From Westiellopsis prolifica IICB1 (lineage in GTDB: Bacteria > Cyanobacteriota > Cyanobacteriia > Cyanobacteriales > Nostocaceae), in the NCBI RefSeq assembly GCF_004323185.1, contig NZ_NAPS01000002.1, positions 1,480,481 through 1,524,732 of the forward strand: a stretch of 44,252 nucleotides of DNA, read 5' to 3'. Below, piece by piece: positions 1-44,252 of this stretch (position 1 is the first letter of the stretch; each line of letters starts with the position of its first letter). Both the position numbers and the translations under genes were made by a program. The notes below the pieces were generated by a model. It made no database searches. It was not told the DNA's origin and worked only from the letters and a program-made list of their open reading frames with translations.

Positions 1-155
1 ATTGGGCATGGGGCATTGGGCATGGGGCATTGGGAAAAGACTTTTTAAATAATTCCCCCCACACTCCCCACACTCCCCACACTCCCTTGTATCCCCTCTC
101 AATTTTTAATTTTTAATTGATATGTCTCCCTTGTCCTATTTGTCCCCAGATCTCG
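1..155. repeat. Short tandem repeats (GGGCATT/GGGGCAT heptamers and CACACTCCC units)
   Basis: The first 34 bases alternate GGGCATT and GGGGCAT heptamers. This is the reverse complement of the CCCAATG/CCCCATG block near 3773-3825. Bases 58-87 repeat CCCCACACT. No gene lies here; it is the region just past the 3' end of the M23 peptidase gene. Repeats of this kind are the short tandemly repeated sequences known from heterocystous cyanobacteria. Confidence 0.7.
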
Positions 156-1727
156 CTACTGACTAACCTGGGCTGTCTGTGTACCTTGCTCTAGTTGACC
201 GAGTGCAGATTGTATTTGTCCTCTTGGATCGACAGCAACCCATCCTTCGGATGTCATCTGGCGGACTTCAAAGTGCAGGTGAGGGCCTGTTGAGTTACCT
301 GTACTTCCGACCAGACCAATCACGGTTCCCCGTTCTACTCGTTGACCAGGCTGAACCAGGATTTGGGACATGTGACCGTAGAGAGTTTGTAGGGCGTTGT
401 TGTGGTTGAGGATCACAGCTTGACCATAACCACCTACCCAGTCCGCAACTTCAACTTGACCAGAATATGCTGCCAAAATAGGAGTCCCCATAGCAGCACC
501 GATGTCCATACCAGAGTGGAAACGGCGATCGCCTGTGATTGGATGAACGCGCCAACCAAACAATGAGGTAATTGGCGATCTAATCGAAAGTGGGTACATG
601 AACCCTGTACCACTAATCGCCGCAATTCTATTGCCATAAATGGCTCTGTAGGCGATTTGTGGTAGTGTTGTTGCCAAAGGAATTTCGTAAGCTACCACAC
701 TCGGACGAGGCGCTAGACTATCGGCTGTTATTGGTGCTGTCAATTTACCCGCGCTGGGTGCGATCGCCACCTCGCTAACTGTGGTTGTGGGGGTAAAGTT
801 GCTTGGACTGGGAATAAAACGGTTAGGGTGATAATTACTCTTACTAGAACCCAAATTAGCAACTTGGTTAGAACGCAAACCAGTACTAGAAATCACCTTA
901 GAAACAATACTAGGCGGACGCCAACCAGTATTATTTTGATTATTAGTAGCAAGCCGTTTTGTGATCGGAATGGCAGCTACGGAGACATTTTGACTTTTCT
1001 TCAACCAACTGGGCGTTCCGGAACTACCATTGGCTACAGGCTGATTACTGGTGCAGCTATTGCTAGCAACTCCTTGATTCAATACAGCTTGACAACCACT
1101 GGTGCGCTCTGTAGCGATCACACTACTAGGAGCTTCATATTTAGCCGTGGGATTATAATCTGTGGGGTCAATATAAGCGTTATTGTAATCTTTGGGTTTT
1201 CCTGCTGTCGTACCTGTAGTACTAGGAGAATTCTTCACAGGTTGAGTAACTACAGGAACTTTGTGTTGTGTAGAACTAGGCTGAGTTGGAGCGGTAAATT
1301 CTACTTGTGGTTTTTCCTGTGTAATCACAGGAGTAATATCAGGTGTGGAAACTTTCACCCTTGGTGCTGATTGAGAAGTTGTCACCGGGGTTTGGGACTT
1401 TCTGGCTCTTATGCTTACTGGGGGTTGAGAAGCTTCTTCGCGGCGCAGTCTTTGTCTGAGTCTGCTCCGACGTTGAGAAAATTCTGGTTGGGAGTCAGTC
1501 TTTTCTGGAATTACTATAGTTTGACTGCGCTCAACAGTATTTTTGTTGGCAGTTGGAGAATTTTCCGTTGTGGGAACAATATTATCTATCGCTGATTCGG
1601 TTTGGGCAAGCACCATGCCACTGCTTAGAAGGCTGAAGCTACTAAGCAAACAGATACTTTGTGCTGGCAGCGATCGCCGCCATAAGTTATCCAAACGTTT
1701 AGGAGCAGAGTTATTGCGCTGCGTCAT
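156..1727 (-). CDS. Secreted M23-family (LytM-type) metallopeptidase
   Basis: This is a predicted peptidoglycan endopeptidase acting in the periplasm or cell wall. The C-terminal ~130 residues are a complete M23 domain. The first zinc ligand lies in FHSGMDIG, followed by LYGHMS and the catalytic HLHFEV near the C-terminus. The domain starts after LFGWRVHPITGDRRFHSG, the usual LytM entry sequence. The N-terminal ~380 residues are Pro/Ser/Thr/Gln-rich and low in complexity, so they are probably a disordered linker. A hydrophobic segment (SICLLSSFSLLSSGMVLAQ) looks like a signal peptide cleaved after AQ. The open frame extends to a TTG at 1769, but ATG at 1727 gives a more usual distance to the hydrophobic core, so I prefer it. 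No LysM domain is seen. The start site is uncertain; the family call is firm. Confidence 0.9.
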   Translation of the reverse strand: MTQRNNSAPKRLDNLWRRSLPAQSICLLSSFSLLSSGMVLAQTESAIDNIVPTTENSPTANKNTVERSQTIVIPEKTDSQPEFSQRRSRLRQRLRREEASQPPVSIRARKSQTPVTTSQSAPRVKVSTPDITPVITQEKPQVEFTAPTQPSSTQHKVPVVTQPVKNSPSTTGTTAGKPKDYNNAYIDPTDYNPTAKYEAPSSVIATERTSGCQAVLNQGVASNSCTSNQPVANGSSGTPSWLKKSQNVSVAAIPITKRLATNNQNNTGWRPPSIVSKVISSTGLRSNQVANLGSSKSNYHPNRFIPSPSNFTPTTTVSEVAIAPSAGKLTAPITADSLAPRPSVVAYEIPLATTLPQIAYRAIYGNRIAAISGTGFMYPLSIRSPITSLFGWRVHPITGDRRFHSGMDIGAAMGTPILAAYSGQVEVADWVGGYGQAVILNHNNALQTLYGHMSQILVQPGQRVERGTVIGLVGSTGNSTGPHLHFEVRQMTSEGWVAVDPRGQIQSALGQLEQGTQTAQVSQ

Positions 1728-1769
1728 TTGTTTTGGGATTGAGTTTAAGTACGTAGTTTGCCTAAACAA

Positions 1770-1999
1770 ATTGTTTACCAGTTAGGCTGTTATGCATTTA
1801 AATTGTATATTTTGCGATCAGGTTGTCAAAAGTCAACACTCCAGAGTCAAAGACTAGCTTGGACTTTGGACTGTTGACCCTAGACAGTCCTAACGCAAGA
1901 ATATTTAATCTAAGCGCACATCAGCTTATCAGTTATCAGTTAATTTAGATAAAATTATGGACTTGCTTATCATTTTTTCACTTGATAACTGTTCACTGT
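1770..1999. other. Intergenic region between birA and the M23 peptidase gene
   Basis: This stretch separates two minus-strand genes and should hold the promoter of the peptidase gene. It contains loosely repeated AGTCAA/GTTGAC words around 1828-1890. I see no ORF, RNA gene or convincing terminator in it. Confidence 0.4.
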
Positions 2000-2842
2000 T
2001 CACTGATTCGGTGATGTAGAATAGCCCAAACTGATTATACCGGGCTGGAGGTAAATTTCTGGCTTTGTTGCTTGTGAAGATTCAAATGTGTCTATTAGTA
2101 CATGTAGTTCTCCAGTAGGCATCACACCAACTATAGTGCCTGCAAGATTGTTGACGTACACGCGATCGCCTACATTTGCAAGGAACTGTTGATAACGAGC
2201 CAATAATATATTCACTCCTTCTTGCAAAAGAGTCTGTATACCGGATTCTATTCCCAGTAAGATTTTCGCTGCCAATACTTCTAAAGTGGGAATTAATTGA
2301 GCTTCTTGTGCAGCTTGCCACATTTCTAAATTTATCCCAGTCTCTGGAACAGGGTTATTCCAGTTAATACCAACCCCAATTACTGCTTGGGTAATGATGC
2401 CTTGATGGACTTTGGTTTCAGTCAAAATACCACCCAGTTTACGCCCATTGATCACTAAGTCATTTGGCCACTTAATGTCAACATTAACACCACTTTTTCG
2501 CAATTGATTAGCAATTCCCCAAGCGCTGGCAAAAGTTAGCTGGTAGCTGTGACTAGCTGCAATCTTAGGAGTAAGCAAAACTGAAAGATATAATCCTCCA
2601 ATCGGAGAAATCCAATTTCGCCCCCATTGTCCCCGTCCTGCTGTTTGCTGAGTTGCAATTACTACACACCCATGCTTTGCTCCTTGCTCTAGCAATTCCC
2701 ACAGAGTTTTATTAGTCGAAGCCACGCAGTCAAATATACGGAGGGAAAAGGGCAAGTAACTATACTGACGTTCACCTTTTAAGGCTAATTCCAACTGTTG
2801 GTGATCCAATCCCACAGAGTTTCCCCAAATTTGCTTGTTCAA
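2000..2842 (-). CDS. birA: Biotin--[acetyl-CoA-carboxylase] ligase, single-domain BirA
   Basis: This cytosolic enzyme activates biotin with ATP and attaches it to the biotin carboxyl carrier protein of acetyl-CoA carboxylase. The signature GRGQWGRNW (biotinyl-adenylate loop, about residues 69-77) and KWPNDL (about residues 123-128) are both present. They are followed by GGILTE and GVGINWN as in the BPL/LplA family, and a small C-terminal beta domain (residues ~225-275). At 280 residues without an N-terminal winged helix it is a group I ligase, so it is not expected to act as a biotin repressor. No ATG is available; the frame begins with TTG at 2842. It is divergent from pgeF with only about 50 bases between the starts, so the promoters must be packed together or overlap. 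Confidence 0.93.
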   Translation of the reverse strand: MNKQIWGNSVGLDHQQLELALKGERQYSYLPFSLRIFDCVASTNKTLWELLEQGAKHGCVVIATQQTAGRGQWGRNWISPIGGLYLSVLLTPKIAASHSYQLTFASAWGIANQLRKSGVNVDIKWPNDLVINGRKLGGILTETKVHQGIITQAVIGVGINWNNPVPETGINLEMWQAAQEAQLIPTLEVLAAKILLGIESGIQTLLQEGVNILLARYQQFLANVGDRVYVNNLAGTIVGVMPTGELHVLIDTFESSQATKPEIYLQPGIISLGYSTSPNQ

Positions 2843-2891
2843 GTTAGCATTAATTGGCTGATTTTTATGTTGTTTTTAGGCTTAGTTGAAG

Positions 2892-3701
2892 ATGCACACT
2901 TGGCATTGGCAGACTTGGGAAGAGATGTCTTACCTAACTTGTAGTCTTCTCGAAGCTTGGCCACATGGCTTTTTTACCCAACATTTTTGGCCTCGTTCTC
3001 CAGAAGAATTAACGATGGTACTGCATCCAGATGCTTCAGGATATCGCTTAAAACAGGTGCATGGCAATACTGTTCTGACGCCAGGAGAAATTGCCACTCA
3101 GTTAATCTCACCTGATGATGAGGTAAATCAAAATCAAAATCAAAAAGATAATTTTGTCCTCGCATCAGCAGATGGTTTAGTAAGCGAACAGCCACTACAA
3201 GCCCTTTGGGTAGCCTCTGCTGATTGTACACCAGTGCTGATTGCCGATGAAAAAACTTTTCAGGTGGCAGCAGTACATGCTGGTTGGCGTGGTACAGCAG
3301 CAAAAATAGTACCGCAGGCTATTGCTCGTCTGCAAGCCCAAGGCAGCAAAATCCAAGATTTGCGGATTGCTATGGGACCTGCGATCGCCGGGGAAGTCTA
3401 CCAAGTATCCACACAAGTTGCAGCAGAAGTAGGGCTTAGCATTATACCACAAGAAAACGAAAAAGCAACAGTTGAGGCGTTACACAAACTGCCCAATCCC
3501 CCTTTATTGCCAGATCCTAACCCCGGTAAAGTCCGTCTAGATGTAAGACGGATAAATTTTTTACAGATGGAAAAATTAGGCATTAGTCCCGAACAGATTG
3601 CGATCGCTCCTTACTGTACTTACCAGACCCCAGAGCATTTCTTTTCCTACCGTCGGGAAAAACAAAAGAAAGTCCAGTGGTCAGGGATTGTGAGTAGATA
3701 G
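2892..3701 (+). CDS. pgeF: PgeF/YfiH-family laccase-domain protein (peptidoglycan editing factor)
   Basis: The core motifs of the multicopper-polyphenol-oxidase (DUF152/YfiH) family are present: KQVHGN, then SADCTPVLIAD, then AAVHAGWRGT, with the C-terminal CTYQTPEHFFSYRR. The Cys and His residues in these motifs form the metal/active site in family members. Members were first called laccases. Later work on E. coli YfiH points to removal of mis-incorporated amino acids from peptidoglycan precursors, and purine nucleosidase activity has been reported for others, so the substrate here is open. The length (about 270 residues) is normal. A TTG at 2886 is also in frame; ATG at 2892 is preferred. 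Gene order birA-pgeF is divergent. Confidence 0.9.
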   Translation: MHTWHWQTWEEMSYLTCSLLEAWPHGFFTQHFWPRSPEELTMVLHPDASGYRLKQVHGNTVLTPGEIATQLISPDDEVNQNQNQKDNFVLASADGLVSEQPLQALWVASADCTPVLIADEKTFQVAAVHAGWRGTAAKIVPQAIARLQAQGSKIQDLRIAMGPAIAGEVYQVSTQVAAEVGLSIIPQENEKATVEALHKLPNPPLLPDPNPGKVRLDVRRINFLQMEKLGISPEQIAIAPYCTYQTPEHFFSYRREKQKKVQWSGIVSR

Positions 3702-3878
3702 GAGAGCAGAGAGCTCTTAGCAGGGAGCTCTTAGCAGGGAGCAGGGAGACAAAGAAGAATAATCGATTCCCAATGCCCCATGCCCAATGCCCAATGCCCA
3801 ATGCCCAATGCCCAATGCCCAATCCCCGATTCCCGATCCCTAATCCCCGATTCCCGATCCCTAATCCCCGATTCCCAC
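3702..3878. repeat. Tandem heptamer and GATTCCC-type repeats between convergent genes
   Basis: Between the convergent pgeF and AraC genes lie a duplicated GGGAGCTCTTAGCA segment (about 3714-3740), a run of CCCAATG heptamers (about 3773-3825), and then repeated CCCGAT / CCCTAAT / CCCCGATT units (about 3825-3876). The run is the reverse complement of the family at the left edge of the window. The short ORFs across it come from the repeats and are not taken as genes. Confidence 0.75.
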
Positions 3879-4793
3879 CTAAAGCTGTTGATAAGCCTTG
3901 GGTGTAACTCCTGTAATTTGGCGAAAGTGCTTGGTGAAGTGACTTTGGTTGGCAAAACCACACTGCAAAGCTATGTCAGTGATTGTCACTTTCCCTTGCT
4001 TTAATAATAGCTTTGCCCTTTCTACCCGTTGGTGAATTACATACTGGTAAGGAGCTAGACCCATTGATTGTTTAAACTGACGGACAAAATAATATTGGCT
4101 CATTCCTACAGATCCAGCTAAGTCAGCCAGTGTAATATCTTGATTGAGATGAGCATGGATATACTCTAGTATTTTTCTTAGCTTGTATTTAGGCAAGCCA
4201 TCTTCATGAGTTGTCAGTACAGGTTTCTTAACGCAATATTTCTTCAACAAATGAATAACTAACGTTGTTTTTAACTGCTCAACATACAAATTATTTACCT
4301 GAATATTCGAGTTCAGTTCTTCTTGAAGAGATAACAAAATACCTTGGATGAGCGGATCTCGTTTAGTCGCAAACTGCGGAATTAATTCTATGTCTTCAGG
4401 CGCATCTACTTCAGCACCTAAACTCAATAGCAGTTTAGGTTCTATTGTCACAAACATAAACTGAACATCTTCTTCCCACAAACAACGATGCAGTGTACCA
4501 GCAGGAATAATAGCTGTTGTGCCTACAGTTTGATACTCAGTTTGTCTGTATCCATCTAACCATCGTTCCGAAGGAGTGGAACAAAAGGTAGTAGTAATGG
4601 CGTGCATCGTCAGGCGATGCTCCGGAGTATCATAACTAGGTTGATAGTGATGCTCAAAGTAAATGTTGCTCCACCCAGAATTGTAACTGGTCAGAAGTGG
4701 TGGATTAGTAAAGAGTTGATTAGAAGCACCCTCTTGGTGAAAATCAATAACTAAAGGCTTTTGCTCAGTTAATTCTTCGCAGTAATTAAGCAT
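3879..4793 (-). CDS. AraC-family transcriptional regulator
   Basis: The C-terminal ~100 residues form the two helix-turn-helix motifs of AraC/XylS proteins. The first is ITLADLAGSVGMSQYYFVRQFK and the second ITDIALQCGFANQSHFTKHFRQ, followed by TGVTPKAYQ. The N-terminal ~190 residues look like a cupin-type ligand-binding domain (AraC_binding style), with GTTAIIPAGTLHRCLW. The frame opens further upstream to a GTG at 4850, but that start would fall inside a perfect 7-bp inverted repeat (4843-4861). ATG at 4793 therefore looks better. It is divergent from a broken short-chain dehydrogenase and an Old Yellow Enzyme gene, the classic position of a local activator. The effector is unknown. Confidence 0.88.
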   Translation of the reverse strand: MLNYCEELTEQKPLVIDFHQEGASNQLFTNPPLLTSYNSGWSNIYFEHHYQPSYDTPEHRLTMHAITTTFCSTPSERWLDGYRQTEYQTVGTTAIIPAGTLHRCLWEEDVQFMFVTIEPKLLLSLGAEVDAPEDIELIPQFATKRDPLIQGILLSLQEELNSNIQVNNLYVEQLKTTLVIHLLKKYCVKKPVLTTHEDGLPKYKLRKILEYIHAHLNQDITLADLAGSVGMSQYYFVRQFKQSMGLAPYQYVIHQRVERAKLLLKQGKVTITDIALQCGFANQSHFTKHFRQITGVTPKAYQQL

Positions 4794-4842
4794 GTTATGC
4801 CCTTTAAGAGGATTGGATGCAGGAGATTTCTCCCAGAAGCAG

Positions 4843-4861
4843 AGCCTCACAGCTTGAGGCT
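4843..4861. promoter_or_regulatory. Perfect inverted repeat upstream of the AraC gene (possible operator)
   Basis: AGCCTCA, a 5-base spacer CAGCT, then TGAGGCT form a perfect 7-bp inverted repeat. It is about 50 bases upstream of the preferred AraC start and inside the divergent control region. A role in autoregulation is inference. Confidence 0.35.
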
Positions 4862-5278
4862 AGAGTTTATAACTGTCACATATACCCTTTATTTCTTAAT
4901 AAAATTAAAAACTGTACTAGATTTTACGTAAACTTTTACTAAAGTATTATCATTTTATTTTTATTTCCTTGATTGTGATCAAGTTTCTTGGAAAAGGAGG
5001 TCATCAAAAAAGGAAGATCATATCCGCTTGAACACTTATGCTATTCGCCTGGGTCGGTAATAGGTGATCGGTAATTAGACTTTACCTCATAGTTGCGATG
5101 ATCATTTCTGCTTTTTGAGCAGCAGTTGTTGGCAAGATTAGAATATTTTTGGCAAAAAGAGGAAAGACAACTGTTGCTATTGTTATGTATATACAACGGT
5201 TAGAAGCCAAGAGATCAAGGTTGTATGTAAAAAATAACCTTCACTATCAAAATCAAAAAGATATGGAAGTTAAAATTT
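4862..5278. promoter_or_regulatory. Divergent control region between the AraC gene and the dehydrogenase/reductase genes
   Basis: This AT-rich stretch of about 420 bases has no convincing gene. It holds a perfect inverted repeat, CTTGAT-TGTG-ATCAAG, at 4968-4983. It also holds an orphan strong ribosome-binding-like sequence, AAGGAGGT, at about 4996-5003, with no ATG at a suitable distance. The promoter of the dehydrogenase/reductase genes should lie here. The exact sites are not determinable from sequence alone. Confidence 0.35.
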
Positions 5279-5615
5279 ATGCCCATTAAATTAGAAGGTA
5301 AAGTGGCGATTGTTACAGCTTCTTCTCGTGGAATTGGGCAGGCGATCGCCCAGCGGTATTACAGTTAACAGTGTTGTTCCTGGATCGACAACACCAGGAA
5401 TGTTCGACAAAAGACCTATAGAAGAGCAAAAAGCCGTGTCTGCTAGTTCTCCTTTGGGTCGTATTGGACATGCTGAGAATATTGCTGATATCGTTGCTTT
5501 TCTCGTGAGCGAGGAGTCACGTTGGATTACTGGACAACATATCCTCGCTAATGGCGGTGCGAGATTTGAAAGCGCTGTATTTGCTGGAATTTTACACCTA
5601 ATATCATCGCCATAA
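5279..5615 (+). pseudogene. Short-chain dehydrogenase/reductase with internal deletion
   Basis: The reading frame from ATG 5279 begins like a normal SDR: IKLEGKVAIVTASSRGIGQA, with the TGxxxGIG-type cofactor loop as TASSRGIG. It runs into a stop after AQRYYS at about 5365. Immediately downstream, in another frame, the C-terminal third of an SDR continues: GITVNSVVPGSTTPGMF, then SPLGRIGHAENIADIVAFLVS, then WITGQHILANGG. The central part is missing, including the catalytic Ser and YxxxK, roughly 130 codons in a typical SDR of ~250 residues. The junction is at or next to a GCGATCGC site (about 5342-5360). The product cannot be active. It probably once formed an operon with the reductase that follows. 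Confidence 0.85.
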
Positions 5616-5664
5616 CTTGCCTGATATCTGAACTGTAATGTTAACTTATTTTTAAAGGATGAGT

Positions 5665-6771
5665 ATGCAAACTGTAGATTCACTAACTAATCTGTTCTCG
5701 CCCGTCAAAATTGGACCCTACACCCTGCCAAATCGCATCGTCATGGCACCAATGACACGTTTACGGGCTGTTGGTTCTGTTCCCAATGAATTAATGGCAA
5801 CTTATTATGCTCAACGTGCATCAGCTGGATTAATTATTACCGAATGCACAATGGTTTCTCCCCTGAGTAATGGATACATCAATTGTCCGGGAATTTACTC
5901 AAAAGAACAGATAGAGGGGTGGAAGCAGGTAACACAAGCAGTTCATGCTCAAGGAGGTAAGATTTTTTTGCAACTGTGGCATAGTGGACGTGTGGCTCAC
6001 TCTGCCTTACTGAATGGAGAATTACCTATTGCACCAAGTGCGATCGCAGCTACCGGAACACTCCACACACCCATAGGTAAAGTTAATCTTGAAACACCCC
6101 GCGCCTTAGAAACTAAGGAGATTCCCCAAATCGTCGAACAGTTTCGCCAAGGTGCAGAAAATGCCATGACCGCGGGATTTGATGGTGTAGAGTTGCATGG
6201 GGCGTTTGGTTATTTAATCGACCAATTCCTTCAGGATGGCTCTAATCAGCGTCACGATGAATATGGTGGTTCCATTGAAAATCGCGCTCGCTTTTTACTA
6301 GAAGTAGTCACAGCTGTTACTAATGTTTGGGGAGGAAATCGCGTTGGGATCAAGCTTTCACCCAGTAACACACATTATGGGATGAAAGACTCAAATCCTC
6401 AAGAGACTTTCAGCTATGCGATCGCTAAACTCAATGACTTTCACCTGGCTTACATTCACCTCATGGAACCCAATGAAACCGATTTAGCCACTCGTGAAGT
6501 TCTCAATCCCGTGCTACCGATTTTTCGCCCACTTTACACAGGTACAATCATCACTAACGGTGGCTACGACAAGCAAAAAGGTAATCAAGTTTTATCCTCT
6601 GGTGAAGCTGACTTGGTTTCCTATGCTAGGCTATTCATCGCCAATCCAGATTTACCCCAACGTTTTCAAGTAGATGCTGGCTTGAATGCACCAGATGGTA
6701 AAACCTTTTACGGTATAGGCGACAAAAATTTGGAAAAAGGTTACACCAACTATCCATTCTTAGAAGCGTAA
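5665..6771 (+). CDS. Old Yellow Enzyme-family alkene reductase (NemA-like)
   Basis: This is an FMN-dependent TIM-barrel ene-reductase using NAD(P)H to reduce activated C=C bonds or nitro compounds. Family marks in order: PNRIVMAPMTRLRA, LQLWHSGRVAH, the active-site segment GVELHGAFGYLIDQFLQDGS, YGGSIENRARF, then GIKLSPSNTHYG and the phosphate-binding region GGYDKQKG...VSYARLFIANPDLP. The length (~370) is normal. The second position of the usual His-x-x-Asn/His substrate pair is Phe (codon 6205-6207), while the His (6196-6198) and the proton-donor Tyr are kept. ATG at 5659 is also in frame, but AAAGG at 5654-5658 fits ATG 5665 better. It follows the SDR remnant closely and was probably controlled by the divergent AraC protein. 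Confidence 0.92.
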   Translation: MQTVDSLTNLFSPVKIGPYTLPNRIVMAPMTRLRAVGSVPNELMATYYAQRASAGLIITECTMVSPLSNGYINCPGIYSKEQIEGWKQVTQAVHAQGGKIFLQLWHSGRVAHSALLNGELPIAPSAIAATGTLHTPIGKVNLETPRALETKEIPQIVEQFRQGAENAMTAGFDGVELHGAFGYLIDQFLQDGSNQRHDEYGGSIENRARFLLEVVTAVTNVWGGNRVGIKLSPSNTHYGMKDSNPQETFSYAIAKLNDFHLAYIHLMEPNETDLATREVLNPVLPIFRPLYTGTIITNGGYDKQKGNQVLSSGEADLVSYARLFIANPDLPQRFQVDAGLNAPDGKTFYGIGDKNLEKGYTNYPFLEA

Positions 6772-6863
6772 TCTGACTTAAAACAAGGGTGTAGGGGTTT
6801 AGGGGTGTAAAAAGAGTCAAAGAATTTTGGATGCGTGGATTTTGGATTGACAGAATTTATTTC

Positions 6864-6919
6864 TCATACTCGTAATGAGTTCATATTATGTGGTATATTC
6901 ATATTCATTACGACTATGA
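6864..6919. promoter_or_regulatory. Long inverted repeat upstream of rubrerythrin (possible operator)
   Basis: TCATACTCGTAATGA at 6864-6878 is matched in inverted orientation at 6905-6919 with 14 of 15 positions paired, including a perfect 9-bp core TCGTAATGA. The arms are separated by an AT-rich 26-base spacer and end about 60 bases before the rubrerythrin start. The spacing, close to three and a half helical turns centre to centre, would suit two bound dimers or a hairpin in the leader. A redox or metal regulator of the Fur/PerR type is a guess from the gene downstream. Confidence 0.45.
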
Positions 6920-6980
6920 CTTAATTAAACAATTGCTATTTTCATAGCAGCCGAAAAAGTGGATTCACAAGAGGGAACCT

Positions 6981-7694
6981 ATGGACTTATCAAACTCCAA
7001 CACTGCAAACAACCTGGGTGAAGCCTTTGCAGGGGAATCAATGGCGAATCGCAAGTATCTTTTCTTTGCGGAAGTGACTCGCCAATTAGGAATGAGCGAA
7101 CTGTCAAAGCTATTTCGAGAAACAGCAAATCAGGAAACAGAACACGCTTTTGCTCATTTTCGGTTAATGCATCCAGAATTGGTAGTAGGTGATGTGGCGT
7201 CATTAACAAAAGAGCAAAAAAAAGCGATCGCAGCTCGCTGTTTAGAATTAGCCATAGAAGGAGAAACTTACGAATATACAACTATGTATCCAGGCTTTAC
7301 TGAACAAGCCCGTGCTGATCGAGATAGTAAAGCAGTGGTTGAGTTTGAAGCCCAACAAGCCGAGTCTCGCGAACACGCTAGTATATTCCGCAAAGCCGCT
7401 CATAATTTTGGCTTACTGACACATATTGAAAACCATCATGCTCGGCAATATACTGAAGCATTACAAGCTTTAGAAGGAGTAAACCCCTCTCCCAAAGCAG
7501 CTAGCGGTGATCCTGCTACCCAAAAATGGATCTGTCGCCAATGTTCAATGATATACAATCCCGTGGAAGGTGATCCTGATTCTGGTATTGCACCGGGTAC
7601 ACCTTTTGAGGCTATACCAGAAGATTGGTATTGTCCAATTTGTGGCGCTACCAAGAAAACCTTTGTTCCCTATCAAGAAGCAGTAGCAGCATAA
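6981..7694 (+). CDS. Rubrerythrin (ferritin-like diiron plus rubredoxin domain)
   Basis: This is a cytosolic peroxide-reducing enzyme. The N-terminal ~150 residues are a four-helix diiron domain with the expected Glu/His ligands (AGESMANRKY, NQETEHAFAHF, EAQQAESREHASIF, IENHHARQYTEAL). The C-terminal ~55 residues are a rubredoxin domain with the two iron-binding pairs CRQC and CPIC. The domain order is that of classical rubrerythrin. At 237 residues it is longer than the ~190 of the clostridial type because of extra sequence between the domains and within the helical domain. AGAGGG lies at a good distance before ATG 6981. A long inverted repeat (6864-6919) suggests regulated expression. In cyanobacteria the family protects against H2O2, including in heterocysts of Anabaena; that role is knowledge of the family, not shown here. 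Confidence 0.94.
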   Translation: MDLSNSNTANNLGEAFAGESMANRKYLFFAEVTRQLGMSELSKLFRETANQETEHAFAHFRLMHPELVVGDVASLTKEQKKAIAARCLELAIEGETYEYTTMYPGFTEQARADRDSKAVVEFEAQQAESREHASIFRKAAHNFGLLTHIENHHARQYTEALQALEGVNPSPKAASGDPATQKWICRQCSMIYNPVEGDPDSGIAPGTPFEAIPEDWYCPICGATKKTFVPYQEAVAA

Positions 7695-7748
7695 TTTTGG
7701 GAAGTTATTAACCACAAAGACACTAAGACACAAAGGAAATACCAAGTT

Positions 7749-7853
7749 ATACCATTTCACGTTAATCACGATACACATAAATTGTGTTCCAGACGCGATA
7801 TATCGCGTCTCTACATGGTCTGTATGTGTATCAGATTTTTTGTGAAATGGTAT
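7749..7853. mobile_element. MITE-like element, 105 bp, copy 1
   Basis: The element is bounded by perfect terminal inverted repeats ATACCATTTCAC (7749-7760) and GTGAAATGGTAT (7842-7853). The core is the 20-bp perfect palindrome AGACGCGATATATCGCGTCT (7791-7810). Its left ~33 bases match the inverted right end of a second copy at 26024-26151 with one difference. It carries no ORF. Outside it, AAGACACAAAG (7725-7735) and CTTTGTGTCTT (7861-7871) form another 11-bp inverted pair, suggesting insertion into or beside an older repeat. Confidence 0.75.
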
Positions 7854-7930
7854 TAGGTAACTTTGTGTCTTGGTACACCAGGTGCTACAACTCTTGGAAC
7901 CCCCGCAACGCACTGGCTCGTCTTGGTGGT

Positions 7931-9391
7931 TTAATCATAATTTTTATAACTCACGGGTAAAGTGACAGTGACATTAGTACCTTTACCAACAGTACTTTCA
8001 ACTTGAATTTGACCTTGATGGTTTTCTACAATTGCTAAGGCGATCGCGAGTCCTAATCCTGAACCAGTAGTATTTTCAGTCTTGGTGTTTTTATTTGGAT
8101 GGGTACGCGCTGGATCTACTCGGTAAAATCGGTCAAATAACCGCGGTAGTGCTTCTGTGGGAATACCGATACCAGTATCGCTGACTTTTATTTGCAATTG
8201 TGGGTAATTAGAACGTAGTCCGGAAACACGATTAGTTGCTTCTATGCGTGCTAATTCTACATTTACTTGTCCTGAAGATGGAGTGTAGCGCAAAGCATTA
8301 CTAATTAAGTTTGTTAATAATCGCACTAATTGATTCCAGTTACCTGAGAGTGTGAACCAATTTTCTAAGATTTCGGGGTTAGTTTCCGCAGCTGGAGGAT
8401 CAATTAAGTTGAAGGTGAGGGTGATGTTTTTTTCAGCAGCTAAAAGTTGTTGTTCTTCTACTACTTCGATCAATAAAGCATCCAGAGGACAAGCAGAAAA
8501 ATTTTCTGTGCTGATACCGCTATCTTGTCGAGCTAGGAAAAGTAAATCATTAACTAGTTTACCTAAGCGCTGGGTGAGGCGTTCTACTAATTTTAACTGT
8601 TGGCGATAGTGGGAGAGAGTGGTGTCTTTGACTTCAACAGTATCTAAATCAGCCAAAGCAACCTGTACATTGGTTTGAATCAAAGCGATGGGACTTCTGA
8701 GTTCATGAGAAGCATCAGCAGTAAATTGCTTAAGGCGTTGGTAAGATTCGTGTACGGGTTCCATAGCTTTACCAGAAAGAAACCACCCGCTTGCTCCTAC
8801 AGAGAGTACCATCATCCAGATACCGATCGCTAGATCAAGCATCAATTGTCGGCTCGGTTTTGTGACTTCAAACCAAGGATGACTTACACGCAGATATCCG
8901 ACGACTTGCTTACCGACTTGTACTCGTTGAGTTACCTGACGCAACAATATTTCTAAATCTTTTGTATTTTCTTGTTCTTGGGTTTCTATTTCCCCGTGTC
9001 TTTCTTTCTTCTTGACTACATGTACAGTTTCACCTGTGCGGTTGACATGAATTGGAATATCGAGAGGTTCTGAAAGAGTAGACCAGAGTAGTTTTCCTGT
9101 GGGACTAAACCATTCTAAATCTATGTGGTCATCTTCTACGGTTTCTACAGTATCGGTGTTATCACGAAAACTAGCTTCTAAGTTAATCCGGTGTTGACTA
9201 GTGTTTGGGTTTACAGGTTCAATGACTAGCGATCGCTCTACTACTTCTACTACATGATTTAAGGTATCGTCAATTCGCTCTACCAAGGTATTACGGACAT
9301 ATAAGTACACACCAATTGCAAATAGTAGCAACAGTAAAGCTGTTAGAGCTGTGTACCAAAGGGCTAAACGACGACGAGTTGCTTGAAACAT
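7931..9391 (-). CDS. Membrane-bound sensor histidine kinase (orphan)
   Basis: This is a classical inner-membrane sensor kinase of 486 residues. TM1 is about residues 10-31 and TM2 about 184-206, enclosing a ~150-residue periplasmic sensing region with many acidic and His residues. The HisKA dimerisation domain carries the phospho-acceptor in ADASHELRSP (H229). The HATPase domain follows with its N-box (NLISNALRYTPSSG), DTGIG and GSGLGLAIA. No separate HAMP domain is obvious between TM2 and HisKA. No response-regulator gene adjoins it on either side, so its partner lies elsewhere. The Glu/Asp/His-rich exported region would fit metal sensing as in some cyanobacterial kinases (inference). ATG at 9391 is the natural start. 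Confidence 0.93.
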   Translation of the reverse strand: MFQATRRRLALWYTALTALLLLLFAIGVYLYVRNTLVERIDDTLNHVVEVVERSLVIEPVNPNTSQHRINLEASFRDNTDTVETVEDDHIDLEWFSPTGKLLWSTLSEPLDIPIHVNRTGETVHVVKKKERHGEIETQEQENTKDLEILLRQVTQRVQVGKQVVGYLRVSHPWFEVTKPSRQLMLDLAIGIWMMVLSVGASGWFLSGKAMEPVHESYQRLKQFTADASHELRSPIALIQTNVQVALADLDTVEVKDTTLSHYRQQLKLVERLTQRLGKLVNDLLFLARQDSGISTENFSACPLDALLIEVVEEQQLLAAEKNITLTFNLIDPPAAETNPEILENWFTLSGNWNQLVRLLTNLISNALRYTPSSGQVNVELARIEATNRVSGLRSNYPQLQIKVSDTGIGIPTEALPRLFDRFYRVDPARTHPNKNTKTENTTGSGLGLAIALAIVENHQGQIQVESTVGKGTNVTVTLPVSYKNYD

Positions 9392-9632
9392 AGTTGGTGA
9401 GAAAACTTTTCTACCATTGTTATTTTTACGGTAATGATGGGTATTTATAGATATAAGGGTATGATAGATTTTTTGCGAATCTAAATATCTATAAACAATA
9501 TTTTCCTATAAATACAGGGAAAAACATCGCTATTAAGGGCGATTGTGTTGGTATGATTTGAGACGATTCTCATTCCAGGCGATCGCTCTATTTTCTACAT
9601 AATCTTGGATAAAATACAGCAAAATTTTTGTT
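9392..9632. promoter_or_regulatory. Divergent promoter region between the sensor kinase and RTX protein genes
   Basis: This 241-base divergent region is AT-rich and carries ATATTTATAGATAT-like words around 9443-9500 and one GCGATCGC at about 9580. Both flanking genes point outward, so both promoters should lie here. No clear ribosome-binding site precedes ATG 9633. Confidence 0.35.
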
Positions 9633-11210
9633 ATGGGAGCAATTAGCCTTCAAAGTGTTTATTCTCAAAACTTTAATACTTTAACTCAATTAAGTAGTTC
9701 TAGTTCTACTTGGACTAACGACAGTACTCTGAATGGCTGGTATGCAGCTAACACAGATGGGGTTACAGTTACTAGTTATCGTGCATCTAATGGTGGCTTT
9801 ACTACTGGTAGTTTATATAGTTTTGGTGTAAACAATAATAGCGATCGCGCTTTGGGTTCTATCGGTTCATCCAGTTCCAAAGGTTTAATCTGGGGAGTTC
9901 GGTTTGTTAACGATACAGGTAGGACAATTGATCATTTTAGCATTAGCTATGTAGGTGAGCAGTGGCGGAAAACTACCGCTGGAGCGCAAACTATAGATTT
10001 TCAGTATCAAGTTGGTGCTACTAATTTAACTTCTGGTACATGGGTTGATTACAATGCTCTAGATTTTACTAGTCCCCAATATGGTGGTACTTCCAACAGT
10101 AACCTCAATGGTAACGATCCTGCTAACCGTGTTCTACTGGAAGCATCTTTGAATGTCACCCTTGCTCCTGGTCAAGAAATATGGTTGCGCTGGAGAGATA
10201 TTGATCACTCTGGTTCAGATCATGGTTTATCTATAGATGACCTGACTTTTTCGCCCGTCATCACTGGTACAAGTGGTAATGACACACTTGAAGGAAGTGA
10301 TTTCTTTGATACTATTAACGGTCTTGCTGGTAACGATGTGATTATAGGTAAGAAGGGAAATGACATACTCACTGGTGGTGGTGGTCAAGATACATTTGTG
10401 ATCCGTCGTGGTGATGGTGTTGACACTATTACTGATTTTAGAGGATCTGGCACAGACATATATTATCCAAGTGATCCAGAAATCGACATTTTAAAATTTG
10501 AGGGAGATGGTTTTACTGTCCAGAATATGCTGCTTAAACAGGTTGGTAGCGATCTATATATTAACTTTGAAGGCATTAGTGATACTGGTGTGATTCTCAA
10601 AAATTTTCAGATGCAGAACTTGAATAACTTTAGAGGAGGTATTGTCGGCGCACCTGATTATGGCAACATCATCTTTAATGGGCAAAGTGTAGTAGTGGAT
10701 AACTTTGATGTCTACGCAGCTGATCGCACATCTACTACAAATTACCAGAGTAACTGGGTAACATTCCTCAATGACTCAAGTAACTATTATGTAGGTTTAT
10801 CTGGCTCCAGTGACACAATTAATGCTCAAGGAGGTAATGACACTGTTCAAGGTAAGAGTGGTAATGATTTAATTAGAGGTGGTGACGGTAACGATATTCT
10901 TGATGGTGGCGATGGTAGTGATACTTTAGTTGGTGGTAGTGGTGTAGACACGTTTGCGATCGCCACAGGACGCAGTGGCTATGATATTGTTACAGATTTT
11001 ACTAACGGCGAAGACAAGATTGGATTGTTAAATGGCTTGTCTTTTGCTCAATTAATGATCACCCAAGGTACAGGGAATAACAGTAACGACACCATCATCA
11101 GTTTGGCATCCAGTCCAGCTCAATGGCTGTTAGTTTTGCGGGGAGTACCTGTCAACATAATTACAATTGATGATTTTATTGCTAATTTTGTCATCCCCAT
11201 GCCAACCTAA
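9633..11210 (+). CDS. RTX (hemolysin-type) calcium-binding secreted protein
   Basis: The N-terminal ~210 residues form a beta-rich domain I cannot name, with many Ser/Thr/Asn and motifs QTIDFQYQVG, EIWLRWRDIDHSGSDHGLSID. It is followed by two groups of RTX nonapeptides (GGxGxDxUx): GNDTLEGSDFFDTINGLAGND with GGGGQDTF at about residues 215-260, and GGNDTVQGKSGNDLIRGGDGND with DGGDGSDTLVGGSGVDTF at about 400-450. The C-terminus (VTDFTNGEDKIGL...) is typical of such proteins. They fold on Ca2+ outside the cell and usually leave by a type I secretion system through an uncleaved C-terminal signal, consistent with no N-terminal signal peptide. No type I transporter gene is in the window. It lies just upstream, same strand, of the pilus-like locus. 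Confidence 0.88.
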   Translation: MGAISLQSVYSQNFNTLTQLSSSSSTWTNDSTLNGWYAANTDGVTVTSYRASNGGFTTGSLYSFGVNNNSDRALGSIGSSSSKGLIWGVRFVNDTGRTIDHFSISYVGEQWRKTTAGAQTIDFQYQVGATNLTSGTWVDYNALDFTSPQYGGTSNSNLNGNDPANRVLLEASLNVTLAPGQEIWLRWRDIDHSGSDHGLSIDDLTFSPVITGTSGNDTLEGSDFFDTINGLAGNDVIIGKKGNDILTGGGGQDTFVIRRGDGVDTITDFRGSGTDIYYPSDPEIDILKFEGDGFTVQNMLLKQVGSDLYINFEGISDTGVILKNFQMQNLNNFRGGIVGAPDYGNIIFNGQSVVVDNFDVYAADRTSTTNYQSNWVTFLNDSSNYYVGLSGSSDTINAQGGNDTVQGKSGNDLIRGGDGNDILDGGDGSDTLVGGSGVDTFAIATGRSGYDIVTDFTNGEDKIGLLNGLSFAQLMITQGTGNNSNDTIISLASSPAQWLLVLRGVPVNIITIDDFIANFVIPMPT

Positions 11211-11457
11211 GCTACGGTGTACACATATCGAGTTTTGTAGGGTGTGTTGTCGCGCAGCGCAACGCACCATCTAGTTATTTTCGGTACGTTAGAACGTTCC
11301 AATAATAAATATTGAGTAATATTTAATACTGTATTTTTACGTAAATATATTGAAATAAAAAATAAATTTTTAGTATTTACCCTGAGGTATTTAGTTTTCT
11401 GAGAAAGTTAAAGTCGAATTGCGACAACTAAAGTAATTGATTTAATTATTGAGTGTG
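11211..11457. other. Intergenic region with a dispersed hairpin repeat and the pilus-locus promoter
   Basis: At about 11241-11270 GGTGTGTTG and CAACGCACC pair around a CGCGCAGCG loop, forming a strong hairpin 3' of the RTX gene. The sequence resembles a small repeat common in cyanobacterial intergenic DNA and may act as a terminator. The remaining ~180 bases are very AT-rich and probably hold the promoter of the downstream locus. Confidence 0.45.
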
Positions 11458-12039
11458 ATGAAAAGAATTTTAGCTATTGCTTTTTCCTTGGGAACCGTAG
11501 CTGTTGGTAGCTTGTTTACTACACCTGCTAAAGCTGTAGATGCAAATGTAAATATCAAGGTCAGCGTTCCAGATATTCTCTTTTTAGAAACATACAGCGA
11601 CTTAACATTTGACGTTGATGTTGACGACTTGATAACTAATGCTACTCCTGACGTGATTCAAGCTGTTTCTGGTAATGTAGATCTCGGTACATCGGTTGTT
11701 GACACATTGCTGGGAACTGGTACTCTTCCCTCATTTAAAACCCAACCTATAAGTGTTAACGATGTCGAGGTCTATAGAGTCTGGGGTCTAGGTAGTACTG
11801 ATGGAAACATTAGCCACAATGCAACATACGATGATACTGATTTAGCAGTCACTGGTAGTACTACTGGATCTATAGTAGCAGTTACAGCTACTGGTCCAAA
11901 TGCAACTGACCCTGCACCTGGTCTAGATTATGCCGATGCTATTAAAGGCAATGTAGACTTTACTCTAGACTTTACCAATACCACTCAATCAGGTCTCCAC
12001 GAAGGTGGAATTTTGACAGTGACTGCGACTGCTGAGTAA
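11458..12039 (+). CDS. Exported pilin-like structural protein, chaperone-usher locus (subunit 1)
   Basis: The protein has a clear signal peptide (basic MKRIL, hydrophobic AIAFSLGTVAVGSLF, cleavage after AKA) and a ~170-residue acidic, Thr/Val/Asp-rich mature part without cysteine. It ends in an alternating strand, SGLHEGGILTVTATAE. This resembles the C-terminal strand of archaic chaperone-usher pilins (G-x-Y-x-D-T-V-x-V-x-V). With a chaperone and usher-like gene just downstream, I infer that it is a fibre subunit, perhaps the major one because it is first and is followed by a hairpin. TTG 11449 and GTG 11455 are also in frame; ATG 11458 puts the basic residues at the very N-terminus. I do not recognise a named family. 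Confidence 0.7.
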   Translation: MKRILAIAFSLGTVAVGSLFTTPAKAVDANVNIKVSVPDILFLETYSDLTFDVDVDDLITNATPDVIQAVSGNVDLGTSVVDTLLGTGTLPSFKTQPISVNDVEVYRVWGLGSTDGNISHNATYDDTDLAVTGSTTGSIVAVTATGPNATDPAPGLDYADAIKGNVDFTLDFTNTTQSGLHEGGILTVTATAE

Positions 12040-12056
12040 ATCGTAGTTGAGCAATA

Positions 12057-12080
12057 CTCTCGCTTTACCTAAGCGGAGAG
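12057..12080 (+). terminator. Hairpin after the first subunit gene (attenuator or mRNA stabiliser)
   Basis: CTCTCGCTT, loop TACCT, then AAGCGGAGAG form a 9-bp stem with one bulged G. It lies 18 bases after the subunit 1 stop and is not followed by a T run. It is better read as a partial terminator or 3' stabiliser that would let subunit 1 be made in excess of the downstream genes. Inference only. Confidence 0.4.
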
Positions 12081-12193
12081 CCGAGGTAGCATCTATTACA
12101 AGTTAAAAGCAAGATGATCCTCCATAAAGCTTGCTTTGACTGTATTGAACTGCTACGTGGCTCTCTTTTTAATTTCGTCCAGAGAGAAATTGA

Positions 12194-12748
12194 ATGCAAG
12201 GACAATTATATATTGGTATGGCAACAGCGATGCTTTGCTTATATCAAATCAGCAATATAGAAACAGCATTTGCTGCTCCTTTAGAAGATTGTTCGCAAGT
12301 ATGTGCAGAAAACATTGAATTACCAGCAATTGTTTCTAGCGAAGTTTTACCTAATGGTGCAAATTTACGACTAGTTACTAGTGGGGGGATAGTACGTAAC
12401 GGTAGTTTAGAACAGCCATTACCAGAACCCATATTTAACACTCAAATTAACCGCACTATTGAAAATATTTGGCGATTCAACGTAGCAAGTGGTAGCGAAA
12501 ATAATTTACAAGTCGATTATCAATTAGTTTCAGATAACAACGAAAGCGACAAGCTCAACCATCCGACATACACAGATTCAAAAATCGCAGTATCAATTAG
12601 TAAGATACAGCCAAAAGTTATTTCTACTGACCCCGATACTCAAACAGTTTTGGTAGAGGGAGGAGCAATATTCAGTTTAAATTTATCTGAATTGAAAGTT
12701 TCCGGTGAGCATTCTGGGACTTTAACAGTAACTATTACGGAACCCTAA
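12194..12748 (+). CDS. Exported pilin-like protein, chaperone-usher locus (subunit 2)
   Basis: This is a 184-residue exported protein with a short signal sequence (about residues 1-27, ending IETAFAAP). Two cysteines near the mature N-terminus (DCSQVC) could form a disulphide or an attachment point. The C-terminus SGEHSGTLTVTITEP closely parallels that of the protein encoded at 11458-12039. It also resembles archaic chaperone-usher pilins, whose last strand is recognised by the chaperone. AGAGAG precedes ATG 12194 at a suitable distance. It is followed after 50 bases by the chaperone gene, so the two are probably cotranscribed. A minor or tip subunit is a reasonable guess; no named family is recognised. 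Confidence 0.7.
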   Translation: MQGQLYIGMATAMLCLYQISNIETAFAAPLEDCSQVCAENIELPAIVSSEVLPNGANLRLVTSGGIVRNGSLEQPLPEPIFNTQINRTIENIWRFNVASGSENNLQVDYQLVSDNNESDKLNHPTYTDSKIAVSISKIQPKVISTDPDTQTVLVEGGAIFSLNLSELKVSGEHSGTLTVTITEP

Positions 12749-12798
12749 AAAAATTATTTCTATTGGTAATTCATAGATCAATAGTGGTGTGAGGTGAA

Positions 12799-13746
12799 AT
12801 GCAGAAATTTTGGAGTAGTGTTTTAGCAACAGTTAGTGCTATTGGTTTAGTTTGTAATCCAGTAGCAGCTATATCTATTGGTGTAAGTCCACCCCGGTTT
12901 GAATTAAAGCTTGATCAAAAAAAAGCTACTACTCAAATTTTTAAAGTTGTTAACAGAGACTCCAAACCAGCTACTTTTAAAATTTACTTGATGGGTTGGA
13001 CACTGGATGAAAAAAATCAAATTAAGCGTGTAGCATCTTCAGAACAGTCTTTAGCTCAATGGATTATTGTTAATCCATTGCAATTTACTCTTGCTCCTGG
13101 TAAAACCCAAACTGTTAGATTTGCAGTGCGTCCTCGTGTTAAACCGCAACCAGGAGAACACCGTGCTTTTATTTTTGTGGAAGAGATTGCTTCTCCTGAG
13201 GACACAAAAAAACAGGGAGGAAACGCTGGGGTAAAAGTTATTGGGCGTTTTGGTGTTGCGGTGTATGGGTATGTGGGTGATGTGCAGAGAGTGGCTAAAC
13301 TCAATGATATTTCAGTCAACACTAAATCCAATCCGATTACAGCGAGTTTTGATATTTCTAGTCAAGGTACTGCTTATGTCAGGATGAATGGTCAGTATAC
13401 CATTTGGCAAGCTACTAAATATCCTGGAGCAAATGCTACCAAAGCGATCGCAGAAATAGAAAAACTGAAACCAAAATTTCCTGATGGTGTAGTGGTTGGT
13501 GGATCACTACCAAAAAAACCTGTGCTACCTAATACTAGACGCCAAGTCCTATTACGTTTACCTGATAAATTACCTCCAGGAAAGTACGTCTTGGATATTA
13601 ATGGCGAATTAAATGGTGTGCAAATTGATCAAGGTATTCCCTTTACTGTTCCTCAATCCACAGCTACCATTCCACAACCAAAAACTCAACCACGTAGTTC
13701 TAATAATTCTTCTCGCACAATTAAAATTCAAACTCAATCAAATTAA
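12799..13746 (+). CDS. PapD-like periplasmic pilus-assembly chaperone
   Basis: The protein has a signal peptide (MQKFWSSVLATVSAIGLVCNPVAA) followed by an immunoglobulin-like domain. Its pattern follows periplasmic fimbrial chaperones: ISIGVSPPRFELKL, then TTQIFKVVNRDSKPATFKIYLMGW, then IIVNPLQFTLAPGKTQTVRFAV, then GEHRAFIFVEEI. The second domain (about residues 150-285) is less conserved and longer than in PapD, and the last ~30 residues are Gln/Ser/Asn-rich. It would bind the secreted subunits and pass them to the usher-like protein. A strong GAGGTGAA precedes ATG 12799. Cyanobacterial members are usually annotated only as molecular chaperone or fimbria/pilus chaperone, and their targets are little studied. 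Confidence 0.85.
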   Translation: MQKFWSSVLATVSAIGLVCNPVAAISIGVSPPRFELKLDQKKATTQIFKVVNRDSKPATFKIYLMGWTLDEKNQIKRVASSEQSLAQWIIVNPLQFTLAPGKTQTVRFAVRPRVKPQPGEHRAFIFVEEIASPEDTKKQGGNAGVKVIGRFGVAVYGYVGDVQRVAKLNDISVNTKSNPITASFDISSQGTAYVRMNGQYTIWQATKYPGANATKAIAEIEKLKPKFPDGVVVGGSLPKKPVLPNTRRQVLLRLPDKLPPGKYVLDINGELNGVQIDQGIPFTVPQSTATIPQPKTQPRSSNNSSRTIKIQTQSN

Positions 13747-13813
13747 TACTCATCAAACTCATGTCTCGATAATTCTAGACTGTGAATATTTGCTGAGTAA
13801 ATTTGCCGATTAA

Positions 13814-16800
13814 TTGCAACATTTTCGCTCAACTATGTTTCCTATAGCTTTACCAACAACACAACCAGTTATTACTATTTGCTGTCACTCAGAATTTGTG
13901 GTTGAAAAGCAATTTAAATTGCCCATTCTTGCTGAGTTGCCTTCCCAAATAAATGAAAAAAATAGTGCTGAACTAACCGAAAATAAAGTACAGATTTTAC
14001 ATTCTGCCCTACTACGGATAAAGGGTAATAATTTTAAGATTGAATCTAAAATTTCTTCTGATGCAAGGAAAGAAGAAGAACAGAAAACAGGAGTCGAGTT
14101 AGAAAATATTCAAAATAATCACACAAATTTTTACTCTACAAATGAGTCACCAACAAATCATCAATCTAATACTGAATTAGTCAAAAATCCAAATTATATT
14201 ATACCGACAGTAGAAAATTCTCAACCAAATATTAATAATCAGACAAAAGAAGAATTAGTCAATAACACTCAAATATCTAATGATCGAGCTAAAAATATCA
14301 GTGTTGATGAAAGTCATACTACATCTAAAATTAACAATGAAAGTACTGTAGCTGGTTATATTAAAACAGCAGGAAATGTTGTTTTAGTTGGTGTGATTAT
14401 CAATCGGAAAGAAGTAGGTAATATAGATATTCGTCTCGATGGCGATACTGTTTTAGTTCCTCTCAAAGCTTTTGCTGATCTTGCTAATTTTACGATTGAA
14501 AATATTGGAGGTATCACAAAATTAAAAACACCATTAGGTGTGATTGATTTAGCACCTAGTGACATCAGGCAATTAGATGATGTAACTTATATCAGTGATG
14601 TCTCACTTCAAGAAAAGTTGTTGACTAAAATTACTTTTGACACAGCAGAATTAGCGTTAATTGTTGATTTACCTTGGCTCAAAAGTGACACAGAATCTCA
14701 ATCTCAACAAGAAAATATAGAATTACAACCGGAGGTGCAACCTCCTAGCAGCACACTTTCAAGCTTGAGACAAGAATTATATTTTTATAAAAACTCTGGA
14801 GATACTAGCTTTTATAGCTCTACTCTTTTAGGTGGAAGGTTAGCAGGAGGAGCATGGCGGGTTCGCCTAAATAATAATTTTGAAAATATGCCAAATTTGG
14901 CTGAATACTTCTTTTATAAACGTCAAGATCAACTTCGTTATCAAATTGGGCGGCAACAAATTGGATTACATCCTCTATTAAATAGTATGATTTTGACTGG
15001 AGCGCAAATTGGTATTACTAATTTGCCCGCAGATAGTTTTAATCAAAGTTACAATGCTTCTGAACTTTTACCTCGACGTTCTCAACCTTTACAGACATTT
15101 AAAGGTAAAGCATTACCAGCAAGTTTTGTCCAACTTCGATTTGGTGGAGTGATCATTGCTCAACAACAAGTAGGGTTAAACGGTACATATGAATTTATTG
15201 ATGTGAATGTACCTACTGGTAGTAATGATGAAATAGAATTGTTAGTTTATGATCGCAATAATCTGAGTGTACCAATTGAAATTCGTCCTTTATCAATAAA
15301 TACTTCTAATTTATTATTACCAGCAGGCGGTAATGTGCAGTTAGCTGGATTGGGATTAAGCGGTAACGTCGTTCAAGATGCTTTTTTTGATGATTTTAGC
15401 AGTGATGCTGGTAAACCTGTCGGATTTTACCAATTCCGTCAGGGATTTTCTCGAAATTTTACTTTTGAAAGTGCTTTGCAACTTGTTCCTGATACTTTGC
15501 AAGCACAAACAGGTTTTGTTTGGCAACCAGTAAGACCTGCTATTCTCACAAGTAGTGTGGGTACATCTCGTGGTAAATTTGGTTATGCAACAGACTTAGA
15601 TCTAGATTTTGGTCAATTAGAAATCCTGGGTAATTCTCAGTTATTTTCATCTGGTTATAGCTCTAATAGTCAATCACGCGATCGCTATAACCACAGTCTC
15701 CGAGTTAATTATCGTTTTAGCAATGCTTTTAATCTGGGGTTTATAGCCCGTAGCTTTCAAAATAACAGTGATTCGGTGAATTATATTTCGCCTACTTTTA
15801 ATTTACTCCCTTTTCGCGGCTTTTCTTTATCAGGTAGACCTGATTATAAGGGTCGATATTTATTTAATGCTTTCTACAATCCAACTAGTTCCACAAGACT
15901 AGCTTTTAGTTCTTTTGGTGATATTTATAACTCTAGTTTTAATTATAACTTTAATCGACAATATCAATTATCTCTGGGTAGTGAATTTGGTGGTGATCAA
16001 TCTACCCTTTACAGTGCAACACTAAATCATTATTCTCGGCGTTTTGGTGGTCTAAATTGGAGGATGGGAATAGCTTACAGTCATGGAGAAATAGGTCCAG
16101 TAGTTGGTGTCGGTATGCAGGTGCTACCAGGCTTATATGGTAGGGTTGATTATCAAGCTATCCCTTCTAGAATTGGAGACCAAATTGGCGCATTTGGAAA
16201 TGATAGGCTGACTGTTTCTTTAATATCAGATTTGTCTTTTGCTGGAGGTAATTTTGCTCCATCTAAATATTATGGTTTAGGACAGGAAAAAGGCGGAATT
16301 GCAGGCAGAATAGTTATCGAAGGTCAGAATAAAAAGTTTAACTTAGAAGGAGCTAATATCCGTGTAGTTGATAGCCGCAACCACAGAGTAGGTGGTACTA
16401 AAACTGATACTTTTGGCAATTTCTTTATTGGTAATTTACCAGAAGGTGTGTATGTAGTTGAAATTGATCCAGATAAACTACCTGTAGAGCTTTCTACAGT
16501 CAAAACTAGCATAGTAGCAGAAGTAGCTGGTTCTGCTGTGACTCGTTTAGATTTTCCTGTTAGAGAAGAATACGGTGTTGCTGGAAGAATCACTGATACA
16601 ACGGGTTTACCTGTTGTAGATGTGCAAGTAGAACTCATCAATGTTGATGGTAAACGTGTTGCATCTGGTTTAACAAATGAATTTGGTCTTTATCGCTTTG
16701 ATAATGTTCCTGTTGGTAAGTATACAATCCAGGTTCGTTCACAAGATGCTACTTCAGCAAGCGATAATCTACCTAAGCGAGTAGTACAAATTAAAAATGA

Positions 16801-16858
16801 CTTTGCTTTTGATCAAGATATACAATTACCTATCTCAGCAGCAGTTAAGAAAAAATAA
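13814..16858 (+). CDS. Usher-like outer-membrane protein with C-terminal carboxypeptidase-regulatory-like domains
   Basis: This is a 1014-residue protein. Residues ~1-175 are Asn/Lys/Glu-rich and low in complexity. Residues ~177-285 (VVLVGVIINRKEVGNIDIRL...LVPLKAF) look like an usher N-terminal domain. From ~310 to ~825 there are alternating amphipathic strands suited to a large beta-barrel, containing the usher hallmark PLQTFKGKALPASFVQLRFGG...VGLNGTYEFIDVNVP (~420-475). The C-terminus holds two carboxypeptidase-regulatory-like beta-sandwiches, starting GIAGRIVIEGQ (~828) and GVAGRITDTTG (~917), each with FGxxxxxNxPxGxYxxxI. This would replace the normal usher C-terminal domains. The frame opens with TTG 13814 directly after a stop; ATG 13835 is possible. 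Neither gives a convincing signal peptide, so the N-terminus may be damaged or unusual. It ends the locus and is cotranscribed with the chaperone. Confidence 0.8.
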   Translation: MQHFRSTMFPIALPTTQPVITICCHSEFVVEKQFKLPILAELPSQINEKNSAELTENKVQILHSALLRIKGNNFKIESKISSDARKEEEQKTGVELENIQNNHTNFYSTNESPTNHQSNTELVKNPNYIIPTVENSQPNINNQTKEELVNNTQISNDRAKNISVDESHTTSKINNESTVAGYIKTAGNVVLVGVIINRKEVGNIDIRLDGDTVLVPLKAFADLANFTIENIGGITKLKTPLGVIDLAPSDIRQLDDVTYISDVSLQEKLLTKITFDTAELALIVDLPWLKSDTESQSQQENIELQPEVQPPSSTLSSLRQELYFYKNSGDTSFYSSTLLGGRLAGGAWRVRLNNNFENMPNLAEYFFYKRQDQLRYQIGRQQIGLHPLLNSMILTGAQIGITNLPADSFNQSYNASELLPRRSQPLQTFKGKALPASFVQLRFGGVIIAQQQVGLNGTYEFIDVNVPTGSNDEIELLVYDRNNLSVPIEIRPLSINTSNLLLPAGGNVQLAGLGLSGNVVQDAFFDDFSSDAGKPVGFYQFRQGFSRNFTFESALQLVPDTLQAQTGFVWQPVRPAILTSSVGTSRGKFGYATDLDLDFGQLEILGNSQLFSSGYSSNSQSRDRYNHSLRVNYRFSNAFNLGFIARSFQNNSDSVNYISPTFNLLPFRGFSLSGRPDYKGRYLFNAFYNPTSSTRLAFSSFGDIYNSSFNYNFNRQYQLSLGSEFGGDQSTLYSATLNHYSRRFGGLNWRMGIAYSHGEIGPVVGVGMQVLPGLYGRVDYQAIPSRIGDQIGAFGNDRLTVSLISDLSFAGGNFAPSKYYGLGQEKGGIAGRIVIEGQNKKFNLEGANIRVVDSRNHRVGGTKTDTFGNFFIGNLPEGVYVVEIDPDKLPVELSTVKTSIVAEVAGSAVTRLDFPVREEYGVAGRITDTTGLPVVDVQVELINVDGKRVASGLTNEFGLYRFDNVPVGKYTIQVRSQDATSASDNLPKRVVQIKNDFAFDQDIQLPISAAVKKK

Positions 16859-17215
16859 GTAAGTCGGTATAAATTAAGTTAATTAGTTAGGGTTGTTATT
16901 TGTACTCTCAAAGATTAGGGTGGTTTTATATAAGTATCAAAAAAGTTATATGTAATGATGCGATCGCACAACAAACTACATTAATTAAATCAGTGCTGTT
17001 GGATCAGCAGTGTAAATTGTTGCAATCAGTAAGCTATATTTCTCTACAAATTTTTCAGCCTTTGATATAGATCCCCGACTTTTTAGAAAAGTTGGGGATC
17101 TTGTTTTTAGTTATCAGTTATCAAGCTATCAATCACATGCTGGAGGAATTGTTTCTCAAGTGATATAACTAATAACTATTAATCTGGCCAGTCTCAGCAA
17201 TTCCAACTGGAACCC
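16859..17215. other. Intergenic region with terminator, before the AAA-WD40 gene
   Basis: This stretch of about 357 bases has no gene. It contains a strong terminator-like hairpin at 17070-17108 (listed separately). The rest is AT-rich and probably includes the promoter of the next gene. Confidence 0.5.
17070..17108 (+). terminator. Rho-independent terminator-like hairpin (GATCCCCGACTT family)
   Basis: GATCCCCGACTTTT and AAAAGTTGGGGATC (17070-17100) form a long stem with one G-T pair, followed by TTGTTTTT. A near-copy with a perfect 16-bp stem occurs at 23061-23093, with the same TTTGATATA-like lead-in. It is therefore a dispersed hairpin that appears to work as a terminator. Confidence 0.65.
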
Positions 17216-20200
17216 ATGAAAGTACAGCAATACTTAACCTACCAATATCAAGTCGGGGGTAGTTTACCAGCTAATTCTCCCACCTATGTGACGCGGCAGG
17301 CAGATCAAGATTTGTACGCAGCGCTGAAAGGGGGAGAATTTTGTTATATTCTCAATTCGCGACAGATGGGTAAATCGAGTCTGCGGGTGAGAACGATGCA
17401 GAGGTTGCAAGAAGAAGGGATTGTTTGTGCTGCTGTTGATATGACTGCAATTGGAACTTGGGATATTACTCCAGAACAATGGTATGCAGGGGTAATTGAT
17501 AGCTTAGTGGGAAGTCTAAATTTATATCACAATTTTGATTTAGAAACTTGGTGGAATGATCATCATTTGCTTTCGCCTGTGCAGCGATTTCACAAGTTTA
17601 TTGAAGATATTTTATTAGTGGAAATTACTGAACAGATAGTAATTTTTATCGATGAAATTGATAGTGTCCTCAGTTTGAGTTTTTCGATTGAGGATTTTTT
17701 TGCTGTGATTCGTAATTGTTACAATCAACGTGCTAATAAAGCAGTTTATAATCGTTTGAATTTTGTATTAATTGGTGTAGCTATTCCTAGTGATTTGATA
17801 GCAGATAAAAAGCGTACACCGTTTAATATTGCTAGAGGAATTGAATTACAAGGATTTAAGTTAGAGGAAGTTGATTCACTGACGCAAGGATTGGTAGGAA
17901 AAGTTACTAATCCCCAAGCTGTGATGGGTGAGATTTTGGCTTGGACTGGTGGACAACCGTTTTTGACGCAGAAGTTGTGTGAAATCATCCTGCGGGAGTT
18001 GAAGGAAAATAGACCTAATTCCTTTACTCGTAGAGAAGAGGGGGAATTTTTTAACTTTCTTGATGGGAGAGAGTTCGGAGGAGATATTTTCCCTTCTGGG
18101 AGTAGCAAGGGTTGGGTGGAAGCAGTTGTCAAATCTCGAATTTTGGAAAATTGGGAATTTCGCGATGAACCAGAACATTTGCGGACAATTCGCGATCGCA
18201 TTCTCAAAAATCACCAAAAAGCGTACAATTTGTTAGGTCTATATCAGCAAATTTTGCAGCATGGGGAATTAGCCTGTGACAATAGCCAGGAACAGATGGA
18301 ATTACGGCTGACAGGATTGGTAGTTGAACGAGACAACAAGTTAAAAGTTAAAAATCGGATTTACGAGTCTGTTTTTAATCAGAACTGGGTAGCAAAAGCC
18401 TTAACAGATTTACGACCCCACGCAGAAACATTAGAATCTTGGGTTAGTACTAATCAAGAAGCAGAGAAACAAGCGAAGCAGATTTTAGAGTCAGCGCAAC
18501 AGAAAGCTAAACGCCAAACTTACATTGGAGCTGGTATTTTAGGAGTATCCCTACTAGGGGCTGTGGTGGTAGCAGTAGGAACTGAACAAGCTAGACAAAG
18601 GGCTTTTACTGCGATTCAAGTAGAACGCAATGGTAACTATGCTTTGGAAAGATTTAAACAAAACCAAATTGATGGTTTATTAATGGCGATGTCAGCAGGA
18701 CAAACCCTTAAAGGTTTAGTTAACCAAAACCATTCGATAGCTGATTACCCTGCTTTTAGTCCCATCCTCAGCATTCAAGATATTCTGGCGCAGATTCACC
18801 AGAAAAATTCCTTTGAAGATTCTAGCCGTCCTACAAGTCTTGTATTTAGCCCAGATGGCAAAACAATAGCTTCGGGCGGTGATTATACCATCAAACTTTG
18901 GGATATTACCACAGGTCAAGTGATCAAAACTTTGACTGGGAATGAAAGTACAGTTAAAAGCGTTGCATTTAACCCCGATGGTAAAATAATTGCTTCTGGC
19001 GGTTATGACAAAACAATCAAACTTTGGGATGTCACTACTGGTAAAGTCATCAAAACCCTATCCAGTCAAAATAATTCGATTTATGAAATAAAATTTAGTC
19101 CTGATGGTACAATACTTGCTTCCCGTAGTAATAACAATATTATTCAACTTTGGGATGTCACCACTGGTAAAGTTATAAAAAATCTCTCCGAGCATACGGA
19201 TTTAGTTAATAGCATTGTATTCAGCCCGGATGGCAAAATACTTGCTTCCGCTAGTTCTGACGATACAATCAAACTTTGGGATGTGGCGACTGGTAAAGCG
19301 ATTAAAACTTTAACTGGACATGTTGATACAGTCAATAGCGTCGCATTTAGTCCCGATGGTAATCTGATTGCTTCTGGTAGTGATGACAAGACTATCAAAC
19401 TCTGGGATGTCGCCACTGGTAAAGCTAAAACTTTGATAGGAAACAACACTTCGGTTACTAGCGTCGCATTCAGTCCAGATAGCAATCTGATTGTTTCTGG
19501 TAATTACGAAAATACAATTAAAATTTGGGATGTCACGACTGCCAAACCTACCTACACTTTACATGGGCATGAGGGTAGTGTCAAAAGTGTAGCATTTAGC
19601 GCCGATGGTAATTTGATTGCTTCTAGTGGTGACGACAACAAAATTAAACTTTGGGACTTTAGCAAAAATCAAGATATTAAAACTTTAAATGGGCATGAAT
19701 CTCAAATCAATACCATCGGATTTAGCCCGGATGGTAAAATCATAGCTTCTGGTAGTGTTGACAATACAATCAAACTCTGGGATGCCAATACTGGTAAAAC
19801 AATTAATAACCTTGTAGAACATAGCGCTGCGGTTACAAGTATTGTATTCAGTCCAGATGGTAAAACACTTGCTTCTGGTAGTGCTGACAAGACGATTAAA
19901 CTCTGGGATTTGATTACTAGTAAAGCCATCAAAACTTTAAGTGGAGATGACTTATATATTAGTAGTGTTGGATTTAGCCCGGATGGAAAAATACTTGCTT
20001 TTGGAAGTTATGACGGTAAGATTAAACTCTGGGATATTGCAGCTAGCAAAGAAATTTTAACTTTATCTGATCACAGTGGTGCGATCGCAACTATCAAATT
20101 CAGCCCAGATGGCAAAATTCTTGCTTCTGGAAGTACTGACAAAACTATCAAATTTTGGGATATCGCCACTGGTAAAGTCATCAAAACCTTCACCTACGGA

Positions 20201-21376
20201 AGTTCTGTTACCAGCATTGCATTTAGTCCTGATGGGAAAATCTTTGTTGCTGGAAGTGATGATAAAACAATTAAACTTTGGGATATCGCCAGTGAAAAAG
20301 TTATTAAAACTTTCACTGGACATAGCGATATTGTCAAAAGTGTAGTGTTTAGTCCAGATGGCAAAGTTGTAGCTTCTGGTAGTAATGACAATACAATTAA
20401 ACTTTGGAATGTCGCTACTCGTAAAGAAATTCGCACCCTCACAGGACATACTTCTGCTGTCACTAGCGTTGCATTTAGCAGTGATGGAAAAGTCCTCGCT
20501 TCTGGGAGTGTTGACGAAACAGTTAAACTTTGGCGTTTAAATATAGATGATGTCCTCTCGCGGGGTTGCAGTACTTTACAATCATATTTAATTTCCCATC
20601 CAGATACTTTAGAAAAACTCAAAGTTTGCCAAAATCAATCTTTGTTTTTAGCAGCAGCACCAGCTTTAGTTAATCAAGGTGAAAATTTAGCAACAGCAGG
20701 TAAATATCAAGAAGCTGTAGCTAAGTTTAAAAAAGCGAAAAAATGGGACTCTAAGTTAGACATTAATCCCGAAGTGAAAGCAGCTCCAGCTTTCGTGAAT
20801 CAAGGTATTGAAATAGCAATGCAGGGTGATTTTTCTGGTACGTTCAAAAAATTTAGACAAGCGCAGAAACTTGATCCCAAAATTGATCTTAATCCATATA
20901 CTGAAGGTGTACAAGATCATGCCGAATTTGTTGCTAAACAGCTAGTAGCAGAAGGTTTAATTCATAAACAAAATTTGATTCCTAAAGCTGAAGAGTATTT
21001 AAAACAGGGTGATTTGAAAAAAGCCGTGGCGACATACACAGAAATTGAAAAGTTACACCCATCTAAACAAACCTTAGCTAATTCTTGGAATAGTCTTTGT
21101 TGGGAAGGTAGCTTGCGTGGTTACGCCAAAGATGTGATGTTTGCTTGTGAAAAAGCCGTGTCTCTTTTGCCTGATGATGGGAATATCCGTGATAGTCGTG
21201 GTTTAGCAAGGGCGCTAACTGGTGATACTAAAGGCGCAATTGAAGATTTTCAAGTATATATCCAATGGATTGATAATGCTGAGGCGAAAGCAAAACGCCA
21301 AATTTGGGTGAAAGATTTAAGTACTGGTAAGAACCCGTTGACACCGGAGGTGTTGCAGAAGTTGCAGAGTGAGTAA
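17216..21376 (+). CDS. AAA-like NTPase with 14 WD40 repeats and a TPR-like C-terminus
   Basis: This is a 1386-residue multidomain protein. Residues ~1-400 match the AAA-like (AAA_35) domain: [33 protein letters not shown], with a Walker A-like QMGKSS at about 50 and Walker [10 protein letters not shown] near 140. A hydrophobic stretch, [19 protein letters not shown] (about 440-458), may be a membrane anchor. Residues ~540-1105 hold fourteen WD40 repeats (SPDGKxIASGSxDxTIKLWD), enough for two seven-bladed propellers. Residues ~1130-1380 are TPR-like helices ([24 protein letters not shown]). Such STAND-like proteins are abundant in filamentous cyanobacteria and are thought to be signalling scaffolds; the individual function is unknown. 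The repeats are strikingly uniform at the DNA level, which makes length change by recombination likely. Confidence 0.92.
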
Positions 21377-21608
21377 GTAAGTTGGCGCTAATATTTATAG
21401 CTATGTTAAGAAATTTAAATGTAGTGGCGTGGCAAGGCTAAAATGTTGGATTAATAAACCGCAGAGGCGCAGAGAACGCAGAGAAAGAATCAGATAGGCA
21501 CGAGATGTCAAAGAAGCGTTATCTTAAAAATTGGTAGCAGGCGTCATAATATTAAGTGCTAAATTCAGTATCCACTGACAAAAAATAGAGGTTAAAAGGT
21601 TCCTTTTG
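21377..21608. other. Intergenic region with a GCAGAG-type dispersed repeat
   Basis: CCGCAGAGGCGCAGAGAACG and CAGAGAAAG (about 21460-21487) is a dispersed repeat motif familiar from cyanobacterial intergenic DNA. No gene is seen. The promoter of the following thioredoxin-like gene should lie in the last ~150 bases. Confidence 0.4.
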
Positions 21609-22196
21609 ATGAAAGGCATAAAGTTGCAATTTTTACCTAATCTTGTGCGGGAGTGGCGACGCTTTTTATCCCTAGTTTTGCTGCTTGTGTGCCTATTCTC
21701 TCTAAGTACGTCACCAGCGTTTGCAGAACTTAAAGATGACAGATATGACGGTAATATATTCGTGGTTTATGCTGGGAATGGTTCACTAGTTCCGCCTAGA
21801 GCTACACTAGCATCAGCTTTAAATGAACATAAACCAGCATTATTGGTCTTTTATGTTGATGACAGCAGTGATTGCAAACAGTATGCGATCGTTGTCTCAC
21901 GTTTACAAGCATTTTATGGTGGAGTCACAGAGATGATTCCTGTTGATGTAGATTCGATTGTACCCACCCAAACCTACAATTCTACAGAACCTGGTTATTA
22001 TTACTCTGGTGCTGTTCCCCAAGTTGTTTTGTTTGATCAATCAGGTCAGATTGTCTTAAATAAGACAGGTCAAGTACCATACGAAGAAGTAGACGCTCAA
22101 TTGAGAAAAGTGTTTGATTTGTTACCACGTTCTGAGTCAGTGGAATTAAAGCGCCGTTCCTTTAATGAGTTAAATAGTGAATTAACAGAAGAATAA
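21609..22196 (+). CDS. Thioredoxin-like thylakoid photosystem I accumulation factor
   Basis: The protein has a basic N-terminus, a hydrophobic segment (FLSLVLLLVCLFSLSTSPAFA) that is a signal peptide or anchor, and a ~150-residue thioredoxin-fold domain: PALLVFYVDDSSDCKQYAIVVSRLQAFYG, then IPVDVDSI, then the cis-Pro region GAVPQVVLFDQSGQIV. The classical CxxC is replaced by SSDCKQ, leaving one cysteine, so dithiol oxidoreductase activity is unlikely. Proteins of this type are annotated in cyanobacteria as thylakoid membrane photosystem I accumulation factor, and I recognise this one as such. It would sit in the lumen or on the thylakoid membrane and help PSI accumulate. TTG 21606 is also in frame; ATG 21609 follows an AGGTTAAAAGG leader. 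Confidence 0.82.
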   Translation: MKGIKLQFLPNLVREWRRFLSLVLLLVCLFSLSTSPAFAELKDDRYDGNIFVVYAGNGSLVPPRATLASALNEHKPALLVFYVDDSSDCKQYAIVVSRLQAFYGGVTEMIPVDVDSIVPTQTYNSTEPGYYYSGAVPQVVLFDQSGQIVLNKTGQVPYEEVDAQLRKVFDLLPRSESVELKRRSFNELNSELTEE

Positions 22197-22305
22197 TTGT
22201 TGCGGGCAGACTAAATTTGTCTGCCTCAAATTTTAGTACAACTTGATACTGCATTTTTCATCAATGGCAGAGAAAATATTGAAATAAGGGTGAGAAACTC
22301 AAAGA

Positions 22306-22421
22306 AAATGACCAATGACCAATGACCAATAATTCCGAGCAGAGTACAAGAAAGCGGATAAATCCTGGGAATAAATCCAAAATCCAAAATCCAAAATCCA
22401 AAATTGGATGACCAATGACTA
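22306..22421. repeat. Tandem heptamers and copy 1 of an AATTCCGAGCAG dispersed repeat
   Basis: Bases ~22306-22329 are tandem ATGACCA heptamers. From 22331 runs AATTCCGAGCAG plus AGTACAAGAAAGCGGAT, followed by tandem ATCCAAA heptamers (~22375-22404). The same composite order recurs at 26227 and, inverted, at 34702-34800. Confidence 0.7.
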
Positions 22422-22436
22422 ATGAAGTGCTTTATG

Positions 22437-23045
22437 ATGTCAAAGGTTTATACTACAGAGGAGCTGATCAAAATTTTAGCAGCCGAACGCCAAGCTTGCT
22501 TGAAAGGCGATCGCCTCAAATTAGAGGTAGACATTTCTGGTAATCCTGTAATTGACCAATTTATCAGAACTGATGGATTGCAAAAGTTCAGCGCCTATCA
22601 AGATTTTAAAGCTGCTATCCATGAATACCAAAAACAATATCTCGTTTCTGGCATTATTTGGCGTGAGGTGAGTGTTAAAGGTCAAACCTTGCGTTATCCC
22701 GAAGTAGATTCTCAGTTAATTGCTTTATCTGGTGACTTAGATATATTAAAGGTGGCAAAAAATTCTATTTTAGAATTTTGGAATGAAGTCAGTGTAGAAA
22801 TGGATTTATATTTAAGTGTTAAGAATGGTAAACAATATCAACAAATAATTAAAGCTGATGTTGATCGAATTGTCCAAAGGACAGAATGGGCAAGTATATG
22901 TTGTTTTGAAAAATCTAACTTCTTAGAAATAATTTTGCAGTTGGGATGGGGTCAACCACAAGAAGCGTGTTACAAACGAGGTTTTCCGACATCAGGTAGT
23001 GAGTTTGTTCATGCTGTCAACCCTGGTAATCATCCAATTGCTTGA
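22437..23045 (+). CDS. Conserved-looking hypothetical protein
   Basis: This is a soluble-looking protein of about 202 residues with no signal peptide or membrane segment. It starts SKVYTTEELIKILAAERQAC, which looks helical. A mixed alpha/beta body follows, with a Cys-Cys pair (ASICCFEKSNFLEIILQLGWG) and a Pro/Gly-rich C-terminus. I do not recognise the family and assign no function. Codon use and GCGATCGC content look like its neighbours. ATG at 22422, 22434 and 22437 are all in frame; the first lies in repeat-derived sequence (ATGACTAATGAAG), so a start at 22434/22437 is more likely. It converges on the glycosyltransferase gene with a strong hairpin between. Confidence 0.7.
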   Translation: MSKVYTTEELIKILAAERQACLKGDRLKLEVDISGNPVIDQFIRTDGLQKFSAYQDFKAAIHEYQKQYLVSGIIWREVSVKGQTLRYPEVDSQLIALSGDLDILKVAKNSILEFWNEVSVEMDLYLSVKNGKQYQQIIKADVDRIVQRTEWASICCFEKSNFLEIILQLGWGQPQEACYKRGFPTSGSEFVHAVNPGNHPIA

Positions 23046-23060
23046 TCTTTTGATATATCC

Positions 23061-23093
23061 AGATCCCCGACTTCTTTAAGAAGTCGGGGATCT
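23061..23093. terminator. Bidirectional terminator-like perfect palindrome
   Basis: AGATCCCCGACTTCTT and its exact reverse complement are separated by a single T, giving a 16-bp perfect stem between convergent genes. T-rich sequence follows on the plus strand (TTGTTGTT). It is a second copy of the hairpin at 17070-17100. Confidence 0.65.
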
Positions 23094-23119
23094 TGTTGTT
23101 CGCGAATGATTTAGGAATG

Positions 23120-24265
23120 CTATAATCTACCATCTACTATATTAAGCACTTCGGTTATTTGCTGATTAATATTTTTGACATCAAAACGCTGACTGGCTGT
23201 AGTCTGGCCATGATTGGCAATCATCGCAGTTTTTTCTGGCTCCTGTAAACAGGTAGTAATTATCTGTGCAAGTTCTTGGGATTCTCCTGGTGTAGATAAA
23301 AAGCCATTAATACCATGTTCTACTAATTCTACCGCACCACCGGCTTTGGCTGCTATGACTGGTTTTCCGCATAACATAGCCTCGACAATTACTCTACCAA
23401 AGGGTTCCGCAGCAGTGGAAGTATGTGCTACTAAGTCACATGCTGACATTAGTTGAGGAATATCTGAACGAAATCCTAAAAATTTCACTCGATTTTCTAG
23501 CCCTAATTTAGTAATTTGTTGGTGTAATTGTTGGACGTATTCTTGTTCCCCAAACAATGCATCCCCAACTAAAATTGCTGTTACTTCTTGAGGACATTGT
23601 ATCAGTGCTTCAATTAATATGTGTTGTCCTTTCCAAGGTGCAAGACGACTAAAGTGTCCGACGACAAATTTACCTTCTAGTCCTAGTTGTTGTCTGGTTT
23701 GATGAATTATAGATGCATCTGTTTGATAGTTTTTGGGATCAAAACCATTGTAGATAACTGTGGTAATGTCTGCACGTCCTCCCGCTTCGATAAATGCTGT
23801 TTTACTTGCTTGAGAATTAGCAATTACTAATGATGATCGATTAGCAGCAGTTACGGAAATACGGCGGTTGGTTTGACTAAAATGTTCTGGTGAAAGTATG
23901 TCATGTAAATGATAAACTAAAGGACGCCCACTCAAAAAACTGGCGATCGCTCCCACAACTAATGCTTTTTGAGTGTTGGCGTAAATTAAATCATATTCAC
24001 GGGCTGTTTGCACAACTTTAGTAAGTAAAGGTATGAGTTGTCCTAAACTTGCTAATCCTTGGGTAAAGGAACTTTCTTTGCGAACTTGGATGGTTTGAGT
24101 TGTCAGAACTTGAACCGGAATCTGATTTTTTTCTAGTAAAATTCTAAAATCACCATCAGCAAATAAACCAACTAGACAATTATCTTGATAAGGTTTAGCA
24201 ATGTCTATGAGACACAGTTCTGCACCACCTGGTTTACCACTTTGGTCTAAAAATAGAATTTTCAT
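23120..24265 (-). CDS. Glycosyltransferase family 4 protein
   Basis: This is a cytoplasmic GT-B fold retaining glycosyltransferase of 381 residues. It begins MKILFLDQSGKPGGAELCL, the usual Gly-rich donor-side loop, then LIYANTQKALV and LVYHLHD. The C-terminal nucleotide-sugar domain has VVGHFSRLAPWKGQHILIEAL, and the family's EPFGRVIVEAMLCGKPVIA (E-x7-E motif) followed by GGAVELVEHGINGFL. AAAAGGTAAAAT precedes ATG 24265 at good spacing. It lies about 120 bases downstream of a second GT4 gene on the same strand, so both probably act in one exopolysaccharide or glycolipid pathway. Sugar and acceptor are unknown. Confidence 0.92.
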   Translation of the reverse strand: MKILFLDQSGKPGGAELCLIDIAKPYQDNCLVGLFADGDFRILLEKNQIPVQVLTTQTIQVRKESSFTQGLASLGQLIPLLTKVVQTAREYDLIYANTQKALVVGAIASFLSGRPLVYHLHDILSPEHFSQTNRRISVTAANRSSLVIANSQASKTAFIEAGGRADITTVIYNGFDPKNYQTDASIIHQTRQQLGLEGKFVVGHFSRLAPWKGQHILIEALIQCPQEVTAILVGDALFGEQEYVQQLHQQITKLGLENRVKFLGFRSDIPQLMSACDLVAHTSTAAEPFGRVIVEAMLCGKPVIAAKAGGAVELVEHGINGFLSTPGESQELAQIITTCLQEPEKTAMIANHGQTTASQRFDVKNINQQITEVLNIVDGRL

Positions 24266-24384
24266 ATTTTACCTTTTCACATTTTGAAGATGAAACCTCT
24301 TGCACTGATGTCATGAGTGCAAAAAATACAAGGTGGGATGCATGTTAAATGAATTTAATTTTTTGCAGCTACTTAAAATAATAG

Positions 24385-25551
24385 TCAGGCTAATATAACT
24401 TTTCTGACATCTTGCGCTATTTTATACCAATCAAAATTAGCAGTTACATACTGGCGACAGTCTTCTCTGGAAGGAGTTTGTATTTTTCCCAGTAGTACTT
24501 GTTCTAATTTCTCTGCAATGGCTGAAACTTCAATACCAGAAGTAATTAATTGTGGTGAAAATTGTTCTAAAATTTCTGGCATTCCACCAACTGGAGTACA
24601 CACAACGGGAGTACCACAGGCTAATGATTCTACCACTGCTAATCCAAATCCTTCAAAACATTGACTAGGCATCACACTAACATCAGCAGCTTGATAAGCT
24701 ATAGGTAAATCCTCATCAGGTAGAAATCCTAAAAATTTCACATGTTCGTTGAGTCCGAGTTCGGTTGCTTGTTGTTGGAGTGCTGCTTTGATTGGACCGC
24801 GACCGGCGATCGCTAACCAAAAATCTGGTAATCTTGGTTTAATGATTGCCAGGGCTTGCAGTAATTTGTCAATTCCAACTCGATGCACTAGGCGGCGACT
24901 ACTAAAAATAATCGCTCTATCTTGTGGCCAGCCAAGTTTGGCGCGAGCTTCGGTACGTGATAAATTAGACTGAAACTGATCAGTATTTACTCCACCAGGA
25001 ATAATGTAAATTTTTTCCCACGGAATTTGATACTGTTCGTGGAGGATTTGACCAAAAGCTTTACTCAAAACAATAAAGCGATCGCACTGATCATAAGTCC
25101 TTTTTTCGATCATTTGGTGCTTAAAAAACACACTTAATTGTTGATGAACTACCTCTTGCTTACTTTCCGACGCCCAAGGGCCATGAAAGTTAAAAGTAAT
25201 TGGTACTCCTTTGGGTAACAAATCTAATATCGGAAAGCTATACAAAGCAAAATGCAAATTAATTGCATCTGGTTTTTCCGTTCTGGTTTTCTGGAAATTT
25301 TGGCGAATTGACCATAACCGTTTCCAAATCTGACTATCTGGCGAAGCCAAATTAGTTAACTTCATCGGTAAACTAAGTTGAGTGTCCGGTAGACCTACTC
25401 CACATAGTTCAATCTGGTCTTGATTTTCTGCTAGTTTTTGAGTCAGGTCATACACATATCTCTCTAGTCCTCCTGGGGTTGTAGGAAACCAACCCACTCC
25501 CACGCAAAGAATGTATGCAGATCTTCTATTGTTTGTTTTGTTACTACTCAC
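24385..25551 (-). CDS. Glycosyltransferase family 4 protein
   Basis: This is a second GT-B/GT4 enzyme of 388 residues. The N-terminal domain has VGVGWFPTTPGGLERYVYDL (donor/acceptor loop), NLHFALYSFP and FNFHGPWASES. The C-terminal domain has FSSRRLVHRVGIDKLLQAL, LAIAGRGPIKAAL, FLGFLPDEDLP and the E-x7-E motif in FEGFGLAVVESLACGTPVVC with PVGGMPEIL. The start is GTG at 25551; no ATG lies close by. It is the upstream member of a two-gene minus-strand unit. The divergent gene far upstream (26843) encodes an exported propeller protein, which would fit a role in an extracellular polymer, but the link is weak. Confidence 0.92.
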   Translation of the reverse strand: MSSNKTNNRRSAYILCVGVGWFPTTPGGLERYVYDLTQKLAENQDQIELCGVGLPDTQLSLPMKLTNLASPDSQIWKRLWSIRQNFQKTRTEKPDAINLHFALYSFPILDLLPKGVPITFNFHGPWASESKQEVVHQQLSVFFKHQMIEKRTYDQCDRFIVLSKAFGQILHEQYQIPWEKIYIIPGGVNTDQFQSNLSRTEARAKLGWPQDRAIIFSSRRLVHRVGIDKLLQALAIIKPRLPDFWLAIAGRGPIKAALQQQATELGLNEHVKFLGFLPDEDLPIAYQAADVSVMPSQCFEGFGLAVVESLACGTPVVCTPVGGMPEILEQFSPQLITSGIEVSAIAEKLEQVLLGKIQTPSREDCRQYVTANFDWYKIAQDVRKVILA

Positions 25552-26023
25552 TTATATATCCCCAACCATGAATCGCTTGTGTTTGTATCTACTTTTACCA
25601 GTTTTTGAGCCACCTTCTTTGAAAATAACAAGAAACTGATGGCTGCGGTGTTTCTCTTTTTCGATTAAGCACATAAATTAGTACTTTGTGATCATTCTTT
25701 GGATAGATTTATGCCAAATATTTATAGGTTTGAGATTTTGAATTTTGAATTGACTGCATAGATAAATCTAGGAACTTTTACCCCGGCATTATTAATGAAG
25801 ATCTTCTAACTATTAAACATTAAAATATCTAAAATGAATTACTTAAATTTCTATAATTTCTAGAATTTTTGATGACAATTTCCAGGTATAAAATTTAGAT
25901 AAATCTAGAAATAGACCTAATTTCAATGTATACAAATTATCTTCCTTTAGGGCAAAATTTTGAGCTTCGCTAAATAAGGATCTAATACTTACAGAGAAGC
26001 CAGTGGAGGCTTTATCGTATGTC

Positions 26024-26151
26024 ATACCATTTCACTAAAATCTTGATACAAATGCAGACGGTGTAGAGACGCGAAATTACCCTGCGGGAACGCTAAAAGC
26101 GAACGCGTCTCTACATTATTTATGTGTATCGCGATTAACGTGAAATGGTAT
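26024..26151. mobile_element. MITE-like element, 128 bp, copy 2
   Basis: The ends are ATACCATTTCAC (26024-26035) and GTGAAATGGTAT (26140-26151), identical to copy 1 at 7749-7853. Inner sequence next to each end also matches, with the element inverted relative to copy 1. The centre differs: GTAGAGACGCG and CGCGTCTCTAC flank an expanded ~30-base middle containing CGGGAACGC. It carries no ORF, so it would need a transposase encoded elsewhere. Confidence 0.75.
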
Positions 26152-26226
26152 CAAACATGTGACTTAAAACCCTAAACATTAAACTAACCAACAACTTTTT
26201 CCTTTTAAAAGCCCTCTCTGACCGAT

Positions 26227-26268
26227 AATTCCGAGCAGGGTACAAGAAAGCGGATTTATCCGTGGAAT
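26227..26268. repeat. AATTCCGAGCAG dispersed repeat, copy 2
   Basis: AATTCCGAGCAG GGTACAAGAAAGCGGAT TTATCCGTGGAAT matches the repeat at 22331 with few differences and the inverted copy at 34702-34800. A partial second copy (GATAATTCCAATG) follows at about 26336. Confidence 0.65.
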
Positions 26269-26436
26269 CAATCGGAAATCCATAGACGCGTAAGCGGCTT
26301 CTCGTAGAGTAATCTAAAATCCTGTTAGAGGATGACCGATAATTCCAATGTGAAGTCGGAAATCTGGATTTGCCAATTTTCACAACTCCCAATACTGCTC
26401 GGATAAGACAATTCAATTGACATTTAAATCCACTAG

Positions 26437-26456
26437 AGACGCGATATATCGCGTCT
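26437..26456. repeat. Solo 20-bp palindrome
   Basis: AGACGCGATATATCGCGTCT is identical to the core of MITE copy 1 but lacks the MITE ends. Related palindromes lie at 31494-31513, 37068-37087, 37110-37129 and 41671-41690. Confidence 0.75.
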
Positions 26457-26842
26457 GGTACAACTCCAAAATTATGATGAAAAATCCTATCCCTTGCAGT
26501 ATTGTCACAACTCCTACATACACCGATTGCGATCGCAATAGAATTATTACGATAAATTCTTAGCTAAAATTAAAAAACTAATGTGGGTTTTGTAAATTTT
26601 TCATGAAATTAGCCATATTTACGGAAAATTTGGTTAGTTTTATTGATGAATATTGCATGAATGATAAAAAAATGAATATTTTTAACCAAACAGTTGTTTT
26701 GTATTAACTAAAAATTAATAATTTATATTTTAGTATAATTAATGACTTTCGTACTGAAAATAATTTCATAATAAAAAGCAAAATATAATTAATTACATAG
26801 TAATTATCCCACAATACTAGTATTTACGTAAAAAATATCATT

Positions 26843-29245
26843 ATGAAAAATAAATTTAAACGACAAATTAGTCAGCTATATTACCAACAACTAAGCAACA
26901 TAAGAGATTTAATCCGTAAGCTCAATAACTTAATAATGAGAGGTAATTTCCGAACTAAAAGGAGATTGAAGTTCTTATTTGGCTTTGTTGCTGGGTTGAT
27001 CACTGTGACTTTAATTGCCATTTATTTGACTGGAAGAATGACATCTGGAACAAATATTGGCACAGCACCACCTACAATCAAAATTTATACATTACCAGAA
27101 AAAAGTACTTATACACCTTCTACAACAAACATATACACACCACCAGCAACAGATAATTACACATTAGCCGCGACAGATACTTTCACATTATCGGCGACAG
27201 ATAACTACACATTACCCGCGACAGATACTTTCACGCCATCGGCGACAAACTCTTACACCATATCTGCAACAAATGGTTATAAAACATCTTGGATAGGTAA
27301 CTCTTTTGGTGGTGCTAACAAATGGGTACAAATCCAAGTAAGTGATATGTATGTGGCTCCTGATGGTACAGTCTACACCAATACAGATTGGGATGAAGCC
27401 GGCAGAGAAGTCGGAATTTACAAAAATGGAGACGTCATCGGTAAAGCTGATGACCTGCATGGCTGGGGAAGAATGGGCGGAGATGCGATCGCAGTTGATC
27501 AAAAATATATGTATGTAGGGATGCAGCAATCTCCGGAAGGAAAACCAGGAGAAGATTACCCCCCCAAAGGTACAACATGGTTTTCCATCAGACGCTATAA
27601 CTTATCTGGAAAACCAGCACCTTTTCCTCAAGGGCGCGGCTGGGATAAAAGCATGTTAATAGTTAGTACCAAAGATAAAGTCACAGGATTAGCAACTGAT
27701 GGAAAACAGTTGTATGCAAGTGACAAAGCAGCCAATTTGGTTCGTGTCTACAACACCGCTACGATGAAAGAAATACGTAGCTTTAAAGTCACTAATCCGA
27801 GCAAAATAGCTCTTGACAAAAAAGGAAATCTCTGGATTATTCGAGATAAAAACCAAATTGGGCATTATTCACCAACAGGGAAGCAATTAGGTGCAATCAC
27901 CAGTGTTGCTCAACCAAGTGCGATCGCAGTCGATAATAAAAACAGGTTGTTAATTGCAGACAACGGTCCACGTCAGCAAGTATTAATCTACGACATAGCC
28001 AGTAAACCCAAACAAGTAGGTACTTTTGGTACTCAAGGCGGTATTTATTCGGGTAAACGTGGCGAAATCGGAGATTTGAAATTTTACGGTTTGAGTGGAG
28101 TCGGTACAGATGCAAGCGGAAATATCTATGTTAGTAACGTTGGTTTCAATCGTTCCGGCGTAGACTTACGTAAACTCTCCCCATCCGGCAAATTACAATG
28201 GCAATTGCTGGGTTTACAATTTTTAGATACTGCTGATGCTGATGCTGGTACTGATGGCGCTAACGTCTTTACCAAAGATGAACATTTTGTCATGGATTAC
28301 AGCAAAGGTAGCGGTAAAGAATGGCAATACAAAGGCTACACCTTAGATCGATTCCGCTATCCTAATGATGCCAGACTACACACCACACCCACAGCAGCCT
28401 TTGTCCGACGTTTGCAGGGAAAACGTTTGTTATATCTCTCTTCAGAAATGATGTCAGAACGCTTATTAATGTATCGTTTTGATGGAGAAATTGCTGTTCC
28501 CTGCGGTATATTTGGCAAAGGCAAAGAAGACTGGCTAGCCAACGAACCGACAAATAGTAGTTGGATATGGATTGATGCAAACGGCGACGGTTCACCTCAA
28601 GCCAATGAATATCAAGCTACGGGTGAAAAAGATGATTCTGTTTGGGGTTGGGAAATAGATAGTAAAGGAGATGTTTGGAAAGCAGCCGAAGACGGCTACA
28701 TCAAACATTACCGCTTTGGTGGATTAAATGCTCATGGTTGTCCAGTTTACAGTACCAAAACTGTGCAAAAGTTACCAATGCCCCAACCATTTAAAACTAT
28801 TACCAGAATAAGATATTTTCCCGAACAGGATGCGATGTATTTGAGCGGTTATACTAGCGATCGCCCCAACATTGATGGTGATTGGGGATTGGTTGGTACA
28901 GAAATCATCCGCTACGATAATTGGAACAAAGCCAAAAAAATACGCTGGCGCATAGCATTACCCTATGAAATCAAACGTGATCCCAAATTGCACATCAAAG
29001 CAATGGATGTCGCAGGTAACAGAGTCTTTGCTGTCAGCAGTAAAACCCCGGATGTATTTGTCTACGACACCACCAATGGAAAACAAGTACAACAGTTGAA
29101 ACCAGGACCCGAAGTTGGTAACGAAGTTGGCTGGGTTGACGTACCCTTTGGAATTCGCGCTTTTCGTCGTTCCAATGGTGAATATTTAGTGTTTGTGGAA
29201 GAAGATTTGAAAGCGAAAGTGATTATGTATCGCCTACCGGGATAG
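26843..29245 (+). CDS. Membrane-anchored beta-propeller protein with a Thr-rich octapeptide repeat
   Basis: This is an 800-residue protein. The basic N-terminus (~1-42) is followed by one membrane segment, FLFGFVAGLITVTLIAIYLTG (about 44-64). Residues ~102-149 are six tandem octapeptides of the form ATDxYTLP / ATDTFTxS, encoded by a 24-bp repeat (~27146-27289), probably a flexible stalk. The rest has repeated propeller-blade motifs: MYVAPDGTVYTNTDWDE, GLATDGKQLYASDKAANLVRVYN, IALDKKGNLWIIRD, IAVDNKNRLLIADNG, GVGTDASGNIYVSNVG, as in NHL/SMP-30 proteins. Topology suggests the propeller lies outside the inner membrane. I do not recognise a specific family; a carbohydrate-binding or surface role is possible. 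No clear ribosome-binding site precedes ATG 26843, and the next gene starts only 15 bases downstream. Confidence 0.82.
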   Translation: MKNKFKRQISQLYYQQLSNIRDLIRKLNNLIMRGNFRTKRRLKFLFGFVAGLITVTLIAIYLTGRMTSGTNIGTAPPTIKIYTLPEKSTYTPSTTNIYTPPATDNYTLAATDTFTLSATDNYTLPATDTFTPSATNSYTISATNGYKTSWIGNSFGGANKWVQIQVSDMYVAPDGTVYTNTDWDEAGREVGIYKNGDVIGKADDLHGWGRMGGDAIAVDQKYMYVGMQQSPEGKPGEDYPPKGTTWFSIRRYNLSGKPAPFPQGRGWDKSMLIVSTKDKVTGLATDGKQLYASDKAANLVRVYNTATMKEIRSFKVTNPSKIALDKKGNLWIIRDKNQIGHYSPTGKQLGAITSVAQPSAIAVDNKNRLLIADNGPRQQVLIYDIASKPKQVGTFGTQGGIYSGKRGEIGDLKFYGLSGVGTDASGNIYVSNVGFNRSGVDLRKLSPSGKLQWQLLGLQFLDTADADAGTDGANVFTKDEHFVMDYSKGSGKEWQYKGYTLDRFRYPNDARLHTTPTAAFVRRLQGKRLLYLSSEMMSERLLMYRFDGEIAVPCGIFGKGKEDWLANEPTNSSWIWIDANGDGSPQANEYQATGEKDDSVWGWEIDSKGDVWKAAEDGYIKHYRFGGLNAHGCPVYSTKTVQKLPMPQPFKTITRIRYFPEQDAMYLSGYTSDRPNIDGDWGLVGTEIIRYDNWNKAKKIRWRIALPYEIKRDPKLHIKAMDVAGNRVFAVSSKTPDVFVYDTTNGKQVQQLKPGPEVGNEVGWVDVPFGIRAFRRSNGEYLVFVEEDLKAKVIMYRLPG

Positions 29246-29260
29246 TGGTAAGCTTCAAGC

Positions 29261-30874
29261 ATGAACAACCAACAAAGAACCCAAATTTCGCAAGTTGTAG
29301 TGACAGCACAACAGATGCGCGATATTGAAGCACGTATATTTACAGCAGGAATGCCTGTAGCTGCTTTAATGGAAAAGGTCGCAGGACTAATCGCCCATCG
29401 GATTGAAGTTCTTTATTTTTCTAAAAATGCAAAGCAAGAGGACGCATCACCCCGTTTCCCTGTCTTTGCGTCTTCTTCTGTATCTCCACACAAAGTCGGA
29501 ATTCTCGTAGGTCCTGGTCACAATGGTGGGGATGCTTTGGTTGTTGCCCGTGAATTGTATTTTCGCGGTTACGATGTCTGTATCTATAGTCCTTTTGCCA
29601 AACTTAAAGAATTAACTGCACAGCATTTACAGTATGCTCAGAGTTTAGGAATTCGGTGTTATCAATCAATTGAAGACTTGCCAGAGTGCGATTTGCTGGT
29701 TGATGGATTATTTGGATTTGGATTGGAAAGAGAACTCAAAGACCCTGTTGCTAGTGACATTAATCAGTTAAATCAAAAGTCTATACCAATTATTAGTATC
29801 GATATACCTTCTGGATTGCATACAGATACTGGCGAAGTTTTAGGAACTGCGATCCGGGCTACCCACACGTTATGTTTAGGTTTGTGGAAGTTGGGTTTAT
29901 TGCAAGACCAGGCTTTAGAATATGTTGGTGAGGCAGAATTAATTGATTTCGATATACCTGTAGCAGATGTGGAAGCGGTACTGGCAGATGCACCCCGAAT
30001 TACACGCATTACCGAAGCTACTGCCTTATCTACTTTACCTTTACCCCGTCCTGCTGTCACCCATAAGTACAAAGAAGGACATTTATTATTAATTTGCGGT
30101 TCACGTCGCTATGCTGGAGGCGCGATTTTAACTGGTTTGGGAGCAAGGGCGAGTGGAGTTGGAATGCTGTCAATTGCTGTACCGGAATCTCTCAAGCCGA
30201 TAATGGTCAGTCATTTGCCAGAAGCGTTGATTGTCGGTTGTCCAGAGACAGAAACAGGCGCGATCGCTCAATTAAGATTACCAGAAAACACAGACTTGAA
30301 TTCATTTGATGCGATCGCTTGTGGTCCCGGTTTAACCAAAGATGCCAGCCCAATTTTACAGCAAGTATTAGAAAGTACAAAACCTTTGGTTCTGGATGCC
30401 GATGGTTTAAATATTTTGGCAGAAATGAAAACCATGCCGACGTTACAAAAAAGACAAGGGTTGACAGTACTTACACCCCATGCAGGCGAATTTCAACGCT
30501 TATTTCCTGACCTACCAGATGCCAAGCAAGAGAGAATTAAAGCAGTACAGGAAGCAGCAGCTCAAAGTGGGGCAGTAATATTATTAAAAGGAGCCAGAAC
30601 AGCGATCGCCAACCGCCAAGGTTTTGTGTGGATCGTTCCTGAAAGTACTCCAGCTTTAGCGCGCGGTGGTAGCGGTGACGTCTTAACTGGCTTAATGGGT
30701 GGATTAATTGCCCAAGCAATCACCCATCAAATACCTACCGAAGATATGGTAGCAACTGCTGCTTGGTGGCACGCCCAAGCCGGAATTTTGGCAGCCCAAG
30801 AACGTACAGAATTAGGAGTAGATGCGTTTACATTGACACATTATTTACTGAAAATTTTAAGTGTTAATCGCTAA
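29261..30874 (+). CDS. nnr: Bifunctional NAD(P)H-hydrate epimerase / ADP-dependent dehydratase
   Basis: This is a cytosolic metabolite-repair enzyme that restores damaged NAD(P)H hydrates. The N-terminal NnrE (YjeF_N) domain covers residues ~1-235, with VGILVGPGHNGGDALVVARELYFRGYDV and VDGLFGFGL...ISIDIPSGLHTDTG. The NnrD (YjeF_C, ribokinase-like) domain covers ~250-530, with HLLLICGSRRYAGGAILTG, CGPGLTKD, VLDADGLN, TPHAGEFQRL and the catalytic ARGGSGDVLTGLMGG near 467. The length fits the two-domain fusion. Residues ~53-73 (KNAKQEDASPRFPVFASSSV) look like a low-complexity insertion just before the GPG loop, unlike the short linker usual there. It starts 15 bases after the propeller gene, so cotranscription is likely. 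Confidence 0.95.
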   Translation: MNNQQRTQISQVVVTAQQMRDIEARIFTAGMPVAALMEKVAGLIAHRIEVLYFSKNAKQEDASPRFPVFASSSVSPHKVGILVGPGHNGGDALVVARELYFRGYDVCIYSPFAKLKELTAQHLQYAQSLGIRCYQSIEDLPECDLLVDGLFGFGLERELKDPVASDINQLNQKSIPIISIDIPSGLHTDTGEVLGTAIRATHTLCLGLWKLGLLQDQALEYVGEAELIDFDIPVADVEAVLADAPRITRITEATALSTLPLPRPAVTHKYKEGHLLLICGSRRYAGGAILTGLGARASGVGMLSIAVPESLKPIMVSHLPEALIVGCPETETGAIAQLRLPENTDLNSFDAIACGPGLTKDASPILQQVLESTKPLVLDADGLNILAEMKTMPTLQKRQGLTVLTPHAGEFQRLFPDLPDAKQERIKAVQEAAAQSGAVILLKGARTAIANRQGFVWIVPESTPALARGGSGDVLTGLMGGLIAQAITHQIPTEDMVATAAWWHAQAGILAAQERTELGVDAFTLTHYLLKILSVNR

Positions 30875-31019
30875 ATACGGTTCAGTCTTAGATAACAGAA
30901 TACTTTCACGAAACGTATTGGGTGTGAGGGTGTGAGGGTATAAAAAAACAAGAATTTTTTTACTTACCCATACTCCAAAATCTTCCTATACCCCTATACC
31001 TCACACCCATACACCCTTT
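30875..31019. other. Intergenic region between convergent genes, GGGTGTGAG and CCTATAC repeats
   Basis: GTGTGAGGGTGTGAGGGTAT (~30921-30940) and the partly complementary CCCTATACCTCACACCC (~30992-31008) could pair across about 50 bases. This may serve as a loose terminator between the convergent flanking genes. Confidence 0.35.
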
Positions 31020-31349
31020 TTATCTTTGAAAAATCGGGGCGTTAATGTTGCGTCTGTGAAACAAAATTGCTCCTAAATTACAAATCAAACAAGTAAAAGC
31101 TAGCCACAATAAAACGTAAGTAGGAATCATGACTACGCCAATCATAAACCAAGTGTAAACATGCAATATCATCACAACAGCAAATATGCAGGCTACTATT
31201 GCTGATTGCCAAACTCGGTAAGATGGGCGACGGAGTGCGGCAAAAATCATCGTCAACAGCGTGGTAAGTAAGTTTGCTGGCACGAGAAATGCACAAATAC
31301 TAACGCAGTTGGTGCGGGAAAAGTCCGCTAGGCTGTTGAAATCGAGCAT
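31020..31349 (-). CDS. Small membrane protein of unknown function
   Basis: This is a 109-residue protein with three predicted membrane helices: FLVPANLLTTLLTMIFAAL (about 21-39), SAIVACIFAVVMILHVYTWFM (about 49-69) and GVVMIPTYVLLWLAFTCLIC (about 71-92). It ends in a basic tail (FHRRNINAPIFQR). Two early cysteines lie near the N-terminus. No family is recognised. The base composition resembles neighbouring genes, and a membrane-protein pattern across a whole ORF is unlikely to be a shadow, so I accept it. It stands alone between nnr (convergent) and the signalling block, from which it is separated by repeat DNA. Confidence 0.65.
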   Translation of the reverse strand: MLDFNSLADFSRTNCVSICAFLVPANLLTTLLTMIFAALRRPSYRVWQSAIVACIFAVVMILHVYTWFMIGVVMIPTYVLLWLAFTCLICNLGAILFHRRNINAPIFQR

Positions 31350-31628
31350 TAATCTTTAACGGTAATCTCAATTTAGTATAAGACACTTAATCAGGCAATT
31401 AAATAACGAAATATAAATATGAGCATTACTCAATTTAATATTATGAAAAATTTACATATTTCTTAGTGGTCATTTGTCATTGGTCATTGGTAGAGACGCG
31501 ATGAATCGCGTCTGTACAAGAGTCATTAGTCTTCCCTTGTCCCCCTTGTCCCCCAATTCCCGTACTCTATGAGAAGCCGCTGACGCGTCTACGCGTAGCG
31601 TCTCCTCTGGAGAATCCCCGATCCCCAA
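31350..31628. repeat. Repeat-rich intergenic segment with palindrome and TTGTCCCCC repeats
   Basis: In order it holds TCATTTGTCATTGGTCATTGG-type heptamers (~31470-31490), the palindrome AGACGCGATGAATCGCGTCT (31494-31513), repeated CTTGTCCCC (~31534-31555), and GAGAAGCCGCTGACGCGTC with TACGCGTAGCGTCTC (~31571-31602). The last resembles inverted sequence near 26283. The C-rich repeats match those inside the three hybrid kinase genes. No gene is present. Confidence 0.6.
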
Positions 31629-33932
31629 TCAACTTCCAGTCCTTAATCTTTGCATTAATTTTGCTACTGAGTTAATTAATTGATTTGGTTCAACTGGCTT
31701 GGTGACATACATCTGAAAACCTGCATCTAGGGCTTGCTGGCAATCTTGTGATCTAGCGTAAGCTGTTAGGGCGATCGCAGGTAAATTTCCTCCTTGTTCT
31801 GGTTGCAATCTTCGGATTTTACGGATTAATGTGTAGCCATCTTCTTCTGGCATACTGATATCACTAATCAATACATCCGGTAGGAATTTTGCGATCGCTA
31901 AAAGTGCTAATTGTACCGAACCGACTGCTGTGACTTCAGCTCCAGAATCTTGCAGTACGGTGGCTACATATTCTAGTGTATCAGTATCATCATCTACTAC
32001 TAGCACCTGCAAACCATTTAATGGTGATTCTGCAATCAAGCTAGAGAAAGTAGAGGGCGCTATTTTCGTTGTCTGTTCAGTTTGTTTTAATTTCCATGTT
32101 GGAGGAACAATAGACACTTTCTTGAAATTCTCCTCAACTTTGGCAGTAGTAGCATATTCTTGATTTAGGCATTCTTCGGTCAGGGTATGATCATTGGCTT
32201 GTTGGTGTCTTTTCAACAGTGGTAACTTGACAGTAAATGTTGCTCCCTGTCCCACTCCTGGACTATCAGCATGAACACTACCACTATGCATTTCTACTAA
32301 ATAACGTACGATCGCTAGTCCCAATCCTAACCCACCGTGGTTTCTAGTTATACTCCCATCTGCTTGACGGAAGCGATCAAAAACGTGAGGGAGAAATTCT
32401 GAACTAATCCCAACACCTGTATCAGTGATCGTGATTTGGGCGTAATTAACTGAAGAACTAGACAAGGACAAATTATCTTTTTCTCCCCCCCGTCCCCCCT
32501 GTCTTCCTTGTCCCCCCCGTCTTCCTTGCGCCATTTCCAATGATCCATTTTCCTTTACAACTTCCAGGCGTAGTTCTACCCTGCCATCAGAAGAGGTAAA
32601 TTTAATAGCATTGTTAAGCAAATTCCAGAGAATTTGTTGGAGGCGGTTGGGATCACCTGAGACGAACACGGAAGATGTGGGGAGATTTTCTCTATTTTCT
32701 GCGTCGTGTCGTTGCGTGAGTGTGTCGTCTGTTTCGCCTAGTTCGACTATATATTCAATTTGAATTTGTTTTGCTTCTGCCTCTAGACGTATGCTATTTA
32801 TAACTGTTGAAGTTAAGCTCACTAAGTTGACTGGACAAATATTAAGACTAAGCTTACCTCGCATAATCCGCGAGACATCTAAGATATCTTCTATAAGTTG
32901 AGCTTGCAAACCAGCATTGCGTTCAATGGTTTCGATTGCACGGGCGATCGCTTCTTGATTTAATTTTCGCTGACGCAATAGTCTCGCCCAACCCAATATA
33001 GATGTTAAAGGTGTGCGGAGTTCATGAGAAAGAGTTGCTAAAAATTCATCTTTGAGGCGATTTGCTGTTTCAGCTTCTTGGCGTGCTGTTTGTTCGCGGA
33101 TGAGTTTGATGTGTTCTTCTTCGGCTTTTTTGCGCTCTGTGATATCTTCGGTTGTCCCTGTAAAACCAATTACATTGGTTTCTTCCGAAAGCATTGGAGA
33201 TGAAGACACATGAACCCAACGCTCAGTTCCATCTGGAGTGATGATGCGAAACTCACCTTTATACTCTGTACCTTCAGCAGCAGCAGCATACCAATTTGTA
33301 ACTACTGATTGTTGGTCTTCGTGATGAATTGTGCTGATCCAGCCTTCATCTAAACTTTGCTCTGGCGTCAAACCAAAAATAGCATGGTAGCGGGGGTTAG
33401 CATAAGTGCATTTACCATGTGGATCAGTTAAAAAAATGCCTACGGGTGAACAAGCACTCAAAGAGCGAAACATTTCTTCGCGTTTTTTGAGTTCAGCATT
33501 CATTGCAGCTAGCTGTGTGGCTTGGCGCTTGACTTCGGCACTTTTTTGGAACAAATCAATAAACGCTGCTACCTTAGATTTCAATATCTCCGCTTCTATC
33601 GGCTTAAAAAGATAATCTACTGCACCCAGAGAATATCCTTTAAAAACCATGTTATCACTGGTGTTGAACGCCGTAACAAAGATAATCGGCGTGTGGCGCG
33701 ATCGCTCTCTTTGTCGAATCAGGGCTGCTGTCTCGAACCCGTCCATATCTGGCATTTGCACATCCAATAAAATCACGGCAAAATCCTGATTTAAAAGATT
33801 TCGCAGGGCTTCTGCGCCTGATGTAGCCCTTACCAAATTTTGACCAAGGCTGTCCAAAATCGCCTCTAGGGCTAGTAAATTTTCTGGATGGTCATCTACC
33901 AACAGAACATTAACTTTAGGCTCAAATGACAT
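31629..33932 (-). CDS. Hybrid histidine kinase: REC-PAS-HisKA-HATPase-REC
   Basis: This is a soluble 767-residue hybrid kinase. An N-terminal receiver (LLVDDHPENLLALEAILDSL, phospho-Asp 57) is followed by a PAS/PAC domain (about 155-275; FRSLSACSPVGIFLTDPHGK, EYKGEFRIITPDGTERW, ITERKKAEEE). HisKA follows with H near 303 ([18 protein letters not shown]), then HATPase (NLLNNAIKF, DTGVGIS, GGLGLGLAIVR) and a C-terminal receiver (VLVVDDDTDTLEYVATVL, DVLISDISMPEEDG). A Gly/Arg/Gln-rich insertion, GRRGGQGRQGGRGGEKDN, interrupts the ATP-binding domain between the N and G1 boxes (~32462-32532). Receivers at both ends suggest a relay node that takes signals from other kinases. It is the last gene of the minus-strand block that includes CheB and CheR. 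Confidence 0.94.
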   Translation of the reverse strand: MSFEPKVNVLLVDDHPENLLALEAILDSLGQNLVRATSGAEALRNLLNQDFAVILLDVQMPDMDGFETAALIRQRERSRHTPIIFVTAFNTSDNMVFKGYSLGAVDYLFKPIEAEILKSKVAAFIDLFQKSAEVKRQATQLAAMNAELKKREEMFRSLSACSPVGIFLTDPHGKCTYANPRYHAIFGLTPEQSLDEGWISTIHHEDQQSVVTNWYAAAAEGTEYKGEFRIITPDGTERWVHVSSSPMLSEETNVIGFTGTTEDITERKKAEEEHIKLIREQTARQEAETANRLKDEFLATLSHELRTPLTSILGWARLLRQRKLNQEAIARAIETIERNAGLQAQLIEDILDVSRIMRGKLSLNICPVNLVSLTSTVINSIRLEAEAKQIQIEYIVELGETDDTLTQRHDAENRENLPTSSVFVSGDPNRLQQILWNLLNNAIKFTSSDGRVELRLEVVKENGSLEMAQGRRGGQGRQGGRGGEKDNLSLSSSSVNYAQITITDTGVGISSEFLPHVFDRFRQADGSITRNHGGLGLGLAIVRYLVEMHSGSVHADSPGVGQGATFTVKLPLLKRHQQANDHTLTEECLNQEYATTAKVEENFKKVSIVPPTWKLKQTEQTTKIAPSTFSSLIAESPLNGLQVLVVDDDTDTLEYVATVLQDSGAEVTAVGSVQLALLAIAKFLPDVLISDISMPEEDGYTLIRKIRRLQPEQGGNLPAIALTAYARSQDCQQALDAGFQMYVTKPVEPNQLINSVAKLMQRLRTGS

Positions 33933-34128
33933 TTCAAATATACGCTTTTAGAAATAGAACAAGCCGTTTTGACGTCTTTCTATTGACTGTGACGCTAAAG
34001 CTAGCTGAATTCACACTATCTTAAGTTATAATTTTCCCTAACTCAAAAACATAAATGGGCGATTTACGATTAAAACTAAAGAATTTCAGATTATTAGTAC
34101 AGTATTTATATTTTCTCTAAAATCGAAT
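33933..34128. other. Intergenic region between CheB and the downstream hybrid kinase
   Basis: This is 196 AT-rich bases. No hairpin with a T-run and no gene are seen, so readthrough from cheB into the kinase gene is possible. A promoter for the kinase could also lie here. Confidence 0.3.
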
Positions 34129-34713
34129 TTACATTTTGCAAATTTTTACTAAGAAAGAAGAAATCTCTAGTAATGGTAAAATTTTATCTGCGACTCCGAG
34201 TGCGATCGCCGCAGCAGGCATAACTGAGCAATAAGCACTCTCAGGTTCTTGCACTATAGTGATTCCGCCTCGTGCTTGAATTTTTGCCAGTCCTTGAACA
34301 CCATCTTGATTAGCACCTGTTAACAGCACACCAATAAGTTTTTCATTATAAGCATCTGCCGCAGTTTCAAATAGTACATCAATTGATGGTCGTGCGTAAG
34401 TTACAGGAGCATCAGTAGATAAAGAAAAATAAGGTTGAGAAACTGTTGTATATTTACTTTCTATTAATAAGTGATAATCTGCTGGAGCTAAATATACCCA
34501 TCCAGATAAAATATCTTCTTTATCTTCTGCCTCTTTAATCACTAAATTAGTGTAACTTTGTAAGACTAATCTTAATGTATCATCGGAAGACTTATGACGA
34601 TGTTGAACAACGGCTATTGGTATAGGGAAACTTTTTGGTAAACCAGATAGAATTACTTGTAAAGCTTCTAAACCACCCAAAGATGTTCCAATCACTATGA
34701 GTTTGTATGTCAT
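34129..34713 (-). CDS. CheB-type protein-glutamate methylesterase without receiver domain
   Basis: This is a stand-alone CheB catalytic domain of ~194 residues. The Ser-His-Asp triad is visible: Ser in VIGTSLGGLEAL, His in AVVQHRHKSS, Asp in LLTGANQDGVQG. Also present are LAPADYHLLIE and PSIDVLFETAADAY. It should remove methyl esters from glutamates put on by CheR. The receiver that gates classical CheB is absent, so control must come through another protein, plausibly one of the neighbouring hybrid kinases. The open frame extends 29 codons upstream to 34800, but that part is encoded by a dispersed repeat (34714-34800), so I take ATG 34713, which gives the usual MTYKLIVIGTS start. Confidence 0.9.
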   Translation of the reverse strand: MTYKLIVIGTSLGGLEALQVILSGLPKSFPIPIAVVQHRHKSSDDTLRLVLQSYTNLVIKEAEDKEDILSGWVYLAPADYHLLIESKYTTVSQPYFSLSTDAPVTYARPSIDVLFETAADAYNEKLIGVLLTGANQDGVQGLAKIQARGGITIVQEPESAYCSVMPAAAIALGVADKILPLLEISSFLVKICKM

Positions 34714-34800
34714 CCGATTGTGGATTTTAGATTTTAGATTTTGGATTTGCTCCACAGATAAATCTGCTTGCTCTGTACCCTGCTCGGAATTATTAGTCAT
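34714..34800. repeat. AATTCCGAGCAG dispersed repeat, copy 3 (inverted), at the cheB 5' end
   Basis: Read on the minus strand this is ATGACTAATAATTCCGAGCA followed by GGGTACAGAGCAAGCAGAT, then AAATCCAAAATCTAAAATC heptamers. It is the same order as at 22306-22404. It keeps the cheB frame open, giving 29 extra in-frame codons. Confidence 0.7.
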
Positions 34801-34892
34801 AAGTTTTCATTCATTTTGTATTTTAGTAGTTAGTTGGTTAGTGGCTAATACCAAATGACAAATAACAAATCACAAATGACAAATCACAAAAT

Positions 34893-35720
34893 CTAGCTTA
34901 CCCTTCGGTAAATTTTTTCACTACTAATTATTTGCTCATAATCTTGTTCATGAGGTGTAAATTTAATGGATTCTTGACGTCCTAATCCTAAAATACCAAA
35001 TCTAATCAAACTTTCATAAAAAAGTTTATGAACTCGTTGCTGAAGATCTTTATTAAAGTAAATTAATACATTCCGGCAAAAAATTACATGAAATTCATTA
35101 AAAGAATTATCAATAGCTAAATTATGTAATGAAAAAACTATGTTTTCTTTAAGTTCTGATGAAAAAATAGCATTTCCATAGGCTGCTGTATAGTATTCAG
35201 AAAAAGATTGATTACCACCAGCTTGAATATAATTATGAGTATAGTCTTTCATCATCGCTAATGGGAAAATTCCCGCTTTAGCTTTACGCAAAACTGTTTC
35301 ATTAATGTCAGTTGCATATAAACGCGAACGATGATAAAGTCCTTCTTCTTTCAGCAAAATTGCCATAGAATACACTTCTTCGCCAGTGGAACAACCAGCG
35401 TGCCAAATACGGATAAAAGGATAAGTTCTTAAAATCGGAATTACTTTTTTTCTTAAAGTTAAAAAGAAGCTAGGATCTCGAAACATTGCCGTAACATTGA
35501 TCGATAGATTTAATAATAATCTTTCGAGACACTCTGGATTGTGAAGGACTTGCTCTTGTAGTCCAGAGATAGTAGTTAAATTTTCAAGTTTTACAGTATT
35601 CCAAATTCGCCGTTTCAGCGACGCTAAGGCATAATTTCTAAAATCAAATCCATAATAACGATATATACCTTCTAATAACAATTGAATTTCTACATCTTCT
35701 AGTTCTTCCCTCTCCATCAT
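34893..35720 (-). CDS. CheR-type protein-glutamate methyltransferase
   Basis: This is a SAM-dependent methyltransferase of 275 residues. The N-terminal helical domain (about 1-80, LLLEGIYRYYGFDFRNYALASLKRRI) is followed by the catalytic domain with the SAM-binding IRIWHAGCSTGEEVYSMAI, LYATDINETVLRKAKAG, and FHVIFCRNVLIYF, all diagnostic of CheR. It would methylate glutamates on a sensory protein. No MCP, CheA or CheW is in the window; the nearest potential coiled-coil/HAMP targets are the two large hybrid kinases upstream. It precedes cheB by about 180 bases on the same strand. ATG 35720 and 35717 are equivalent starts. Confidence 0.93.
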   Translation of the reverse strand: MMEREELEDVEIQLLLEGIYRYYGFDFRNYALASLKRRIWNTVKLENLTTISGLQEQVLHNPECLERLLLNLSINVTAMFRDPSFFLTLRKKVIPILRTYPFIRIWHAGCSTGEEVYSMAILLKEEGLYHRSRLYATDINETVLRKAKAGIFPLAMMKDYTHNYIQAGGNQSFSEYYTAAYGNAIFSSELKENIVFSLHNLAIDNSFNEFHVIFCRNVLIYFNKDLQQRVHKLFYESLIRFGILGLGRQESIKFTPHEQDYEQIISSEKIYRRVS

Positions 35721-35839
35721 TTTTTTAATTAATTAGAATCAATAATTTCACTTTTTTATTTATAAACTGCAAGTATCAATTACTGCATCTATCCACACAT
35801 TTAAAATCAGAACTCACACCTCTGTCTGAGGAAAGAATA
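35721..35839. other. Intergenic region between the CHASE3 kinase and cheR
   Basis: This is 119 AT-rich bases between two minus-strand genes. No hairpin terminator or gene is seen. The spacing allows cotranscription. Confidence 0.3.
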
Positions 35840-38800
35840 CTATCGGTACAACCAAACACGCAACAACGACAGTAATTGTTCTGTGTCAACAGGTTTGGTA
35901 ATATAGTCGGATGCACCAGCTTCAATACATTTTTCGCGATCGCCTTGCATGGCTTTGGCAGTCAGAGCAATAATTGGTAGAGATTTGAAATTAGGATTAG
36001 CGCGGATGCGTCGGGTAGTTTCGTAACCATCCATTCCAGGCATCATTACATCCATCAAGATAGCATTAACATCGGGGTTATTTTCTAAAACGGTAATACC
36101 ATCATTACCATTTTCTGCATATAAAACTTGCATTTGATAACGCTCAAGCAAACTAGTTAAAGCAAAAATGTTGCGAACATCGTCATCTATAATTAAAACT
36201 TTTTTGCCTACTAGTAGGGTGTCAGAAGTTTGTAATTGTTCCAGAATTTGGCGTTTAGGTGCGGGTAAATTAGCTTGAACACGGTGCAAGAATAAAGCAG
36301 TTTCATCTAAAAGACGTTCTGGCGATCGCACATCTTTGATAATTACTGTCTCTGCGATCCGTCGCAGTTGTGTATCTTCGCTTCTGGTTAATTCCCTTGC
36401 TGTGTACACAATAATGGGTAGTGTTTCACCCTTTGGTTGTTGTTTGATTTGTTCAATTAATTCAAAACCACTCATATCTGGTAGTCCTAAATCTAAGACT
36501 ACACAATCAAATTGCTCTTTGGCGATCGCAGATAATGCTTCACCACCAGTACTGACAGCAGTAGTTGCAACGTCACCGTTACCAATTAATGCTACAAGAC
36601 TTTTACGTTGATTTTCATTGTCTTCTACAATCAGCAAGTTTTTGACTGGTCGTTCCACAAAACCTTTGATTTTAGTTAGTGATTGGTGTAGCGTTTCGCT
36701 GCTGATGGGTTTTTGCAAATAAGCGATCGCACCTTGTTGTAAACTGCGCTGTTTTCCTTCTTCAATAGTCATCACATGTACGGGAATGTGGCGAGTATTT
36801 CCATCATGTTTGAGTCGATCTAGTACTGTCCAACCATCAATTCCTGGTAAATGAATGTCTAACAAAATTGCTGTCGGTTGATATTCCTGTGCTAAGGCTA
36901 AACCAGTATTACCACTGTGAGCAAGGATACCTTTAAAATCACATTGCCGTGCCATATCTAAAAGTATACGGGCAAACTTGGTGTCATCTTCCACAATTAA
37001 CAGTGTGCGATCGCCCGGTTGAATATTGTCTCTGTCGTCAATCACAAGAGAGGGGGGAGTAATGTAGAGACGCGATTCATCGCGTCTGGAAGTGTGGGGA
37101 GTAATGTAGAGACGCGATTCATCGCGTCTGGAAGTGTGGGGAGAGAAATTACTTCCTCGTCCCCCATGTCCCCCATGTCCCCCATGTCCCCCGTGTCCTC
37201 CATCTCCCCCTTCTTCCCCTACTCTATTTACTTGGGGTAAATACAACGTAAACGTGCTACCTTGATCAGGCTGACTAACTAATTTAATTTCCCCATCAAA
37301 CAAACGAGTAATTTCTCGACTGATAGATAAACCTAAACCTGTACCGCCAAATTTACGACTAGTAGTACCGTCTGCTTGTTGGAATGCTTCAAAAATGATT
37401 TTTTGTTTTTCAGGAGCGATACCAATACCTGTATCTTTGACTGCAAAACTGATAACTGTTTCGGCTTGATTTAATGTTTGACGAGCAATACTCCAACCCT
37501 GTTTTGCTACAAATATTTTTAAGTTGACTTCACCTTTTTCTGTGAATTTAAAAGCGTTAGAAAGTAGATTTTTAAGGATTTGTTGCAGTCGTTTAACATC
37601 GGTGTAAATTGTCGATGGTAATTCTGGGTCTAATTCAATTGTAAAATTTAAGCCTTTGTCAATTGCCACTTGTCTAAAAGTACGTTCTAATGGTTCGCAT
37701 AATTCATAAAATGGTAGGTGAACCATATTAATAGACATGGTTCCTGATTCAATTTTGGCTAAGTCGAGAATGTCATTGATTAATGATAATAAATCGTTGC
37801 CTGAAGAGTAAATTGTTTGGCTATATTCGATTTGTTTATGACTGAGATTACCTTCAACATTGTCTGCGAGCATTTTTGCTAGAATTAACAAGCTGTTAAG
37901 TGGTGTTCGCAATTCATGGGACATATTTGCCAGAAACTCAGACTTGTATTTAGAAGACAGTGCTAGTTGTTCGGCTTTTTCTTCTAATGATATTCTGGCG
38001 TGTTCGATTTCGTTATTTTTGCGTTCTACTTCTTTATTTTTATTAGATAATAATTCGGCTTTTTCTTCTAGTTCAGCATTAAGTTGTTGTAATTCCTCGT
38101 TCGATTCCTCTAATTCTTGTTGCTGCTGTCTTAAAAGTTCCTCTGACGTTTGTAACTCTTGAGACTGTTGTTCTAAACGTTGATTTTTTTGTGTGAGTTC
38201 TTGTTGCTGAAGTTGCAATCTTTGGGCTAATTCTTGAGATTCTTTTAAAAGCTCTTGAGTGCGAATATCAGCATTAATAGCATTTAACACTATACCAATA
38301 ATTTCACTAACTTGATCTAAAAAAGTGAGATGAATTTCACTAAATTTTTGAAATGAGGCTAATTCCATAACTGCGATTACCTGATTTTCAAACAATACAG
38401 GCAATACAATAATATTTAAGGGTTTGGCATCTCCTAATCCAGAACTAATACGAATATAGTCACTTGGTACATCTGTAAGTAAAATTTTTTGTTTTTCTAG
38501 GGCGCATTGTCCCACCAATCCTTCACCCAAACGGAATCTATTTGATAAGCTTTTACGTTCTTGGTATGCATAACTACTCAATAGTTTAAACACAGGCTGC
38601 TCATTTTCCCAGTCCATCAAATAAAAAACACCCTGTTGTGCGCCTACCAGTGGTGCAAGTTCTGCAAGAATCATTCTTGCAACATTTTGTAAATTTCTTT
38701 GCCCTTGCAGCATCTGACTAAATTTGGCAAGGTTAGACTTGAGCCAGTTTTGTTCATTATTTCTGAGAGTTGTTTCGCGGAGATTCGCAATCAGCTGATT

Positions 38801-39550
38801 AAATGTTTGTGCTAGTATTCCTATTTCATCCCTGCGTTTACTAGCGGGTAAACTAACAGATAAATCTCCCTCTGCTAATTTTTCTGTAGCTTGAGAGATT
38901 TCTCCGAGTGGTTGAGAAATATTTCGGGTGAGATAAACACCAATTAAAGTTAATAATAAAAAAGCCAGAGAAATACCATAGATAATAGTATCAGTTGCTT
39001 CCTGAGCAGCAATTTGAGTCTTGTCAGTACGCTTTTTTAAAAGTCGAACTTCTTCAGCTTCCATCTCTGTGACTATGCGACGGATTTTATCTAGCAAAAC
39101 CCTACCATTGTCTTGTAGTATCTGTTGTCTTGCTGAATCAAATCCTTGGGTTTCTCGTAAGTTAATTCTTCTTTTGACAATATCTTGGCGTTCGTCAATT
39201 GTTGCTTTTAAATTATCTAATCTATTTTGTTGAAGAGGATTATCAGAGGTTAAATTACGCAGATTATTAAGATTTTTTTCAACATTTGGTAATGCCTGAT
39301 TATAGAATCGCAAAGAGTTTTTGTCTCCAGTGATTATATAACCTCTTTGCCCTATTTCCATATCTTGAATATTATAAAGTAAATTATCTAATTCCCCAAT
39401 CACTTTATAGGTGTGAGCTTGCAACCGAGAGTTTTCAATTAAGTTGTTATTAGTGTGATATGAAATAAATCCGAGAGTTGCAAGAATTGATAAACCTAAA
39501 GCAAATCCAGCACCGATTTTTGTCCCGATTTTGAAATTATTATTTACCAT
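35840..39550 (-). CDS. CHASE3-HAMP-GAF hybrid histidine kinase with three receivers
   Basis: This is a 1236-residue membrane kinase. TM1 is ~12-32. A CHASE3 sensor domain (~40-185; [13 protein letters not shown]) is followed by TM2 (~190-208), HAMP (~205-260), GAF (~285-430), a Glu/Gln-rich coiled coil (~430-530), HisKA with H545 ([18 protein letters not shown]), HATPase ([31 protein letters not shown]), then three receivers ([42 protein letters not shown]...[13 protein letters not shown]). Between HATPase and the first receiver is a repeat-made linker (~37040-37215): a GGH-type tripeptide run and two copies of a 14-residue unit containing [10 protein letters not shown]. It is closely related to the gene upstream (40404-44252), which suggests duplication. 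ATG 39550 is well placed. Confidence 0.95.
37058..37141. repeat. In-frame tandem 42-bp duplication carrying the 20-bp palindrome
   Basis: The units 37058-37099 and 37100-37141 are identical. Each contains AGACGCGATTCATCGCGTCT (37068-37087 and 37110-37129). Forty-two bases equal 14 codons, so the kinase frame is kept. Confidence 0.85.
37160..37215. repeat. 9-bp tandem repeats (CCCCCATGT) inside the kinase linker
   Basis: CCCCCATGT is repeated about four times with variants, then CTCCATCTC and CCCCTTCTT. On the coding strand it encodes Gly-Gly-His tripeptides. The 9-base period means gain or loss of units keeps the frame. Confidence 0.8.
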
Positions 39551-39652
39551 TTTGAATTGATTAGATCAATCAATTTATATTATCGCTTAAATATTTATAT
39601 TATTCGCTCGTGTCGGTAATGGTTAATATTAGGTTTGCTTGATTAATTATAA

Positions 39653-40039
39653 TTCCCAAATCAAAGACTCGACGACGAGTATCAAAGACTCGACGATGAG
39701 TATCAAAGACTCGACGACGAGTATCAAAGACTCGTTGACGAGGTTCAAAGACTCGTTGACGAGGTTCAAAGACTCGTTGATGAGTATCAAAGACTCGACG
39801 ATGAGTATCAAAGACTCGACGACGAGTATCAAAGACTCGACGACGAGTATCAAAGACTCGACGACGAGTATCAAACACTCGACGACGAGTATCAAACACT
39901 CGTTGACGAGTATCAAACACGTGCAGCTGCTTATTTACCCTTATCCCAGTTTCCCTGGTACAGTGTACCAATTTTACTAGCAATGGCGATCGCTCTTTCT
40001 CTGTGGGGTGCGCGTCTATTTTCTCGTCAACAGGATTAA
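39653..40039 (+). pseudogene. Open frame without start: coiled-coil heptads and C-terminal membrane helix
   Basis: The plus-strand frame is open from a stop at 39650-39652 to TAA 40037-40039 but contains no ATG, GTG or TTG. The twelve 21-bp repeats read as heptads LDDEYQR / LVDEYQT, suited to a coiled coil. Continuing in the same frame, 39920-40036 encode RAAAYLPLSQFPWYSVPILL and AMAIALSLWGARLFSRQQD, a plausible membrane anchor with a basic tail at a natural C-terminus. I read it as the 3' remnant of a membrane protein gene. The parent family is not recognised. Confidence 0.5.
39668..39919. repeat. 21-bp tandem repeat array, block 1 (12 units)
   Basis: There are twelve head-to-tail units of CTCGACGACGAG followed by TATCAAAGA, with variants CTCGTTGACGAG, CTCGACGATGAG and TATCAAACA. 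Each unit has a CTCG/CGAG inverted pair around four bases. There are no spacers between units. Confidence 0.9.
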
Positions 40040-40042
40040 CAT

Positions 40043-40189
40043 CTCGACGACGGAGTTCAAAGACTCGACGACGGAGTTCAAAGACTCGACGACGGAGTTC
40101 AAAGACTCGACGACGAGTATCAAACACTCGTTGACGAGTATCAAACACTCGTTGACGAGTATCAAACACTCGACGACGAGTATCATATC
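40043..40189. repeat. 21-bp tandem repeat array, block 2 (7 units)
   Basis: Three units of CTCGACGACGGAG plus TTCAAAGA are followed by four of CTCGACGACGAG or CTCGTTGACGAG plus TATCAAACA, the last decaying at its end. The block starts three bases after the stop codon of the open frame above, so the array extends beyond any protein it might encode. Confidence 0.88.
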
Positions 40190-40227
40190 AAGTTCGGATA
40201 ATTAGTTATACTTTCCACAGTCATTGC

Positions 40228-40299
40228 ACCCCACCCCTTAATCCCTTCCCCGCTTGCGCTTAGGGGAGGTTTTGACGTTAGACAAAACCGGGGTGGGGT
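40228..40299. repeat. 72-bp hairpin-ended repeat (ACCCCACCCC ... GGGGTGGGGT)
   Basis: Perfect 10-bp inverted ends at 40228-40237 and 40290-40299 enclose CCTTCCCCGC...GGGGAGG and a GTTTTGACG...GACAAAAC pair, which could fold further. It lies inside the right part of the larger cassette and looks like a separate small repeat family. Confidence 0.6.
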
Positions 40300-40403
40300 T
40301 CATTGGGAATTATAAGTAATCAAGCAAACCTGATATAACTAGCAACACAAGTGTTCAACCGGACATGATATGAGTCCACTGATAACTGATAACTGATAAC
40401 TGT

Positions 40404-43400
40404 TTACTGATATAACCAGACACGCAATAGTGAAAGCAATTGTTCAATATCAACAGGTTTGGTAATATAATCAGATGCGCCAGCTTCGATACATTTTTCG
40501 CGATCGCCTTGCATGGCTTTAGCAGTCAGAGCAATAATTGGCAAAGATTTAAATTTCGGATTGGCGCGGATGTGGCGAGTGGTTTCATAACCATCCATTT
40601 CTGGCATCATCACATCCATCAAGACAACATTAATATCGGGATTCTCTTGTAAAACTTCTATGCCATCATTACCATTTTCTGCATACAAAATTTGCATTTG
40701 ATAACGTTCTAGCATACTAGTTAAAGCAAAGATATTGCGAACATCATCATCGACGATTAGAACTTTTTTACCTGCAAGTTGAAAGTCAGAGTTTTGTAAT
40801 TGTTCGAGCATTTGACGTTTGGGTGCTGGTAAATTCGCTTGGATACGATGCAAGAATAAAGCAGTTTCATCTAAAAGACGTTCTGGCGATCGCACGTCTT
40901 TCACGATAATTGTTTCTGCGATCCGTCGCAATTGTACATCTTCACTTCTACTTAATTCTCTGGCAGTATAGACAATGATCGGCAATGCTTCGCCATGTGG
41001 AGATTGCTTGATTTGTTCAATTAATTCAAAACCATTCATATCTGGTAATCCTAAATCCAGAACTACACAATCAAACTCACCATTTTGTATGGCTTGTAAT
41101 GCTTCACTACCAGTACTGACAGCAGTAGTTGCAACGTCTGTATTTCCAATTAATTCCACAATACTCAGGCGTTGATTTTCATCATCCTCCACAACTAGCA
41201 AATTCTTCACTCGCCTTTCTACAAAACCTTTAATTTTAGTGATTGCTTGGTGTAAAGCTTCGCTGCTGATGGGTTTTTGCAAATAAGCGATCGCACCTTG
41301 TTGCAAACTCCGCTGTTTTCCTTCTTCGACTGTCATCACATGTACAGGAATATGGCGAGTATTTCCATCATGTTTGAGGCGATCTAGTACCCCCCAACCA
41401 TCCATTCCTGGGAGCCGAATATCTAAGATGATCGCCGAAGGTTGGTATTCTTTAGCTAATGCTAAACCTATGTTGCCACCGTGAGCAACAATTCCTTTAA
41501 ATTCATTCTGTCGCGCCATATCCAACAGAATTCGGGCAAATTTAATATCATCTTCCACTATTAATAGTGTGCGATCGCCCGGTTGAATATTGTCTCTGTC
41601 ATCAATAATCGGCGAGGAGAGGAGAGAGCTTGGAGTGGGGGGTGTGCTTGGAGTGGGGGGAGTAATGTAGAGACGCGATTCATCGCGTCTGGGGGTGTGG
41701 GAAGACAACAAAGAAAAATTGCTCCCTTGTCCCCCTTGTCCCCCATGTCCCCCATGTCCCTCATGTCCCCCATGTCCTCCTTGTCCCCCGTCTCCCCCGT
41801 CTCCCTCTCTACTCGGTTGCGGTAAATACAACGTAAACGTACTACCTGCACCCGGTTGACTAATTAGTTTAATTTCCCCGCCAAACAAACGAGAAATTTC
41901 TCGACTGATCGATAAACCTAAGCCAGTACCGCCAAATTTGCGACTAGTAGTACCGTCTGCTTGTTGGAATGCTTCAAAAATGATTTTTTGTTTTTCGGGG
42001 GCGATACCAATACCTGTATCCCTGACTGCAAAAGCGATTACTTTGTTAGCACGATTCAATGTTTCTTGGTCATAACTCCATCCCTGTTTGGCTACAAAGA
42101 TTTGCAAACTAACTTCGCCTCGTTCTGTAAACTTAAAGGCGTTTGCTAGGAGATTTTTCAGAATTTGTTGCAGCCGTTTGACATCAGTGTAAATTGTCGA
42201 TGGTAATTCTGAGTCTAATTCAATTGTGAAATTTAATCCTTTGTCTACTGCAACTTGTCTAAATATACGTTCTATCCGTTCGTGGAAATCTAATAATCGG
42301 ATCTGATCCATATTAATCGACATGGTTCCCGATTCGATTTTGGCTAAGTCGAGAATGTCATTAATTAAGGACAACAAATCGTTCCCCGCGGAGTAGATTG
42401 TCCGACTGTATTCGATTTGTTTATTGTTGAGATTTCCTTCAACATTGTCTGCTAACAACCTAGCCAAAATCAGCAAGCTGTTGAGTGGTGTCCGCAATTC
42501 GTGGGACATGTTCGCCAGAAATTCAGATTTATATTTAGAAGATAGGGCGAGTTGTTCGGCTTTTTCTTCTAAAGATAATCTGGCTTGTTCAATTTCGTTA
42601 TTTTTGCGTTCTACTTCTTTGTTTTGGACAGCTAATAATTCTGCTTTTTCTTCAAGTTCGGCGTTGGTTTTTTGTAATTCTTCTTGCTGTTTCTTGAGTA
42701 AATCTTCAGAAGCTTTGAGGGTTTGGGCTTGTTGTTCCAGGCGTTTGTTCGTTTCTCGCAATTCATTTTGCTGACTTTGCAATTCCTCAGCTAAAGACTG
42801 GGATTGTTTGAGTAACTCTTCAGTACGCATACTTGCAGCGATGGTGTTCAACACGATCGCAATACTTTCGGTGAGTTGGTCAAAAAACGTCAGATGAATT
42901 TCGCTAAACCGATGGAAAGAAGCCAGTTCAATCACCGCTGTCACCTGGCCTTCAAATAGTACAGGTAAAACTACATCATTGACTGGGTTTGCTTCACCCA
43001 AGCCGGAACTAATTTTGATATAGTCGTGCGGGACTTCTGTGAGCAAAATCCGTTCTTTTTCTAAAGCGCATTGTCCAACTAAACCTTCACCCAAGTGGAA
43101 GCGGTTGGCTAGATGTTTGCGTTCCCGATAGGCGTAACTACTCAGTAGTTTCAAATACAAATTATTATCTGTATTTTCCATGATATAGAAGACGCCGTGG
43201 GCAGCCCCTACTAAGGGCGCCAACTCTCGTAGTATCAGTTTTGACACGGTTTCCAAGTCGCGCTGACCTTGCAACATCCGGGTAAACTTAGCCAGGTTGG
43301 TTTTTAACCAGTCTTGTTCAGTGTTTTTCTGCGTTGTTTCGCGCAGATTGGCAATCATTTGGTTAATGTTGTCTTTGAGGATGGCAACTTCACCTAATGC

Positions 43401-44252
43401 TTCCACAGAAATAGACCGGGTTAAATCACCTTTAGTCACCGCAGTTGCAACTTCTGCGATCGCTCGTAGCTGAGTAGTCAGTGTCGCAGCTAGTTCATTC
43501 ACATTATCAGTCAAATCTTTCCACGTACCAGCCGCTCCCGGTACTTTCGCTTGTCCGCCTAATTTCCCTTCAATCCCCACTTCCCGCGCCACTGTGGTTA
43601 CTTGGTTCGCAAAGGTCGCTAGGGTATCAATCATCTCATTGATTGTCTCTGCCAAAGCTTCTATTTCACCTTTGGCGTCTAGCATTAATTTCCGCTTTAA
43701 GTCACCATTGGCAACAGCCGTCACAACTCTGGCAATTCCCCGTACCTGTGCCGTCAAGTTACTCGCCATCGAGTTGACATTATCGGTTAAATCTTTCCAA
43801 GTCCCAGCCACACCTTTGACCTGAGCTTGACCGCCGAGTTTTCCTTCGGTTCCCACTTCCCGTGCAACTCGTGTAACTTCGGATGCAAATGAACTCAGTT
43901 GATCCACCATGACATTAATGGTGTTTTTCAAATCTAAAATTTCGCCCCTAACATCAACGGTGATTTTCTTGGAAAGATCACCATTTGCTACCGCCTTTGT
44001 CACCTCGGCAATATTTCTTACCTGGGCTGTTAAGTTGCCTGCCATCGAGTTTACATTATCTGTTAAATCTTTCCAAGTACCACCCACACCTTTAACGTAA
44101 GCTTGGACACCGAGTTTACCTTCGGTTCCCACTTCTCTCGCCACCCGTGTAACTTCTGATGCAAAGGAATTAAGTTGATCTACCATCACGTTAATGGTGT
44201 TTTTCAACTCTAAAATTTCGCCTTTCACATCAACGGTGATTTTCTTAGAAAG
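40404..44252 (-). CDS. Poly-HAMP hybrid histidine kinase with GAF and three receivers (5' end outside window)
   Basis: This gene is partial: its frame stays open to the right edge of the window, so the true start lies beyond it. From the edge inward there are at least four tandem HAMP modules of ~92 residues ([29 protein letters not shown]), a GAF domain ([17 protein letters not shown] to SIAIVLNTI), a long Glu/Gln coiled coil, HisKA ([18 protein letters not shown]), HATPase ([31 protein letters not shown]), and three receivers ([42 protein letters not shown]). Stacked HAMP modules are known from Nik1/Os-1-type osmosensing kinases. A Gly/His/Gln-rich linker with one [10 protein letters not shown] unit (~41600-41815) precedes the receivers. 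From GAF to the end it closely parallels the gene at 35840-39550. Confidence 0.94.
41660..41815. repeat. In-frame palindrome and 9-bp C-rich tandem repeats inside the poly-HAMP kinase gene
   Basis: AGACGCGATTCATCGCGTCT at 41671-41690 is the same palindrome as in the neighbouring kinase, in one copy. It is followed by CCCCCTTGT / CCCCCATGT / CTCCCCCGT units (~41725-41808) that encode Gly-Gly-His/Gln/Asp tripeptides. To its left (~41620-41660) GGAGTGGGGGGTGTGCTT is partly duplicated. Confidence 0.8.

Follow-up and report, generated by a model that had tools for sequence, protein, structure and literature searches.

A repeat cassette between two histidine kinase genes

The window, the whole 44,252-nucleotide stretch of Westiellopsis prolifica IICB1 DNA that was analysed, belongs to contig C8 of the source genome G000 (7.3 Mb). 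Near its end, an 853-bp spacer separates two hybrid histidine kinase genes, both on the minus strand, and holds a cassette of 709 bp (39627–40335). A first reading of this DNA, made from its letters alone (hereafter the sequence-only reading), had already placed an element between two kinase genes, and ORFs and domain matches bear out that setting. The features of the locus are:

35840–39550, minus strand: flanking gene, a CHASE3-HAMP-GAF-HisKA-HATPase-receiver hybrid kinase (ORF and domain matches)
39624–39626, no strand: proposed 3-bp target duplication, left copy, TAA (rule from full-length MITE1 copies)
39626–39659, minus strand: bare 34-bp MITE1 terminus (the MITE1 right end, inverted), sharing a C-to-T variant with the right end
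39660–39917, plus strand: array 1, 12.3 copies of the 21-bp unit ATCAAAGACTCGACGACGAGT (TRF)
39919–40043, plus strand: 125 bp identical to the 3' end, stop codon included, of an ABC-2 permease gene (parent in contig C8 of G000, ~908.9 kb)
40038–40185, plus strand: array 2, 7.0 copies of a 21-bp unit, the first units of GGAGTTC type (TRF)
40183–40185, no strand: TCA at the inner edge of MITE1, within an array unit (GAGTA-TCA); same position in L019/L113
40185–40336, plus strand: complete 152-bp MITE1 copy (genome search, alignment, flank comparison)
40336–40338, no strand: proposed target duplication, right copy, TAA
40404–44228, minus strand: flanking gene, a HAMP-GAF-HisKA-HATPase-receiver hybrid kinase, paralogue of the first (ORF and domain matches)

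The N-terminus of the second kinase may lie beyond the end of the window. The cassette contains no run of N. We also found no transposase ORF inside it, as had been claimed: its ORFs of at least 80 aa are frames running through the arrays. Tandem repeats occur elsewhere in the window at 3769–3877 (period 7) and, within the kinase genes, at 37054–37219 (period 42) and 41724–41798 (period 9).

Both ends derive from one MITE family

The cassette was originally seen as bounded by 29-bp inverted repeats. These match at 28 of 29 positions, and the repeat extends outward to 34 bp (39626–39659 and 40303–40336, 32/34 complementary). Searching the source genome with the cassette gave at least 79 matches (40 of 119 first-look candidates scored). 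Consistent with the claim that the ends are beyond chance, a 28-base end pattern had 39 matches at up to 3 mismatches and none in a reversed control. The two ends are indeed inverted copies, but they are not equivalent: the right one belongs to a complete MITE, whereas only a bare terminus is present on the left.

The repeated element, MITE1, has the properties of a MITE: it is short and non-coding, occurs in many copies, shows imperfect TIRs in alignment and, as a family, is flanked by target-site duplications, although the flanks of the window copy itself do not match. Among the distinct full-length copies fetched, leaving out partial matches and duplicate rows, TNA was found on both sides in 17/17 and the triplets were identical in 15/17. 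The triplets differ in L031 (TTA/TGA) and in the window copy (TCA/TAA), the latter with TCA on its inner, array side. The outer flanks of the whole cassette do match (TAA/TAA, only 3 bp), so that the check for target duplications proposed at the outset came out positive both for the cassette and for the family. In L019 (the same place as L113), MITE1 lies within an array at the same unit TCA, and there both flanks are TCA. We therefore read the inner TCA of the window as a putative fossil of MITE1 insertion into an array.

The C-to-T variant is carried by both outer ends of the cassette and accounts for 3/40 end matches in the fetched loci (3/39 by the 28-base pattern); its third carrier is an array-adjacent MITE1 copy in L024. 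With a looser pattern (19 bases, 2 mismatches), the variant was found in 5/50 matches, 2 of these weak, and the control gives 5. When the 50 ends were read by eye, the longest inverted MITE1-end pair within 3 kb was the cassette itself, at 709 bp. The sequence-only reading was to be doubted if its ends never occurred together elsewhere, and the outcome is divided: the inverted pair was found only here, whereas the end sequence recurs in many 152-bp MITE copies. No autonomous IS with MITE1 ends was found among the 50 ends (up to 2 mismatches) or in the flanks of 30 of the 38 PF01609 matches; pairs of an 11-base end with 2 mismatches were present in 4 of these 30 flanks, where they resemble chance, and absent from 26. 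At another locus (L123, ~2126–2538), a further element beginning GTGTACACACAA interrupts a MITE1 copy.

The cassette carries the tail of a permease gene

The spacing of ~120 bases between the arrays was confirmed, but the bases taken to be unique exactly duplicate the 3' end of a gene for an ABC-2 permease, the protein of which matches ABC2_membrane. At the parent locus (L012), an array starts ~11 bp past the stop codon (TRF start 3028, ORF end 3017), and past a run of N there is a second, partial copy of the tail and then another array. The order array-tail-array is thus similar at the two loci, partly obscured by N at the parent. Units of GGAGTTC type, the first in array 2, are also present after the parent gene. 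Identity to the parent stops after 125 bp, where array 2 begins (CATC-TCGACGACGG vs CATC-CTCCCTACGG).

Over 417 bp, the orthologous permease gene shares 93.3% identity in G003 and 94.2% in G002, two same-genus genomes, and in neither is there an array within the 420 bases that follow. In G003, 2.2 units of the 21-bp family lie ~2.1 kb beyond the permease gene (L137).

The 21-bp arrays are mostly intergenic and differ between related genomes

The counts of 12 and 7 units agree with those of TRF. The CTCG/CGAG mini-palindrome ascribed to every unit is present in most of them, in the form ACTCG-NNNN-CGAGT, and the family consists of this motif plus a 7-base linker such as ATCAAAG. A pattern of two such units matched 133 times on one strand of the source genome and 138 times on the other, counts that overlap because the unit is partly palindromic; the control had 0. 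The family was found in 14/59 sampled genomes, all of them within the same taxonomic family (14/35 there, 0/24 outside). Among named genomes, the array pattern occurs in Nostoc, Fischerella, Scytonema, Pelatocladus, Spirirestis, Brasilonema and Tolypothrix (15 stretches).

To survey periods, we ran TRF on an even 800-kb sample of contigs C1 and C8 (L083–L122), 14,073 bases of which are N. Of the 260 arrays in the sample, period 7 accounts for 82, period 14 for 40, period 20 for 2, period 21 for 47 and period 22 for 1. Restricting the count to arrays of 4 copies or more leaves 75, 3, 2, 20 and 0 for the same five periods. Period 21 is thus over-represented relative to periods 20 and 22. In 100-kb samples from other genomes, period-21 arrays with 4 copies or more amounted to 2 in G003, 3 in G008 and 0 in both G031 and G043. 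The longer period-21 arrays fall into several unrelated sequence families. A 5+4+5+7 geometry was considered as a general rule for 21-bp families and dropped, because it fits only the ACTCG family and AACGT-CGCG-ACGTT-TGTGGCT and not the others viewed by eye.

Are the arrays fragments of a coding repeat, as had been suggested? For period 21 or 63 and lengths of at least 84 bp, 23/27 arrays lie outside ORFs extending at least 100 aa past them, and 4/27 overlap one. In the 18 array loci examined, an ORF overlaps the array only in L030, by 40 bases, and that ORF itself contains a run of N; in L125, no ORF was found on one side of the array. The examined arrays of this family are intergenic, and the coding piece of the cassette is the permease tail, which speaks against the suggestion. 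One frame, DEYQRLD, runs without a stop along array 1 and on into the permease tail; it has 22 Pfam matches, mostly to coiled-coil families and all under curated cut-offs. We rejected it as protein-coding because stop codons precede it in the left terminus and, by eye, no start is present there.

From the 18 array loci we took 11 and looked for their flanks in G001, G002 or both, which made 17 comparisons within the genus. Ten of the 17 located both flanks but no array, which may reflect loss or an array never gained. An array was present in 2/17, each time with a different number of units: in L044/G002 and in L042/G001, the latter lacking a match to the right flank. In the remaining 5/17, one flank only was found. 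At the L016 site, G002 retains a stretch resembling an array leader (GTATTTTTGATAGATTC), and leader-like and tail-like ends are common to some arrays. By eye, no target duplication was recognised at arrays without MITE ends, the cleanest sites being L014/G001 and L040/G002. These surveys point to a mostly intergenic 21-bp tandem-repeat layer in the source genome that differs between species of the genus.

MITE ends lie within 45 bp of 7/29 source-genome array blocks (L012 contributes two blocks), where random intergenic 50-mers would give 0.5. Adjacency to MITE1 may be over-counted here (L019, L024 and the window), because loci were fetched for matching the cassette, MITE1 part included. Five of the 7 blocks (L011, L020, L024, L027, L043) adjoin a second MITE family and are free of this bias. 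The ends of that family are GGGAGCATCCCAA, with 64 and 70 matches within 3 mismatches (control 3). In several places they form inverted pairs ~1.7–1.8 kb apart, possibly full IS copies; one fetched example (L240) has an interior that is mostly N.

The kinase pair lacks the cassette in related genomes

All three same-genus genomes compared keep the kinase pair and lack the cassette: the spacer measures 27 bp in G001, 271 bp in G002 and 243 bp in G003, vs 853 bp here. None of the three has an exact empty site because the bases around the insertion point have diverged. The sequence-only reading had counted a missing empty site against itself; what the relatives offer is a site that is short or differently filled, and the outer TAA triplets match. 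The G002 spacer (L050) contains a different insertion of ~110 bp between similar flanking bases. A PF01609 match in the source genome (L198) lies between inverted ends similar to those of the G002 insertion. Paralogous duplication debris, put forward earlier as what would overturn the element, is unlikely, because the relatives have both kinases without the cassette.

How was the cassette assembled?

We favour, with moderate confidence, a non-autonomous composite transposon of MITE1 ends that landed whole with a 3-bp TAA duplication. As in a composite transposon, inverted transposon ends lie at both outer edges and the outer triplets match, if only over 3 bp. Further support comes from the MITE1 inside an array in L019, the C-to-T variant at both outer ends, the identity of the permease tail to its parent when orthologues differ by several percent, and the enrichment of MITE ends beside array blocks. 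A non-autonomous element was among the original suggestions. That part of it stands, as the cassette is TIR-bounded, holds a coding piece and is absent from the site in 3/3 same-genus genomes; the part that made the arrays coding repeats does not.

Assembly could have proceeded in four steps. (i) The 21-bp arrays would have arisen behind the ABC-2 permease gene, with its 3' end sandwiched between arrays. (ii) MITE1 would have inserted into one such array at a unit TCA, of which the window may keep the fossil and L019 an intact example. (iii) A second, inverted MITE1 end would have been present beyond the array block and later cut down to 34 bp. (iv) A transposase acting in trans would have used the two outermost ends to move the block to a TAA site, a movement suggested by outer flanks that match and inner flanks that do not. 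The spacer before insertion would read ...GGTTAACTAGC... across the insertion point.

Several points count against such a composite. Step (iii) would require a left MITE1 of which only 34 bp survive, and given that TNA is required, we estimate the chance of a matching TAA at ~0.3. The cassette was found only once in the source genome, the C-to-T variant is not private to it with the looser pattern, the three relatives offer no intact empty site, and the searches described above found no autonomous IS with these ends.

Alternatively, the cassette may be a local patchwork: an array grew or arrived in the spacer, MITE1 copies inserted separately on each side, and nothing moved whole. The permease tail would then have come by recombination between arrays or by gene conversion, and the right flank of the MITE would have been reset by an adjacent deletion. 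Similar arrays, which could recombine, exist at about thirty loci of the source genome, and such a history also accords with the order of arrays and tail at the parent locus, the differing unit numbers at the orthologous sites of L042 and L044, and the enrichment of MITE ends beside arrays. However, it predicts neither the matching outer TAA nor the C-to-T variant common to both ends, and we hold it to be rather unlikely, if the most serious rival.

A second possibility is an artefact of assembly or gap filling, in which arrays acted as assembly breakpoints and the permease tail was spliced in from the parent locus. Misassembly is a real risk because other arrays of this assembly contain runs of N (at least 7 loci: L012, which is the parent locus, L021, L034, L042, L045, L124 and L125), and the tail is 100% identical to the parent. 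Yet the cassette is free of N, the sequence that follows the 125 bp differs from the parent, and neither the matching TAA nor the common variant is expected of an artefact. We consider this explanation improbable.

Finally, selection could maintain the 21-bp arrays, here and at other loci, for a function, be it protein binding, weak promoter activity in tandem or the formation of hairpin RNA. The unit is conserved across one cyanobacterial family, the stem positions of the arrays are well conserved, and 10 of ~19 units (window 39678–40165) contain a weak TTGATA-17-GATACT pair on the minus strand, pointing toward the downstream kinase gene. The region has 15 promoter-like sites vs 2.2 expected in shuffles, 10 of the 15 being one repeated motif. 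Stem pairing reaches 0.868 in 226 units from other genomes (shuffle mean 0.851, maximum 0.863 in 200 shuffles), and 14 units of other genomes have changed on both sides of the fifth pair. In contrast, 343 units of the source genome pair no better than shuffles (0.858 vs 0.859); 244 distinct units give 0.811 (shuffle mean 0.798, maximum 0.811). This test drops duplicate loci (L097, L102 and L113, which repeat L045, L040 and L019) and units with N, and choosing its units for their resemblance to the consensus favoured intact stems; moreover, relatedness of sequences alone can exceed such shuffles. No Rfam match came near its gathering score, the two microRNA-family matches (E 0.0056 and 0.91) scoring 25.3 and 19.3 bits vs 86 and 76. 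The earlier suggestion of a structured RNA thus gains little: no pairing excess in the source genome and a slight one elsewhere. Arrays are also missing between preserved flanks in the 10 comparisons above. We regard a selected function as very improbable.

Returning to the composite transposon, its effect on the host is likely passive: it would separate two genes that lie 27 bp apart in one relative, and the longer spacer may affect transcription. No sign of a product encoded by the cassette was seen. If the composite is real, a bacterial MITE family can act on repeat arrays and part of a host gene in the manner of a composite transposon, which would provide a route for copying gene ends about. 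More broadly, and with more doubt than conviction, we propose that Nostocaceae may carry mobile minisatellites: intergenic, strict 21-bp arrays of several unrelated families that spread alongside or within MITE ends and are able to take fragments of host genes with them, the cassette being a composite caught after one move.

Comparison with known systems

Elhai et al. reportedly described, in 2008, small dispersed repeats (SDRs) of 21–27 nt in Nostoc that often lie inside heptamer tandem repeats and minitransposons. By description only, these are alike in size class and come from related organisms; SDRs are reported to be dispersed single units, whereas the 21-bp units here form tandem arrays. 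Nezha is said to be a MITE family from cyanobacteria, reported by Zhou et al. in 2008, and is likened to MITE1, also a cyanobacterial MITE family, by description only.

The sequence-only reading knew of no described element of this form. Its component kinds are known, namely MITEs with a minisatellite inside, mobile insertion cassettes and composites flanked by MITEs. What sets the present variant apart is that a strict 21-bp array family occurs together with a whole nested MITE and the tail of a host gene; searches of open-licence PMC literature turned up neither this combination nor a recognisable description of 21-bp arrays in Nostocales.

In the passages drawn on here, the type II MITEs of Anabaena sp. 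90 are short, intergenic in 132/147 cases and lack matching IS ends in the genome (PMC3542288). MITE1 resembles them, by description only, as a short MITE of a related cyanobacterium for which the searches above found no IS with matching ends. The IS1031 group of the IS5 family is described as preferring TNA and generating a 3-bp direct repeat (PMC12016507). MITE1 follows the same target rule, TNA with a 3-bp duplication, but the end sequence quoted for that group differs from that of MITE1, and no transposase is tied to MITE1.

Mobile insertion cassettes are described as foreign sequence between IS-type ends without a transposase, and pairs of MITEs around a segment have been likened to a composite transposon (PMC3129680, PMC5444012 and PMC6382973 as a group). 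Compared with those descriptions, the passenger here consists of repeats and a gene tail, and mobility is deduced from one copy.

The closest precedent appears to be BrickBuilt of Porphyromonas gingivalis, described as a multi-copy minisatellite inside a MITE, with a 23-nt unit and reported to be always intergenic (PMC4596501). By that description, it shares with our elements a non-autonomous, multi-copy nature, no transposase remnant and a tandem array of short units between ends, to which leader-like and tail-like ends correspond in a subset of the array loci here. Compared on the same basis, the units differ in sequence and length (23 nt there, 21 bp here), 4/27 arrays here overlap an ORF by the rule used, and most arrays lack MITE1 ends, whereas the cassette adds a host gene fragment and a complete MITE.
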